NCBI GenBank assembly: GCA_025352785.1
Contig: JANXSD010000020.1
Location: 1-64,000, forward strand
Direction: 5' to 3'
Origin: Bacteroidota bacterium
GTDB lineage: Bacteria > Bacteroidota > Bacteroidia > AKYH767-A > OLB10
DNA length: 64,000 bases
Of the stretch, positions 1-64,000 are shown one piece after another. Numbering within the stretch: position 1 is the first letter of the stretch; every line of letters starts with the position of its first letter. The translations under genes were made by a program, and so were the position numbers. The notes beneath the pieces were generated by a model. It saw nothing but the letters and a program-made list of their open reading frames with translations, was not told where the DNA came from and did not search any database.

Positions 1-3000
1 TGAACGGTCATTCCCGAACACGCTGCATTGTGCTCGAAGAAAAAACTTGTATGTGTTGTAAAAGGATTTGGGTAATTTAAAACATGTTCTAACGCTAATT
101 GAGCAGAAGCACTCACAATAAATTCAGTGGTTCTTTCAGTAGAATTATTGTTAATGTCCCATGCTTTAAACTTTATAGTATGAGGTCCTTCACTAAGTTT
201 TGATAACTTATAAATCACTTGACCTTTCTGATAGCTATCCAAATTCGATTCGTAAAAATCATTCAATACATATAATTTTTGCGGCTCATTGTCAAGTTGT
301 GCTGTAATATCATGACCAATGCCATTACCAACGGTATTAATTCCACTGGAGTCAAATAAAATAGCATAAATACTAGGAGTGGAATTTGTTAATCCGCCAA
401 AAACAAATTTTTCATCGTTCATATAAAGTCGAACGTCAGGACCAACAGCATCATTCAAACTACTATCAGCAGCACCTCCAATAGTGAAACTTTCATCATA
501 TCCATTGGCATCATCTACATCAGTATTTGCATAGAAACTTAATCGCCCACTACCATACTTGTAGGAAATATCGCGAGGAACAATAAAATTATTCGTAAAG
601 ATTCCATTTTTAACACTTGCCTTGCCGCGATACAAAACATTTTTTCTTAGCGGAAAACTATCCAATACACTTTGATCTTTTCCTGTATTGTCATTTACCA
701 ATGTTTTCACTTCTGTCGATTTATCGAAGATGGTGGTATATACAACGCCATTAAATCCGGTAAGCGTGTTTCCTGTGCCATCGGTTACTTTACCTTTAAT
801 GGTAATTTTACTTAATGCCGAAAGTGTATCCGCAGTAATGGACGTACCAGTTTTTTCAATGGCTACTGTTTGTACGTTATATTTAGGATATGCTAAACGT
901 AGTGCAGGGTCTCCCAATAAGGTTACTATTCTATTATAGGGCTGATCTCTTTTTGATAAACGTTGTATATCACCAATGCGAGGCATTTCACCATTGAGTG
1001 GAGTAAACATATAATCAACCATTCTTAAATTGATGGCTTTATTTTCGTTGGCAAATGCTAACCTCACGGTCGTAAGTAATGCACATCCCCCACCGTGGCT
1101 ATTAAGCAATATTAATTCGCCTGCTGATGTTCTTAATGGATCATCAAAACGACTAAATTCACATGTAGCGGTAATAAATAAGGGTAGCTTATTGGTGTTT
1201 TGCCAAGCATTTATCATGGGGATATCAAGTATTGCTTCAGCAGCCCAACCTATCTCTCCACCATGACCCGTATAGTTCATCAGCAATGCACCTTTATCAA
1301 CACGTTTGTTGATGGCATCGTTAACTTCTGGGTATCGAGAGCCACCAGGAGTACTAACTTGTTGGTAGGAATCAAGTACAATTTGATCGATGTTGTAAAC
1401 GGGATGCGCAGCTTTCACAGTATTTAAAATGTCTTCGCTTTGATCAAAATGTAAATTGTAATCTTGATCATCAGCGATGAAACATAACACATTGCGCCAG
1501 TCACCCAAACGTCCTGTACTTGTTCCAGCACAACAAGTAGGTCCTGTCGAAGTTCCCGGAGTAGAGTAAGAGATGATTTTATCAACTACGGCAGTTGCTT
1601 CATCAGAATTTTTAACGGGTAATCTGCCAACTCCTAAGTCGATGAGTTCCGCATTTTGTAAGGTCCCTTCATTGTCATCCATCATACCAAAAAAATCATC
1701 AGAAGTATACGAAGCAATTACTGCAAGTGAATTCTCAGATTGAAAGGTAGGAATGAAATTAGTATTTCCATTAATTCTGTTTTTCAAATCATACGAACCA
1801 TCTCCCATCAATAATAGATATCGAGGTAAAGAAGACGGTAGTGCACGATCATAAAACATTTTCGCAAAATCACGAATGGAAGCAATGTCACGAGCACCAC
1901 TCGAAAATTCATTAAACACTTGTGGCAATGCAGCAACCTCAACTGTAAGATGATCATGAGTACGATGGAAGTCAGCTAATCTATTTGCCTGATCCATAAA
2001 TTCACTTGCCGATACAATGATCATATCCGTTGGCGTAAACCCTAATGCGTGTAGATTTTGATTATCGATTTTGCCGAATTTATTTGCAATCTTAAAATTA
2101 TTTTCGTCAAATAAAATGTATTCCGATGAAGCTCCTGCACCAAGGTTTTGAATAAATTCCAAACCATTTCCATTCAATAAAAAATCTTGTTGCAATACGG
2201 TTGTTGGTGAATTAACATTCCAAAGTGTTAACCCGTTTTTCGCATTGTTAATTACATAACGACTTACACTCGATGTGTTCAACGTGTCGAGATCTCTAAA
2301 CATTAATAGTCCTCCTGAAACGGATAGGCTACGATTAACATTGATCGAAAGATAGTCCAACCATCCAGATGAATTTGAATTGTATGGTTGAAAAACATAA
2401 TTCAAATTTATACTTGGCGAACTAGCATAAAATGTCTTGAACTGAATATTGGAATTCCCAAACGCATCTGTATAGTTGGTGGATACATTTGGAATGTTTT
2501 GCGTTAAAATTGATGTGTTATTATAATTGATAAGAAACTTACTGTAAACGGTGCCAAAATCAAAAGTTGTTCGTGCGATAACACTGGATTTTAAGGAAGC
2601 ATTCCCAGGAATTAAATCTGGAAATTGAAATGAAAAATTCTGACTTAACGAAACATCAAAAACTTCACCATACCAGTTTCTTCCTGATTTGATAAAGTTA
2701 CTTTTATCTTCTTCATGAAATGCCCTATCTGTAAAGCTAGTTACTGTTCGATTGGCAGGACCAGAAAGTGATGATGCAGATCCGACTCTTTTCGCTGAAC
2801 CATTTCCACCATCAAATGTGATGAAGTAATAAGTGGTATCAGTAAAAAGATTTTTTATGTGATTATACCTTTTTTCTGTAGGAGAATAAGTCCACCTATC
2901 CGGACCTTGACCATAGAAAAGGAAATAATCGCCTTCGTTAAAATTCCCGTTATTGTCAGCATCAATAATTTTGATTGCATTTTCTTGCAGGTCATCAGCA

Positions 3001-3644
3001 CGTGGAATGCTATTTAAGGTTGGAACCATTCCACCACCATTACCAAATAATCTAAGTGTTGAGCCATTAATATCATTCGATGAAATTCCTAATTCGCGCA
3101 AAAAATCATACGATACTTTATAAATTCCATCTTCAGTTAATCCGATTTTATACCAAGTCCCACTAGCTAAAACTGAATTTGATGCGTAAACACGTATAGT
3201 AGATCGCTGTGCAGAATTGTCGCTTGCTGATTTGGAGAGGTTTAAACGGAAACTGATTAATTTCTCCACTTTATTTGTGCTGGGGTTAATACGAAATGGA
3301 AGGATTGATACTAATGTGGAGCCAGATTTCCTTTCTATTACCTTTTCGGATGTGATGATAGGAGAAGCCTCAAAGGAAATTAGTTTGGATTTCAACTCCT
3401 CAACTGTTAATTCTTGGTATTGAGGTTCCAAAATATTCGCATTCATACCCACTTGACCATTTATTTGTTTTACATACCAGGGAAGAAATCCTGTATCATT
3501 TTTGTACTGTGCTCCGTTAAAAGAAAGGTGAATTCCTTCCGCCGAAGAGTTTGAAATTGGATCCCAATTAAGAATTATTCGATCGCTTTGGGCTTGAATG
3601 GAGCTTGCCCCAAAAAATATTGATAAATAAAAGAGTAACTTCAT
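1..3644 (-). CDS. porU: Type IX secretion system sortase PorU (C25 gingipain-like peptidase), truncated at the left window edge
   Basis: Open minus-strand frame from ATG at 3644 to the window edge, absent from the ORF track because it has no stop in the window. Translation starts MKLLFYLSIFFGASSIQAQSDRIILNWDP (signal peptide). It contains C25-like catalytic segments NYTGHGGEIGW and FITATCEFSRFDDP. gldJ lies nearby. Confidence 0.9.
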   Translation of the reverse strand, partial: MKLLFYLSIFFGASSIQAQSDRIILNWDPISNSSAEGIHLSFNGAQYKNDTGFLPWYVKQINGQVGMNANILEPQYQELTVEELKSKLISFEASPIITSEKVIERKSGSTLVSILPFRINPSTNKVEKLISFRLNLSKSASDNSAQRSTIRVYASNSVLASGTWYKIGLTEDGIYKVSYDFLRELGISSNDINGSTLRLFGNGGGMVPTLNSIPRADDLQENAIKIIDADNNGNFNEGDYFLFYGQGPDRWTYSPTEKRYNHIKNLFTDTTYYFITFDGGNGSAKRVGSASSLSGPANRTVTSFTDRAFHEEDKSNFIKSGRNWYGEVFDVSLSQNFSFQFPDLIPGNASLKSSVIARTTFDFGTVYSKFLINYNNTSILTQNIPNVSTNYTDAFGNSNIQFKTFYASSPSINLNYVFQPYNSNSSGWLDYLSINVNRSLSVSGGLLMFRDLDTLNTSSVSRYVINNAKNGLTLWNVNSPTTVLQQDFLLNGNGLEFIQNLGAGASSEYILFDENNFKIANKFGKIDNQNLHALGFTPTDMIIVSASEFMDQANRLADFHRTHDHLTVEVAALPQVFNEFSSGARDIASIRDFAKMFYDRALPSSLPRYLLLMGDGSYDLKNRINGNTNFIPTFQSENSLAVIASYTSDDFFGMMDDNEGTLQNAELIDLGVGRLPVKNSDEATAVVDKIISYSTPGTSTGPTCCAGTSTGRLGDWRNVLCFIADDQDYNLHFDQSEDILNTVKAAHPVYNIDQIVLDSYQQVSTPGGSRYPEVNDAINKRVDKGALLMNYTGHGGEIGWAAEAILDIPMINAWQNTNKLPLFITATCEFSRFDDPLRTSAGELILLNSHGGGCALLTTVRLAFANENKAINLRMVDYMFTPLNGEMPRIGDIQRLSKRDQPYNRIVTLLGDPALRLAYPKYNVQTVAIEKTGTSITADTLSALSKITIKGKVTDGTGNTLTGFNGVVYTTIFDKSTEVKTLVNDNTGKDQSVLDSFPLRKNVLYRGKASVKNGIFTNNFIVPRDISYKYGSGRLSFYANTDVDDANGYDESFTIGGAADSSLNDAVGPDVRLYMNDEKFVFGGLTNSTPSIYAILFDSSGINTVGNGIGHDITAQLDNEPQKLYVLNDFYESNLDSYQKGQVIYKLSKLSEGPHTIKFKAWDINNNSTERTTEFIVSASAQLALEHVLNYPNPFTTHTSFFFEHNAACSGMTV

Positions 3645-3867
3645 TCTTGATGAAAACTGAGGTGTTTGTGAGGTAAAATTTAAAGATGAAATCATTCCTT
3701 CGTAAGATTTATGCTTTTTTATGCTATTTTAAGAAACAAAAAAATTAAATTTGTGCTCATAAGTTTAATGGATTTTACATCTTTGATGTTTCAACCAAAC
3801 AGCGAATGAACGTTTTTGGTTTGTAAATATTGCAAGATTTGTCTCAATTAGGATCAAATAAGTGTAA

Positions 3868-3875
3868 CAAATTTA
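3868..3875 (-). promoter_or_regulatory. Possible Bacteroidota -7 box (TAAATTTG on minus strand) upstream of porU
   Basis: caaattta on + strand matches the TAnnTTTG consensus in reverse complement; distant (about 220 nt) from the start codon. Confidence 0.25.
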
Positions 3876-3914
3876 TGACTCTCCGTATAACTCGATTATA
3901 TAAAAGTATCCGTT

Positions 3915-4925
3915 ATGCTTAAGCGACTGCTCCTGTGTGTATTTATTGGTTTTAGTTTGGTGTCGGAGGCTCAGGATCCTCAATTCACACAATTCTATGC
4001 AAATCCTTTATATTTGAATCCGGCCTTTGCTGGATCTGCAAGATGCCCTCGTGTGGGTCTCAACTACCGTAATCAGTGGCCAGCCCTTAAGGAGACTTAC
4101 ATAACTACAAGCGCATCGTATGATCAGCATTTTGATGGCATTAATGGAGGATTAGGCTTATTAATTTTGAATGATAAAGCCGGTGAAGGCACAATTGCCA
4201 CAACAAATATAAGCGCGATGTATGCTTATCAGCTTAATATCAACCGTAAATTTTCAATGCGCTTTGGATTACAAGGAACGTATGTTCAGAAAAAATTGGA
4301 TTTCGATAAACTAACTTTTGGTGATATGATTGATCCCCGTTATGGCTTTGTTTATGAAACACAAGAAACCAGACCAAAAGAATCAAGACATTATACCGAT
4401 TTCTCCGCCGGAGTATTGGCTTATACAAGTAAAGTATATGGTGGTCTTGCTGTGAATCACATGACTCAGCCAGATGAAGCGTTTATCGTAAAAGGAACTA
4501 GTAAGCTACCTATGAAAATCACCGCTCATATTGGTGCATTAATACCAATTGGAGAAAGTTCAGGTGGAGGTTATCGTGGTCGTATAGATAAGGACGATGG
4601 AACTTTTATCTCCCCCAATTTATTATATCAACAGCAAGCTTCTTTTAATCAAATTAACTTCGGTATGTACGTGCTTCATTCGCCAATTGTGGGTGGATTG
4701 TGGTACCGTGGTAACTTTGGTAAAGGTAATTTCATTTCCAGCGACTCATTTATTGCCTTAATTGGAATCCAAAAAGGGATCTTCAAATTTGGTTATAGTT
4801 ATGACGTAACAGTATCAAAATTAAGTAATTCAACTGGCGGCTCTCATGAGTTAAGTCTAGGCCTCCAATTTGAATGTCATCCGAAAAAGAAAAGATTCCG
4901 TGCAATATCTTGCCCTAGTTTTTAG
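3915..4925 (+). CDS. PorP/SprF family type IX secretion membrane protein
   Basis: Signal peptide followed by QDPQFTQFYANPLYLNPAFAGSARCPRVGLNYRNQWPAL, the PorP/SprF N-terminal signature; outer-membrane beta-barrel pattern. Confidence 0.93.
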   Translation: MLKRLLLCVFIGFSLVSEAQDPQFTQFYANPLYLNPAFAGSARCPRVGLNYRNQWPALKETYITTSASYDQHFDGINGGLGLLILNDKAGEGTIATTNISAMYAYQLNINRKFSMRFGLQGTYVQKKLDFDKLTFGDMIDPRYGFVYETQETRPKESRHYTDFSAGVLAYTSKVYGGLAVNHMTQPDEAFIVKGTSKLPMKITAHIGALIPIGESSGGGYRGRIDKDDGTFISPNLLYQQQASFNQINFGMYVLHSPIVGGLWYRGNFGKGNFISSDSFIALIGIQKGIFKFGYSYDVTVSKLSNSTGGSHELSLGLQFECHPKKKRFRAISCPSF

Positions 4926-4966
4926 TTATTTGTGCATATTTGTCCTCCCTAAAAAAGCTTACACAC

Positions 4967-6400
4967 ATGAAAGTTAAAAATCATTTGCTTCCCGTTCTTA
5001 GTTTAGGAATGATGATTTTTACCGCTTGTTCACCGAAGGATAAGTCCTCGTCAACAGGTTGGGATTATAATAATGAGAAAAACGGTGGCTTCGAAGTTGT
5101 CGATTACAGAGAGCAGGAAACTGGTCCTGGATTGGTGCTTATTGAAGGTGGTACATTTACAATGGGCCGCACCGAAGAAGAGGTCGTTCACGATTGGGAT
5201 AACATGCCTCGCCGTGCTACTGTTTCTTCTTATTACCTCGACGAAACAGAAGTCGCTAATGTTCATTGGCTGGAATACCTGTATTGGTTAAATCGTGTTT
5301 TTGGAACGGATTATCCTGAGGTATATCGTAAAGCACTTCCAGATACTTTAGTTTGGCGTGATCGTTTAGCCTTTAACGAACCTTATATTGAGCATTATTT
5401 ACGTCACCCAGCATTTAAGGATTACCCAGTAGTAGGAATAAACTGGTTACAAGCAAGTGATTTTTGTGCTTGGCGTACTGATCGCGTTAACGAACAAATT
5501 CTTATCCGTGAAGGTATTCTTCGCGTGAATCCTGCTCAGGTGAACGAGGATAACTTTAATACAGATGCTTATCTTGCCGGACAATACGAAGGTTTAGTAA
5601 GAAGTCCATTAAAGGATCTTAATCCCAACAATGATACTCGTAAGGTGCGTATGGAAGATGGTATTTTATTGCCTCGCTATCGCCTCCCAACTGAAGCAGA
5701 ATGGGAATTCGCAGCAATGGGTTTAGTTGGAAATACTGTTTATGAAAACGTTAATGAGCGTAAATTATACCCGTGGAACGGACATAGCGTTCGTAATCCA
5801 GAAGATAAGTGGCAAGGTGAAATGCTTGCAAACTTTAAACGTGGTCGAGGTGATCAGATGGGAGTTGCAGGACGATTGAATGATAATGCTGATATCACTG
5901 CTCCCGTTTACTCTTATGTTCCAAACGATTATGGATTGTATAATATGGCGGGTAACGTAGCGGAATGGGTGATGGATGTTTATCGTCCTTTATCTCATGA
6001 AGATGCTTCTGATTTTCGATCATTCCGTGGTAACGTTTATAAAACTCAAGTTACCGATGATGAAGGTGCAATCGCTGAAAAAGATAGCTTAGGTCGTGTT
6101 CAATTACGTGAAGTTACAGAAGCTGAAGCATCAACACGTCGTAATTACCAAAAAGCAGATAACATCAACTATCAAGATGGCGATGAGCCTGATTATACAC
6201 TTTACAATTCCGGAACATCTACTTTAATTGATGATAAAGCTCGCGTAGTGAAAGGTGGTTCTTGGAAAGATCGCGCTTACTATATGACACCAGGTTCTCG
6301 TCGTTTCCTTGATGAAAATCAAAGTACCGATTGGTTGGGATTCCGTTGTGCAATGGCACGAGTAGGAAGTCCCGTTGGTCTCGGTGGAAAGAAAAGATAA
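4967..6400 (+). CDS. gldJ: Gliding motility/T9SS lipoprotein GldJ (SUMF1/FGE-sulfatase-like fold)
   Basis: Lipoprotein signal MKVKNHLLPVLSLGMMIFTACSPK at internal ATG 4967. FGE-like motifs GGTFTMGRTEEE, YRLPTEAEWEFAA, NMAGNVAEWV, VVKGGSW and GFRCAM. Confidence 0.92.
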   Translation: MKVKNHLLPVLSLGMMIFTACSPKDKSSSTGWDYNNEKNGGFEVVDYREQETGPGLVLIEGGTFTMGRTEEEVVHDWDNMPRRATVSSYYLDETEVANVHWLEYLYWLNRVFGTDYPEVYRKALPDTLVWRDRLAFNEPYIEHYLRHPAFKDYPVVGINWLQASDFCAWRTDRVNEQILIREGILRVNPAQVNEDNFNTDAYLAGQYEGLVRSPLKDLNPNNDTRKVRMEDGILLPRYRLPTEAEWEFAAMGLVGNTVYENVNERKLYPWNGHSVRNPEDKWQGEMLANFKRGRGDQMGVAGRLNDNADITAPVYSYVPNDYGLYNMAGNVAEWVMDVYRPLSHEDASDFRSFRGNVYKTQVTDDEGAIAEKDSLGRVQLREVTEAEASTRRNYQKADNINYQDGDEPDYTLYNSGTSTLIDDKARVVKGGSWKDRAYYMTPGSRRFLDENQSTDWLGFRCAMARVGSPVGLGGKKR

Positions 6401-6420
6401 TTTCTATCTTAAAGATAAAA

Positions 6421-6447
6421 AACAGCCACCCCATAAAGGTGGCTGTT
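6421..6447 (+). terminator. Rho-independent terminator after gldJ
   Basis: AACAGCCACC-CCATAAA-GGTGGCTGTT perfect 10-bp stem followed by a T-rich tract. Confidence 0.85.
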
Positions 6448-6521
6448 TTGTTTATAAACCATTTTTATTGCCAGAATTAAGGCAAATTTTTATAGTAATT
6501 TTGCATTTATTGTTATCGGAA

Positions 6522-6731
6522 ATGATTCTCTATACATTAAAGATTCAAGGCAAAGCTAAGATCCCTGATTACGTTCAATTAAGGGATGAACAATTTACCT
6601 TACTTGCATATTTTCGGCTTGATCGCCCTGAAAAAGCATTGTCGAAAGCTGGATTGACGCTACATGAAAGTAAGATCCTTGAATTTATTGCAGGAATTCC
6701 ATTTGGTAAAGTGCAGAAATTGGAAATTTGA
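6522..6731 (+). CDS. Small conserved hypothetical protein (about 69 aa) upstream of the ftsE-like gene
   Basis: MILYTLKIQGKAKIPDYVQLRDEQFTLLAYFRLDRPEKALSKAGL...PFGKVQKLEI; internal ATG at 6522 preferred because the upstream part of the ORF overlaps the gldJ terminator. Confidence 0.6.
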   Translation: MILYTLKIQGKAKIPDYVQLRDEQFTLLAYFRLDRPEKALSKAGLTLHESKILEFIAGIPFGKVQKLEI

Positions 6732-6795
6732 ATAAAAGACATCATAGAATTGACGATTCAAAATGAATAGTGCAGTAGCCCAAAAAAGTTAAATC

Positions 6796-7491
6796 ATGAG
6801 TGATAAAATAATAAATCTCGAACATGTTAGTATTTTCCACCATAAAAATATGGTGCTAAACGATGTAAACCTGCAAGTTATGCGAGGAGAATTTATATAT
6901 CTCATAGGTAAAACAGGAAGTGGCAAAAGTAGTATCATGCGCTTATTGTATGGTGATCTTCCCTTGAAACAAGGCGATGCAAATGTTGCGGGCTTCAATT
7001 TGAAAACCATGAAAAAAGGAGAAATTCCTAAACTCCGAAGAAAGCTAGGAATTGTTTTTCAGGATTTTCAATTGTTAACAGATAGATCCGCAAAGGATAA
7101 TTTATTGTTCTATTTGAAAGCGACTGGTTGGGGCGAGAAAAGTAAGATGGAAGAACGTGTAAGTGAGGTGCTAACAAAGGTAGGCTTAGGCACTAAAGGA
7201 TTTAAAATGCCACATGAACTTTCGGGTGGTGAACAACAACGATTAGTAATCGCTCGCGCACTGCTCAATGATCCAGATCTTATTCTGGCCGATGAACCAA
7301 CTGGGAACCTCGATCCAGAAACTAGTAATGAAATTATGAAATTACTTTTTGATGTAAGTAAAAATGAATGCGCAGTTGTAATGGTTACACACAACTATTC
7401 AATTATCGATCGCTTCCCATCAAGAATTGTAAAAGTTGAAAATGGAAAAGTTGCGGATGCTTTAAATACATCTACAATCATTGAAATTTAA
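6796..7491 (+). CDS. ftsE: Cell-division ABC transporter ATP-binding protein FtsE-like
   Basis: Walker [17 protein letters not shown], signature [16 protein letters not shown], Walker [15 protein letters not shown]; short (231 aa) FtsE-type ABC ATPase. Confidence 0.85.
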
Positions 7492-8624
7492 ATTGAAATT
7501 AAATGCCTCGCTAAATTCTTGGCGTTTTTAATATTTGAAAATTCATCTTCTAAAAGATTTTTTCTTTTTGTTTTATCGTCTATGGAAAGTGGGATTTTAA
7601 AAAGCCGAATTATGTTTTCTTTAAATGTTAGTGTATCATTCGCTATCACACATAAACTTTCTAATCCCGTTCCTTCTAACATCATTGAATTAACAATAAC
7701 ATGACGACCAATAAATAATGCTGCGAGTAATTTTAATTTTATACCCGTTGCTTGAAATGCTGGAAGTGCATTTATTTGCGCCTCACTAATTAATTCTTCC
7801 ATTTTTTCGGTGGAAGGATTTTCTATTAGTTGTATATTTTTACTTGCTTTTATTGCAGTTTTAAGTTCTGTGTTTGGATTATTGCCCGCAATAATAAAAT
7901 TAATTTTAAGATCGTTAAAAATTTCACGAACCAGGTACATCGCTGCCTTATGGTTTTCTGCAACAGAAAGATTTGCATGATACAAAACATACTCACCTAA
8001 TTTATCTTTATTATTTACATTATCATAAGGATGAAAAGCAGGAAGATAAAACACTTTCTTGCCGAATTTTTTGTGAAAATAATTTGTTTCTGTTTTAGAT
8101 ATTGCAGCAATTCCTTTCGTCAAGTTTAAAATTGGTTCATAGCTTTCAAGTTTCGTTGCTTCACTGTTAAAATAATATCGTTTAAATAAATTACTTTCTG
8201 CTAACCCTAAATGACGATAATATTCATGTTCTATATTATGTGTACGAACAATAATTTTTCTCCCTTTCAGTCGCTTATCATGAAGTGGAAATGTTGTATG
8301 CAAACCTTCAAATAATATTGCATCTTTATTTTCTAATAATGCATCTAGTAAATGTTTGTTGTTTCTGGAACTTACGATATAGGGTAATTTAAGAAATAAT
8401 TTTGATTTTGAAATGTCGCGGGGGTAGTACGTAACACGTTCACAATATTCAGCTAACAATGGAGCTTTTTTTCTTCCATACATAAAACAATGCAAATGGA
8501 TTTTCCATCCTAGCTCATGTAACGATTTCAATTTATAAAACACATCAATCACACCGCCATAATTTGCAGGATAAGGAACATCGAAACTTACGATATGTAT
8601 CTTTTTATTAGGCAAGATGATCAA
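7488..8624 (-). CDS. Glycosyltransferase family protein (GT4-like)
   Basis: N-terminal IHIVSFDVPYPANYGGVIDVFYKLKSLHELGW and C-terminal GIKLKLLAALFIGRHVIVN, typical of a GT-B fold. Confidence 0.75.
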   Translation of the reverse strand: MIILPNKKIHIVSFDVPYPANYGGVIDVFYKLKSLHELGWKIHLHCFMYGRKKAPLLAEYCERVTYYPRDISKSKLFLKLPYIVSSRNNKHLLDALLENKDAILFEGLHTTFPLHDKRLKGRKIIVRTHNIEHEYYRHLGLAESNLFKRYYFNSEATKLESYEPILNLTKGIAAISKTETNYFHKKFGKKVFYLPAFHPYDNVNNKDKLGEYVLYHANLSVAENHKAAMYLVREIFNDLKINFIIAGNNPNTELKTAIKASKNIQLIENPSTEKMEELISEAQINALPAFQATGIKLKLLAALFIGRHVIVNSMMLEGTGLESLCVIANDTLTFKENIIRLFKIPLSIDDKTKRKNLLEDEFSNIKNAKNLARHLISI

Positions 8625-9735
8625 TGATTTTTAGAAAATGTATTTTCTCTTTTTCCCAAATTAATTCTTCTGCTGCAATCTTTAAATTTATTTCCCATTC
8701 TTTTCTTTTGACAGTATCATTTAGCATCAAAAACATAAGTTTACTTAATGATTCGGGATCATGGTTAGGGCTAATCATTCCGATGGAGTAATTTTCAATT
8801 ATCTTTTTTACTTCGGGTAAATCACTTGCAAGAATTGGAATGTTAGCTTGTATGTAATCAAATAATTTATTAGGTAAACTGAATCGATAATTGATATTCA
8901 TATCCTTATCTAATGAAAGACCAAGATCCGCCGCTTTTGTGTATTTTATCAAATCTTTCGATTGTTGACGAGGAATAAATTTTACTTTATCACCCAATCC
9001 TTCTTTCACGACATTTAACTTAAGTTCCGAAATTACATCACCATTTCCAACAATAAGCAATAACGTATCTTTTAGGTATTTCATTGCCTCAACAGCTTCT
9101 TCCGCCCCTCGTTGGATATTAATTCCCGCACCTTGAAGTATGATGATATGTCGATCTAATGGAAGATCTAAAAACTTTCGAAGTTGTGTTTTATCTGATG
9201 AAGTATCATAAGTTTTTATCGGAACATTTCTAACAACTGAAAAATGGGTTCCATATTCTTCTTTGTATAAACGAGCGATGCTATCATTTACGGTATAGGC
9301 ATTCTTCAATTTGGGAATTATCCATCGTTCAATTCTTTTCCAAATTCCCTTTACAAATGGCCGTCCGGCTAATTCTGGAACGCCAGTAAAATATTCATGG
9401 CTATCATAAATGAGTGGAATGTTTTTCATTTTGGAAACGAGATAGTTAGGTAATAAGGTATCCAAATCATTACTAAATAAAATGTCGACCGGCTTGGATA
9501 ATAAAATCCTAAATAAACGAAAATTATAACTTGCATAGAACAAAAAACCTGTCTCAAAACGCAATTTTAATCTTAAAGAACGAAATCTTCTTGCGGGCAT
9601 TTCTTCGCCATTTTTCAACTTTCTACCTATTACAAGTACATCATAGCCCAAATCTTTTAAGGTGCAAGCGCTACGATTTACCCTTTGATCCGTTACAAGA
9701 TCGCTGGTAACGGAAATGAGAATTTTTTTGGACAT
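8608..9735 (-). CDS. Glycosyltransferase family 4 protein
   Basis: DILFSNDLDTLLPNYL, IPLIYDSHEYFTGVPEL, FSLPNKLFDYIQANIPILASDLPEVKKII, typical of GT4-type enzymes; overlaps the next minus-strand gene by 17 nt. Confidence 0.85.
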   Translation of the reverse strand: MSKKILISVTSDLVTDQRVNRSACTLKDLGYDVLVIGRKLKNGEEMPARRFRSLRLKLRFETGFLFYASYNFRLFRILLSKPVDILFSNDLDTLLPNYLVSKMKNIPLIYDSHEYFTGVPELAGRPFVKGIWKRIERWIIPKLKNAYTVNDSIARLYKEEYGTHFSVVRNVPIKTYDTSSDKTQLRKFLDLPLDRHIIILQGAGINIQRGAEEAVEAMKYLKDTLLLIVGNGDVISELKLNVVKEGLGDKVKFIPRQQSKDLIKYTKAADLGLSLDKDMNINYRFSLPNKLFDYIQANIPILASDLPEVKKIIENYSIGMISPNHDPESLSKLMFLMLNDTVKRKEWEINLKIAAEELIWEKEKIHFLKIIDHLA

Positions 9736-9838
9736 TATGGCGAAAATACATCGGTTAATTCTATTTTAAGGTAAGGTTATCGAAATCTCTTGCGTTTCAT
9801 GCCTTGAATTTGCCATTGTTTCGTATCATTCATTGGCC

Positions 9839-9846
9839 TATATTTG
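9839..9846 (+). promoter_or_regulatory. Bacteroidota-type -7 box (TATATTTG) upstream of secDF
   Basis: TATATTTG matches TAnnTTTG; a TTG about 20 nt upstream (9816-9818); about 30 nt before the ATG. Confidence 0.55.
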
Positions 9847-9875
9847 CCCCCTCTGTAAAATAACCCTAAAAATCA

Positions 9876-12800
9876 ATGCAAAGTAAAGGCGCAGTTAAGC
9901 TGTTTGCGATCGTTTTAGCCCTTGTGTGCTTGTACCAATTGTCATTCACACTGGTAACAAAAAATGTTGAAAGCAACGCTAAAGAATTTGCCAATGGCAA
10001 CGAAAAGAAAGAGAAATCTTATCTTGACTCAATAGCAACAAAAGGTGTTTATAACATCGGTGTTAAAAATTATACTTACCAAGAGTGTAAGGAACGAGAA
10101 ATAAATCTCGGCCTTGACTTGAAAGGGGGTATGAACGTAACTCTTGAAGTATCTGTTGTGGATCTCGTTCGTTCTATGGCAGGACAAAATGCTACGGATC
10201 CAACATTCCAAAAAGCAATTAATCGTGCACTAGAAATGCAACGCAACAGCCAAGATGATTTCGTTGGCCTTTTCGGCAAAGCTTTCAAGGAAACGGATCC
10301 AAATGCTAAAATGGCTGCCATTTTCGCTAATATCGAAAATCAAGACCGAATTAATTTTAACTCAACAAATGATGAGGTTTTAAAAGTACTTAAGACAGAA
10401 GCAGATGCAGCTATCAGCCGTACCTTTAACATTCTTCGTACTCGTATTGATAAGTTCGGAGTAGCTCAACCAAATATCCAACAGTTAGGATCAGGACGTA
10501 TCCTCGTGGAATTACCAGGAGTTAAGGAGCCAGAACGTGTACGTAAACTTCTTCAAGGAACAGCAAAATTGGAGTTCTGGGAAACATACACTTTCGGAGA
10601 AGTAGCTCCAGCACTTGTTCAAGTTAATAAAGTACTAGCCGCAGATTCTCAAAAAGATTCATTAGCGAAATCATTGTTGACTTCTACAATCATTAAAGAC
10701 AGTAAAACAACAAAAAAAGATACGTCATCATTAGCATCTACTTCAGCGGATACTACTAAAAAGTCATCACTTGTTGATAAATTAGGAAAAGATTCGTCAG
10801 CTAAAAAAGATACATCACAAAAAACATTTGAGCAGTTCGCGAAAGAAAACCCTCTTTTTGCTGTGCTATTCCCTGCGGATGGTCAAGTACGTACGCAAGA
10901 AGATAAAGCTATCGTTGACAAATCATGCGTCGTAGGTTATACCTTAATTAAAGATACAGCAGCTGTAAATACAATCCTAGCTCGTGAAGATGTGAAAGCA
11001 ATGTTGCCGAAAAATCTTCGTCTACTATGGACTGTTAAACCTCGCTCAGCAGAATCACAATCTTTAGAGTTAATCGCAATAAAAGTTTCGGGTCGTGATG
11101 GTACTGCGCCGTTAGATGGATCAGCAATTTCTGATGCTCGCCAAGACTTTGGTCAGTTTGGTGGCAAGCCAGAAATAAGCATGCGTATGAATCCCGAAGG
11201 TGCAAAAGCATGGAAACGCTTAACAGGTGAAAACGTTAATCATTCTATAGCTATCGTTCTTGATGATCAAGTTTATTCATTCCCGAATGTGCAAGGTGAA
11301 ATACCAAATGGTAATTCTTCGATTACTGGAAACTTTGAAATTAATGAAGCAAAAGATTTAGCGAATATCCTAAAAGCAGGTAAACTTCCAGCTCCAGCAC
11401 ATATTGTTGAGGAAGCTGTAGTAGGACCATCGTTAGGAAAAGAAGCGATCAACTCAGGACTTATCTCTTTCGTTGTTGCTTTATTACTTGTATTCGTTTT
11501 TATGGGAATTTATTACAACAATGCAGGCTTGGTTGCCGTAGTTGCACTGTTATGTAATATGTTTTTCATCATGGGTGTTCTCGCATCATTGGGCGCTGTA
11601 CTTACAATGCCAGGTATTGCTGGTATCGTGTTGATTATCGCCCTTTCGGTGGATGCAAATATTTTGATCTTCGAACGTGTTCGTGAAGAATTACGTTTAG
11701 GAAAAGGATTGCGCCTTGCTGTAAGTGATGGCTACAAACATGCCCTTTCATCCATCATTGACTCTAACGTAACTACACTCTTATTGGGGATTATTCTTTA
11801 CGCTTTCGGTAGCGGACCAGTTCAAGGATTTGCAACCACATTGATCATCGGTATCCTTTGCTCATTGTTTAGCGCCATCTTTATTACTCGTTTAATTTTC
11901 GAATGGATGCTTGATTCAAATAAGGAAATTCGTTTCTGGAATGAGTTCTCAAAAAATGCATTCAAAAATATTCATATTGCATTCGTTGATAAACGTAAAA
12001 TGTATTACACGATTTCTGGAATTATTATCGCTGCGGGTATTGTTTCGATGGCTACACGCGGTTTTAATTTCGGTGTTGATTTTGTTGGAGGGCGTACGTA
12101 TGTTGTTCAATTTGATAAAGCCTCTACGACTGAAGAAATTCATAGTGAATTAGGGAAATCGTTTGGTAATTCGGCACATGATGTAAAAACTTTTGGTACT
12201 GATAACCGCTTTAAAATTACTACTGATTACTTGATCGAAGAAAATGGTCCTGATGCAGAAAGTAAAGTGCTTGCGAAATTATACGATGGCTTAAAGGCTA
12301 ATTTCCCTGGAATGTCGGAAGAAGCATTTAAAGCAACAAAGGTTATTAATTCGCAAAAAGTAGGACCTACAGTAGCTGATGATATTAAAACTTCAGCAGT
12401 ATATTCTATTCTTTTCGGATGTGCATTGATGTTCTTATACATCTTAATTCGATTTAAGAAATGGCAGTTTGGTTTGGGTGCAACAGCTGCACTGATTCAT
12501 GATGTATTAATAATCCTTTCGATCTTCTCTATCTTTAATGGTGTCCTTCCTTTCACACTCGAAATAAATCAAGATTTTATTGCCGCAGTTTTAACGGTAA
12601 TGGGATACTCCATGACAGATACTGTTGTGGTATTTGATCGTATTCGTGAATACTTAGGGATTCATCCAAACATGGACAAGAAGCAAGTTATTAATGATGC
12701 ATTAAATGCAACGTTAAGCCGTACCATGAATACTTCGTTAACAACATTCTTCGTTCTCCTTGCTATCTTTATTTTCGGTGGTGATGTGATTCGTGGATTT

Positions 12801-12899
12801 ACTTTCGCATTGTTAATAGGTATCGTTGTTGGAACGTATTCTTCACTGTGTATTGCAACTCCAATCGTTGTTGATTTCGATAAAAAGAAAACTGCATAG
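9876..12899 (+). CDS. secDF: Protein translocase subunit SecDF (fusion)
   Basis: NLGLDLKGGMNVTLEV (SecD), SISDARQDFGQFGGKPEISMRMNPEGAKAW, ALSVDANILIFERVREELRLGKG, then a SecF part with FNFGVDFVGGRTYVVQF and GYSMTDTVVVFDRIRE. Confidence 0.97.
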   Translation: MQSKGAVKLFAIVLALVCLYQLSFTLVTKNVESNAKEFANGNEKKEKSYLDSIATKGVYNIGVKNYTYQECKEREINLGLDLKGGMNVTLEVSVVDLVRSMAGQNATDPTFQKAINRALEMQRNSQDDFVGLFGKAFKETDPNAKMAAIFANIENQDRINFNSTNDEVLKVLKTEADAAISRTFNILRTRIDKFGVAQPNIQQLGSGRILVELPGVKEPERVRKLLQGTAKLEFWETYTFGEVAPALVQVNKVLAADSQKDSLAKSLLTSTIIKDSKTTKKDTSSLASTSADTTKKSSLVDKLGKDSSAKKDTSQKTFEQFAKENPLFAVLFPADGQVRTQEDKAIVDKSCVVGYTLIKDTAAVNTILAREDVKAMLPKNLRLLWTVKPRSAESQSLELIAIKVSGRDGTAPLDGSAISDARQDFGQFGGKPEISMRMNPEGAKAWKRLTGENVNHSIAIVLDDQVYSFPNVQGEIPNGNSSITGNFEINEAKDLANILKAGKLPAPAHIVEEAVVGPSLGKEAINSGLISFVVALLLVFVFMGIYYNNAGLVAVVALLCNMFFIMGVLASLGAVLTMPGIAGIVLIIALSVDANILIFERVREELRLGKGLRLAVSDGYKHALSSIIDSNVTTLLLGIILYAFGSGPVQGFATTLIIGILCSLFSAIFITRLIFEWMLDSNKEIRFWNEFSKNAFKNIHIAFVDKRKMYYTISGIIIAAGIVSMATRGFNFGVDFVGGRTYVVQFDKASTTEEIHSELGKSFGNSAHDVKTFGTDNRFKITTDYLIEENGPDAESKVLAKLYDGLKANFPGMSEEAFKATKVINSQKVGPTVADDIKTSAVYSILFGCALMFLYILIRFKKWQFGLGATAALIHDVLIILSIFSIFNGVLPFTLEINQDFIAAVLTVMGYSMTDTVVVFDRIREYLGIHPNMDKKQVINDALNATLSRTMNTSLTTFFVLLAIFIFGGDVIRGFTFALLIGIVVGTYSSLCIATPIVVDFDKKKTA

Positions 12900-12917
12900 T
12901 AAGTAAAAATAAATTTC

Positions 12918-12957
12918 AAAAGCCCTGTAGTCTGACGAAGTCTGAACTACAGGGCTT
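12918..12957 (+). terminator. Rho-independent terminator after secDF
   Basis: AAAGCCCTGTAGT...ACTACAGGGCTTT hairpin followed by a T tract. Confidence 0.85.
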
Positions 12958-13010
12958 TTTTTATTGTATGTTGATTGAAATAATATTCTTTTCCAACTTG
13001 CCAAAGCTAT

Positions 13011-13029
13011 CTTTAGTTTGCAACTAAAG
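13011..13029. repeat. Short palindrome CTTTAGTT-TGC-AACTAAAG
   Basis: Perfect 8-bp arms; abuts the first 58-nt repeat. Confidence 0.85.
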
Positions 13030-13079
13030 AAGTTCCTATAATTTTTTAGAATGTTCTGAGTTGCAAACTCAGAACAGCA
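13022..13079. repeat. 58-nt intergenic repeat, copy 1, ending in a palindrome
   Basis: aactaaagaagttcctataattttttagaatgttctgagttgcaaactcagaacagca; 54/58 identical by eye to 13221-13278; contains GTTCTGAGTT-GCA-AACTCAGAAC at 13053-13075. Confidence 0.9.
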
Positions 13080-13136
13080 GAGAAAAATGCTAAATAAAAT
13101 TATTCTACGTAGCTCAAAAAAAATCTATGTCTAAAA

Positions 13137-13183
13137 CTTGAGCATAACCCACGATAGCTATCGGGGGTGCTGCTGTGGTCAAG
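13137..13183. repeat. Imperfect extended palindrome centred on CGATAGCTATCG
   Basis: cttgagcataaccca-CGATAGCTATCG-ggggtgctgctgtggtcaag; core palindrome at 13152-13163. Confidence 0.6.
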
Positions 13184-13220
13184 CAAAAGAGCGAACCGAC
13201 AATGGGGTTACCGATAACGT

Positions 13221-13278
13221 AACTAAAAACGTTCCTATAATTTTTTAGTAGGTTCTGAGTTGCAAACTCAGAACAGCA
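13221..13278. repeat. 58-nt intergenic repeat, copy 2, ending in a palindrome
   Basis: aactaaaaacgttcctataattttttagtaggttctgagttgcaaactcagaacagca; same palindrome at 13252-13274. Confidence 0.9.
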
Positions 13279-13293
13279 TGATTGAAGTAAAAA

Positions 13294-14202
13294 TTAGATC
13301 ATTTTCCTTTTCAATTGTTCTTCCACAATCTGAATTCCTTCTCGTAAAGTATGCGGTTTGTAACCAAGTTCACGAATGGCTTTATCAATAATAAATCCAG
13401 TTTTTAAAGGTCGCTTCGCTGGTTGATTTAATTCCGCTGTTGTGATCGGTTGAATAAATGATTTATCCAACTTAAAGTAGTCGGCAACTTCGTATGAAAT
13501 ATTAATAATTGGCATTACTTCTTTTCCAGAGATGTGAAAAATTCCTTGCGCCTTTCTTAAGGCAGCTTGAATACATGCTTCTGCTAAATCTTCGGCTAGT
13601 GTGGGTCCGCGAAATTGATCCGTAATTACAGTAATTTTTTTTCCTTGCTCTAAAGAGTTTTTAGTCCATAAAACAACGTTTGATCGCTGTGCATCATCTG
13701 TAACACCATAAATGATTATAGTGCGTAAAACGGTCCATGGCAAACCGCTTTCTTCAACAAGTTTTTCAGAATCTAATTTTGACTGCGCATATACACTTTG
13801 TGGATTAGGTTTGTCGGTCTCTTTGTATGGACCATTTTCTCCATCGAAAACAAAATCAGTTGATAGATGGATAAAATGTGTTCCGAGTGGTTTGCATGCT
13901 TCCAATAAATAGCCAACAACTCCAACATTATTTAATTGGCAAGTAGGAGAATCTAATTCACAAGCATCAACGTTTGTCATTGCGGCTGTGTGGATGATGC
14001 AATCGGGTCGGTAATTATTTATTACTTCACGTACATGTGATTCATCCGTAAGATCCATTGTTTCAAAAACATAACCATTTTGTTCTTTGACACGATTTTC
14101 GCCTCTTGCAGTAGCAATTAATTCAATGTCTTTTCTGTCGCGTAAAGCGTATACAAGTTTTTGACCAAGCAAACCATTAGAACCTGTTACAAGAATTTTC
14201 AT
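13294..14202 (-). CDS. SDR family / dTDP-4-dehydrorhamnose reductase-like (RmlD) oxidoreductase
   Basis: MKILVTGSNGLLGQKLVYAL (Rossmann), DCIIHTAAMTNVDACE, HLSTDFVFDGENGPYKETDKPNPQSVYAQSKL. Confidence 0.88.
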   Translation of the reverse strand: MKILVTGSNGLLGQKLVYALRDRKDIELIATARGENRVKEQNGYVFETMDLTDESHVREVINNYRPDCIIHTAAMTNVDACELDSPTCQLNNVGVVGYLLEACKPLGTHFIHLSTDFVFDGENGPYKETDKPNPQSVYAQSKLDSEKLVEESGLPWTVLRTIIIYGVTDDAQRSNVVLWTKNSLEQGKKITVITDQFRGPTLAEDLAEACIQAALRKAQGIFHISGKEVMPIINISYEVADYFKLDKSFIQPITTAELNQPAKRPLKTGFIIDKAIRELGYKPHTLREGIQIVEEQLKRKMI

Positions 14203-14248
14203 AGTTAGATTTTTATCTGTTATATAGAAAAACAGAGGGAAGTTAATT

Positions 14249-15259
14249 TTAAGAGGAGAGTACTTCCAATAATTTACTTACTTGTTCTTGTGTTCCAAGT
14301 ACAAATAATTTTGCGTCGGGTTGCATGACTGTATCAGGATCAGGGTTGATGGTGTATTCTCCATCACCAGTTTTAAATCCAATAATATTTGCACCCGTTT
14401 TATTTCGTATTTCCAGTTCACGAATTGTTTTTCCTTTCAAACGATCGCTTAAGTTGTTATATAATATTTCCTCTAAACGTATATTTATTCTGCCAGTGAT
14501 GTAATCTAAAAATTCAAGAACATCAGGACGCGTAACAAGTGAAGCCATGTGCGTACCACCAATCTTATCAGGCATGATGACGTTATTTGCTCCAGCACGT
14601 TTTAACTTGCCTTCAGAAGTATCTTCAGAAGCTCTGCTTATAATTTTTAATTTAGGATTAAGTTCACGAGCAGTTAAAACTACAAATACATTTGCGGCAT
14701 CATTTGGTAAGGTAGTGATTAATGCGCGTGCATTTTGAATTCCTGCTTCCATTAAAATTTCATCCCTCGTTGCATCTCCGTCGATAAACAATGTCCCATC
14801 TTCTCTCATCTCGGATAAGATACGCTCATTGCTTTCAATAGTTACAAACGACTGCTGATGAGATCGCAATTGTTCACAAGCCTGCTTCCCATTACGGCCA
14901 TATCCACATACGATTACATGATTACTTAATTTGTCGATTTGCTTTTTCAATTTTCGTGATTTTAAATAACGTTGTAATTCGCCTTCCATCAAATAACTGG
15001 TGACAACCGAAACTGCAAAAGCAAATATACCAATGCTGACGATAATCAAAATGGATACAAACCATCTTCCTACATCACTTAGTTGATGAACTACACCAAG
15101 ACCCACTGTTGAAAGGATAATTACAGTAGTGTAGAAAGCCTCATTAAATGAGTAACCCTCGATAAAAATAAACCCCGCAATGCCAAATACAAGAGTAGCA
15201 ATAATTAATGTTATTGCAATATATAGTTTTTTTAGAAATTGGGTATGTTTACTTTGCAC
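14249..15259 (-). CDS. Potassium channel family protein with TrkA-N/TrkA-C (RCK) domains
   Basis: Pore region ILSTVGLGVVHQL, RCK VIVCGYGRNGKQACEQL, DGDATRDEILMEAGIQNARALITTLPNDAANVFVVLTAREL. Confidence 0.9.
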   Translation of the reverse strand: MQSKHTQFLKKLYIAITLIIATLVFGIAGFIFIEGYSFNEAFYTTVIILSTVGLGVVHQLSDVGRWFVSILIIVSIGIFAFAVSVVTSYLMEGELQRYLKSRKLKKQIDKLSNHVIVCGYGRNGKQACEQLRSHQQSFVTIESNERILSEMREDGTLFIDGDATRDEILMEAGIQNARALITTLPNDAANVFVVLTARELNPKLKIISRASEDTSEGKLKRAGANNVIMPDKIGGTHMASLVTRPDVLEFLDYITGRINIRLEEILYNNLSDRLKGKTIRELEIRNKTGANIIGFKTGDGEYTINPDPDTVMQPDAKLFVLGTQEQVSKLLEVLSS

Positions 15260-15349
15260 ACTGCTAAAATATTCAATGAAATCGAAAAATCAGCCAACAA
15301 TAGAAAAAGAATTCGAATGGTTATACAAGTTTCATTGTGAATTCGGGGT

Positions 15350-15583
15350 TTATAAATCCCAAACACTTCCTCGTCTCTGGGCGGAAATCATCGTACGCAT
15401 TTTTTTCCAAAAGGCCATAACCATATAAATGATGATAGGAGAACCAACAGTAAGGAACGAGGTATAAATGAAAAATAACCGAATATTTGTGGATCGAATT
15501 TTTAGACGATCGCCCCACCATTCACAAACGCCAAAGGCTTGACGCTCAAACCAAGTTTTTATAATTTCAATTAATTGATTCAT
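15350..15583 (-). CDS. PspC domain-containing small membrane protein
   Basis: Internal ATG at 15583: MNQLIEIIKTWFERQAFGVCEWWGDRLKIRSTNIRLFFIYTSFLTVGSPIIIYMVMAFW, a PspC-like pattern. Start overlaps the upstream stop (ATGA). Confidence 0.75.
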   Translation of the reverse strand: MNQLIEIIKTWFERQAFGVCEWWGDRLKIRSTNIRLFFIYTSFLTVGSPIIIYMVMAFWKKMRTMISAQRRGSVWDL

Positions 15584-16860
15584 GGATATTTCAAAAGATA
15601 ATTTCCGATGCCGCAATTTACACATTTTTTAAAATCACAATACATTTTTTTTTGATGAAGTAAGGCTTGTGAACCCGCAGCATCCTTAACCTTGAGTCCA
15701 ATTTGCTCCCATCCTCGCAATATTAAATTATTCTCCGACTTACATTTCTCTAGCCAAATTAACGATTTCTGTACTAAGTAATCTTGCTGATGGTATTGAC
15801 CATAAAAAAAGGTAAAAGGAGCTATGCTGTTGATGATTAAACTTTCTATAGAAGAACGTCCCAAGTTCTTTTCTGAAAATTCGCTTGTAGCATCAAAGCT
15901 ATAATGCCTGCTCCAGTAGGGCGATGCAGTTACATCGAGCATATCAATAAGTTCGGCAAATCCATTCGCATGTATAACCGCATCAAAAAGTTGTTCATGA
16001 TGATAAAGTAAAGACGCTAACTGAGCAATACGAATTGTGGGAAAATTTCCAGGTCTTAATCTCCCAAATTTCCACAAGTGAACCGACATTGGTTTCAATC
16101 CAAACTTTATTTGAAGTATCCGAAATTCCTTTTTTAATTCTTTAGTATAATAATCATCATTATGAATACTTCCTAAAAACCCCGCTGTGCCATATAAAAT
16201 TGCTTCTATTTGCACCAATTGATTCTTATGCCTGCCAATAGTTGCTAAAGGAAGTGAAGAAGAAAGTATTTCAAAAGGAATTGTATTAACGCGAAACCCA
16301 AAACTTCTAGATAAATGTCGATAAAAACTTTCTTCCCAATTATTCCTTGTTTGAATAAAAAGTTCTTTAATGGATTTTGTGCGTTCTTCTAATCTTTCTA
16401 CTAACAAACGATCGAACCACTGATGACGCACAATTTCTGGTACATCAAGGAAATTTTTTTCACAGGGAACCCATTTCGATGCGCCTTGGATTAAATCTAA
16501 ATAATGTTGCCATCTATGGTTGTCGTATTTGCCGCGTAATTCAATGGTCGGAATTGTAGAGCCATCTGCTCTTTTAATGGCAACATCAGCATCATAAACT
16601 ACATGTAAAATTACCGTATCAAAGGCTCGATCTTTTGTGTGCCCATGCTTAGTCCAATCACTCGCTTTAACATGAATTTCAACATTCCCTGCCCATAAAA
16701 ATCCATCAATACTTATTCGTGCATTAAAAAAATCGGGACCAGAATCATCGTTACGTTGTCCCGGATTAATTATTTCAATTTGCTCAGCGTTGATGCTTTT
16801 TAACGACGTTGATTCAAAGAGTCGGTTCTTCCATAAATAATAAAGAAAGTCTTCTTGCAT
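15580..16860 (-). CDS. DUF2851 family protein
   Basis: MQEDFLYYLWKNRLFESTSLKSINAEQIEIINPGQRNDDSGPDFFNARISIDGFLWAGNVEIHVKASDWTKHGH, characteristic DUF2851 N-terminus. Confidence 0.9.
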   Translation of the reverse strand: MQEDFLYYLWKNRLFESTSLKSINAEQIEIINPGQRNDDSGPDFFNARISIDGFLWAGNVEIHVKASDWTKHGHTKDRAFDTVILHVVYDADVAIKRADGSTIPTIELRGKYDNHRWQHYLDLIQGASKWVPCEKNFLDVPEIVRHQWFDRLLVERLEERTKSIKELFIQTRNNWEESFYRHLSRSFGFRVNTIPFEILSSSLPLATIGRHKNQLVQIEAILYGTAGFLGSIHNDDYYTKELKKEFRILQIKFGLKPMSVHLWKFGRLRPGNFPTIRIAQLASLLYHHEQLFDAVIHANGFAELIDMLDVTASPYWSRHYSFDATSEFSEKNLGRSSIESLIINSIAPFTFFYGQYHQQDYLVQKSLIWLEKCKSENNLILRGWEQIGLKVKDAAGSQALLHQKKMYCDFKKCVNCGIGNYLLKYP

Positions 16861-17210
16861 CTGTCAAAAATAATTATTATTAATAGCCTAAAACTCGTAC
16901 AAATGGTTAAGGTCTTTTAAGTCGAAATAAATTTAAATATTTGCACTGAAAATAATTTTAAAAAAAACCTTTTTATTATAATTATTTCACATATAAATTA
17001 TTTTGTCAATAATTCAACCATGAAATTATTTATTTTTTTTCTTCATAATTAAAATTAAAAGGAAATTCAATTGCAGTAATAATTATTAAAAGTGATAGAA
17101 TTATTTATTGAATTAATAGCAAAGATTCGGTTATAAAAATAATCACATCTCTAAAAAATGAAAACAAATAATGAAATCCAATAAGTTTTATTTATTAATT
17201 AAAAAACAAT

Positions 17211-18377
17211 ATGAAAAAAGAAAACTACTCACAGTTTTTAGCAGGAATAAAATCAAAAATAAAAGAAGCACAGTTAAAAACAATTGTTGCAGCTAATAGT
17301 CAAATGCTACTTTTGTATTGGCAATTGGGAATAGATATCTTGATCAATCAAAACCAAAAAGGTTGGGGTTCAAAAATTATTGACACACTTGCTAATGACT
17401 TAAAAAAAGAATTTCCCAATATCAAAGGATTCTCAATTCGCAACTTAAAATATATGCAAAGTTTCGCTCGTGTATATTCGTATGAAATAATCTGCAAAAT
17501 CTATGAATTAGAATCAGCTTTCAAAAAGGAAACAGTAAAAGTTCGACAAGTAGTAAAATTATTAGAAGAAATTGATAATCAGCAAATTGCAATTGTGCAA
17601 CAGCCTGTTGCACAATTGGTCGAAGAGGTTTTTCTATCATCAATAATTGCCAAAATATCGTGGTCGCATCATTTGGTATTAATTAATAAAGAACCCAATT
17701 TAGGAAAAAAATTTTGGTACATGTTAAACACTTTAGAACATGGTAATAGTAGAAACATATTAGCTATGCAAATAGAAACAGGATTATTTGATCGGCAGAT
17801 AGCTTCGAAAAAAGTAAATAATTTTGAACGCACACTTCCAAAACCTCAAACTGATTTCGCAAATTATATTTTAAAAGATCCATACATTTTTGATTTTGTT
17901 CAAATAACTGAAAAGTCAAATGAAAGAAATTTGGAAGAACAATTAACTGAACAAATAACCAAATTTCTTTTGGAATTAGGTCAAGGATTTGCTTTTATTG
18001 GAAAGCAAATACATTTTGAAATTGGCAATACTGATTTCTATGCCGATCTGCTTTTCTATCATTTAAAACTTCATGCGTATGTAGTAGTCGAATTAAAGGC
18101 ACGCCAATTTGAACCTGGAGATGCAAGTCAATTAAATTTTTATGTAAATGTTGTAAATGATAAATTGAAATCTTCTACCGATAACGATACCATTGGAATT
18201 TTGCTTTGTAAAGGGAAAAATGAAGTGCTAGCTGAATACGCATTGAAAGGGTACACGAATGCTATTGGTGTTTCTGATTATCAAATAAGCAAGGCAATAC
18301 CTATCGAATTAAAATCAATACTGCCGCAAATAGAGGACTTAGAGAATGAACTATACAAAAACGAAATGCATGAATAA
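17211..18377 (+). CDS. DUF1016/YhcG-like PDDEXK nuclease family protein
   Basis: N-terminal YWQLGIDILINQNQKGWGSKIIDTLANDLKKEFPNIKGFSIRNLKYMQSFA; C-terminal nuclease core DFYADLLFYHLKLHAYVVVELKA...NDTIGILLCKGK. Confidence 0.9.
   Translation: MKKENYSQFLAGIKSKIKEAQLKTIVAANSQMLLLYWQLGIDILINQNQKGWGSKIIDTLANDLKKEFPNIKGFSIRNLKYMQSFARVYSYEIICKIYELESAFKKETVKVRQVVKLLEEIDNQQIAIVQQPVAQLVEEVFLSSIIAKISWSHHLVLINKEPNLGKKFWYMLNTLEHGNSRNILAMQIETGLFDRQIASKKVNNFERTLPKPQTDFANYILKDPYIFDFVQITEKSNERNLEEQLTEQITKFLLELGQGFAFIGKQIHFEIGNTDFYADLLFYHLKLHAYVVVELKARQFEPGDASQLNFYVNVVNDKLKSSTDNDTIGILLCKGKNEVLAEYALKGYTNAIGVSDYQISKAIPIELKSILPQIEDLENELYKNEMHE
17590..17618. repeat. Perfect 13-bp inverted repeat with 3-nt loop inside the DUF1016 gene
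   Basis: CAATTGTGCAACA-GCC-TGTTGCACAATTG. Confidence 0.9.
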
Positions 18378-18420
18378 TTTTTTTGCATTTAGATAACGCA
18401 TCGTTTGAAAACTTTTTTCT

Positions 18421-18894
18421 CTAAAAATTCCACTCACCAAAAATCTCCTCTAATTTTTTATATCGAAAATCAAAAATGGATTTCAATTGTCTTTTAATTA
18501 AAACTGTATTTATCAAATCACCAATAGGGCCTAATGGGGATTTGTAATCAATTATATCTTTCATCAAAACACCGCCAGGAATTGTTTGTAAAAAATGTTT
18601 GTGATGCCAAAAGGAATAGGGACCGAAACGTTGTTCGTCGACGAAATAATTTGGTTTTTCCACATGAGTGATTTCAGTAACCCATGACATTGGCAAACCT
18701 AAAACTGGCTTGACTGTATATTTGATAACCATCCCTGCATACATTTTTTCTCCTTCATCAAAACCTGAATGAATTATAAATCCCATGTGTGGTGGAGTAA
18801 TTATTTTTAAATTAGACGGAGAAGAAAAAAACTCCCAAGCCTTATCAATACTAATCGGTAATTTTTGGATTGTTTCTAATCGGTGAAGGCTCAT
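18421..18894 (-). CDS. SRPBCC/START-like family protein (polyketide cyclase/dehydratase-like)
   Basis: LHRLETIQKLPISIDKAWEFFSSPSNLKIITPPHMGFIIHS...YKSPLGPIGDLINTVLIKRQLKSIFDFRYKKLEEIF. Confidence 0.88.
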   Translation of the reverse strand: MSLHRLETIQKLPISIDKAWEFFSSPSNLKIITPPHMGFIIHSGFDEGEKMYAGMVIKYTVKPVLGLPMSWVTEITHVEKPNYFVDEQRFGPYSFWHHKHFLQTIPGGVLMKDIIDYKSPLGPIGDLINTVLIKRQLKSIFDFRYKKLEEIFGEWNF

Positions 18895-18915
18895 TTCTCG
18901 TATTATTTTTTTGAA

Positions 18916-19065
18916 TTATTTTTGGTGATTCTTGTTTGTTCTACACTTATCGCTACAATACTTTACCTCTTTCCAAGACTTCTCCCACTTTTTGCGCCAC
19001 GAGAAAATTAGGTTGCAAGTCGTACACAGCTTTTTAGGTAAATCTTGCTTCTTAACTCCTCTCAT
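18916..19065 (-). CDS. DUF2256-like small zinc-ribbon protein (49 aa)
   Basis: Reverse-strand ORF below the track cutoff: MRGVKKQDLPKKLCTTCNLIFSWRKKWEKSWKEVKYCSDKCRTNKNHQK*; two CxxC-type pairs (CTTC, CSDKC). Confidence 0.85.
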   Translation of the reverse strand: MRGVKKQDLPKKLCTTCNLIFSWRKKWEKSWKEVKYCSDKCRTNKNHQK

Positions 19066-19170
19066 TTAAAATGCAGTACTAATAGTTTGATTTCATCACA
19101 AAAAACAGGTAAGCGAGCTAAAAGTTTTATAATTCTTCAAACTAATAGGTCTCTTTCGACCTATTTCCCG

Positions 19171-19178
19171 TAATTTTG
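19171..19178 (+). promoter_or_regulatory. Bacteroidota-type -7 box (TAATTTTG) upstream of pyrG
   Basis: TAATTTTG fits TAnnTTTG, 19 nt before the preferred ATG at 19197. Confidence 0.45.
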
Positions 19179-19196
19179 CTAAAACCCACACCTTAC

Positions 19197-20867
19197 ATGT
19201 CATCTAGTGCTTCTTCCGTCAGATATATATTTACTACTGGTGGTGTAACCTCTTCTCTCGGAAAGGGAATTATCTCCGCTTCATTAGCCAAACTTTTACA
19301 AGCTCGTGGCTATCGTGTAACTATTCAAAAGCTTGATCCTTACATTAATGTGGATCCAGGTACTTTAAATCCCTATGAACATGGTGAGTGTTATGTTACC
19401 AACGATGGAACAGAATCCGATCTTGATCTCGGGCATTATGAGCGTTTTTTAAATGTTCCAACCTCCATAGCCAATAATGTAACAACGGGCAAAATTTATC
19501 AAACAGTTATCAATCGTGAGCGTGAAGGAGCATATCTTGGAAAAACAGTTCAGGTAATTCCACATATTACGGATGAAATTAAACGCCGAATCCAACTTTT
19601 AGGTGAAACTGGTGAGTTTGATATTATCATCACCGAAATAGGAGGTACTGTTGGTGACATTGAATCATTGCCATATATAGAAGCTGTTCGTCAAATGATT
19701 TGGGAAATGGGTTCTACCAATGTAGCTGTAATCCATCTTACGCTTTTACCTTATCTAAGTACAACGGGTGAATTAAAAACAAAACCTACCCAACATTCTG
19801 TAAAAGCATTACTTGAATATGGTGTTCAACCGGATATCTTAGTTTGTCGTACTGAAAAACCTGTCAGTAATGATATTCGTCGTAAAATAGCTTTGTTTTG
19901 TAACGTAAATATAAATGCAGTAATTGAATCCATTGATGCAAGTACGATTTATGAAGTGCCTCTTTTAATGCTGAAGGAACAATTGGATAAAGTTGTTTTG
20001 AATCGATTAAAATTACCATTAAGACAGGAACCTGATATGGCAGCTTGGAAGGATTTTTTAGGGAAACTTAAAAACCCCATTCACGAAGTTCGTATTGGAT
20101 TAATTGGAAAATACATCGAATTAAAAGATGCTTATAAATCCATTAACGAAGCCTTTATTCATGCTGGTGTTTCTAACGAATGTCAAGTCAAATTAGAATG
20201 GATTCATTCCGAAAAATTGGATCACGATAATGTTAAAAACCAATTAGGACACCTTCACGCAATTTTAGTTGCGCCAGGTTTTGGTGAAAGAGGCATCGAA
20301 GGAAAGATCAATGCTATTCAATATGCAAGAGAGAAAAAAATCCCTTTTCTAGGTATTTGCTTAGGAATGCAATGTGCCGTTGTTGAGTTCGCACGCAATG
20401 TTTTAGGAATGAAAGATGCGCATTCTACGGAGATGAATCCCGAAACGTCGTTTCCGGTCATCAATATGATGGAAGAACAAAAGCTTATTACAAATAAAGG
20501 TGGAACCATGCGACTCGGTGAATATACCTGTTCAGTAGCAAAAGGAACACGAGCATATCAGGTTTATGGTAAATCAAAAATCACGGAACGCCATCGTCAT
20601 CGCTATGAATTTAATAACGATTATCTTCAAAAGTTTGAAGCAGATGGAATGATAGCTTCAGGCATCAATCCCGATTCTAGTCTAGTCGAAATTATTGAAT
20701 TGAAAAATCACCCATGGTTTGTAGGTGTTCAATTCCATCCTGAATATAAGAGCACAGTTCTCAATCCGCACCCTCTCTTTGTAAAGTTTGTTAAGGCAGC
20801 TTTGGATAGATCTCACGGACACATCGACAATAAACAGGAAATAAAAAGTACTTCGCTTGTCGATTAA
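19197..20867 (+). CDS. pyrG: CTP synthase
   Basis: RYIFTTGGVTSSLGKGIISASLAKLLQARGYRVTIQKLDPYINVDPGTLNPYEHGE; glutaminase FLGICLGMQCAVVEFARN and GVQFHPEYKS. Start ATG 19197 preferred over 19176. Confidence 0.98.
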   Translation: MSSSASSVRYIFTTGGVTSSLGKGIISASLAKLLQARGYRVTIQKLDPYINVDPGTLNPYEHGECYVTNDGTESDLDLGHYERFLNVPTSIANNVTTGKIYQTVINREREGAYLGKTVQVIPHITDEIKRRIQLLGETGEFDIIITEIGGTVGDIESLPYIEAVRQMIWEMGSTNVAVIHLTLLPYLSTTGELKTKPTQHSVKALLEYGVQPDILVCRTEKPVSNDIRRKIALFCNVNINAVIESIDASTIYEVPLLMLKEQLDKVVLNRLKLPLRQEPDMAAWKDFLGKLKNPIHEVRIGLIGKYIELKDAYKSINEAFIHAGVSNECQVKLEWIHSEKLDHDNVKNQLGHLHAILVAPGFGERGIEGKINAIQYAREKKIPFLGICLGMQCAVVEFARNVLGMKDAHSTEMNPETSFPVINMMEEQKLITNKGGTMRLGEYTCSVAKGTRAYQVYGKSKITERHRHRYEFNNDYLQKFEADGMIASGINPDSSLVEIIELKNHPWFVGVQFHPEYKSTVLNPHPLFVKFVKAALDRSHGHIDNKQEIKSTSLVD

Positions 20868-20954
20868 TTAAAATTCATTTATCAATAGGTTTAAATATTG
20901 ATTTCTGCATAAAAACAGCTGAGTCTTTTCAGCGTTTCACGTGCATAGACTTCC

Positions 20955-20962
20955 TATATTTG
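20955..20962 (+). promoter_or_regulatory. Bacteroidota-type -7 box (TATATTTG) upstream of yidC
   Basis: TATATTTG 20 nt upstream of the yidC ATG. Confidence 0.5.
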
Positions 20963-20981
20963 CGCCTCCAAATTCCATAGT

Positions 20982-22850
20982 ATGGATCGTAATTCCGTAA
21001 TCGGACTCGTATTAATAGGTCTGATACTTATAGGCTTTAGTATCATGAACACGCCCTCTCAACTGGAGATGGCAACCATGAAGCATAAACAAGACAGTAT
21101 CGCTCTTGTAGAAAAGCAAAAAGCAGCAATATCTGCTTCCAAAGCTGCAATGCTTCCTGTACCAACAGCACAAAATGCATCATCAAATGACTCTGCATTA
21201 TCAGACTCCTCTGTTTTAGCGCAACAAGCTGATCAATTAGGTGCATTTGCAACTGCAGGTTCAGGTACGGATGAAGATGTGATCATCGAAAATGATTTGC
21301 TAAAAATAACTCTAACATCTAAAGGTGGTAGGGTGAAATCTGCTGAATTGAAAAAGTATAAAACATGGGAGAAAAAACCTGTTTTACTTTTTGAAGGTGA
21401 TTCATCTCGTTTCGGATTGAATTTCTTTGCGCAAAATAGATCCATCTCTACCGAAAATTTATTTTTTCAAGCACAAGGAAAAGGCTTCGTTGTTGCAGGT
21501 ACTGATAGTAACAGCATTTCTTTCCGCTTATTTGCTGGAAGTCCTGATCGTTATATTGAATACGTTTATAGTTTGAAAGGAGGAAGTTATCTTCTTGGTT
21601 ATAAAATTAACTTCATTAATATCAATCAGGTGATTGCAGCTAATGCTGGTTACCTTGAATTGAATTGGGCTCAACGACTTCGTCAGCAGGAGATGGATAT
21701 TAAGTCTGAACGAATGAATTCAACCATTTATTACAAATACAGTGATGATGATGTTGATTTTATTAGTGAACGTAAAGATGAAAGCGATGATCTAAAAACA
21801 AAGGTGAAATGGATCTCTATGAAACAGCATTTTTTCACGCAAGTGCTGATCGCCGATAATAGTTTTGATAAGCCAACACACATCGAAACATTAGCAGGAA
21901 AAGAAGGTGAGGATTTCGTTAAACAAATGAAGGCATCTTTTACAATTCCATATTCACATCTGCCTAATGAATCATTCGGAATGCAATTTTATTTTGGTCC
22001 GAATCATTACAAAACACTTGAAAAAATTGGTTTTAATTTAGAAAAACAAATTCCATTAGGATGGGGAATATTTGGTTGGGTAAATCGTTATATTGTAATT
22101 TTTATTTTTAATTTCCTTAGTGGATTTAATCTCAATTACGGAATCATCATTTTGATTTTAACATTGGTGATTAAGATCATGTTATTGCCTTTAACTTTTA
22201 AAGCATATCAGTCGCAAGCAAAGATGAAAGTGCTTAAGCCAGAAATTGAAGAGATACAAGGCAAATTTAAAGAAGAGCCGATGAAACTTCAACAGGAGAT
22301 GATGGGATTGTACAAAAAAGCAGGAGTTAGTCCATTAGGTGGATGTTTACCTATGTTATTGCAATTTCCGATTCTTATTGCGATGTTCCGTTTTTTCCCG
22401 CAGTCGATTGAATTACGTCAACAAAGTTTTTTATGGGCACATGATTTAAGTACGTATGATTCCATCATGGATCTGCCTTTCACCATTCCTTTCTACGGTA
22501 GTCATGTAAGTTTATTTACTTTATTGATGACGATATCTACTTTGTTAATCACTTGGGTAAACAGTCAAACTACTGTAACAAATCCTCAAATGAAATGGAT
22601 GATGTATCTGATGCCTATCGTTTTCTTGGGAGTATTCAATAGTTATTCTTCTGGATTGAGTTATTATTATTTCCTTGCTAATACTATTAGTATCGGACAA
22701 CAATATTTGTTTAAAGCATTTGTTGATGAAGATGCGATTCATAAAAAAATTCAGGAAAATAAAAAGCGACCTGTTTCACAAACGAAATCAAAGTTTCAAC
22801 AACGGCTTGAAACGATGGCGAAACAAAAAGGAGTTAAACTTCCTAAATAA
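20982..22850 (+). CDS. yidC: Membrane protein insertase YidC
   Basis: MDRNSVIGLVLIGLILIGFSIM; Oxa1 region WGIFGWVNRYIVIFIFNFL and LQQEMMGLYKKAGVSPLGGCLPMLLQFPILIAMFRFFPQSIELRQQSFLWAHDLS. Confidence 0.97.
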   Translation: MDRNSVIGLVLIGLILIGFSIMNTPSQLEMATMKHKQDSIALVEKQKAAISASKAAMLPVPTAQNASSNDSALSDSSVLAQQADQLGAFATAGSGTDEDVIIENDLLKITLTSKGGRVKSAELKKYKTWEKKPVLLFEGDSSRFGLNFFAQNRSISTENLFFQAQGKGFVVAGTDSNSISFRLFAGSPDRYIEYVYSLKGGSYLLGYKINFININQVIAANAGYLELNWAQRLRQQEMDIKSERMNSTIYYKYSDDDVDFISERKDESDDLKTKVKWISMKQHFFTQVLIADNSFDKPTHIETLAGKEGEDFVKQMKASFTIPYSHLPNESFGMQFYFGPNHYKTLEKIGFNLEKQIPLGWGIFGWVNRYIVIFIFNFLSGFNLNYGIIILILTLVIKIMLLPLTFKAYQSQAKMKVLKPEIEEIQGKFKEEPMKLQQEMMGLYKKAGVSPLGGCLPMLLQFPILIAMFRFFPQSIELRQQSFLWAHDLSTYDSIMDLPFTIPFYGSHVSLFTLLMTISTLLITWVNSQTTVTNPQMKWMMYLMPIVFLGVFNSYSSGLSYYYFLANTISIGQQYLFKAFVDEDAIHKKIQENKKRPVSQTKSKFQQRLETMAKQKGVKLPK

Positions 22851-22859
22851 TAATTTAAT

Positions 22860-22892
22860 AAATGCCCTGTCGTCATTAAGCGTCAGGGCATT
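22860..22892 (+). terminator. Terminator hairpin after yidC
   Basis: AAATGCCCTG...CAGGGCATTT followed by a T-rich stretch. Confidence 0.75.
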
Positions 22893-22918
22893 TATTTTAA
22901 TTGATCAAAAAAGAGGAA

Positions 22919-23413
22919 ATGCGTAGAATAATTTATTTGTTTTTTGTTATGTTTGTTATCGCTTGTTCATCAACGATACACCATGAATCTACTACGAACA
23001 AAGTATATTTAAAAGATTCATTACTCGCTTCAATAGAACGTAGTGCATGCTTTGGGAAATGCCCTCAATACAAAACCATAATTTACAAGTCAGGCTTTGC
23101 TGAGTATTACGGTAAAAAAGACATTGATAAAATTGGTTATTATACAGGACAATTAAATGCTGATGATTTGAATAGATTATATAGCCTTATTCGTACTTAT
23201 AAGATGGAAGAAAAGGATACTGCCTACATCAATAAGTATCTTGCCGATTTTCCAGCATGGTCATTATGGGTTTCTGATTTAAATCCTACCAAACATATTC
23301 AAATTTCGCATGAAGCTCCACCCTCAGAAATAACTGAATTCGGCAAAGCAATGGATCAATATCTAGTATCGGTAAAATGGACAAAAAAAACTTCCACGAA
23401 AGATGAAAAGTAA
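22919..23413 (+). CDS. DUF6438-like lipoprotein
   Basis: Lipoprotein signal MRRIIYLFFVMFVIACSS; SIERSACFGKCPQYKTIIYKSGFAEYYGKKDIDKIGYYTGQL resembles DUF6438. Confidence 0.7.
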   Translation: MRRIIYLFFVMFVIACSSTIHHESTTNKVYLKDSLLASIERSACFGKCPQYKTIIYKSGFAEYYGKKDIDKIGYYTGQLNADDLNRLYSLIRTYKMEEKDTAYINKYLADFPAWSLWVSDLNPTKHIQISHEAPPSEITEFGKAMDQYLVSVKWTKKTSTKDEK

Positions 23414-23488
23414 TTTCACGAGTTTAATTTTAGAAGAAAGCGTAGCATTGTTTCGTTAGCTACGTGCCGCTTTGAATTAATGTTTCCA

Positions 23489-23496
23489 TAAATTTG
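23489..23496 (+). promoter_or_regulatory. Bacteroidota-type -7 box (TAAATTTG) upstream of the HPPD-like gene
   Basis: TAAATTTG 40 nt before the ATG. Confidence 0.4.
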
Positions 23497-23535
23497 CAGT
23501 ATAGAAAGAGTACTTAGTTTCAAAAAATAAAAACA

Positions 23536-24630
23536 ATGTCAGAAGATTTCCTCCCCCTTAACGGTACCGATCATATAGAGTTTTATGTCGGAAATGCTAA
23601 ACAAGCTGCTTATTTTTATCAAGTTGCTTTCGGCTTTTCACTAGTCGCATATGCAGGTCCAGAAACAGGTGTCCGCGATCGCGCATCTTATGTATTGCAG
23701 CAAGGCAAGGTGCGGTTTGTCTTTACAACGGCAATGCATCCGGATCATGAAATTACACAACATGTTGCGAAGCATGGTGACGGAGTGAAAGTGTTAGCTC
23801 TTTGGGTTGACGATGCTGAGAAGTCATTTTACGAGACGATGTCAAGAGGGGCACAAGCACATTCAACACCGCAAATGATGAAGGATGAATTTGGCGAAGT
23901 GAAAATTTCTGCCATCCATACTTATGGTGAAACAATTCACAAATTTGTTGAACGTAAAAATTATACTGGCGCATTTCTTCCAGGCTATAATGCAGCGAAA
24001 TCAAATTTGAAAGTGGAGCCTCTAGGGTTACTTCATATCGATCATTGTGTTGGAAATGTGGAGTTAGGGAAAATGAATGAATGGGTGAAGTTTTATGAAG
24101 ATGTAATGGGCTTCAAAATGATTCTCACTTTTGATGATAATGATATTAGTACAGAATACTCTGCATTGATGAGTAAAGTGGTTTCTAATGGTAACGGCTA
24201 TGTGAAGTTCCCAATCAATGAGCCTGCTGCTGGGAAAAAGAAATCTCAAATTGATGAATACCTTGAATTTTATCATAGCCCAGGTGTTCAGCACATCGCC
24301 ATTGCAACAGGAGATGTTGTAAAAACGGTAACCGAACTGAAAGCGAGAGGTGTTGATTTTTTATCGGTTCCAACTACCTATTATGATGATCTTCAATCAC
24401 GAGTTGGTAAGATTGATGAAGACTTAAATGACCTAAAAAAGTTGGGAATACTTGTTGATCGAGATAATGAAGGTTATCTGTTACAAATTTTTACAAAACC
24501 TGTGGAGGATCGTCCAACGGTATTTTATGAAATTATCCAACGAAAGGGAGCAAAATCATTTGGCAAAGGAAATTTTAAAGCACTCTTTGAAGCATTAGAG
24601 CGCGAACAAGATTTGAGAGGAAATCTCTAA
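23536..24630 (+). CDS. hppD: 4-hydroxyphenylpyruvate dioxygenase
   Basis: LNGTDHIEFYVGNAKQAAYFYQVAFGFSLVAYAGPETGVRDRASYVLQQGKVRFVFT; HIDHCVGNV; YHSPGVQHIAIATGDVVKTV; GYLLQIFTKPVEDRPTVFYEIIQRKGAKSFGKGNFKALFEALE. Confidence 0.96.
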   Translation: MSEDFLPLNGTDHIEFYVGNAKQAAYFYQVAFGFSLVAYAGPETGVRDRASYVLQQGKVRFVFTTAMHPDHEITQHVAKHGDGVKVLALWVDDAEKSFYETMSRGAQAHSTPQMMKDEFGEVKISAIHTYGETIHKFVERKNYTGAFLPGYNAAKSNLKVEPLGLLHIDHCVGNVELGKMNEWVKFYEDVMGFKMILTFDDNDISTEYSALMSKVVSNGNGYVKFPINEPAAGKKKSQIDEYLEFYHSPGVQHIAIATGDVVKTVTELKARGVDFLSVPTTYYDDLQSRVGKIDEDLNDLKKLGILVDRDNEGYLLQIFTKPVEDRPTVFYEIIQRKGAKSFGKGNFKALFEALEREQDLRGNL

Positions 24631-24645
24631 CAATTAATTCTTATA

Positions 24646-24681
24646 GATAATCCTAGTTCTGTAAAAAGAACTAGGATTATC
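24646..24681 (+). terminator. Rho-independent terminator after the HPPD-like gene
   Basis: GATAATCCTAGTTCT-GTAAAA-AGAACTAGGATTATC, then CCTTTTTC. Confidence 0.85.
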
Positions 24682-24751
24682 CTTTTTCTGGCGATGAAAC
24701 ATTTTGGACTCTTGCGATGTATAACACGGAGCAAAAAACCAATTTTAGAAA

Positions 24752-26713
24752 ATGTCACGCAAAAATTCTATTCGCCAACAAACTGCATTAAAAACAACTC
24801 TTCGTCTTGCAATAATAGCAACAGGAGTATCAATAGCTGGTTTGGTGGTATTATTAATTGTCGTTTTTAATATGATGAAAGAAGAGCAAGGTCATGCTGA
24901 ATCTTCTCTCATATTTAAAAATGCTGATGTAATTCAAGATACATCGAACGTACTTCGTGGTAGCATCAACCAAAAAATAATTGGTGTGGTGATAGAAACT
25001 TCTGGAAAAGGAAATCCAGTTAAAGTAAATACGATAACGTTCAATGCGAAAGGAACATCATTACCAGTTGAACAAAATATTGAAAATGCGCGGTTATGGT
25101 TCACCGCTAACGATAATAATTTTCTTCCTAATCAACAAGTTGGAAGTACTGTAATAAAAGTTACTGAAAGTGATTTTGAAATCGCTTGCAACCAAAATCT
25201 TAAACCAGGAAAAAATTACTTCTGGTTAACTTTTGATGTGAAGCCTGATGCAGCGTATGCTCCAGGAACAATTGATGCTACTTGTCAGGATTTGAAAATT
25301 GGTGCAATAGAGTACAAGCCATTAATAAGTAATGCTACAGGTAAACGATTTACGGAGCCAAACATTCCATATTATTCTATGGGAAACTTTGCAGTTAATA
25401 ATTTGGGAGCTTGGAATTCTAAAAGAGATGGCTCAGGAATTTCACCAAAGCAAATAAATGCTTCACGCAACTCCTACTTCGTTCAATCAGGACATAAAAT
25501 GATCAGTAATACAGCACTCAGCCTACAGTCAATGGTTGTTGAAAATGGTGGTGAAATACGAATCACTTCTCCATTACGTATGAATGCGATGTATGTAGCT
25601 TTTGGTGGCGTTGTTCAACAAGATGCTACAATAACTGATTATTATTGCTTCAATGAGTTTTATATGGAGAATGGAAGTAATTACATTCATAATAATACTG
25701 GATATTTGCCTGGCTTACATTGCTTTTTTGATGCAAAATCAAATCAAACTTTTTTTCAATATGGCTTAGCAACTTTTCCATATACCATTAAATGGGGAAA
25801 TGTAATTATTGATGCAAGTACACCATTAGATATTGATATTCAGAAAAATTTCAGTTATGTGCAAGGTGATTTAGAATTGCGTAAAACTGGATCCTCAATA
25901 GGTTCTAATGGAGATCAAGGATTGTTCTGTGCAGAAGAAGATACGCTCCATATCGCAGGAAGTTTAATAGTGTCCGGTGGGAAATTTTATGGAATGCGTA
26001 GCGATAAAAATAAAACATTGTATGTTGAAATTGGTAAAGATTTAATTTTGAAAAGTGGATTGCTTACTGATGCAGATGCAAGAAAAAATGAAGGTCATAC
26101 TATAATGAAAATTAATGGAGATGTTTTGCTTTTGGGCGGAACACTGAAATTTAATAATGGAAATAGTTCTAAAATGATTTTTGAAGGCAATCGAACTTCG
26201 CGTTGGATCCAAAATCCTACTTGTGAAGTTACTTTAGGAAATGTTGAAATAAAGAACATGCACGATGTGATTCTTAAAGGAGAAAAGATGGGTGACGTAG
26301 GAGCAAAGTGTATCATCGATGTACAATCTGGTGGTCGACTTTTTTGTGGAGTTAATAAAGTAACTGGTGCTGGTGATTTTCTCTTGCAAGATAATGCAAC
26401 AATAGGTATTGGAGATCCTGAAGGGATTTATACAACTGGTACAAAAGGAAACATACTCACCAGTGGAAGAATATTTCATTCTGGTGCTAACTATTTTTAT
26501 TATACCAACTCGCAACCACAAATTAGTGGAATATTTATTACACGTCCAGAATTAAACACGGTTCGTCGTATCATTCTTGATAAAGATCAAACGTCTCAAA
26601 CGTTGGCGCTATCACAAGATTTTAATGTTACGGAGGAAGTGAAAATTAACAAAGGCGATATTCGTCAGTCCGGTCATGAACTTCGATTGCCAAAAATTTC
26701 AGATAACCGATAA
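24752..26713 (+). CDS. Membrane-anchored protein with BNR-associated N-terminal-like domain, function unknown
   Basis: N-terminal TM segment (LRLAIIATGVSIAGLVVLLIVVFNMM); GNPVKVNTITFNAKGTSLPVEQNIENARLWFTANDNNFLPNQQVGS resembles the BNR_assoc_N domain; remainder repetitive beta-rich. Confidence 0.65.
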   Translation: MSRKNSIRQQTALKTTLRLAIIATGVSIAGLVVLLIVVFNMMKEEQGHAESSLIFKNADVIQDTSNVLRGSINQKIIGVVIETSGKGNPVKVNTITFNAKGTSLPVEQNIENARLWFTANDNNFLPNQQVGSTVIKVTESDFEIACNQNLKPGKNYFWLTFDVKPDAAYAPGTIDATCQDLKIGAIEYKPLISNATGKRFTEPNIPYYSMGNFAVNNLGAWNSKRDGSGISPKQINASRNSYFVQSGHKMISNTALSLQSMVVENGGEIRITSPLRMNAMYVAFGGVVQQDATITDYYCFNEFYMENGSNYIHNNTGYLPGLHCFFDAKSNQTFFQYGLATFPYTIKWGNVIIDASTPLDIDIQKNFSYVQGDLELRKTGSSIGSNGDQGLFCAEEDTLHIAGSLIVSGGKFYGMRSDKNKTLYVEIGKDLILKSGLLTDADARKNEGHTIMKINGDVLLLGGTLKFNNGNSSKMIFEGNRTSRWIQNPTCEVTLGNVEIKNMHDVILKGEKMGDVGAKCIIDVQSGGRLFCGVNKVTGAGDFLLQDNATIGIGDPEGIYTTGTKGNILTSGRIFHSGANYFYYTNSQPQISGIFITRPELNTVRRIILDKDQTSQTLALSQDFNVTEEVKINKGDIRQSGHELRLPKISDNR

Positions 26714-26735
26714 TAAAATAAATCTTTCTAATTTA

Positions 26736-26764
26736 AAACCCATTGGTTGCATCCAGTGGGTTTT
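26736..26764 (+). terminator. Terminator hairpin after 24752-26713
   Basis: AAACCCA-TTGG...CCAG-TGGGTTT followed by poly-T. Confidence 0.75.
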
Positions 26765-26944
26765 TTTTTGTTATTTATTTGCAAGGTTTAAAATTATGTT
26801 TTAGATTGCTCAATTAACAGACTATGGTTAATAATTATAGTTTTGATAATAATAAATTTCAAATTTTAAAATTAACTTTACTGAGATTTGCATGATAATC
26901 AGATCTTTGAAATTCAACTAGCTGACGATAAAAAAAATATAAAA

Positions 26945-28216
26945 ATGGATGAGACAAAAGAGGTAAAAGGTAAGCATCAGCAGATGTTAGAGTTGTTAGA
27001 TGAAATTTCAATTTCGGGAAAGGCTTTAGGGATTATTCTGCAAAATACAGAGGACGAACAACTGGACGGAAGAACAGTTCAGGTGAATGGGAAGAAATTA
27101 GTAAATTTTACCAATTGTAGTTATTTAGGTCTTGAATTAGATCCAAGGATGATAGCAGGTTGTATTGAAGCAACAACAAGATATGGAACTCAATTCGCTT
27201 CTTCAAGATCATACTTATCCGTAACTCTTTATAAGGAAATTGAAGAACAACTTGCTAAAATTTTCAAACTTCCAACAGCACTTTCTCAAACAACTTCATT
27301 GGGTCATATCAGTAATATACCAATTTTAGTTGGTGATCGCGACGCTGTTATCATGGACATTAGTGTTCATGCAACTGTTCAAGAGGCCGTGTCACTCTTA
27401 GTGGAGCGTGGGATTACAATCGAGCGTATTCGTCACAATAGAATGGATATTCTAGAAGATCGAATTAAAGAATTAAGCCTCACTCATGAAAAAATCTGGT
27501 ACATGGCTGATGGAGTTTATTCTATGTTCGGTGATTGCGCTCCACTCGACGAGCTAAAAATGTTGATGGATACGCACGAGCAGTTCTACCTTTATATTGA
27601 TGATGCACATGGTATGAGTTGGGCTGGCGAAAATGGTGCTGGTTATGTTTATTCAAAAATGCCGTACCACCCTAAAATGTATTTTACCACTTCATTAGCA
27701 AAAGGATTCGGAGCTTCGGGAGGTGTATTAGCATTCCCTGATGATACTGCTTTCCGAAGAGTACATGATTTTGGACGAACGTTTATCTTTTCAACTCAAT
27801 TAGCACCACCTATGCTCGGTGCTATTCGCGCTTCTGCAAAAATTCACTTAAGTGGCGAAATACTTTTGATGCAATCACAATTGCAAGAGAAAATTAAATT
27901 CTTTAATCAAAAGGCTCGAATGCTTGAATTGCCGCTTCTGTCGGATGGAATTACACCTGTTCGTTTTATTGGTTTAGGTAAGCCACAAGTTGGATACAAT
28001 ATGGTTACTAGATTGCGGAACGCTGGATTTTATAATAGCTTATGTGTTTATCCAAGTGTATCATTTAACAATACAGGAATTCGTGTCGCATTAACACGTC
28101 ATCACACTTTTGATGATATTGAAAATTTATTGAATGAGATTGCGTTGAACTTGCCTATTGTTTTGAAGGAAGTAGGGTCAAGTATGACTGAAATTAATCG
28201 ATTCTTTAAAATATAA
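26945..28216 (+). CDS. Alpha-oxoamine synthase-like PLP-dependent aminotransferase class I/II family acyltransferase
   Basis: VNFTNCSYLGLELDPRMIAG, SRSYLSVT, IWYMADGVYSMFGDCAP, YIDDAHGMSWAGENGAG, PLP-lysine motif FTTSLAKGFGASGG. Start 26945 or 26888 uncertain. Confidence 0.8.
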   Translation: MDETKEVKGKHQQMLELLDEISISGKALGIILQNTEDEQLDGRTVQVNGKKLVNFTNCSYLGLELDPRMIAGCIEATTRYGTQFASSRSYLSVTLYKEIEEQLAKIFKLPTALSQTTSLGHISNIPILVGDRDAVIMDISVHATVQEAVSLLVERGITIERIRHNRMDILEDRIKELSLTHEKIWYMADGVYSMFGDCAPLDELKMLMDTHEQFYLYIDDAHGMSWAGENGAGYVYSKMPYHPKMYFTTSLAKGFGASGGVLAFPDDTAFRRVHDFGRTFIFSTQLAPPMLGAIRASAKIHLSGEILLMQSQLQEKIKFFNQKARMLELPLLSDGITPVRFIGLGKPQVGYNMVTRLRNAGFYNSLCVYPSVSFNNTGIRVALTRHHTFDDIENLLNEIALNLPIVLKEVGSSMTEINRFFKI

Positions 28217-28235
28217 TAGTAGAAAAATAATAATT

Positions 28236-28273
28236 AAAACGGGCTATCTTTAATAAAAAGATAGCCCGTTTTT
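28236..28273. terminator. Bidirectional terminator between convergent genes
   Basis: AAAACGGGCTATCTTT-AATA-AAAAGATAGCCCGTTTT with flanking A and T tracts. Confidence 0.85.
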
Positions 28274-28288
28274 TCGTACTTCAAATTG

Positions 28289-28726
28289 TTAATGTGTTTC
28301 TGGAAATTCACATAATTTCCAGAAATCAGTTAGGATCTTGAATGTCCTTTCAAAATGAGAAATGTCTACAGGTTTTAATATGTATCCCGACACATTATAC
28401 TTGTAAGCATTTATAAGGTCCGATTCGTCGTTTGAGGTGGTTACCATGTAAACACTCAAATGCTTTAATTCATCATTTGCCCTTAATGCCTCCAGAAATT
28501 CAATACCATTCATCTTGGGCATGTTAATATCCAACAATATGATTTGTGGATATGGACTTAGTCTTTGCTTACCGTTTTGCCCCGTCAGCAAATCTAATGC
28601 GTCTTCACCATTTGTCGCATTGTGAATTATTCCTATACCTTCGATTTTCTTTAGTGCCCTCTCGATAACCATTCGATCAACACTGTCATCTTCAATGTGA
28701 AGTAGATTTATTTGCTTTCTGCTCAT
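28289..28726 (-). CDS. Response regulator (single receiver domain, Rcp1-like)
   Basis: INLLHIEDDSVDRMVIERAL, IILLDINMPKMNGIEFLEALR, VYMVTTSNDESDLINAYKYNVSGYILKPVD. Confidence 0.93.
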   Translation of the reverse strand: MSRKQINLLHIEDDSVDRMVIERALKKIEGIGIIHNATNGEDALDLLTGQNGKQRLSPYPQIILLDINMPKMNGIEFLEALRANDELKHLSVYMVTTSNDESDLINAYKYNVSGYILKPVDISHFERTFKILTDFWKLCEFPETH

Positions 28727-28845
28727 AATTTGTTCTACTTTTAAATGAAACTAAATTTCCCCCATTTCGTAATATTACAAAGAATATTTTAATATCATTA
28801 CGGGGAATTACTAAAGTATTCAGAAATAACAAGAAAATATTAGAA

Positions 28846-30597
28846 ATGTTCAAGAATTTTTTAAAGAAAGATTCATACTACCGTTCTATTCCTGATGATG
28901 ACCTCATTGAGAAGCAAAGGTACAAGCTTTTTAGCCGAACTTCGATTGTTGGTACTCTAGCTTGCATGCTCTTCGCAATTCAGGTTCTCGCTGTTTATTC
29001 TATTTCTGATCCAGTTGTTTTTCTTACAATCATTATAGGCTTTATTTTCACTCTTAATTTATTAGCATTACCTTTTCATAAACGAGCTCGACTAGCTTAT
29101 GGAATCATCTGCGTGACATCAATCATGTTGATCCATATTAATATGTATCCCGCAGGAGGAATAAAAGCATCAGCTGCATATTACTATGCTCCTATTACAT
29201 TAATGAGTTTTATGTTGCTTGGTAATAAGATCGGACGTTTCGTCTTTTTACTTGTTGTAGCGAACTTAGTTTACTTTTATTTTGTTAATGAAAATACAAA
29301 TTGGGTTTCTTATGCAGCGATTGGCTCTGGCGATCACCAAATAAATTTCGATTACTTAATTACTGGATTTTTTGCTGCGTTTATTGTTGCCGCACAACTT
29401 AATTACCTCGAATCCGGAAAAAATATTGTCATCCAACGCATCACAGAACAACGAAATGAGTTGAGAGAGAAAAATAAGGAATTACACAAACTTTCTATCG
29501 TCGCTTCCAAAGCTGATAACGCAATTGTAATAAGTGATTCAAGTGGAATTGCTGAATGGGTTAATGATGGATTTGTTCGCCTAACTGGTTATAATGCTGA
29601 TGAAATTATTGGAAAAAAATCTTTTGATATCCTTAGTGGTGCCGGTACTAATCGTCAGATATTACAGAATATCGTAGAGTCAATGTCGCTTCATCAACCT
29701 TTTGTAGGTGAGTTGCTTAAATATAAAAAGGATGGTTCTCGCTTCTGGACGCAGATAACTATGACTCCAATTGCGGCAGATGAAAATGGTGGAGAACAAT
29801 TTATTTTTATCGAAAGTGATATCACGCCACGTAAAATTGTAGAAGAGAAAATGAAGTTGTACTTGAAAAATCTTGAGAAAACGAATCGTGAACTCGATAA
29901 ATTCGCTTATGTAGTCTCTCATGATTTAAAAGCGCCTTTGCGTGCAATTGGTAATCTTACCGGATGGATTGAAGAAGATATGGGTGATCGCTTACCTGAG
30001 GAGATCCGTGAACACTTCTCTACAATAAAAAGTCGTGTTGTAAGAATGGAAGGCCTCATCAATGGAATTTTAGATTATACAAAAGCGGCGAAAAAAGATG
30101 GAGAGCTGGAGTCGTTTAAATCAGATGAGTTACTTCGTGAAACAATCGATTTAATTGGGGTTCCCGCAAATGCCATTATACATGTTCGCGAAACAATGCC
30201 ACTCATGAAATCTGAACGTGTTAAGTTACAACAGATTTTCTTAAATCTAGTTCATAATGCCATCAAGTTTAATGATAAAGAAGATATTCAAGTTGAAGTA
30301 GGATGTGAAGATAAAGGCGAAGATTGGCAGTTTTATGTTAAAGATAACGGACCAGGAATAGAATCAAGGTACCACGAAAAAATATTTGTAATTTTCCAAA
30401 CACTAAATGCACGTGATGAAGTAGAATCAAGAGGTGTTGGGCTTGCCATCGTTAAAAAAATTATTGAAGAAGAAGGTGGGAAAATCTGGATTAAATCAGA
30501 AAAAAATTGTGGTACTATATTTTACTTTACTTGGCCTAAAAAGAAAAAAACACAAGTAGAAGAAGAATTGTTTTATACAGCAGCAGAAGTAGTTTGA
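28846..30597 (+). CDS. Membrane PAS-domain sensor histidine kinase
   Basis: Several N-terminal TM segments, PAS (IVISDSSGIAEWVNDGFVRLTGYNADEIIGK), H-box YVVSHDLKAPLRAI, N-box LVHNAIKFND, G boxes VKDNGPGIESRYH and GVGLAIVKKI. Confidence 0.95.
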   Translation: MFKNFLKKDSYYRSIPDDDLIEKQRYKLFSRTSIVGTLACMLFAIQVLAVYSISDPVVFLTIIIGFIFTLNLLALPFHKRARLAYGIICVTSIMLIHINMYPAGGIKASAAYYYAPITLMSFMLLGNKIGRFVFLLVVANLVYFYFVNENTNWVSYAAIGSGDHQINFDYLITGFFAAFIVAAQLNYLESGKNIVIQRITEQRNELREKNKELHKLSIVASKADNAIVISDSSGIAEWVNDGFVRLTGYNADEIIGKKSFDILSGAGTNRQILQNIVESMSLHQPFVGELLKYKKDGSRFWTQITMTPIAADENGGEQFIFIESDITPRKIVEEKMKLYLKNLEKTNRELDKFAYVVSHDLKAPLRAIGNLTGWIEEDMGDRLPEEIREHFSTIKSRVVRMEGLINGILDYTKAAKKDGELESFKSDELLRETIDLIGVPANAIIHVRETMPLMKSERVKLQQIFLNLVHNAIKFNDKEDIQVEVGCEDKGEDWQFYVKDNGPGIESRYHEKIFVIFQTLNARDEVESRGVGLAIVKKIIEEEGGKIWIKSEKNCGTIFYFTWPKKKKTQVEEELFYTAAEVV

Positions 30598-30642
30598 AAC
30601 AAAGAAGTTTTTATTTCGTAATAGCATTAAACCATTATTACC

Positions 30643-30930
30643 ATGAACACCGAAAACTCAAACCCCGCCGATTCAGTTTTAAACGAACTTGATCAACATC
30701 TACGATCCATTAAAAAACTTTTAAATCAACTTGAACCCACTCAACGTTTACAGATAGTAAATGAAATGATGGTCAAATTATTGTCATCAAATAGCTCATC
30801 AGGTTCAGCTCAGGATAAACTAAATCGTAAACATAACACAACTAATATGCTCTCTAAAGAAGAAGAATTGTTATGTAAAAAATTAAGTAATATTACAGTA
30901 GAACTTTATCGTGTTAACCAAAATGATTAG
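30643..30930 (+). CDS. Small hypothetical protein (95 aa)
   Basis: ORF immediately downstream of the histidine kinase; no recognised family. Confidence 0.55.
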   Translation: MNTENSNPADSVLNELDQHLRSIKKLLNQLEPTQRLQIVNEMMVKLLSSNSSSGSAQDKLNRKHNTTNMLSKEEELLCKKLSNITVELYRVNQND

Positions 30931-30942
30931 TTAATTTAAATT

Positions 30943-31701
30943 TTAGAAATGCATTTTTTTTATTAGTTCCATAAAAAGTAACAAACCATTTCGACATTCA
31001 TCAGTTAATTCATATTGAATATTTTTAGTGAGATAATCACTAATATTTACCTGAGGATATTGATCTTTTAAATCTTCCGCTATCATTTCTCGTTGAGACA
31101 GACCTTCCTTAAATAAATTATTTAATGTAAGTTCTATGTTCTTATCAATTTGCTTGTTGGCTACCCAACAAGCAAATACAAACGGTTTACCAGTATGAAT
31201 TTTCCAGGCCTCTGCTAAGTCATAACAATATTTGTAATTGGTTTTGTATTCTAATGCCCTGTTTCCAATAATAACTGCACCAGTATTTGGAGGCAAACAC
31301 GAAAAATCAAATCCTATTTCCGACATATACTCTGGACTTAATTTCCAGTAATCTTTTAATAGAATTCTTGCTAACAAAACAGAAGTTCTAGATTCACTAT
31401 CAAGTATAATCGTAGTAAGTGATTCTAATGGCTCATTCGCAATTATTAGAACTGATGCAACTTTCCCATCTGCTGCAATACAATAGTCGGTTAAAATATA
31501 TGACTCTTTTAATTTAGGAATCATAGCAACTGGAATTAATCCAATATCGATTTCATCATTCACTAGTTTTGAGGCACAGACAGAAGGAATATCTTGACTT
31601 ATTTCAAAGAGATCTTTCTGAGTATTTCCTTCCAATCCTTTAACAAATGGAGTTGAATTTAAATAGGACACAACGGAAATTCGAACTTTACTATAACTCA
31701 T
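30943..31701 (-). CDS. mqnA: Chorismate dehydratase MqnA (futalosine menaquinone pathway)
   Basis: RISVVSYLNSTPFVKGLE, DEIDIGLIPVAMIPKL, YCIAADGKVASVLI, LDSESRTSVLLARILL, GAVIIGNRAL, KPFVFACWVANK. Confidence 0.9.
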   Translation of the reverse strand: MSYSKVRISVVSYLNSTPFVKGLEGNTQKDLFEISQDIPSVCASKLVNDEIDIGLIPVAMIPKLKESYILTDYCIAADGKVASVLIIANEPLESLTTIILDSESRTSVLLARILLKDYWKLSPEYMSEIGFDFSCLPPNTGAVIIGNRALEYKTNYKYCYDLAEAWKIHTGKPFVFACWVANKQIDKNIELTLNNLFKEGLSQREMIAEDLKDQYPQVNISDYLTKNIQYELTDECRNGLLLFMELIKKMHF

Positions 31702-31703
31702 TT

Positions 31704-32741
31704 TTAATGCATGATTTTATATACCAATTCTCGTAAAAATTCTCCATCATCTCCAATGGAACTATTTATGCCTTTTGATTTTAAATCTGAATCTCTTAAT
31801 AAATTCACTATTGATATTAATTTTGTTGTAGAGTAGTTTTTTGCCGCACGTTCATAATCTCCAACAAAAAATGGATTTACTTTTAATGCAGATGCAACGT
31901 TCATCTTCGATTTATCTTCGAGGGCATGATAGATTAATAACTTGGAGAAAAACCCATAAAAATTTGCAATGGTAAGTATAAAAGGATTGCTTTTAGGATT
32001 AGACCTAAAATAATTTACAATTCTAGAAGCCTTTAAAAAATTTCGTTGACCCATCGCATCCAATAATTCAAATACATTAAAATCTTTACTGATGCCGATA
32101 TTAGTTTCGATGTGATGTGTATCAATTGTTTCACCCTTTTTTATATTGATGAGTAATTTGTCACATTCATTTGCTACTCGTGAAAGATCATTCCCAAGAG
32201 AATCAGCCATTAAGTTTGCGGCCTTTGGTTGGATTTTATATCCTAAATCAGCAAGATATTTTTCTATCCACTCGTGAACTTTATTGTCGTAAATTTTCTT
32301 TGATTCATAAACTACACCAGTTTTTTCTATCGACTTAAAAAGTTTAGTTCTTTTATCAAGATTTTTATATTTATAACATAAAACTAATAGAGTGGAAGGA
32401 ACAGGATTTAAAAAATATGCTGCTAGTGGATCTTTATCGTCATCGATATTTTTCGCACCTAATCCGGGTTTCATTTCTTGCGCTTCACGAACTATTATTA
32501 CTTGATAGTTCGACATCATCGGATAACGTTTAGCCGCACTTATCAAACTAAGAATTTCGCAATCTCTACCATATAAAACAGTTTGATTGAATTCCTTCTC
32601 CATGTCACCAAGAACATCCTTCTCAATTATTTCCGATAAACGATCTATATAATAAGCCTCTTCACCTTGCAAAAGATAAACTGGATAATATATTTTATTG
32701 TGTAAATCGCGCAGTATCTCGTCATAACTCTTCGCCGCCAT
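31704..32741 (-). CDS. holA: DNA polymerase III subunit delta
   Basis: YPVYLLQGEEAYYIDRLSEIIE, AKRYPMMSNYQVIIVREAQ, GNDLSRVANECDKLLI; HolA architecture. Confidence 0.9.
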   Translation of the reverse strand: MAAKSYDEILRDLHNKIYYPVYLLQGEEAYYIDRLSEIIEKDVLGDMEKEFNQTVLYGRDCEILSLISAAKRYPMMSNYQVIIVREAQEMKPGLGAKNIDDDKDPLAAYFLNPVPSTLLVLCYKYKNLDKRTKLFKSIEKTGVVYESKKIYDNKVHEWIEKYLADLGYKIQPKAANLMADSLGNDLSRVANECDKLLINIKKGETIDTHHIETNIGISKDFNVFELLDAMGQRNFLKASRIVNYFRSNPKSNPFILTIANFYGFFSKLLIYHALEDKSKMNVASALKVNPFFVGDYERAAKNYSTTKLISIVNLLRDSDLKSKGINSSIGDDGEFLRELVYKIMH

Positions 32742-32794
32742 AATTATATTAAATTACAGAATTGTTATCTATAAATTAGCAAAATTGATTTTAC

Positions 32795-33565
32795 TTAAAA
32801 AAGCAAATGCTTCACAGTTAATCCGTTATTTTTAAGTTCGTTTAATGCAGAAATACCAATCTTTAAATGCTCATCAACATATTGTTGAGTAATTTTTGAA
32901 TCACTCGTGGCAGTCTTTATTCCTTCCGGAACCATCGGTTGGTCAGACACTAATAGCAATGCTCCTGTAGGTATTTTATTGGCAAAGCCTGTTACAAAGA
33001 TGGTTGCCGTTTCCATGTCGATTCCCATACATCGTGTTGATTCCAAATATTTTTTAAACTCGGTATCATGTTCCCATACTCTTCGGTTCGTAGTGTATAC
33101 AGTTCCAGTCCAATAATCTTTATTGAAATTTCTGATGGTTGTGGATACAGCCTTTTGTAAACTAAACGCTGGTAAAGCAGGAACTTCGGGAGGAAAATAA
33201 TCATTAGATGTTCCTTCACCACGAATGGCAGCAATTGGAAGAATCAAATCACCCAATTTGTTTTTCTTTTTCAAGCCACCGCATTTGCCAAGGAATAAAC
33301 ATGCTTTTGGAGAAATAGCACTAAGTAAATCCATAATCGTAGCCGCATTTGCACTCCCCATCCCAAAATTGATGATCGACATCCCATTAGCAGTAGCACA
33401 TGGCATTGGCTTATTCAAATCAACAACCTTTACTTTATTCCATTTGGCAAATAGATTAACATAATGCTGAAAATTGGTTAGCAAAATATAATCCCCAAAA
33501 TTTTCTAGTTTTTCTCCAGTATACCTCGGTAACCAGTTTTCAACGATTTCTTTTTTGTTTTTCAT
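32795..33565 (-). CDS. amn: AMP nucleosidase
   Basis: NFGMGSANAATIMDLLSAISPKACLFLGKCGGL, GEGTSNDYFPPEVPALPAF, MGIDMETATIFVTGFANKIPTGALLLVSDQPM. Confidence 0.9.
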   Translation of the reverse strand: MKNKKEIVENWLPRYTGEKLENFGDYILLTNFQHYVNLFAKWNKVKVVDLNKPMPCATANGMSIINFGMGSANAATIMDLLSAISPKACLFLGKCGGLKKKNKLGDLILPIAAIRGEGTSNDYFPPEVPALPAFSLQKAVSTTIRNFNKDYWTGTVYTTNRRVWEHDTEFKKYLESTRCMGIDMETATIFVTGFANKIPTGALLLVSDQPMVPEGIKTATSDSKITQQYVDEHLKIGISALNELKNNGLTVKHLLF

Positions 33566-33618
33566 AAAACATGCTTTAGCTGCAATTTGTTATATTCATC
33601 TCCCCCGATTGAAACCAC

Positions 33619-33626
33619 TATCTTTG
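33619..33626 (+). promoter_or_regulatory. Bacteroidota-type -7 box (TATCTTTG)
   Basis: TATCTTTG directly upstream of the ATG at 33635; a very short leader (about 9 nt), so the position is uncertain. Confidence 0.35.
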
Positions 33627-33634
33627 CGTTTAGT

Positions 33635-34087
33635 ATGAATAACAGTCTCGAATTATTAAACCTTCCAGAATTTACTTTCTCTGTCAGAGAACAAGGGCAA
33701 AGTAAGCAAATATTCGACAGTGTTCGTAAACGATTTGTTGCTTTAACTCCAGAAGAATGGGTTAGACAGCATTTTTTGAGATTTATGATTGATATTAGAA
33801 TGTATCCCCCTTCCTTAATTGCTATCGAACGATCCGTAAAGGTTAATAATTTATCACAACGAGCAGATATAGTTGTTTATAATCGCGATGGAAAACCGTG
33901 GCTCCTCATTGAGTGTAAAGCCCCTTCAGTAAAAATTAGTCATGATACTTTCTTGCAAGCCGCTCGATATAACCTTACTCTACAAGTACCCTATTTAGCC
34001 CTAACCAATGGACTAGAACATTACTGTCTATATTTCAATGGAAAAGAATTTGAGTTTCTTGATAATTTACCCGAATTCAATATTTAA
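33635..34087 (+). CDS. Type I restriction enzyme R-protein N-terminal-like domain (HSDR_N_2) protein
   Basis: SVRKRFVALTPEEWVRQHFLRFMIDIRMYPPSLIAIERSVKVNNLSQRADIVVYNRDGKPWLLIECKAPSVKIS; PD-(D/E)XK motif D...ECK. Confidence 0.88.
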   Translation: MNNSLELLNLPEFTFSVREQGQSKQIFDSVRKRFVALTPEEWVRQHFLRFMIDIRMYPPSLIAIERSVKVNNLSQRADIVVYNRDGKPWLLIECKAPSVKISHDTFLQAARYNLTLQVPYLALTNGLEHYCLYFNGKEFEFLDNLPEFNI

Positions 34088-34169
34088 TTTTAATAAATTA
34101 GTTGCACGAAGGAAATCGTAAAATCATTCCGAATTTTCATTCCTAACAAACTATTACTATACAATTCTT

Positions 34170-35531
34170 ATGGAACTAATTTATCTTTTTGTTGGATTAA
34201 TTCTAGGCGCATTTGCTGCTTGGCTAATCGCAAAATCAAAATATTCAATTTCAAATAGTATCGATCCGAAGTCATTTCAAGATTTAGATAAACAAAAAGC
34301 AATTGTAGAACAACAACTTCATGACTCATGCCAAATCGTTGTACGTTTAGACGAAGAGTTGAAACAGTTGCGCGAGAAAATAAATTTTTTAACATCAGAA
34401 AAAGCTACATTAGCTTCTGATCATAAAAGTTTACAAGAAAGAATGTTGGAGCATAAAAGTGAACTAGAAGCGCTTCAATTACAAATGAAAGAACAGTTTC
34501 AAAATATTGCTGCTGATATCGTTTTTAAAAATTCACAACGTATTCAAGAAGAACATAAGGATAAATTGAATGATATTTTAACTCCCTTACGTGATAAAAT
34601 TGAGAAGTTTGAAACGCAAGTAAAAAATACACACGAAGAAAGAATTCGCGAACATCAATCGATGAAGGAACAATTGTCGCAATTGCAAACATTAAATAAA
34701 TCCATTGGTGATGAAGCACGTAATCTCGTTACTGCATTAAAAGGTCAAACTAAAACACAAGGAAACTGGGGGGAGATGATTCTTGAAAAAGTATTAGAAC
34801 GATCTGGTTTAGTGAAAGGTCGTGAATACCACGTACAATCAAGTATGCAATCGGAAGATGGAAGACGATTACAACCAGATGTAATTATTAATCTGCCAGA
34901 AAATAGAAATCTCGTTGTCGATTCAAAAGTTTCATTGATCGCATACGAACGCTATTCAAGTGCAGAGGATCCGCAATTGCGCGAACAAGCATTGAAAGAA
35001 CACATACTTTCTATTCGAAAACACATCAAAGATTTAAGTGGAAAAAGTTATCAAAATTTATACGAGATAAATACACTCGACTTTGTCTTGCTTTTCATCC
35101 CAATAGAACCCGCTTTTGCATTAGCTGTTGAACATGATGCCGAACTATTTAATGAAGCCTTCGAACGAAATATTGTTATTGTAACTACTTCAACGTTGCT
35201 AGCAACCTTGCGAACTATTGCATCAATATGGCGACTAGAATATCAAAATAAAAATTCAGTAGAAATTGCTCGTCAAGCAGGTGATCTCTACGATAAATTT
35301 TCTGGATTAGTTGAAGACTTAATCGGCGTTGGCACAAAGATTACTTCCGCTAAGGATGCTTATGAGTCGTCAATGAATAAATTGTATCAAGGGAAAGGTA
35401 ACTTGATTTCTAGAGTGGAGAATTTGAAAAAACTTGGACTGAAAACATCTAAACAAATTAATCAAAAATTACTTGATCGTACCGAAGACCTTGAAATTCC
35501 TGAAGAGAATCAAGATAAATTGGTTCAATAG
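34170..35531 (+). CDS. rmuC: DNA recombination protein RmuC
   Basis: Coiled coil, then KTQGNWGEMILEKVLERSGLVKGREY, RLQPDVIINLPENRNLVVDSKVSLIAYERY, FVLLFIPIEPAFALAVE. Confidence 0.95.
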   Translation: MELIYLFVGLILGAFAAWLIAKSKYSISNSIDPKSFQDLDKQKAIVEQQLHDSCQIVVRLDEELKQLREKINFLTSEKATLASDHKSLQERMLEHKSELEALQLQMKEQFQNIAADIVFKNSQRIQEEHKDKLNDILTPLRDKIEKFETQVKNTHEERIREHQSMKEQLSQLQTLNKSIGDEARNLVTALKGQTKTQGNWGEMILEKVLERSGLVKGREYHVQSSMQSEDGRRLQPDVIINLPENRNLVVDSKVSLIAYERYSSAEDPQLREQALKEHILSIRKHIKDLSGKSYQNLYEINTLDFVLLFIPIEPAFALAVEHDAELFNEAFERNIVIVTTSTLLATLRTIASIWRLEYQNKNSVEIARQAGDLYDKFSGLVEDLIGVGTKITSAKDAYESSMNKLYQGKGNLISRVENLKKLGLKTSKQINQKLLDRTEDLEIPEENQDKLVQ

Positions 35532-35542
35532 CTAGGAATATA

Positions 35543-36841
35543 ATGAGTATGTCAAATAATAAATGCAATTTATTATCAATGAATCTAAAATGCCTTTCAA
35601 GGTTCTTTTTAAATTGTTTGATATTATTTCTATGTTCATGTGGATCAATAGGGAAATTAAGTCATCAAGATTTTGTCGATGAAATAAGTTCTTCCGAATC
35701 TGCTTTGCAAGCTGATCTACTTATCTTCCATTCGGATTCTATAAAAAGCTGTTTGTTTTTACATGTTCCAGATCAATCGGCACTTTTTATGCGTGATAGT
35801 GATATGTTTATTTCAAAGTTGAAAGTGTCTTATGAAATGCACCTAAACTATGAGTCAAAAGCAATTGTTGATAGCGGCTCAAAATTAATTGTGAAATCTT
35901 CCTTAAGTAATTCTGATCAAATTAATGACTCTTTAGTATTTCCGATGAGGTTCGGAAATAAGTATATAATGAAAATCACGATCAAGGATTTAAATCGAAA
36001 TGCAACCATCTCACGTATTTTGTCAGTAAATAAAACATCCACTTTTACGAGGCAAAATTTCATGCTTTTAAATTTGAATTCTGAAATCCAATATCGTAAT
36101 TATATTTCAAATAATGAACACTTTAAATTGTGGTCATCTAATGATTTTGATGAACGGTATTTTGTGAGATGTTATTTTAGAAAATATCCATTAGCTACAC
36201 CTCCGTTTAAAGTAAGTGAATTGCAAATTTTTAATTATAAAGCGGATAGTATTTTTACTGTCCTTGCCGATAGCGTTTCATTGTTGACATTGAATAGATT
36301 TGGCTTTTACTATTTTCAAGTAGATACGAATAGAAAAGATGGTTTTACTATCTTTCAATACAACTCCGATTTCCCTCTTGTTACGAATTCACTAGAATTA
36401 GTAGAAGCAACACGTTATCTCACTAGTAATAGTGAATTTAAGGAACTCATTACTGCAAAAGATAAAAAGAGTGCTATCGATAATTTTTGGATAAAGCTAG
36501 GAGGCAATAAGGAGAACGCAAGAGAATTAATTCGTACTTATTATAGTCGCGTGCAAAAGGCTAATAAGAATTTCTCATCGTATATGGATGGTTGGAAAAC
36601 GGATCGTGGGATGATCTATATTATCTTTGGATCACCATCAACGGTATATAAAGATGATGAATCAGAATATTGGAACTATACTAATCAATTATATATCCCC
36701 GATCAAACTTTTGTTTTCAAAAGAGTGGCAAACCCATTTACTGATAATGATTACAGTTTAATCCGCCAACCAATGTTTGATTCACCATATTTTATGGCTG
36801 TTGATCAATGGCGACAAGGACGAATAGCAAATGATAAATAA
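35543..36841 (+). CDS. GWxTD domain-containing protein (putative lipoprotein)
   Basis: SSYMDGWKTDRGMIYIIFGSPSTVYKDDESEYWNY; N-terminal LILFLCSCGS lipobox. Confidence 0.88.
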   Translation: MSMSNNKCNLLSMNLKCLSRFFLNCLILFLCSCGSIGKLSHQDFVDEISSSESALQADLLIFHSDSIKSCLFLHVPDQSALFMRDSDMFISKLKVSYEMHLNYESKAIVDSGSKLIVKSSLSNSDQINDSLVFPMRFGNKYIMKITIKDLNRNATISRILSVNKTSTFTRQNFMLLNLNSEIQYRNYISNNEHFKLWSSNDFDERYFVRCYFRKYPLATPPFKVSELQIFNYKADSIFTVLADSVSLLTLNRFGFYYFQVDTNRKDGFTIFQYNSDFPLVTNSLELVEATRYLTSNSEFKELITAKDKKSAIDNFWIKLGGNKENARELIRTYYSRVQKANKNFSSYMDGWKTDRGMIYIIFGSPSTVYKDDESEYWNYTNQLYIPDQTFVFKRVANPFTDNDYSLIRQPMFDSPYFMAVDQWRQGRIANDK

Positions 36842-37602
36842 TGAGACCAAACGACAGTAATAACAATGAATTGGAAGGCACAATGGTGTACGGAACTCGT
36901 GCCATTATTGAAGCTATTCGATCCGGCAAGGAAATAGAACGATTATTTATTCAACAAGGGTTGAATAATCCGTTGATGCGCGAATTGCGAGATGAAATTA
37001 AAACAGCGGGAATTATGTTTCAACAAGTTCCTATTGAAAAGTTGAATCGCTTAACGAGAAGTAATCATCAAGGGGTTATTGGAATTATTTCTGAAATTAA
37101 TTATCATTCAATAGAAGAATTGGTTCCTAAATTATTTGAAAAGGGAATGGTTCCGCTGCTTTTAATTTTAGATCGCATTACTGATACAAGAAATTTCGGA
37201 GCAATAGCAAGAACAGCAGAATGTTCAGGAGTACATGGAATAATTATTCCCACTCGCGGCGGTGCATTAATAAATAGTGATGCGATAAAAACTTCTGCGG
37301 GAGCATTGCATCACTTACCTGTTTGTCGTGAAAATAATTTAAAGGATACAATTGAGTTTTTGAAAAATTCCGGCATAAAAATATTTGCGTGTACAGAGAA
37401 AACAAATGATTACATTTTTGATGCAGATTTTAAAACTCCCGCAGCGATCATTATGGGATCCGAAGAGAATGGTGTATCGCCTGAATATATTAAACGAGCA
37501 GATACTTCTATGAAAATACCTATGGTTGGCAGTATCGAATCTTATAATGTCTCTGTGGCAGCAGGAATGGTTTTGTATGAAGTTATGCGACAAAGAAAAT
37601 AA
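36841..37602 (+). CDS. rlmB: 23S rRNA (guanosine-2'-O)-methyltransferase RlmB (SpoU family)
   Basis: VYGTRAIIEAIRSGKEIERLFIQQG, LILDRITDTRNFGAIARTAECSGVHGIIIP, IIMGSEENGVSPEYIKRAD, IPMVGSIESYNVSVAAGMVLYE. TAATG stop/start overlap with the upstream gene. Confidence 0.94.
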   Translation: MRPNDSNNNELEGTMVYGTRAIIEAIRSGKEIERLFIQQGLNNPLMRELRDEIKTAGIMFQQVPIEKLNRLTRSNHQGVIGIISEINYHSIEELVPKLFEKGMVPLLLILDRITDTRNFGAIARTAECSGVHGIIIPTRGGALINSDAIKTSAGALHHLPVCRENNLKDTIEFLKNSGIKIFACTEKTNDYIFDADFKTPAAIIMGSEENGVSPEYIKRADTSMKIPMVGSIESYNVSVAAGMVLYEVMRQRK

Positions 37603-37613
37603 TTCGTTTAACA

Positions 37614-39542
37614 ATGAGTAAATATAAAAACGACGAAGTATTTGCAATACTAATTATTGTTATTGCCTCCGTTTTGCGCATGTACAATTATGCGGATTGG
37701 TCACTGTCAAATGATGAATTAAGTGCCATGGCTAGATTGCAATTCCCTTCTTACAGTGAAATGATTGAGAAGGGCGTACGCTTAAATGACATGCATCCAA
37801 TCGGGGTACAGTCGTTTCTTTGGTTATGGACACATTTAGTCGGAACTTCGGTAGCTTCTTTTCGCTTACCATTTGTGCTTTTTGGAATTGGCTCTGTAAT
37901 TGTATTTTTTCGTATTGCAATAATTTGGTTTAATAGAACTTCAGCGTTATTCTCTTTGTGCCTCTTTTCGGCATTGCAATTTCCGATTTTATATAGTCAA
38001 CTTGCAAGACCCTATAGCCCAGGGTTGTTTTTTAGTTTGTTATTTGTTTTAGCCTGGACTAAAATCATTTTTGTAAATGGAAGTATCTCTATTTTTAGTA
38101 TTTCTAAACGAAAGTGGTTTTTCATTTTTATAGTGTCGGGACTTGCCTGTATGTATATCCACTACTTCAGTTTTATGTTTGCCGGAATGGTAGGACTTAC
38201 AGGATTGTTTTATATAAGGAAAGAGGATTATAAATGGTATTTTATTGCAGGTGTTGCTATGTTTATTTTGTACATTCCAAACATTAACGTTTTCATATAT
38301 CAATTTAGTGTTGGTGGTTTAGGTGGGGAGGGTGGTTGGCTTGGAGCACCAGGGAAATGGGCGATTTTTAGTTATTGCTATTATGGATTAAATGAAAGTA
38401 AGATAATAGTTAGTACATGCTTGGCGTTATTAATTGGAAGTATTATTTACAATAAGCAAAACTTGATTTGGACAAAATTTCATTCTTTCAGCGTATTGTT
38501 CTTTTTATTACCTGCATTAATTGCATACTTCTATTCTGTATTTAAAAACCCTGTCTTTCAATATTCAATTTTGCTTTTTAGTTTCCCGTTTTTATTATTG
38601 ATGATATGTTCTTTTATTCCTGCAAGAAGTTGGAGTTTAAAAGAAGGTTCAATTTTAATTTGTTTCGCTTCCGTAGTATTGTATTCAACTGTAATTGAAG
38701 ATAAATTTTATTCATCTCAAAATTTTGCAAACTTTAAAGGGGTAGCACAACGAACCGCTGAACTCAATGCAAAATATTCTTCCCGAAAAATAATTAATAC
38801 GATGAATGTAATTAGCCCATTCTATATCGATTATTATCTTTCCAAAAATGCATTACAAGTTAATATTGAATCATATCGTTGTGAACATATTCCCGATTTC
38901 ATTTTGCTCAATAATTTTGTAAAAAATAGTACTCAAGAATATTTTTTGCATGGATGGGCAAATACATTTCATGCTCCTGAAATCGATCAAATTGTTCAAC
39001 AATATTATCCTTATATTATTGAACGAGATTCGTTTTTTAATTCTGGATTATTGCTTTTTTCGAAAGTTAAAAATAATGGAACGGATTTAAATAGGAAAAT
39101 TCTATTCGAAGAGAAAAATTCATTTGAGAAACCATTATGGGAAAATGACAGTTCTTTTATGGTATCAGGAGTTGCACATTCAGGTAATCACGCAACAAAA
39201 CTTACCGAATCAATTGAATACGGATCAACTTTTTCTGCGAAAACATCGGATGTTCATCTCAATAAGGGTAATACGATTCAATTGTCGTGTTGGGTAAATA
39301 CATCGGAATTATTGAAAGATGCATCATTAGTTTTCTCCATTACTAGAAAGGACAACTCAGTAGTTTGGAGATCGGTAAATTTGCACGATTTTGTTACAAA
39401 AGAGAACTCATGGATTCCGGTTTTTATGGCGTATACGATATCTGAAGAATTACAACCTGATGATGATGTCAAAGTTTTTATCTGGAATTCAACCAAGCAA
39501 AAATTTATTGCAGATGATTTTCTAATCAGAGTTCTAAAATGA
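37614..39542 (+). CDS. Multi-TM glycosyltransferase-like membrane protein with C-terminal beta-rich domain
   Basis: ADWSLSNDELSAMARLQFPSYSEMIEKGVRLNDMHPIG resembles the GT-C/PMT-type first loop; multiple TMs; soluble C-terminus. Confidence 0.7.
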   Translation: MSKYKNDEVFAILIIVIASVLRMYNYADWSLSNDELSAMARLQFPSYSEMIEKGVRLNDMHPIGVQSFLWLWTHLVGTSVASFRLPFVLFGIGSVIVFFRIAIIWFNRTSALFSLCLFSALQFPILYSQLARPYSPGLFFSLLFVLAWTKIIFVNGSISIFSISKRKWFFIFIVSGLACMYIHYFSFMFAGMVGLTGLFYIRKEDYKWYFIAGVAMFILYIPNINVFIYQFSVGGLGGEGGWLGAPGKWAIFSYCYYGLNESKIIVSTCLALLIGSIIYNKQNLIWTKFHSFSVLFFLLPALIAYFYSVFKNPVFQYSILLFSFPFLLLMICSFIPARSWSLKEGSILICFASVVLYSTVIEDKFYSSQNFANFKGVAQRTAELNAKYSSRKIINTMNVISPFYIDYYLSKNALQVNIESYRCEHIPDFILLNNFVKNSTQEYFLHGWANTFHAPEIDQIVQQYYPYIIERDSFFNSGLLLFSKVKNNGTDLNRKILFEEKNSFEKPLWENDSSFMVSGVAHSGNHATKLTESIEYGSTFSAKTSDVHLNKGNTIQLSCWVNTSELLKDASLVFSITRKDNSVVWRSVNLHDFVTKENSWIPVFMAYTISEELQPDDDVKVFIWNSTKQKFIADDFLIRVLK

Positions 39543-39597
39543 TTTTTGAGCTTTAAATTAATAGAACATAGTGAGTATCTTTTTCTACTAACAATAT

Positions 39598-41100
39598 CTA
39601 AAAGTTGTATCCGAAGGTTATCAAAAAGCGATTATCATATTGTTTCGTTGTTATAATTGGTACATCTTTCGATGATAGTGTATAAGGCTGAAAGTAGGAT
39701 CCAGATACAGAATAAGCATAAGCAAAATCAACAAAGTAATTTTCTTGTTTTATACCAAAGCCACAACTTGTCCCGTAACGTGATAAATCACTTTGGGTAT
39801 CATTACGAAATTCTTTTTTGAACGGTGACGTTGAATAGTTCGCGCCTACCCGGAATCGTAAATTCTCGAATTTGTATTCACAACCCAATTTAATGGAATG
39901 TGAACTTGTATATTTCGATTTAATTCCCCGATTTATTGAATTAAAATTTGCATCTACATTAGGATCACTTTCACTCAGACGCCCTTGATTGTAATCTAAA
40001 TATTCATATTCTATGTTTAGTGCTGCCGTTCTTGCTACTATTAATCCTAAACTACCTATAGCTTTATAAGGGGTAGTAATATTGTAATCAAAGGGAATAA
40101 ATACGGGTGAATTTGCTTGGTAAACATTTCCATTCTCTAAGTCCGAAACCATTACAGTAGAATAGTCGTCTGATAACGTAAAATATGTAGGGCTATGGAT
40201 AGCAAGTCCTATTCTCACAATGTCATTTGGTTTGTAAATGGCTCCGATCTTTAAATTAATTCCACTTCCTGTAGTTTTTAATCTCGTATTTAATGTGAAT
40301 GAATTAAAATTGGGAATAGTGCCTGCTATATCCTCTTCTTTCCATGTTACATTCTCTTCATAATGTACCGTATTAAGTCCAAACGTTGCACCTAAAAATA
40401 ATTTATTATCATAGTTTGTACCAAAAGAAAAATCCCATTCTCCTTGACCACCTTGAGTAGTGACAGTTCGGGTTTGTTGTTCACCAGCATGCGTAGCTGC
40501 ATTGTTAAAATAATGAAATTGATTGTTGGGATTAATGGTATCTATCAAAAAAGTTTGCCATGCTAGATTTATATCAAATGCATAAGCATTTGTATTGGAA
40601 ATGTTTTCAGGAGTTGTTACATCATAGTTTAGCTGCTCAATATAATTGTCGATTAGTGAGCTTGTAGAATTTATTGTGGACGATTTACTTCTTCCACTAA
40701 AGTCGTTAAGTTTATTGTATCCGAGACCAAAAGCCCATGACTTAAAATGAATACTCTTTTCACTTTCTCCTACGAAAACAGCACCAAAATTTCCAAATGC
40801 AAATTTGAAATAATTATCTCTTTTAGCTGCATCATTAAATTTAGTGTCATTAGTTCTATTTGAAAATAGTGGGCTGACAGTAAATTCAGAGTGGCGAAAT
40901 AATCCTATTCCTCCAGGATTAGAACTTAAGCAACTGAAATCAGCACCTAATGCACCAAACGAATTACCCATCGCTAATGAACGTGCTGTACTTCCATAAT
41001 TCAACAACCCATATCTTAAAACATCGGCGTCGTTTTGTGCAAATATTAATGTTGTTGAAGAAATTAAAATTAGAATGCTTAAAATTTTTTTCCAATTCAT
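39598..41100 (-). CDS. Outer membrane protein, OmpP1/FadL-type beta-barrel
   Basis: DADVLRYGLLNYGSTARSLAMGNSFGALGADFSCLSSNPGGIGLFRHSEFTVSP; C-terminal LITFGYNF. Confidence 0.82.
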   Translation of the reverse strand: MNWKKILSILILISSTTLIFAQNDADVLRYGLLNYGSTARSLAMGNSFGALGADFSCLSSNPGGIGLFRHSEFTVSPLFSNRTNDTKFNDAAKRDNYFKFAFGNFGAVFVGESEKSIHFKSWAFGLGYNKLNDFSGRSKSSTINSTSSLIDNYIEQLNYDVTTPENISNTNAYAFDINLAWQTFLIDTINPNNQFHYFNNAATHAGEQQTRTVTTQGGQGEWDFSFGTNYDNKLFLGATFGLNTVHYEENVTWKEEDIAGTIPNFNSFTLNTRLKTTGSGINLKIGAIYKPNDIVRIGLAIHSPTYFTLSDDYSTVMVSDLENGNVYQANSPVFIPFDYNITTPYKAIGSLGLIVARTAALNIEYEYLDYNQGRLSESDPNVDANFNSINRGIKSKYTSSHSIKLGCEYKFENLRFRVGANYSTSPFKKEFRNDTQSDLSRYGTSCGFGIKQENYFVDFAYAYSVSGSYFQPYTLSSKDVPIITTKQYDNRFLITFGYNF

Positions 41101-41127
41101 TATTGAAGAATTTTAATTTATTGTCAA

Positions 41128-41159
41128 AAGCCTACAACCAATTAATCGGCTGTAGGCTT
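41128..41159 (-). terminator. Terminator for 41177-42880 (minus strand)
   Basis: AAGCCTACA(ACC)...(GGC)TGTAGGCTT hairpin; T-rich on the minus-strand side. Confidence 0.65.
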
Positions 41160-41176
41160 CTGATTATTTATTTCAA

Positions 41177-42862
41177 TTAACGGTTACGTTGCCGACCTTC
41201 AGGAGCTGATGATGGTCTTGAACCACTACCTGAATTCGGATTTGTAGATCGTGGTTGACTTTCGTAATTTCTTTGTTGAGAATTATTCTGATAATCTGAT
41301 GAGTTTTGTCTTGTTGGTTGATCTTTTACAGGATTTGATTTTTCATTATGATGTTGGTTGTTACCTCTTGGTCGACCACCGTTTTGTTGATTCACATCAC
41401 GAGGTTTCGATGATGGTTCAGAATTCTCTCTTGGATTAGAATATTGTTCTCTAGGATTATGCGCTGGAGAAGTATTTTCTTTAGGATTTGAATATTGCTC
41501 TCTAGGATTATGTGCTGGCGAAGTATTCTCTCTTGGATTAGAATATTGCTCTCTAGGATTATGCGCTGGAGTAGTATTTCCATTTGGAGTCACATTATGA
41601 GGACTCGTTTCAGTATTTGATGGTGATGAATTCTCATCAGTTTTTCCTGTATAATCTCTCGGATTGATAACATGATGATTAGTTGGACTACTTTCAATGT
41701 CATTTGGTGAAGAAAGGTTCGATTTAATAGTATTCTCCTTGGTCGGAATAATATTTCCATGTCCACCAACACCATTGACTGAGTTTGGATGAGACGTGTT
41801 GTTATTTCCTGGGCTAGAAAAAGTGTTATTATGATTTACATTGTTGTCTTTTACAATTCCAGTATTCCCTCTAACGGGTGAAGCAATTGAATTCGCATTA
41901 ATACTTCCAATTTCTCTTTTTGGTCTGCCAATAGCACTTACCCCATCAATACCAGCTGTAAGTTTAGGATTTCGAGGATTGTCAGAAATTTGCTGACGAC
42001 CATAAAGTTCACTTAAATTACGACCACCTCTCGGAGCGTTATTAGCTAAGGCACCACGTCCACCACGAGGACCATAGTAATAACTATAAGAGTCGTTACT
42101 GTTATAATAATATGGATTAAATGTCCCATTATAAAGTCCTGCGTAATACCCGTTGTTATATCCATTCGCGTAACCATAGTTATAGCTGCTATTGAAGCCA
42201 TAACCATTTCCATAATATCCATTTCCATAATATCCTGAAGAACCATAATAAGAATTTCCAAAACCTATGCAAGTACCCCATGCTGGAGTCCATACATATT
42301 GTGGTCTCCAAAAATTATAAGATAAGTATAAACTTACGCCATAAGAATATGGATCGTAATCATACCAATACATGTTTGTATAATAAGAATCATAATAATT
42401 CCATCCATAAGGATGATAAAAGCGACGTAACCGAGAAGTATATGCGTAATCGTAATAATCGTCGTTATTGTAATAATTATTTGTTACGTAAGTATTTCCG
42501 TCTTGATCCGTCGAACTTTGAGTACTTGTATAATCGGAAGAATTTCCGTTGTTTTGAAAACGCTCAGGTGTTTGATCGGAATTAGTAGTATTCGATTGAT
42601 TTCCTACTTGTGAATTTTGAACATTGTTACCAGAATTGTTGTTCTGATCATAATTACGTTGACTTTCATTCTGTTTAGTCCCACTGTAATCTTGCGATGC
42701 TGTTGGTGTATTATTGGAAATTTCTGGTGTGGCGTTATTTCTTGAACCCGCATCGCGGTCAGAATAATAAACATCATCATAATCTTTTGCTGCAATTCGT
42801 CCTGATGAACAGGAACTGAGGTAAATTACTGAAGCGAGCAGCACTATTGCGATTTTTTTCAT
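41177..42862 (-). CDS. Low-complexity Tyr/Asn/Gly-rich lipoprotein with tandem repeats
   Basis: Lipoprotein signal MKKIAIVLLASVIYLSSCSSG; YYGSSGYYGNGYYGNGYGF region; three NPREQYSNP[R/K]ENTSPAH-type repeats. Start 42862 preferred over 42880. Confidence 0.75.
   Translation of the reverse strand: MKKIAIVLLASVIYLSSCSSGRIAAKDYDDVYYSDRDAGSRNNATPEISNNTPTASQDYSGTKQNESQRNYDQNNNSGNNVQNSQVGNQSNTTNSDQTPERFQNNGNSSDYTSTQSSTDQDGNTYVTNNYYNNDDYYDYAYTSRLRRFYHPYGWNYYDSYYTNMYWYDYDPYSYGVSLYLSYNFWRPQYVWTPAWGTCIGFGNSYYGSSGYYGNGYYGNGYGFNSSYNYGYANGYNNGYYAGLYNGTFNPYYYNSNDSYSYYYGPRGGRGALANNAPRGGRNLSELYGRQQISDNPRNPKLTAGIDGVSAIGRPKREIGSINANSIASPVRGNTGIVKDNNVNHNNTFSSPGNNNTSHPNSVNGVGGHGNIIPTKENTIKSNLSSPNDIESSPTNHHVINPRDYTGKTDENSSPSNTETSPHNVTPNGNTTPAHNPREQYSNPRENTSPAHNPREQYSNPKENTSPAHNPREQYSNPRENSEPSSKPRDVNQQNGGRPRGNNQHHNEKSNPVKDQPTRQNSSDYQNNSQQRNYESQPRSTNPNSGSGSRPSSAPEGRQRNR
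41419..41580 (-). repeat. 51-bp in-frame tandem repeat (17 aa, about 3 copies) within 41177-42862
   Basis: gaatattg marker at 41439, 41490 and 41541 (exact 51-nt period). Confidence 0.88.
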
Positions 42863-43003
42863 ATTATTTCCGTATTGCATGTTTGACTTACCTTTCTTTG
42901 CTTTAGTTTAATCCCGAGTTTGCAAATTGGGGTAGGTTTTACATTTTTGTAGATTAAATTAACATTCAAACACAATGCCAAGTTTAGGCAAAGGTATAAA
43001 GGT

Positions 43004-44479
43004 ATGAGCGATCAAATAACGTCACGTAGTGAAAATTATTCTCAATGGTATCAAGACCTTGTAGTAAAGGCTGATCTAGCTGAAAACTCAGCGGTAAGAG
43101 GATGTATGGTAATAAAACCCAATGGATATGCCATCTGGGAGAAGATGCAACAGCATCTTGATAAGATGTTTAAAGATACAGGACACGTAAACGCATATTT
43201 CCCGCTCTTCATCCCTAAATCATTCTTTAGCAAGGAAGCGAGCCATGTTGAAGGCTTCGCAAAGGAATGTGCTGTGGTTACTCATTATCGACTGAAGAAT
43301 GATCCTAATGGAAAAGGGATCATTGTTGATGAAGATGCGAAACTCGAGGAAGAATTAATCGTTCGACCTACTTCTGAAACGATTATATGGAATACCTACC
43401 GTGGATGGGTTCAATCGTACCGTGATCTTCCTATTCTTGTTAATCAATGGGCAAATGTTGTACGATGGGAGATGAGAACACGACTTTTTCTAAGAACTAC
43501 CGAGTTTTTATGGCAAGAAGGTCATACGGCACATGCAACTTCACAAGAAGCAATTGAAGAAGCACAAAAAATGTTAGAAGTTTACACCACTTTTTCGGAA
43601 GATATTTTAGCAATACCAGTTTTAAAAGGAACGAAAACTGCTAACGAACGATTTGCAGGTGCACTTGATACTTATTGTATTGAAGCACTTATGCAAGATG
43701 GTAAAGCACTTCAAGCCGGAACATCTCATTTCTTAGGACAAAATTTCGCTAAAGCTTTCGATGTTAAATTTACGAGTAAAGAAGGAAAACAAGAATTCGT
43801 TTGGGCTACATCATGGGGTGTTTCTACTAGATTGATGGGTGCACTAATCATGTCTCATTCAGATGATGATGGATTAGTATTACCACCACGCTTGGCTCCT
43901 ATTCAAGTTGTGATAGTTCCGATTTATAAAAATGAGGAACAATTAAATTTGGTCAGTGAACAAGCATTAAAAATTAAAAAAGCACTGGAAGCGAAAGGAG
44001 TGTCTGTTAAATTTGATAGTAGAGATACGCATAAGCCAGGCTGGAAGTTTGCGGAATACGAATTGAAGGGTGTTCCAATACGCATAGCAATTGGTCCTAG
44101 AGATGTTGAAAATGGAACGGTAGAAGTTGCCAGACGAGATACAAAGGAAAAAAATATCTATCAGATTATTGACCTTGAAATTAAAATCGAACATATACTA
44201 AATCAGATACAAGATAATATTTTCAAAAAAGCACAAGCACGATTAGAAGCAAGTACTTATCATGCGGATTCTTGGGAAGAATTTATTGATATTCTTGATA
44301 ATAAAGGTGGATTTATTTATGCCCACTGGGACGGAACAACAGAAACGGAATTGAAGATAAAAGAAGAAACAAAAGCTACAATCCGATGTATTCCGTTAGA
44401 TAATAAATTAGAAGAAGGAAAATGTATTTTTACTGGTAATCCTTCAATTCAGAGAGTTGTATTCGCAAGAGCATATTAA
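43004..44479 (+). CDS. proS: Proline--tRNA ligase
   Basis: [92 protein letters not shown]. Confidence 0.97.
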
Positions 44480-44521
44480 TTTCTAAAGTGTAAAATATAT
44501 TAAAATAATTTTCTATTCATA

Positions 44522-45205
44522 ATGGCTAACGATCGATTAATTCAACTTTTAAATTCAAAGGCAATATTGAATATCGAAACTGTTGATGCAACTTCGGTAG
44601 TTTTTGCTTCAATAAAAAAATTATTGAAACAATTTGAATCGAAGATTAAAGGAGACGGTGTTATTGATTCAAGAATTAGAATTACATTTACGGATCGTGG
44701 TACATTTGAAGCAGAATTAAAAATTGCAGATGAAGTAATTATTTTTATCATGCATACAAATGCATTCGTGTTTGATCCTTCTCATCCAATAATGAAGAGT
44801 GGTTATATTGGAGTTAATGCTTCTAATGCTACATGTGGAATGATTTCAATTTATAATTTCCAATCTGATTCGCTGAAATATGATCGTAAAAATGACATTG
44901 GAATTTTAATTGCTAGAATGTTTGTCAATAAGGAATCGCATTTTTTTGTTGAAGGGAGAAAACAATTGGGCATACTGTATAATGATTACTCAACAATGGT
45001 TTCGACAACTGAAAACTTATTGTCATTTATTGAGACATGTGTAATCTATTGTCTCGATATTGATGTTGCAGTTCCACCCATAGATGCAATGAAACAAATA
45101 TCCGTATTTGAAGCAATGGCTTATAATTTACAATCTACATTAACTGCTAATACTAGATTAGGATTTAAGTTCCAAAATCAAGTTAATGAAAGTCCTGATG
45201 CCTAA
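44522..45205 (+). CDS. Hypothetical protein (227 aa), function unknown
   Basis: Long ORF between proS and a strong terminator; no family recognised. Confidence 0.7.
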   Translation: MANDRLIQLLNSKAILNIETVDATSVVFASIKKLLKQFESKIKGDGVIDSRIRITFTDRGTFEAELKIADEVIIFIMHTNAFVFDPSHPIMKSGYIGVNASNATCGMISIYNFQSDSLKYDRKNDIGILIARMFVNKESHFFVEGRKQLGILYNDYSTMVSTTENLLSFIETCVIYCLDIDVAVPPIDAMKQISVFEAMAYNLQSTLTANTRLGFKFQNQVNESPDA

Positions 45206-45219
45206 AGTGATAACTACTT

Positions 45220-45263
45220 AAAACGAGAGCGGCTTTTTGATTTCAAAAAGCCGCTCTCGTTTT
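45220..45263. terminator. Bidirectional terminator
   Basis: AAAACGAGAGCGGCTTTTTGA-tt-TCAAAAAGCCGCTCTCGTTTT, near-perfect 21-bp arms between convergent genes. Confidence 0.9.
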
Positions 45264-45273
45264 ATAGAAAATG

Positions 45274-46875
45274 CTATTTACATTCCTTCGAATTTTTTAT
45301 GCTTTCTATTGATTCTTTCGCTTGCTTATTAGTAGTGTCAAGGACTAGTACTTTATGCCAAAAGGCGATGGAAGCTTTACAATCTTTTTTCACGAAGGCA
45401 CCAAATGCTAAATAACTATTTGCTTCAATTAAATTATTTTTATACTTCGATGCATTTGCACTATCTGCCTCTGCAAGTTCAACATACATTTGATAAAAAG
45501 GAGTAGCTAGGCCATTCTTTGCATCTAAATCTAACTGTCCATTCGATCGCCCTCTCCAAAAATATCCAATCGCCCACGTTGTATTTAATTCAGTTACTTT
45601 TATAAATGCCGAATCTGCTTTTTGATAATCTTTTGCTGAATACCATGCTCTTCCTAAATTAAAATAATCAGTTATAGAAATTTTTGTAGAATTTGCAATT
45701 TTATCACTGTAAGCTTTCGCAGCTAAATCATATTTTTTTGATTTGTTATAAAGGTCCGCAAGTTCATCATAAAGTTCAGGTTTTGCAGGATCAAATTGTA
45801 TCGCTTGGTGTATATAATCAGCACCTAAAGAATCATTACCTGACTTAGAAAGCATCTTGCCGTAATAGATATAATCTCTTGCCATTCTTCTACTAGAATC
45901 TTGTTTAGTAATTTCAAATACTTTTACTATTGTATGTAATGCAGAATCATTTTTTCCAGCCTCAAAATTTATATAAGACATTATTCTCATCATCGCAAGA
46001 TTAGACGAATCAACTTTATTAATAAGATTTAATTCGTCAGAAGCTTCTTTGTAATTATTGCCCTCATAAAGGAAATATGCATATCTCAATCTCGCATTGT
46101 TATTATTTTTCGAAAGTTCTAAATATTTTTTGTAATTCTCTTTTGCTTGTTCTAATTTTCGTTGTTTGAAACTTATTTCACCCATTTCGCGATATGCTGG
46201 AGCAAAATTAGGATCAATTTTTATCGCATTCAGAAATTCATCCATTGCACCATCATAATTAGTAGCACGCCTGTATAATTGTCCTTTATGAAACAAAGCT
46301 TTCATTTGATTTTTATCGAGCTCAAGTGATTTGTTATAGTTGGCAGCTGCTAAAGATCCATTGTTTTGTTCCGAATACACATCACCCATTAAGTTGTAGA
46401 TTTCCGGATTTTTTGGCTCAAGTTTAACGGCTTGATCAAGTAAAACTTGTGCTGTTGCTAGATCTTTCGTATTGTAACGTGTATACGCTTCCGCTGCTTC
46501 CATTAAAACGATGGCACTTTTATTATTACCCATCAATAATGCAGCATCAATTTGAACTTTTGCAGATTTTAGATCACCTTGAATTAACATTAATTCCGCC
46601 AATCCAATAGTGTTTAATGGATTTAATATGTCTTTTTGTTTTCCATTTTGAAAAATAATTTTAGCAGAATCTAATTTTTCTTCATCAATTAAATTTTCTC
46701 CATAATAATAATAATTGGTTCCATTTGTAGGCTCTTTCAATATTAGCTGCTGATATAAACCAGATGCTGCTTCTTGTTGTTCATTCTCATTTAATCGAAT
46801 CGCTTCTTTTAAGGTTTGTGCTTGCGATGTAAAAGTGATTCCAAGAATTAATGATAACCCAATGTACTTATTCAT
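45274..46875 (-). CDS. Tetratricopeptide repeat protein
   Basis: Multiple TPRs: PKNPEIYNLMGDVYSEQNNGSLAAANYNKSLELDKNQMKALFHKGQLYRRATNYDGAMDEFLNAIKIDPNFAPAYREMGEISFKQ; signal peptide. Confidence 0.93.
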   Translation of the reverse strand: MNKYIGLSLILGITFTSQAQTLKEAIRLNENEQQEAASGLYQQLILKEPTNGTNYYYYGENLIDEEKLDSAKIIFQNGKQKDILNPLNTIGLAELMLIQGDLKSAKVQIDAALLMGNNKSAIVLMEAAEAYTRYNTKDLATAQVLLDQAVKLEPKNPEIYNLMGDVYSEQNNGSLAAANYNKSLELDKNQMKALFHKGQLYRRATNYDGAMDEFLNAIKIDPNFAPAYREMGEISFKQRKLEQAKENYKKYLELSKNNNNARLRYAYFLYEGNNYKEASDELNLINKVDSSNLAMMRIMSYINFEAGKNDSALHTIVKVFEITKQDSSRRMARDYIYYGKMLSKSGNDSLGADYIHQAIQFDPAKPELYDELADLYNKSKKYDLAAKAYSDKIANSTKISITDYFNLGRAWYSAKDYQKADSAFIKVTELNTTWAIGYFWRGRSNGQLDLDAKNGLATPFYQMYVELAEADSANASKYKNNLIEANSYLAFGAFVKKDCKASIAFWHKVLVLDTTNKQAKESIESIKNSKECK

Positions 46876-46928
46876 AATATAATTTATTGATTGCTGTTTG
46901 ATATAAAGATTTTTATTTTATTAAAAGC

Positions 46929-47864
46929 TTAATTTAATTTTATAATTCTTATTGGCATAGTAGCCGGAAGTAATCCTGATAATCGTACAATTCGTTGTCC
47001 TTGGTCTCCTGCTACGAACGAAACAAAGCCTGTGCCAAGACCAGTTCTTCCTTCTCTATTTATCATATAAACTTCTCGAACAAGTGGATATTGTTTTAAA
47101 GCGATATAAGCTTGATAGGGTTTAAAATAATCGTCAGGGAAAATGGCATTATCCACAGCGGCAACTTCCATTACACGGATCCTCGAAAGAAATTGTTTAG
47201 TAGCTGGATCATCACCATCACTTAACCAAGATACTCCAACTATTCCAATTGCATTTTTGTGTTGTTCTACATAGTCAATTACATCAGCATTGGATTGTGC
47301 AGCAAAACAGTTGGAAGAAAAATTACTGCCTTTCAAAACACTATCACGCAAATAACGTACTGTTGAAGAACCATTTTTGTCGAACACCAAGGATATCTCC
47401 TTCAAAGAGGATTTCTCATTCATGTTTTTCCATGATACTAACGAGCCATTTAAAATGGATTTAAGTTGTGAAATCTTTATTATTGAATCTGGATTTTCTT
47501 TATTTATAATTAATGCTAAGGCATCCAATGCAACTTTTGTTGTAATGGGTATAAGTTGTTTCGATTTAAAAACAGCCTCTTCATTTGGTCGCAATTTGCG
47601 TGAAGTAAAAATTACTTTTGCCGAATCTTGTAGGAATGCTTTGAAGCAATCTGACTCCGAGGTGTAATCCACTTTCAATGTTGAATATCGATAAAGACCC
47701 ATAAACGTATCCTTTTCCGCATCAACTAAAGGCTTTAAAGTTTCATCAGCAAAAATTGAAACTTTTCCTGTTGTAGGAGTATCACTGTATGGTTTTGTAT
47801 AATCAGTAGTACACGCTGTCGTCATTGAGAAAATTGCAAATAAAATAGGAATTTTAATTTTCAT
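46929..47864 (-). CDS. PstS-like substrate-binding lipoprotein
   Basis: Lipobox FSMTTACTTD; VSIFADETLKPLVDAEKDTF, IVGVSWLSDGDDP; PBP-like domain architecture. Confidence 0.8.
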   Translation of the reverse strand: MKIKIPILFAIFSMTTACTTDYTKPYSDTPTTGKVSIFADETLKPLVDAEKDTFMGLYRYSTLKVDYTSESDCFKAFLQDSAKVIFTSRKLRPNEEAVFKSKQLIPITTKVALDALALIINKENPDSIIKISQLKSILNGSLVSWKNMNEKSSLKEISLVFDKNGSSTVRYLRDSVLKGSNFSSNCFAAQSNADVIDYVEQHKNAIGIVGVSWLSDGDDPATKQFLSRIRVMEVAAVDNAIFPDDYFKPYQAYIALKQYPLVREVYMINREGRTGLGTGFVSFVAGDQGQRIVRLSGLLPATMPIRIIKLN

Positions 47865-47935
47865 AAGTGCGAAGATTCAATGCTCAGCAAAGAACTAATT
47901 AAGGGTTTAGGATAAAAATATCTTCAAGCTATTTT

Positions 47936-48157
47936 TTAATTAGTGGATTGTTCTTTCTCAATTTGTTGTTGAATTCTTTTCAACCTAAATATTCTATAAC
48001 CTGCATAGATGAACATAATCAAGCCTAATGCAATATGTCTCCACTCAGGTAGTAATTCTGCGGCATTGCTTGAGAAAAGTAAAAAGATGCCAATTGCAAC
48101 ATAAATGATCGTCATTCCCATTGTGAAGAGGTAGAGGAAACCTGGTTTTTTGGACAT
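47936..48157 (-). CDS. Small conserved membrane protein
   Basis: Two TM segments: GFLYLFTMGMTIIYVAIGIFLLFSS and HIALGLIMFIYAGYRIFRLKR; same strand as its neighbours. Confidence 0.65.
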   Translation of the reverse strand: MSKKPGFLYLFTMGMTIIYVAIGIFLLFSSNAAELLPEWRHIALGLIMFIYAGYRIFRLKRIQQQIEKEQSTN

Positions 48158-48245
48158 AATCTTTTTTATAGACTACAAAGGTAATAAGCAATTGATTGAT
48201 GTTAGGTATCAGATTTAAAATCATTAGCAATTAGTGAAAAGAAAA

Positions 48246-48271
48246 AGGCTCCTCCTGAATGGAAGAGCCTC
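48246..48271 (-). terminator. Terminator after tonB (minus strand)
   Basis: GAGGCTCTTCC-ATTCA-GGAGGAGCCTTTTTC read on the minus strand. Confidence 0.75.
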
Positions 48272-48293
48272 TTCGATATACAATAGAAATAAT

Positions 48294-49097
48294 TTATTTA
48301 AGTGAGAAATTAATTGGCATACTATAAGAAACCGCCACGGTCCTTCCGTTTTGCTTTCCTGGCTTCCATCCTGGCATTGATTTTATTACTCTTAATGCTT
48401 CTTCATCACATCCAGCACCTAATGAACGCAGGATTTTTATGTCACCAATTTTTCCTTCTTTATCAACAACAAAACCAATAAATACCTTTCCTGTGATACC
48501 ATTTTCGCGAGCCAAGGGCGGATATTTAATATTTCGTTGAAGGTATTCGTAAAGTGCCGCCTCTCCTCCCGGAAAAGTTGGCATTTCTTCTACGTAACTA
48601 TATACTTTACCTGCATCTGGATCTGCCACAACCTCTGGTGGAGGTTCAACAGCATTCTCATCACCTGCTTGAGTTACAACACCAACATTTGTTTCACTTA
48701 ACTTTTCTTGTGGAGGTGGTTGCTCTTCTTCCACTTGACGATCAACAACAACCGGAGGTGTAAATTTTACAGTTTCGATAGTTGGTGGTGGTGGTGGCGG
48801 TGGTGGCGGTGGCGGCTCGTTTTTATCAAGCGGTGGTGGCTCTTTTAGTTCTATGTTTACCTCCACCGATCGATCAATTTTTTCAGTACCTGAATTATTG
48901 ATCATTCGCATGATAAAAGGAGCGGCAACGCCTACAACAAATAAACCTATCGCAATAAGAAGAGCTCTCGATGCAGTTCGGTCGTAGCTTTTTCGAATAG
49001 GATAAGCACCGTATTCTTTATTCCTGTTTTGGAACACCAACTCAGTCCTTTCGGAATTAGTTGGGTTTTCCCAGGATGGAGTGAATAGATCTGCCAT
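48294..49097 (-). CDS. tonB: TonB family energy transducer
   Basis: ELVFQNRNKEYGAYPIRKSYDRT; poly-Pro EPPPPPPPPPPPTIET; C-terminal YPPLARENGITGKVFIGFVVDKEGKIGDIKILRSLGAGCDEEALRVIKSMPGWKPGKQ. Confidence 0.95.
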   Translation of the reverse strand: MADLFTPSWENPTNSERTELVFQNRNKEYGAYPIRKSYDRTASRALLIAIGLFVVGVAAPFIMRMINNSGTEKIDRSVEVNIELKEPPPLDKNEPPPPPPPPPPPTIETVKFTPPVVVDRQVEEEQPPPQEKLSETNVGVVTQAGDENAVEPPPEVVADPDAGKVYSYVEEMPTFPGGEAALYEYLQRNIKYPPLARENGITGKVFIGFVVDKEGKIGDIKILRSLGAGCDEEALRVIKSMPGWKPGKQNGRTVAVSYSMPINFSLK

Positions 49098-49098
49098 T

Positions 49099-49719
49099 TT
49101 ACTTAGCGGGTTGTAATTTATTAATCAAATCAAATTCCTGCTTGCCAATATCAACAAGAGCATATTTTCCTACCATGGTGATATTTAATTCATCAAGCGC
49201 ATCTATTACATTTTTATACTTTGCTTTATCGTCCGTTTTAACAAGAACCATTAAAGATTCTTTTTCTCCTTTCACATCCACTTCCATGCGTTTAAGAGTA
49301 GTATCGGCCATGTTAGTCTTCTCTGCTTTAGCACGTAATTCTTTGATTTTACTTACAGCATTTTTATTGTAGTCTAGTAAAAGTTTACGTATACCATTAC
49401 TTGAAAAGTCCGTAGGAGTTAGTGTTGTAGTTGGTTTTAATTCACCGTAATACCAATAGACTTTATCACCACCACTTAACAAAAAGGTTAATGCGTTATT
49501 CACTTCATTCGGCTTATTATTTGGATCCTTCACTGGCATGTTAATTTCCATTGTTTTCGGTTTTCCAAAAGTGGTTGTTAGCATGAAAAAAGTAAGCAAT
49601 AAGAACGCAAGATCAACCATAGGAGTCATATCGATATGAGTCGATTGTTTCTTAGCTCTTACTTTCGAATGTTTCCCTTTTTTACCGGAGTCTTGTTCGT
49701 TACTTTGTACCTCTGACAT
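49099..49719 (-). CDS. exbD: ExbD/TolR family biopolymer transporter
   Basis: THIDMTPMVDLAFLLLTFFMLTTTFGKPKTMEINMP. Confidence 0.95.
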   Translation of the reverse strand: MSEVQSNEQDSGKKGKHSKVRAKKQSTHIDMTPMVDLAFLLLTFFMLTTTFGKPKTMEINMPVKDPNNKPNEVNNALTFLLSGGDKVYWYYGELKPTTTLTPTDFSSNGIRKLLLDYNKNAVSKIKELRAKAEKTNMADTTLKRMEVDVKGEKESLMVLVKTDDKAKYKNVIDALDELNITMVGKYALVDIGKQEFDLINKLQPAK

Positions 49720-49734
49720 AATTTTATTGAGGGC

Positions 49735-50373
49735 TTATTGGTTTGGATTTTTCTCCAACGTGGTAACTAGGTTGAAGCGATTTACATTCATTTCCTGGAA
49801 CACTTCTATCACACGTTTTATCGCTGTATAATTTGCGTTACCATCTCCTTTTATTGCAAATCGAAGCAATTTATCTTTTGGAACATTTGGACCTTTTAAC
49901 TCAGCATCGGCTAAGCGGCCATATCGAATCCAATCACCCAATTGATTATTCAATGAATCATACGGAATGCCTTTACTCTTTTTCATAAAATCTTTTCTAC
50001 CCAATTCATCCATAGGTAGAAATTCTTTTAGTTCTTTTACTGTCATCCCGAAAGTTCCTAGTAATGCAAATTGATTGATAGATTTTTCATCAAATGTTTC
50101 ATGATTCTTGCTTATCATTTGATTCAACATCTTTGTCCGAATTTCCTTGCCTTCCAGATTAAAGAAAACACGATTTGTTGAATCAATGGTGATCAACATG
50201 ACCTTATCTGGTAGGATTTTTTCGGAAATAGAAGATGGAGAATCTACCACTACAGGTTCATCAGGACGAAACTGAGTAGTAAGCATGAAGAAAGTAACCA
50301 GGAGGAATGCCAAATCCACCATTGGCGTCATGTCCAACGACGGACTCTTTTTGGGCATCTTCACTTTTGGCAT
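49735..50373 (-). CDS. exbD: ExbD/TolR family biopolymer transporter (second copy)
   Basis: SPSLDMTPMVDLAFLLVTFFMLTTQFRPDEPVVVDSPSS. Confidence 0.95.
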   Translation of the reverse strand: MPKVKMPKKSPSLDMTPMVDLAFLLVTFFMLTTQFRPDEPVVVDSPSSISEKILPDKVMLITIDSTNRVFFNLEGKEIRTKMLNQMISKNHETFDEKSINQFALLGTFGMTVKELKEFLPMDELGRKDFMKKSKGIPYDSLNNQLGDWIRYGRLADAELKGPNVPKDKLLRFAIKGDGNANYTAIKRVIEVFQEMNVNRFNLVTTLEKNPNQ

Positions 50374-50411
50374 ACGTCTCGGCTTTTTAGGATTTTTACC
50401 TGTTTATCGGA

Positions 50412-51215
50412 TTAGTTGCGTGCTGTGAATGTTTGCACAATGCTATAACCAGCTTCATCGATACCATAAGTAATCGAGTCAATTTTATTGGTGAAGAAGT
50501 TATAGAAAATAATTGCTATTGCAGAAGTACCGATACCAAAAGCAGTATTGATTAGTGCTTCTGAAATCCCCGTTGCAAGAGCTGTTGCATCTGGTGAACC
50601 TGCTTGTGCAAGCGCAGCGAATGCTCGAATCATACCAAATACAGTTCCTAAAAGCCCCATCAAGGTAGCGATAGATGCGATTGTTGAAATAATAACTAAG
50701 TTTTTAGATAGCATTGGTAATTCTAAAGTGGTTGCTTCTTCAATTTCTTTTTGAATAACAGCTACTTTATGTTCTTTATCCATTGCTTTTTCGCCTTCCA
50801 TCTGCTTATAAGCTTTAAGTCCTGCGTTCACAACAGCAGCAATTGAACCTTGCTGACGATCACATTCTTTTATTGCTGCATCAAGGTCTCCTTTCGATAA
50901 AGAAGAACGCATTTTGAAGATAAAAGAGTCAATTGTTCCATTTCCACGTGACTTATTTACTGTGATGAATCTCTCGATTACGAAAGTGATTACGATCAGT
51001 AATAACGACATAAGAATTGGTACAATAAAACCTCCTTTGTAGATAATTCCTAAAAAGTTACCTGGAAGTGGGTTGAGTTCAGGATTATTGTCCTGAAAAT
51101 TGCCCGGGCTACCAAGAACAAATTTGAAAATAAGAATGGAGGTAATCAAAGCGGCCGGTATTACGATAGCTGCTAACATCCCCTGGATGCCGGATCCTGA
51201 CTTTGTCTGACTCAT
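50412..51215 (-). CDS. exbB: MotA/TolQ/ExbB proton channel family protein
   Basis: LPMLSKNLVIISTIASIATLMGLLGTVFGMIRAFAALAQAGSPDATALATGISEALINTAFGIGTSAIAIIFYNFF. Confidence 0.95.
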   Translation of the reverse strand: MSQTKSGSGIQGMLAAIVIPAALITSILIFKFVLGSPGNFQDNNPELNPLPGNFLGIIYKGGFIVPILMSLLLIVITFVIERFITVNKSRGNGTIDSFIFKMRSSLSKGDLDAAIKECDRQQGSIAAVVNAGLKAYKQMEGEKAMDKEHKVAVIQKEIEEATTLELPMLSKNLVIISTIASIATLMGLLGTVFGMIRAFAALAQAGSPDATALATGISEALINTAFGIGTSAIAIIFYNFFTNKIDSITYGIDEAGYSIVQTFTARN

Positions 51216-51499
51216 AGTCGTGTATGGTTTTTGTGAATTAAGTTTTTATAATTTTTTTTCCTTGTTCGAAGGGCACAATAATAACGAATTGACTTGAACG
51301 AAAAAACGTTGAATGAGGATTTAATTATTGTTCGGTTCAAAGATTCTTACAGCATAATGACATATTTAAATTTTATTATGACCTAAAATGAAGATATTAA
51401 GTCCTCTTTATCTCCATAAATGTGCATGAAAAATATACTAATAAGTTAAGAAAGTGGAATAATTAATCCAATAAAATCTTCACTTGAATTATAATAACT

Positions 51500-51991
51500 T
51501 TAATCTCTATAGTTTGTAAACTGGAAAGGCAATCCTAAACCAGCACCTTTTACTGCTGCCATAACAGCTTGTAAATCATCAAATTTCTTTCCAGTTACTC
51601 TTATTTGCTCATCCATTTGTGATGCTTGAACTTTAAATCCTCCCTCCTTAATAAGTTTTACAATCTTTTTAGAAGTTTCTTTATCAACTCCCATCTTCAC
51701 CTTTATTTCCTTTCTCACCATATTTCCTGAAGCCTGCTGATCCTTTCCGAAATCGAGGCATGTTGAATCCAGTCCTTGTTTCATCATTCTGGAGATTAAA
51801 ATATCCTGAATTGCTTTCATTCTCATATCGTTTTCAGTTAAGACATTAATCAAAGAGGTTTTTTTGTCTAATTCTAAAGTCGTTTTTGACCCATTAAAGT
51901 CATAACGTGTAGTAATTTCTTTCACTGCCACGTTAATTGCATTGTCTAATTTTTGAAGATCTACTTCGCTAACTATATCGAAACTTGCCAT
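51500..51991 (-). CDS. YajQ family nucleotide-binding protein
   Basis: ASFDIVSEVDLQKLDNAINVAVKEITTRYDFNGSKTTLELDKK...EGGFKVQASQMDEQIRVTGKKFDDLQAVMAAVK. Confidence 0.95.
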   Translation of the reverse strand: MASFDIVSEVDLQKLDNAINVAVKEITTRYDFNGSKTTLELDKKTSLINVLTENDMRMKAIQDILISRMMKQGLDSTCLDFGKDQQASGNMVRKEIKVKMGVDKETSKKIVKLIKEGGFKVQASQMDEQIRVTGKKFDDLQAVMAAVKGAGLGLPFQFTNYRD

Positions 51992-52163
51992 GATTATTTG
52001 AATAGGCTACGAATTTATTAAGGATTATGGAGAATATGAAAAAATGTTTTGAATTCATATAAATTCTATTCATGTAAGACTATTGTAAAAAACAGAAAAT
52101 ATTCATCTCCTTCATCATTCACTTATCCATATCTTTGGACAACACACTCTTTACTAAATTTAT

Positions 52164-54374
52164 ATGTTTCGATTATTAGTTATCGGGATTTTCCTTTTTG
52201 CTGGGACTATTGGCTACTCGCAATCTTCTGGTCAGTTTCTTTTCCTTGATCAACGACCCCCTGTAACTGTGAATGGCACAATGCTAACATCTCCATGGGC
52301 AGGAGGATTAAACAGCCCTATTCTAAATGAAATAGACCTTAACGGTGATGGAATAAAAGACCTCTTTACATTTGATCGTGTAAATGATCGTGTTTCAACT
52401 TTTATTAATGATGGTATTGCCGGACAAGTATCCTATCATTATGACCCAAGTTATATTAGTCGTTTTCCAATAATGAGTAAATGGGTTAGATGTGTGGATT
52501 TTGATTGTGATGGAGACATGGATTTGTTCGTTTATAATAACAAAGCAATTGCAGTGTATAGAAATGACTATTCGGTTTCAACAGGCCTTGTTTTTACTCC
52601 CGTTACCAATCATTTAACGGCATGGTTTGGCACTTTCTATAAAGATATAACTGGTAGTGATTTAAATGTTCCAGCATTTATGGATATTGATAATGATGGG
52701 GATATTGATGTTTTGATTTTTGCCAACTCAAATAATACGATTGAATATTATCGTAATTATTTTGCTGATTCGTCTGCAACTTCAAGTTGTGATGGTTTTA
52801 ATATGTTTTATGAACCATATTGTTGGGGGCAATTTCAATTAGACGGACTTTCAAATTTTGCAAATCTAAATGTAGTTTGTCGTGGTAATTTAATTGATGA
52901 TGATTCAAGTCTTAAAACTACTAATCGACATTCGGGATCCATATTAATTGGGTTCGATCAAGGATGTGATGGCGACTACGATTTATTAAATGGAGACATC
53001 CTTGGAAACAACTTATTGTTTTTGGAGAATGGAGGCACTAGTTCATCCGCACTTATTACAGCACAAGATACTTTTTTCCCTTCTAATACTATTTCTGTTA
53101 ATCTTAGCAATCTCCCTTCACCTGCATATCTCGATGTAAATAATGATGGCAAAAAAGATTTAATTGTTACACCAGCATCCAATGCGGGAGAGGATTATTT
53201 TAATGTTTTGTATTATGAAAACATGACAGATAATTGTACCAACCAATTTAGTTATACTACAAATAGAATGCTTGTTGGTGATATGATAGATGTTGGTACT
53301 TCTTCCAATGTTGCATTCAGCGATATTGATAATGATGGCTTACTCGATATAATTGTTGGAGATGATAAGTATTTTGATAAGAACCCTTCGCTTGCTTTTT
53401 CACGAGTCTCCTATTATCGAAATACTGGCACTTTAACACATCCAGCCTTTACTCTCATCACCGATGATTGGTTAGGGTTGTCATCTTTACAACAAACAGG
53501 GTTAAGTCCTTCCTTTGGTGATATTGATGCTGATGGCGATCAAGATTTGTTGCTTGGAAATAACACTGGTGATTTGATATTTTATCGTAACACAGCAGCA
53601 ATTGGTAGTCCTTCAAATTATGTTTTTATACAGGCTCCATTTCAAAATATTTCAGGAGGAAATAATGCGGTTCCGCAATTAATAGATGTTGATCGTGATG
53701 GGAAAATCGATTTGTTATTAGGAAATAGAAACGGACAAATAAGATATTACAGAAATACATCAACAATTGCGTCTTCTCCTATTTTTACATTGATAACATC
53801 AGCTTTTGGAGGAGTTAATGTTTCGCAAGTTGGCGCAGGAGCAGGTTTAAGTATTCCATTACTTTATGATAACAATGGTTCCTACGAAATGTTAGTGGGA
53901 TCAGAAAGCGGATACATTCATCAATATGGAAATATCGATGGCAATTTGGCGGGATCATTTACACTTATTGATAGTATGTATCAACAAATATTTGAACCCC
54001 GATCGGTAAGTATTGCTAGAGCAGATATTGATGGCGACAACAAGCAAGATTTATTAACTGGTAATCGATCAGGTGGATTAAGGTTGTATACACAATCAGT
54101 TTTTTCTTCTATCGCAATGCATGAACATTTGTCGGGCGAAATTAAAGTTTTACCAAATCCGGTTTCTGACTTACTTACCATACAATTGCTGCAACTAAAC
54201 ACTCAAGGGAAACGTCAAATAGAGATATGCGATTTAATGGGACGTAGCGTATTTCAGTCCACGTTTGAAGGGAATTCGACTGATATAAATGTTTCTAGTT
54301 TGGCAAATGCTGTTTACTTTATAAGGATAATTATTGCAAATGAATTATTCGTTAAAAAAATGATAAAACAATAA
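52164..54374 (+). CDS. FG-GAP/VCBS repeat protein with T9SS type A sorting domain
   Basis: Repeated DxDxDGxxD motifs (DLNGDGIKDLF, DFDCDGDMDLF, DIDNDGDIDVLIF, DVNNDGKKDLIV, DVDRDGKIDLLLGN); C-terminus IKVLPNPVSDLLTIQL...ANAVYFIRIIIANELFVKKMIKQ. Confidence 0.92.
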   Translation: MFRLLVIGIFLFAGTIGYSQSSGQFLFLDQRPPVTVNGTMLTSPWAGGLNSPILNEIDLNGDGIKDLFTFDRVNDRVSTFINDGIAGQVSYHYDPSYISRFPIMSKWVRCVDFDCDGDMDLFVYNNKAIAVYRNDYSVSTGLVFTPVTNHLTAWFGTFYKDITGSDLNVPAFMDIDNDGDIDVLIFANSNNTIEYYRNYFADSSATSSCDGFNMFYEPYCWGQFQLDGLSNFANLNVVCRGNLIDDDSSLKTTNRHSGSILIGFDQGCDGDYDLLNGDILGNNLLFLENGGTSSSALITAQDTFFPSNTISVNLSNLPSPAYLDVNNDGKKDLIVTPASNAGEDYFNVLYYENMTDNCTNQFSYTTNRMLVGDMIDVGTSSNVAFSDIDNDGLLDIIVGDDKYFDKNPSLAFSRVSYYRNTGTLTHPAFTLITDDWLGLSSLQQTGLSPSFGDIDADGDQDLLLGNNTGDLIFYRNTAAIGSPSNYVFIQAPFQNISGGNNAVPQLIDVDRDGKIDLLLGNRNGQIRYYRNTSTIASSPIFTLITSAFGGVNVSQVGAGAGLSIPLLYDNNGSYEMLVGSESGYIHQYGNIDGNLAGSFTLIDSMYQQIFEPRSVSIARADIDGDNKQDLLTGNRSGGLRLYTQSVFSSIAMHEHLSGEIKVLPNPVSDLLTIQLLQLNTQGKRQIEICDLMGRSVFQSTFEGNSTDINVSSLANAVYFIRIIIANELFVKKMIKQ

Positions 54375-54384
54375 CTTAGAATTC

Positions 54385-56622
54385 ATGAAGGTACTCACAA
54401 AATCATTGTTAATTATTTTATTTATCGTAACCGGTAAATTATCGGCGCAATCAGTTTCACTTTATCGTGATACAAGTATTGCAGTTGATATCGCCAATAT
54501 GCGATTAGAAAACGCCTGGACCGGTGGGTTTAATGCTCCTGTTTTTGCTGATATGGATTTGAACGGCGATGGCAAGATGGATCTTATTGTTTTTGATTGG
54601 GTGAATAGAAATATTTTTCGGTTGAATTGTTTTATTAATAATGGATCAACCACAAAAAACCCTTGGATATTTGCTCCAAAATATGAAAAACTTTTTCCGA
54701 AAGGATTAGAAGGATGGATTCGTACGTATGATTATGATCATGATGGTGACATGGATTTATTTTCTTATTACATTTCAGGCGGGCTGGAATTATATAGAAA
54801 TGATTATACTCCTACAAATGGATTGTCGTTTAATCAAGTTCCTATTCTTGTTAATACACATTATGGAACTTTCGCTACTCCAATTTATGTAACTCGAGTT
54901 GATATGCCAGCGTTAACAGATTTGGAAAACGATTCGGATATGGATGTTCTTGCATTTTCAATAAGCGGAAATCTTTATGAAAACAATAAAAACATAGCCT
55001 CCGATTCTTCTACTGGTTTTGGGAACTTGAATTATATTTATAACATTACGGGTTGTTGGGGATATTTTTATACCAATGCTTCTTACAATACTGCGATACT
55101 TTATCCTGGCTCTAGTGGAACATGTTTTTTAGGACCAGCAAATCCATTCAGAACCAAAATTGAAGAGGATAAACTTGCACAATACCGTCATAATGGATCT
55201 GCAACATTAGCATTAGATATCGACGGCGATGGCGATCAGGATATTATTGTTGGCGATGTAGGTGGAACAAATTTATTGATGATCAATAATTGTGGAACGC
55301 CAGATTCGGCTTATGCATGTGCTTACGATTCCATTTTTCCAAATTATAATATTCCAGTAATTCAACCGGGATCACCATTTCCAGCTCCCTATTATTTTGA
55401 TGCAGATAATGATGGAAAGAAGGATTTAATTGCCGCAAATTTTGTCCCAGGTGCTGAAAATTATAATAATGTTCAACTATATAAAAACACGACGAATAAT
55501 TCCACAAATGTTTTTTCTCATGTTACAAATAGGTTTCTTGCAAATACAATGATTGATGTAGGTTCCAGTGCGCATCCTGTTTTAGTTGATATAGATGGTG
55601 ATGGCTTAAAAGACATGCTTATTGGGAATGATTTTTATTCAAGTCCCCACCAAACAAAAATTGCATTTTATAAAAATATTGGCACTTCGCTAAAAGCAAA
55701 ATTCCATTTGATAACTGATGATTTTGATAGTATATCGAATTTGGGAATATTAGGAGTCTTTCCAACTTTTGGTGATTTGGATGGCGATAATGATTTAGAT
55801 ATGATTCTGGGTGAAGATGGTGGTAGCTTGATTTATTATCAAAATATTGGAACAGCAACATCACCTAATTTTATTTTTTCGCAAGCAAATTATCAATCGA
55901 TAAATGTTAGCGCAGCGGCATCACCACAATTAATCGATGTTGATCGTGATGGCAAATTGGATTTAGTGATAGGGAATCGAATTGGCACATTGAGTTATTA
56001 CAAAAATACTGGCTCTGTAAACGCTCCTATATTTACTTTGCAAAGTAATAATTTTGGTGCTGTAAATGTTTCCGCTGGTGCCATTGCTGGCTTGAGCGCT
56101 CCTTGTCTTTTTGATCATAATGGTAGTTATGAATTGTTAGTTGGATCTATAAGCGGTTATCTTTATCACTATACAAATATTGATGGAAATTTATCGGGGG
56201 CGTTCACGCTTCAAGATTCAATGTTTCAAAATATTTATGAGCCCGCACGCTGCGTTCCTGCAATTGCGGATCTTGATGGCGATACAAAATATGATGTTGT
56301 TGTAGGGAATTCCATGGGAGGCGTTGCATTGTATACACAAAATGTAATCTTGTCGGTTGCAAATATTGACGCACCCAATAGCTCCTTTTTTAATTTGTTT
56401 CCAAATCCAGTAAAAGATGTTTTGTATTTAGAATTTAATAATATTAATCAAACATCAAAAATTCAATTAGAAATAGTTGATGTATTAGGTAAAAATGTAA
56501 TAAAAACGTATGTCAGGTCTGGAATAAATACCATTGATATTTCAAATTTATCATTGGGTACTTATCTTATTCATGCGAATAACGGAAAACAAATCTTTGC
56601 AAGAAAATTTGTGAAAGAATAA
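54385..56622 (+). CDS. FG-GAP/VCBS repeat protein with T9SS type A sorting domain (tandem paralogue)
   Basis: Same architecture as 52164-54374; DLNGDGKMDLIVFD, DIDGDGDQDIIVGD, DVDRDGKLDLVIGN; C-terminus FNLFPNPVKDVLYLEF...LGTYLIHANNGKQIFARKFVKE. Confidence 0.92.
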   Translation: MKVLTKSLLIILFIVTGKLSAQSVSLYRDTSIAVDIANMRLENAWTGGFNAPVFADMDLNGDGKMDLIVFDWVNRNIFRLNCFINNGSTTKNPWIFAPKYEKLFPKGLEGWIRTYDYDHDGDMDLFSYYISGGLELYRNDYTPTNGLSFNQVPILVNTHYGTFATPIYVTRVDMPALTDLENDSDMDVLAFSISGNLYENNKNIASDSSTGFGNLNYIYNITGCWGYFYTNASYNTAILYPGSSGTCFLGPANPFRTKIEEDKLAQYRHNGSATLALDIDGDGDQDIIVGDVGGTNLLMINNCGTPDSAYACAYDSIFPNYNIPVIQPGSPFPAPYYFDADNDGKKDLIAANFVPGAENYNNVQLYKNTTNNSTNVFSHVTNRFLANTMIDVGSSAHPVLVDIDGDGLKDMLIGNDFYSSPHQTKIAFYKNIGTSLKAKFHLITDDFDSISNLGILGVFPTFGDLDGDNDLDMILGEDGGSLIYYQNIGTATSPNFIFSQANYQSINVSAAASPQLIDVDRDGKLDLVIGNRIGTLSYYKNTGSVNAPIFTLQSNNFGAVNVSAGAIAGLSAPCLFDHNGSYELLVGSISGYLYHYTNIDGNLSGAFTLQDSMFQNIYEPARCVPAIADLDGDTKYDVVVGNSMGGVALYTQNVILSVANIDAPNSSFFNLFPNPVKDVLYLEFNNINQTSKIQLEIVDVLGKNVIKTYVRSGINTIDISNLSLGTYLIHANNGKQIFARKFVKE

Positions 56623-56644
56623 TTAAACGCTAAACAATCCTATT

Positions 56645-57052
56645 ATGAAACATTATTTATTTGCTATTAGTTTGTTAGTTCCAGTTTTTTTTATGGGATG
56701 TAAAAAGTCAAATGATTGTACCGCAGGGTCGGGAGGAAATTTAACACTTGTTGCAAAAACAATGCATCATACGAAAGCAATTCCTGGATGTACACTTTAC
56801 ATTAAATATTGCACTCAAGAACTTCCTGGAAATGGCAATGCAACAGCATTTGATAAGAGCTTTAAAATCGCCAATGACAGTGTTGAAATCGCTATTTCAA
56901 ATTTGCAAAAGGGCGATTATTATTTATATGCAGTAGGCATTGATAGTACATTGGATCCCACTAAAAATATTGTTAAAGGTGGTATACCATTTAGCACTGA
57001 TCAATATAATGGAATTATCAATTTAATTGTGCCTGTAACAGAAGGAGACTAA
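56645..57052 (+). CDS. Small lipoprotein of unknown function
   Basis: MKHYLFAISLLVPVFFMGCKKSNDC lipobox; 2 nt from the next gene. Confidence 0.7.
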   Translation: MKHYLFAISLLVPVFFMGCKKSNDCTAGSGGNLTLVAKTMHHTKAIPGCTLYIKYCTQELPGNGNATAFDKSFKIANDSVEIAISNLQKGDYYLYAVGIDSTLDPTKNIVKGGIPFSTDQYNGIINLIVPVTEGD

Positions 57053-57054
57053 CC

Positions 57055-58518
57055 ATGAAAATCAAACAACTTTTAGTTGTATTGTTATTTATCTCAGCTT
57101 GTAAAACTGATATACCCGATGTTGCTGTTGGTACGAATTATCCTCCAGCTATTGAGAAAATTATTGTGGGTAAATGTGCAACAGCAGGCTGTCATAATTC
57201 AATTAGTAATGGAGCTGCAGGTGGATTAGATCTTAGCTCTTGGGATGTTATGTTTAATGGTACTAGAAATGGTGCAGTGACAATTCCGTATAGAGGTGAT
57301 TACAGTACGCTGTTATATTTTACATGTACCGATACATTGCTAGGGTTAGTATCTCAGCCTACGATGCCCATTAATTTACCTGCATTATCTACAGCCGATT
57401 ATTTAAGCTTGCGTACATGGATAAATGCAGGAGCTCCGAACAATAAAGGGGATATCGCCTTTTCTGGAAATCCATTACGCCATAAATTTTATGTTACAAA
57501 TCAAGGTTGTGATGTTGTTTCCGTCTTTGATACTGATAGAAAGGTAATAATGCGAATGGTAGACGTAGGAATAAATCCTGATCCAACGCATCCTGAAGCC
57601 CCGCATAATATTCGGGTTTCTGCTGATGGTAAATTTTGGATGGTAGTATTTTTAAATTCTGATGTCATACAAATTTTTGATGCAGCTACTGATCAATTAA
57701 CAAAAACAATCCCTATCGGAAATGGAATACCCGGACAATGGAATACTGGAATAATTAGCAGCGATTCAAAGTCAGCATACATCGTTGATTATAGTGTGGG
57801 ACGAATTTCATTCGTTGATTTAGTTACAGGAACTTGCCATACGGAAGGACCTTTTTTAATTGGAAGTACAGGACAGCAATTGCATGGTATCGCCTTAAAT
57901 CAAAGTAGTGATACAATCTATGTGACTTGTCAAAATGAAAGTAGCATTTTTAAAATTCCAATCAATGATATTAGCAATTATCAATATAAAAAATTATGGA
58001 AATTTGGTCAAGCGCCTTTTACAAGTTTGAAACCACACGATATAGTTTTCACTCCTGATTTCGCGCATTACCTTGTTACGTGTCAGGATACAAATTATAA
58101 TGAAGTACGAGTGATGGATACGGTAATGGATACTTTATTCGCAGTAATTCCCGTGGGTAAATATCCTCAGGAAATTGTAGTGTCCCCTTCTCATAACCTC
58201 GCATTCGTAACGAACATGGAAGACAATGCCTTTCCTAATGTGAAAGGATCGGTAAGTGTAATTGATTTAAATTCATTCACTGAATTAAAGAAAGTACAAG
58301 TAGGTTGGCAGCCACATGGAATTGCAGTTGATGAAAAAAAGCAATTAGTTTATGTTGCTAATAGAAATGTTTCAGGTGGAATTGCGCCACATCATCCAAC
58401 AGCATGCGCAGGGAAAAATGGTTATTTAAGTGTAATCGATTTAAATACGTTGGATTATATTAGAAGTTATAAACCTGAGTTGTCGGTGGATCCTTATTCG
58501 GTTTCTGTTCGTCCTTAA
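57055..58518 (+). CDS. YVTN-type beta-propeller lipoprotein with N-terminal cytochrome c-like (CX4CH) domain
   Basis: Lipobox LLFISACKTD; KCATAGCHNS haem-like motif with downstream QPTMPI; propeller repeats HKFYVTNQGCDVVSVFDTDRKVI, NLAFVTNMED...GSVSVIDLNSF, QLVYVANRN. Confidence 0.82.
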   Translation: MKIKQLLVVLLFISACKTDIPDVAVGTNYPPAIEKIIVGKCATAGCHNSISNGAAGGLDLSSWDVMFNGTRNGAVTIPYRGDYSTLLYFTCTDTLLGLVSQPTMPINLPALSTADYLSLRTWINAGAPNNKGDIAFSGNPLRHKFYVTNQGCDVVSVFDTDRKVIMRMVDVGINPDPTHPEAPHNIRVSADGKFWMVVFLNSDVIQIFDAATDQLTKTIPIGNGIPGQWNTGIISSDSKSAYIVDYSVGRISFVDLVTGTCHTEGPFLIGSTGQQLHGIALNQSSDTIYVTCQNESSIFKIPINDISNYQYKKLWKFGQAPFTSLKPHDIVFTPDFAHYLVTCQDTNYNEVRVMDTVMDTLFAVIPVGKYPQEIVVSPSHNLAFVTNMEDNAFPNVKGSVSVIDLNSFTELKKVQVGWQPHGIAVDEKKQLVYVANRNVSGGIAPHHPTACAGKNGYLSVIDLNTLDYIRSYKPELSVDPYSVSVRP

Positions 58519-58573
58519 AGGGATAAATTTATTGAGCTTTTAAAAACCACATTTAATAATTAGGTTGAAATTG

Positions 58574-58972
58574 ATGACAACCATAATACGTCCAATTATT
58601 TTATTTGATGGATACTGTAATTTCTGTTCCTCTACAATTGACTTTATCATTAAATACGATAAGAAAAAAAAGTTTTTATTCGCTGCTTCTCAACAAGGGG
58701 CCGGGTTGAAATTAGTTGAAGAATATAAATTGCAAAATGTTGATTCGGTAATCTTAATTTATAAAAGTAATGTATATCGATATTCAACAGCCATCTTAAA
58801 AATCTGTTGGTTATTAGGAAGTCCTTTTAATTTTTTTGCAGCTTTTTTAATTGTTCCTCCACTATTTCGTAATTTGATTTATAAATGGATTGCAAAAAAC
58901 AGATATAATTGGTTCGGCAAAAGAAGTGTTTGCAGAATGCCGAATCAGAAAGAAATGGATCGCTTTTTATAG
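58574..58972 (+). CDS. DCC family (DUF393) thiol-disulfide oxidoreductase-like protein
   Basis: IILFDGYCNFCSSTIDFIIKYDKKKKFLFAASQQ, the DUF393 DxxCxxC signature. Confidence 0.92.
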   Translation: MTTIIRPIILFDGYCNFCSSTIDFIIKYDKKKKFLFAASQQGAGLKLVEEYKLQNVDSVILIYKSNVYRYSTAILKICWLLGSPFNFFAAFLIVPPLFRNLIYKWIAKNRYNWFGKRSVCRMPNQKEMDRFL

Positions 58973-58977
58973 TGAAA

Positions 58978-59412
58978 TTATTTTTTCCAACTTAGTTTCA
59001 ATATTGCCTTCTTGAAATCAATTATTGCAGAATATTTTTCAAGAAGATCGCTTCCTAAAATCCCATCAATTTCTTTTAAGCCCATTGTATTATAACTTTC
59101 ATTTACATGTTGCAAATCGAGAAGTATAAATTCATGATCCATGATTTTTAATTCTCCAATTCGGCTATTTTTTATGATTACGGCCTGACTTTCTAAATTA
59201 TGACTTCCAATTCCTGCTGTTAATGCATCCAGCATTCGATGCACGCCATTAGGTATAAAATGTTCTGCTTTATTTTTATCAATTACAGTTTGAGAAGCAC
59301 CAGTATCAACAACAAATCTTGCCACTTTATTATTTAAAAAAACCTTTATATGAATGTGTAATCCGACAGGAGGAATAATAAACTTTTCGATAGTGATAAT
59401 AGTAGATGGCAT
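58978..59412 (-). CDS. Retropepsin-like (clan AA) aspartic protease family protein
   Basis: ARFVVDTGASQTVIDKNKAEHF and KEIDGILGSDLLEKYSAIIDFKKAILKL. Confidence 0.85.
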   Translation of the reverse strand: MPSTIITIEKFIIPPVGLHIHIKVFLNNKVARFVVDTGASQTVIDKNKAEHFIPNGVHRMLDALTAGIGSHNLESQAVIIKNSRIGELKIMDHEFILLDLQHVNESYNTMGLKEIDGILGSDLLEKYSAIIDFKKAILKLSWKK

Positions 59413-59459
59413 TAAGTTTATTTGTTAAAATTTATTTTATAAAGATCTTTAAACAAAAA

Positions 59460-59487
59460 AACAGCGCATCTTTCCAGATACGCTGTT
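59460..59487 (-). terminator. Terminator after mdh (minus strand)
   Basis: AACAGCG-ATCT...AGAT-CGCTGTT with poly-T on the minus strand. Confidence 0.8.
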
Positions 59488-59506
59488 CAATATATATTTC
59501 AATAAT

Positions 59507-60448
59507 TTATTTTACTGTCTCTTGCATTTTATCTAATACATCCATCACTTCTTTTACCGCAGCTCCTGATTTCTTTAAAAGATCCATTTCGGCATCATTT
59601 AATTTAAGTTCGATAATTTGTTCAATACCGTTCTTGCCTAATTTCACTGGAACACCAAGATAAATATCCTTCATTCCATACTCGCCATTTAACCAGGCGC
59701 AAACAGGGAAAATTCTTTTCTGATCACGTACAATCGCTTCAACCATTTGAGCTACTGCAGCACCAGGTGCATACCATGCTGATGTTCCCATTAAATTCAC
59801 TAATTCTCCACCACCAACTTTAGCGCGTTGTATAATTGCGTCTAATTTATCAGATGCAATTAATTCAGTAACTGGAATTCCTGCAACAGTTGTATAACGT
59901 GGCAATGGAACCATTGTATCACCATGACCACCCATTAATACTGCTTGAATATCTTTTGGAGAACAATTTAAAGCTTCCGCAAGAAATGCGCGATAACGAG
60001 CCGTATCAAGAATACCTGCCATACCAAACACTTTACTTGACTTTAGCCCTGATGTCATGTATGAACAATAAGTCATAACATCCAAGGGGTTACTCACAAC
60101 GATAATAATTGTATTAGGCGAATATTTGACGATGTTTTCTGTTACCGATTTTACGATTCCCGCATTTGTCGCAATTAAATCATCACGACTCATTCCTGGT
60201 TTACGAGGCAACCCAGAAGTGATCACAACAACATCAGATCCGGCAGTAGCCGCATAATCATTTGTAGATCCTTTCACCCTCGTATCATATAAATTGATTG
60301 GAGCGGTTTGCCAAATATCAAGAGATTTGCCTTCAGCAATTCCTTCTTTAATGTCGAGAAGAATTACTTCGTTGGCAAGTTCTTTATGAGCAATTACATT
60401 TGCGCAAGTGGCACCTACATTGCCCGCGCCTACAACAGTTACTTTCAT
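59507..60448 (-). CDS. mdh: Malate dehydrogenase
   Basis: MKVTVVGAGNVGATCANVIAHKELANEVILLDI, VVITSGLPRKPGMSRDDL, VMGGHGDTMVPLPRYTTVAGIPV. Confidence 0.97.
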   Translation of the reverse strand: MKVTVVGAGNVGATCANVIAHKELANEVILLDIKEGIAEGKSLDIWQTAPINLYDTRVKGSTNDYAATAGSDVVVITSGLPRKPGMSRDDLIATNAGIVKSVTENIVKYSPNTIIIVVSNPLDVMTYCSYMTSGLKSSKVFGMAGILDTARYRAFLAEALNCSPKDIQAVLMGGHGDTMVPLPRYTTVAGIPVTELIASDKLDAIIQRAKVGGGELVNLMGTSAWYAPGAAVAQMVEAIVRDQKRIFPVCAWLNGEYGMKDIYLGVPVKLGKNGIEQIIELKLNDAEMDLLKKSGAAVKEVMDVLDKMQETVK

Positions 60449-60650
60449 TTTTATAATAGATTTATTTGATAGGATATTAGTGGCGAAGTTATGGAAAACG
60501 TATGTAGTGAAACAAGTAAGAGTACGCGAATATTCATTAACCAGTCGAATAAGGGAAAAAAATCCGTGAACGCGAATAGTAAGCGTATAAATTCATTGAT
60601 GAATTAACAAAAGTTGAGTTGTCGCAATCAATAATTTTTGGAAAGGTCAA

Positions 60651-60680
60651 AAAAAACGCAGCTGGTAGGCTGCGTTTTTT
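60651..60680 (-). terminator. Terminator after gyrB
   Basis: AAAAAACGCAGC-TGGTAG-GCTGCGTTTTTT hairpin. Confidence 0.85.
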
Positions 60681-60697
60681 TAATTTTTTAGGATAAT

Positions 60698-62695
<1,998 letters not shown>

Positions 62696-62703
62696 TTACA
62701 TGC

Positions 62704-62711
62704 CAAAGATA
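62704..62711 (-). promoter_or_regulatory. Bacteroidota-type -7 box (TATCTTTG on minus strand) upstream of gyrB
   Basis: caaagata on + strand, about 30 nt upstream of the gyrB start. Confidence 0.5.
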
Positions 62712-62885
62712 CTAATTTTAAGGCGATATACACTCTTAAATAGAGATCAATGTTAATAAGTAAGTATTAGTGCGAATCAGTGCTTTAAATCTATTAATAA
62801 TTGGTTTAAATGTGATCTGTTTTGGATGAAAAAAAATAATCAGGTTGAATTTGTCATCAATGATTTACTTTCGCATCTGAATTCT

Positions 62886-64000
62886 ATGAAAATCATCAAA
62901 GCATATTATGAAAAAAGTCCACTCACAGTAATTGTGCTTGTTGGCTTATTTGTTCGATTAATCGCTGTAGTTTTTTCGAAGGGCTATGGCATGCATGATG
63001 ATCATTTTTTGGTTATCGAAGCTGGTCAAAGTATAGCATCTGGCTATGATTACAATAACTGGTTGCCCTGGAATGCTGGTGGACAGGTGAGTGGCCATAG
63101 TTGGTTTTATGTAGGATTTCATATCCTTTTATTCAAATTTTTCCAGTTGATCCATATAAACGATCCACAAGTAAAGATGCTATTGATTAGGTTTATTCAC
63201 GCTTGTTATTCCTTATTGGTAATTATTCTTGGATATAAAATCACGCTTCGACTGAGCAACGAAAAGGTAGCAAAAGAGGCAGGATGGATGTTAGCATTAT
63301 TATGGTTTATTCCATCGCTAAGTGTTCGTAATTTAGTGGAATGGGTATGCGTTCCTCCGTTGTTAGCTTCCTCATTAGCATTAATAAAATTTGACGAAAC
63401 AAGAAATAGTAAATACGCTGTTTGGGCAGGATTATTTATAGGTATAGCAATGGGCATTCGGTACCAGTGTTTGTTCTTTTTTGTTGGGGTTGGATTAGTG
63501 TTTTTAATAAGAAAAGAATTTATCAATGGAGCTATTTGTTTCGCTGTTTTTTTTACAACTTTTTTTATTACTCAATCAGCAGATATGGTTTTGTGGGGTT
63601 TGCCATTTGTGGAGTTGAAAGAGTATGTAAATTACAATTTTGCAAACTCAACAAGTTATTTCAATCGTCCTTCTTATCAATATATATTTACAGTTGGAGG
63701 GATGTTAATTCCACCCATAAGTTTATATTTAATTGCAGGATATTTTAAAAGTTGGAAAAAGATTTTTGTTTTGTTTTTACCATCTTTATGTTTCTTTGTT
63801 TTTCACAGCTATTTTCCAAATAAACAAGAGCGGTTTATAATGCCATTTGTTCCCTATTTAATTTGCGGAGGAATAGTTGGATGGGCACAAATAAGAGAAC
63901 ATATTAAATGGAAAAAATTTGAGGCAGGATCATGGAAATTTTTTTGGATCATTAATATACTACCACTTTTGTTTATCAGTACTATGTATTCAAAAAGATC
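62886..64000 (+). CDS. Multi-TM glycosyltransferase-like (GT-C/mannosyltransferase-type) membrane protein, truncated at the right window edge
   Basis: MKIIKAYYEKSPLTVIVLVGLFVRLIAVVFSKGYGMHDDHFLVIEAGQSIASGYDYNNWLPWNAGGQVSGHSWFY...FFVFHSYFPNKQERFIMPFVPYL; open to the window end, so absent from the ORF track. Confidence 0.75.
   Translation, partial: MKIIKAYYEKSPLTVIVLVGLFVRLIAVVFSKGYGMHDDHFLVIEAGQSIASGYDYNNWLPWNAGGQVSGHSWFYVGFHILLFKFFQLIHINDPQVKMLLIRFIHACYSLLVIILGYKITLRLSNEKVAKEAGWMLALLWFIPSLSVRNLVEWVCVPPLLASSLALIKFDETRNSKYAVWAGLFIGIAMGIRYQCLFFFVGVGLVFLIRKEFINGAICFAVFFTTFFITQSADMVLWGLPFVELKEYVNYNFANSTSYFNRPSYQYIFTVGGMLIPPISLYLIAGYFKSWKKIFVLFLPSLCFFVFHSYFPNKQERFIMPFVPYLICGGIVGWAQIREHIKWKKFEAGSWKFFWIINILPLLFISTMYSKR

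Follow-up and report, generated by a model that had tools for sequence, protein, structure and literature searches.

A REPIN-like hairpin doublet behind secDF in a Bacteroidota bacterium, probably derived from a RAYT-linked mobile repeat system

The hairpin cluster between secDF and an rmlD-like gene in a Bacteroidota bacterium is very probably the product of a mobile repeat system linked to a REP-associated tyrosine transposase (RAYT), a reading that explains the cluster best as a whole. It relies on sequence comparisons of five kinds: membership of a hairpin family, a RAYT gene lying between cognate hairpins in the same genome (locus C94), a series of deletion derivatives, extra DNA relative to related genomes, and covariation in the stems. 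Judged by these comparisons, the cluster is a REPIN/BIME-like, non-autonomous RAYT element. The preliminary description of this DNA had preferred a REP/BIME-like element or a non-autonomous MITE to a terminator, and the copies elsewhere in the genome, the RAYT and the short gaps in relatives speak for that choice. The kind of repeat is already known among bacteria, and its sequence family is absent from the papers covered by a text search: queries of the article text with the hairpin GAGTTGCAAACTC and with GATAGCTATCGG retrieved no matching paper.

In the window (the whole stretch of 64,000 nucleotides analysed), secDF (9876-12899, + strand) and the rmlD-like gene (13294-14202, - strand) are convergent and separated by a gap of 394 bp. 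The features of this gap and of the related C94 locus are as follows.

12918-12959, + strand: intrinsic terminator of secDF, a perfect stem of 14 bp with a T run after it, outside the hairpin element
13006..13078, + strand: A1, a complete RAYT-less REP doublet, REPIN-like, with a two-hairpin fold and ends matching the C94 RAYT element and other derivatives
13006..13030, + strand: left REP of A1, with tag GCT, hairpin 13010-13030 and loop TGC
13053..13078, - strand: right REP of A1, inverted, with hairpin 13053-13075 and tag AGC at 13076-13078
13095..13219, + strand: element B, a truncated copy of an unrelated dispersed repeat of ~240 nt, homologous to at least 15 other places in the same genome
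13152..13163, no strand assigned: palindrome CGATAGCTATCG, a third dispersed repeat inside B, lacking in most B copies and present at this position in the window and C155 copies
13221..13277, + strand: A2, a 5'-truncated doublet, 93% identical to A1, with a complete right REP at 13252-13277
G000:C94:61675-62226: RAYT gene between inverted cognate hairpins, an intact 184-aa ORF identified by profile match and motifs

The two near-identical 58-nt units with about four mismatches, first noticed by eye, are returned by a repeat search as a direct repeat (13022-13079 and 13221-13278; 93% identity, 4 mismatches, spacing 199). Both end, as described, in one perfect palindrome, GTTCTGAGTT-GCA-AACTCAGAAC, located at 13053-13075 and 13252-13274. 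The claimed relationship between this palindrome and the one to its left, CTTTAGTT-TGC-AACTAAAG at 13011-13029, is exact, the core AGTTTGCAACT being the reverse complement of AGTTGCAAACT. With up to 3 mismatches allowed, the 17-nt core matches the window four times, against 0.15 matches expected, and positions 13005-13079, folded as DNA, form two hairpins with a z-score of -5.1 that none of 200 shuffles equals. The natural unit is best taken as 13006-13078 (73 nt), starting with the GCT that precedes the left palindrome, rather than as the 58-nt unit. A1 is then laid out as GCT, left hairpin, a 22-nt linker GTTCCTATAATTTTTTAGAA, right hairpin and AGC, with the tags pointing outward. Its left REP AGCTATCTTTAGTTTGCAACTAAAGAAG aligns with the left end at C94, AGCTGTCTTTAGTTTGCAACTAAAGACG, and its right REP, read as reverse complement, GCTGTTCTGAGTTTGCAACTCAGAAC, aligns with the right end, GCTGTCCTGAGTTTGCAACTCAGGAC, with one fully compensated pair. 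A2 starts just past the loop of the left hairpin and is devoid of the tag and left arm of that hairpin; units with the same half left hairpin also occur in tandem arrays at C94 and C115.

The third, imperfect palindrome reported between the two units does exist, since CGATAGCTATCG at 13152-13163 lies inside an imperfect 85% palindrome, but it belongs to other repeats, and the grouping of the three palindromes into one element was rejected. Element B itself follows the pattern GTGGTCAAGC..AGAGCGAACCGACAATTG..TTTCTTTGGTTCGTTTCTTTT (L191-L211), contains internal inverted segments and is nearly absent from relatives. The motif CCGATAGCTATCGG, noted at 13152-13163 of the window and at L005 and L009, occurs 13 times in this genome and 58 times in G037, with none for a reversed-pattern control in either, and is over-represented in many Bacteroidota relatives. 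It also appears inserted in one B copy (L005), and a short dispersed palindrome distinct from B is suggested.

About 25 related hairpins occur at nine places in the genome (C13, C33, C61, C94, C115, C131, C134, C163 and C184), a count obtained from pattern and BLAST searches and tallied by hand, in a fragmented assembly that may hide copies. The repeat is thus not unique to its locus, and of the many intergenic copies foreseen in the preliminary description, dispersal is borne out while abundance reaches tens, not hundreds. At the five loci checked, all hairpin copies lie outside ORFs of ≥100 aa. The copies form a deletion series running from the full RAYT element at C94, through forms of ~150 nt found at C115 (twice) and C184, in which the 5' end of the RAYT persists between the same ends, to the RAYT-less doublets of ~60-73 nt in the window and at C33, C61 and C163. 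At C94 and C115, tandem units combine one half of a left hairpin with the RAYT 3' end and a right hairpin. Tandem arrays at G000:C94:61245-61666, at G000:C115:12252-12386 and at C33 (L004) are built either from the right hairpin together with the RAYT 3' end or from half hairpins, and their unit boundaries fall at or near hairpin tips. The start of A2 within the left hairpin almost coincides with that of the halves in the arrays, so such half units may arise by breakage or slippage at the tips.

A RAYT had been expected somewhere in the genome, and the intact one at C94 sits between cognate hairpins. Its protein reaches 103 bits, where the cut-off is 80, with the NCBIfam model for REP-associated tyrosine transposases (NF047646), falls below the NCBIfam IS200 equivalog cut-off (30.5 versus 55 bits) and carries the motifs NHIH, WQ and YIHNNP. 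A sequence search of the PDB with this protein gave a sole, weak match, to TnpA-REP (4er8, E 0.25), and a search of plasmids gave distant relatives only, none above 55% identity. Further Y1 transposase genes or fragments are present in the same genome at G000:C77, C39, C74, C130, C98 and C163 (L031-L035, L037); none is linked to the hairpin family except that at C163, where a RAYT-less doublet lies ~0.6 kb away.

Alignment of 19 distinct hairpins shows an invariant GCT tag (19/19), followed by G or A, and a nearly invariant tip, AGTT-TGC-AACT. In this set 5 of 10 stem pairs are changed on both sides and 94.7% of cells remain paired. The covariation score of the stem is 0.327, compared with 0.139 ± 0.020 in shuffled alignments (0/500) and at most 0.108 for slid structures, the rows being hand-picked, related copies and the shuffles leaving that relatedness in. 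The compensatory changes point to selection on the fold, as support rather than proof, because the rows were selected by hand and are related. The GT[AG]G motif is absent 5' of the hairpin foot, so that the classical GTAG REP was rejected as a description of these hairpins, and in this respect the initial REP reading needs correction.

The rival that survives best is that of an immobile relic, in which the cluster would be old debris of a RAYT element changed only by slippage or recombination, with no RAYT acting. It differs from the mobile-element reading solely in whether the cluster still moves, and it deserves consideration as a less probable but tenable account. The truncation of A2 at a hairpin tip, recurring as half-hairpin units in the C94 and C115 arrays, would suit such decay. 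So would the stem variant of the window, TTCTGAG/CTCAGAA, found at no other locus among the own-genome copies compared; this confinement and the low copy number both count against a mobile element. The relic account is opposed by the intact RAYT at C94, with all its motifs, and by stem pairing maintained through compensatory changes.

Comparison with relatives bears on how the cluster reached its place. In five genomes of the same family (L101, L103, L104, L106 and L121), the gap between the aligned ends of secDF and rmlD is 56-93 bp and holds essentially a terminator of the secDF kind alone, as anticipated in the preliminary description, which had predicted relatives devoid of the insert. Since the gap measures 394 bp here, the extra DNA is read as an insertion, and the hairpin cluster, on this comparison, is an insert absent from those five relatives; the genomes compared are other genera of the family and define no exact empty site or target duplication. 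Elsewhere the gap is 257 bp of unrelated sequence (G005) or ~1 kb resembling another gene (L102, L105).

These gaps also weigh on a transcriptional role, in which the cluster would act as a bidirectional terminator or a stabiliser of mRNA 3' ends for the convergent genes. Its position downstream of both genes fits such a role, and side effects of this kind are possible for classical REPs according to PMC6006769. However, secDF has its own terminator at 12918-12959, with which the relatives manage alone; hairpin copies sit in unrelated intergenic places; and a terminator scan of 12850-13350 detected no terminator-like site within the cluster, although it also missed the secDF terminator, whose loop is long. 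A transcriptional role is therefore quite improbable. A regulatory RNA or riboswitch, to which the strong secondary structure might point, is hardly credible, since an Rfam scan of the cluster gave no match, which leaves the known regulatory RNA families raised in the preliminary description without a candidate, and since the copies adjoin unrelated genes and surround a transposase gene, a multicopy intergenic pattern that contradicts an RNA reading.

For the preferred, mobile-element reading, the following course of events can be proposed. The doublet at 13006-13078 would be what was left once the transposase gene between the hairpins had been deleted. Such doublets are probably recognised by a RAYT as single-stranded hairpins, most likely by the intact one at C94 acting in trans, which would cut near the tags and rejoin the strand in another intergenic location. 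Insertion of the doublet behind the secDF terminator would postdate the split of the lineage from its sequenced family relatives, and the locus would then have gained the partial second copy A2 as well as a truncated copy of repeat B, to which the doublet is unrelated.

Beyond this genome, the exact hairpin core is present in only 3 of 395 genomes of the class, and 30 contigs from Bacteroidota metagenome-assembled genomes carry the pattern GCTGTNCTGAGTTTGCAACTCAGNAC; 12 of these contigs contain a RAYT homologue as well, whether full or partial. In L164 and L157 the hairpins enclose a cognate RAYT in inverted orientation; L153, L156 and L161 show the same arrangement, except that their left ends vary slightly. 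Hairpin-flanked RAYTs of several other Bacteroidota genomes are 56-71% identical to that of C94, and five RAYTs with the hairpin, C94 included, constitute one clade (support 98/78) that excludes 25 RAYTs without such a hairpin. Each of the six other carrier genomes searched has only 1-9 exact hairpin copies. As the hosts span several families, horizontal transfer of the hairpin/RAYT system is suggested. One candidate pairing was rejected: the hairpin in L152 adjoins a RAYT of another branch with its own, different flanking hairpins, and is for that reason taken for an insertion next to that RAYT. In other Bacteroidota (L069-L097), RAYT genes lie between different palindromes or inverted repeats that are peculiar to them, and each RAYT branch seems to have its own hairpin. 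Of 36 hairpin copies from other genomes, 9 have the motif AGCTATCCGTAG (≤2 mismatches) outside the hairpin, against ~0.1 expected, mostly 25-32 nt away (L147, L149, L150, L154, L158, L161, L167, L168 and L169); this motif may mark the outer limit of the full element. It is tempting, if speculative, to see here one branch of group 5 RAYTs with a code of its own (GCT in place of GTAG, a fixed AGTT-TGC-AACT tip, and an outer AGCTATCCGTAG 25-32 nt out in some hosts), a horizontally spread, low-copy system still shedding internal-deletion derivatives, at an IS-like stage between IS200 and classical REPINs.

Research on RAYTs and REPs has centred on Proteobacteria, with their GTAG-tagged REPs, which often exceed 100 copies per genome. 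The Bacteroidetes subclass is described, in the papers covered here, only as flanked by atypical structures. Together, the locus, its C94 parent and the relatives provide a hairpin family documented from tag and loop to compensating stems, deletion series and matching RAYT clade, in detail sufficient to design binding and cleavage tests, and explain a repeat easily mistaken for a terminator or a regulatory RNA.

Flanking of RAYT genes by inverted REPs is established (PMC2817692), and REPINs are the doublet form of REPs (PMC3116915). Here, two inverted REP hairpins share a short unit (13006-13078; C33, C61, C163), inverted copies of the same REP flank the cognate RAYT at C94, and intergenic copies are dispersed over nine places. 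REPINs usually number >100 per genome, compared with ~25 hairpins in this case; the REPIN-like label is kept because high copy number is usual, not defining. Like the REPINs and BIMEs of Pseudomonas and Escherichia, the family comprises short inverted intergenic doublets with outward tags and a RAYT flanked by the same REPs. It differs by a conserved 5' triplet GCT instead of a GTAG/GTGG tag, by AT-rich stems, by tens rather than hundreds of copies and by RAYT remnants inside some derivatives (PMC3116915, PMC2817692). Cleavage and joining of single-stranded REP DNA have been demonstrated for RAYT groups 2 and 3 (PMC8266576).

By the motifs of the C94 protein, the RAYT to whose elements the doublet belongs is assigned to group 5. 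This group, also TnpA-REP subclass 2.6, is the Bacteroidetes RAYT branch, with atypical hairpins and the motifs NH[LIV]H, WQ and YIH[QN]NP, according to PMC6006769; a further criterion is a 21-residue insertion between helix C and strand 4. The likeness extends to the motifs NHIH, WQ and YIHNNP in a Bacteroidota host, to a length of 184 aa against a published median of 179, and to a gene flanked by atypical hairpins with copies elsewhere in the genome. The parts of that paper's text drawn on here contain no hairpin sequence or copy map, whereas tag, loop, stems, doublets and deletion series are described here for one branch. With IS200/IS605 elements and their MITEs, the family shares a Y1 HuH transposase, hairpin ends and internal-deletion derivatives; it differs from them in that the C94 protein falls below the IS200 cut-off and above the REP-associated one, and in that its ends are inverted copies of one hairpin.
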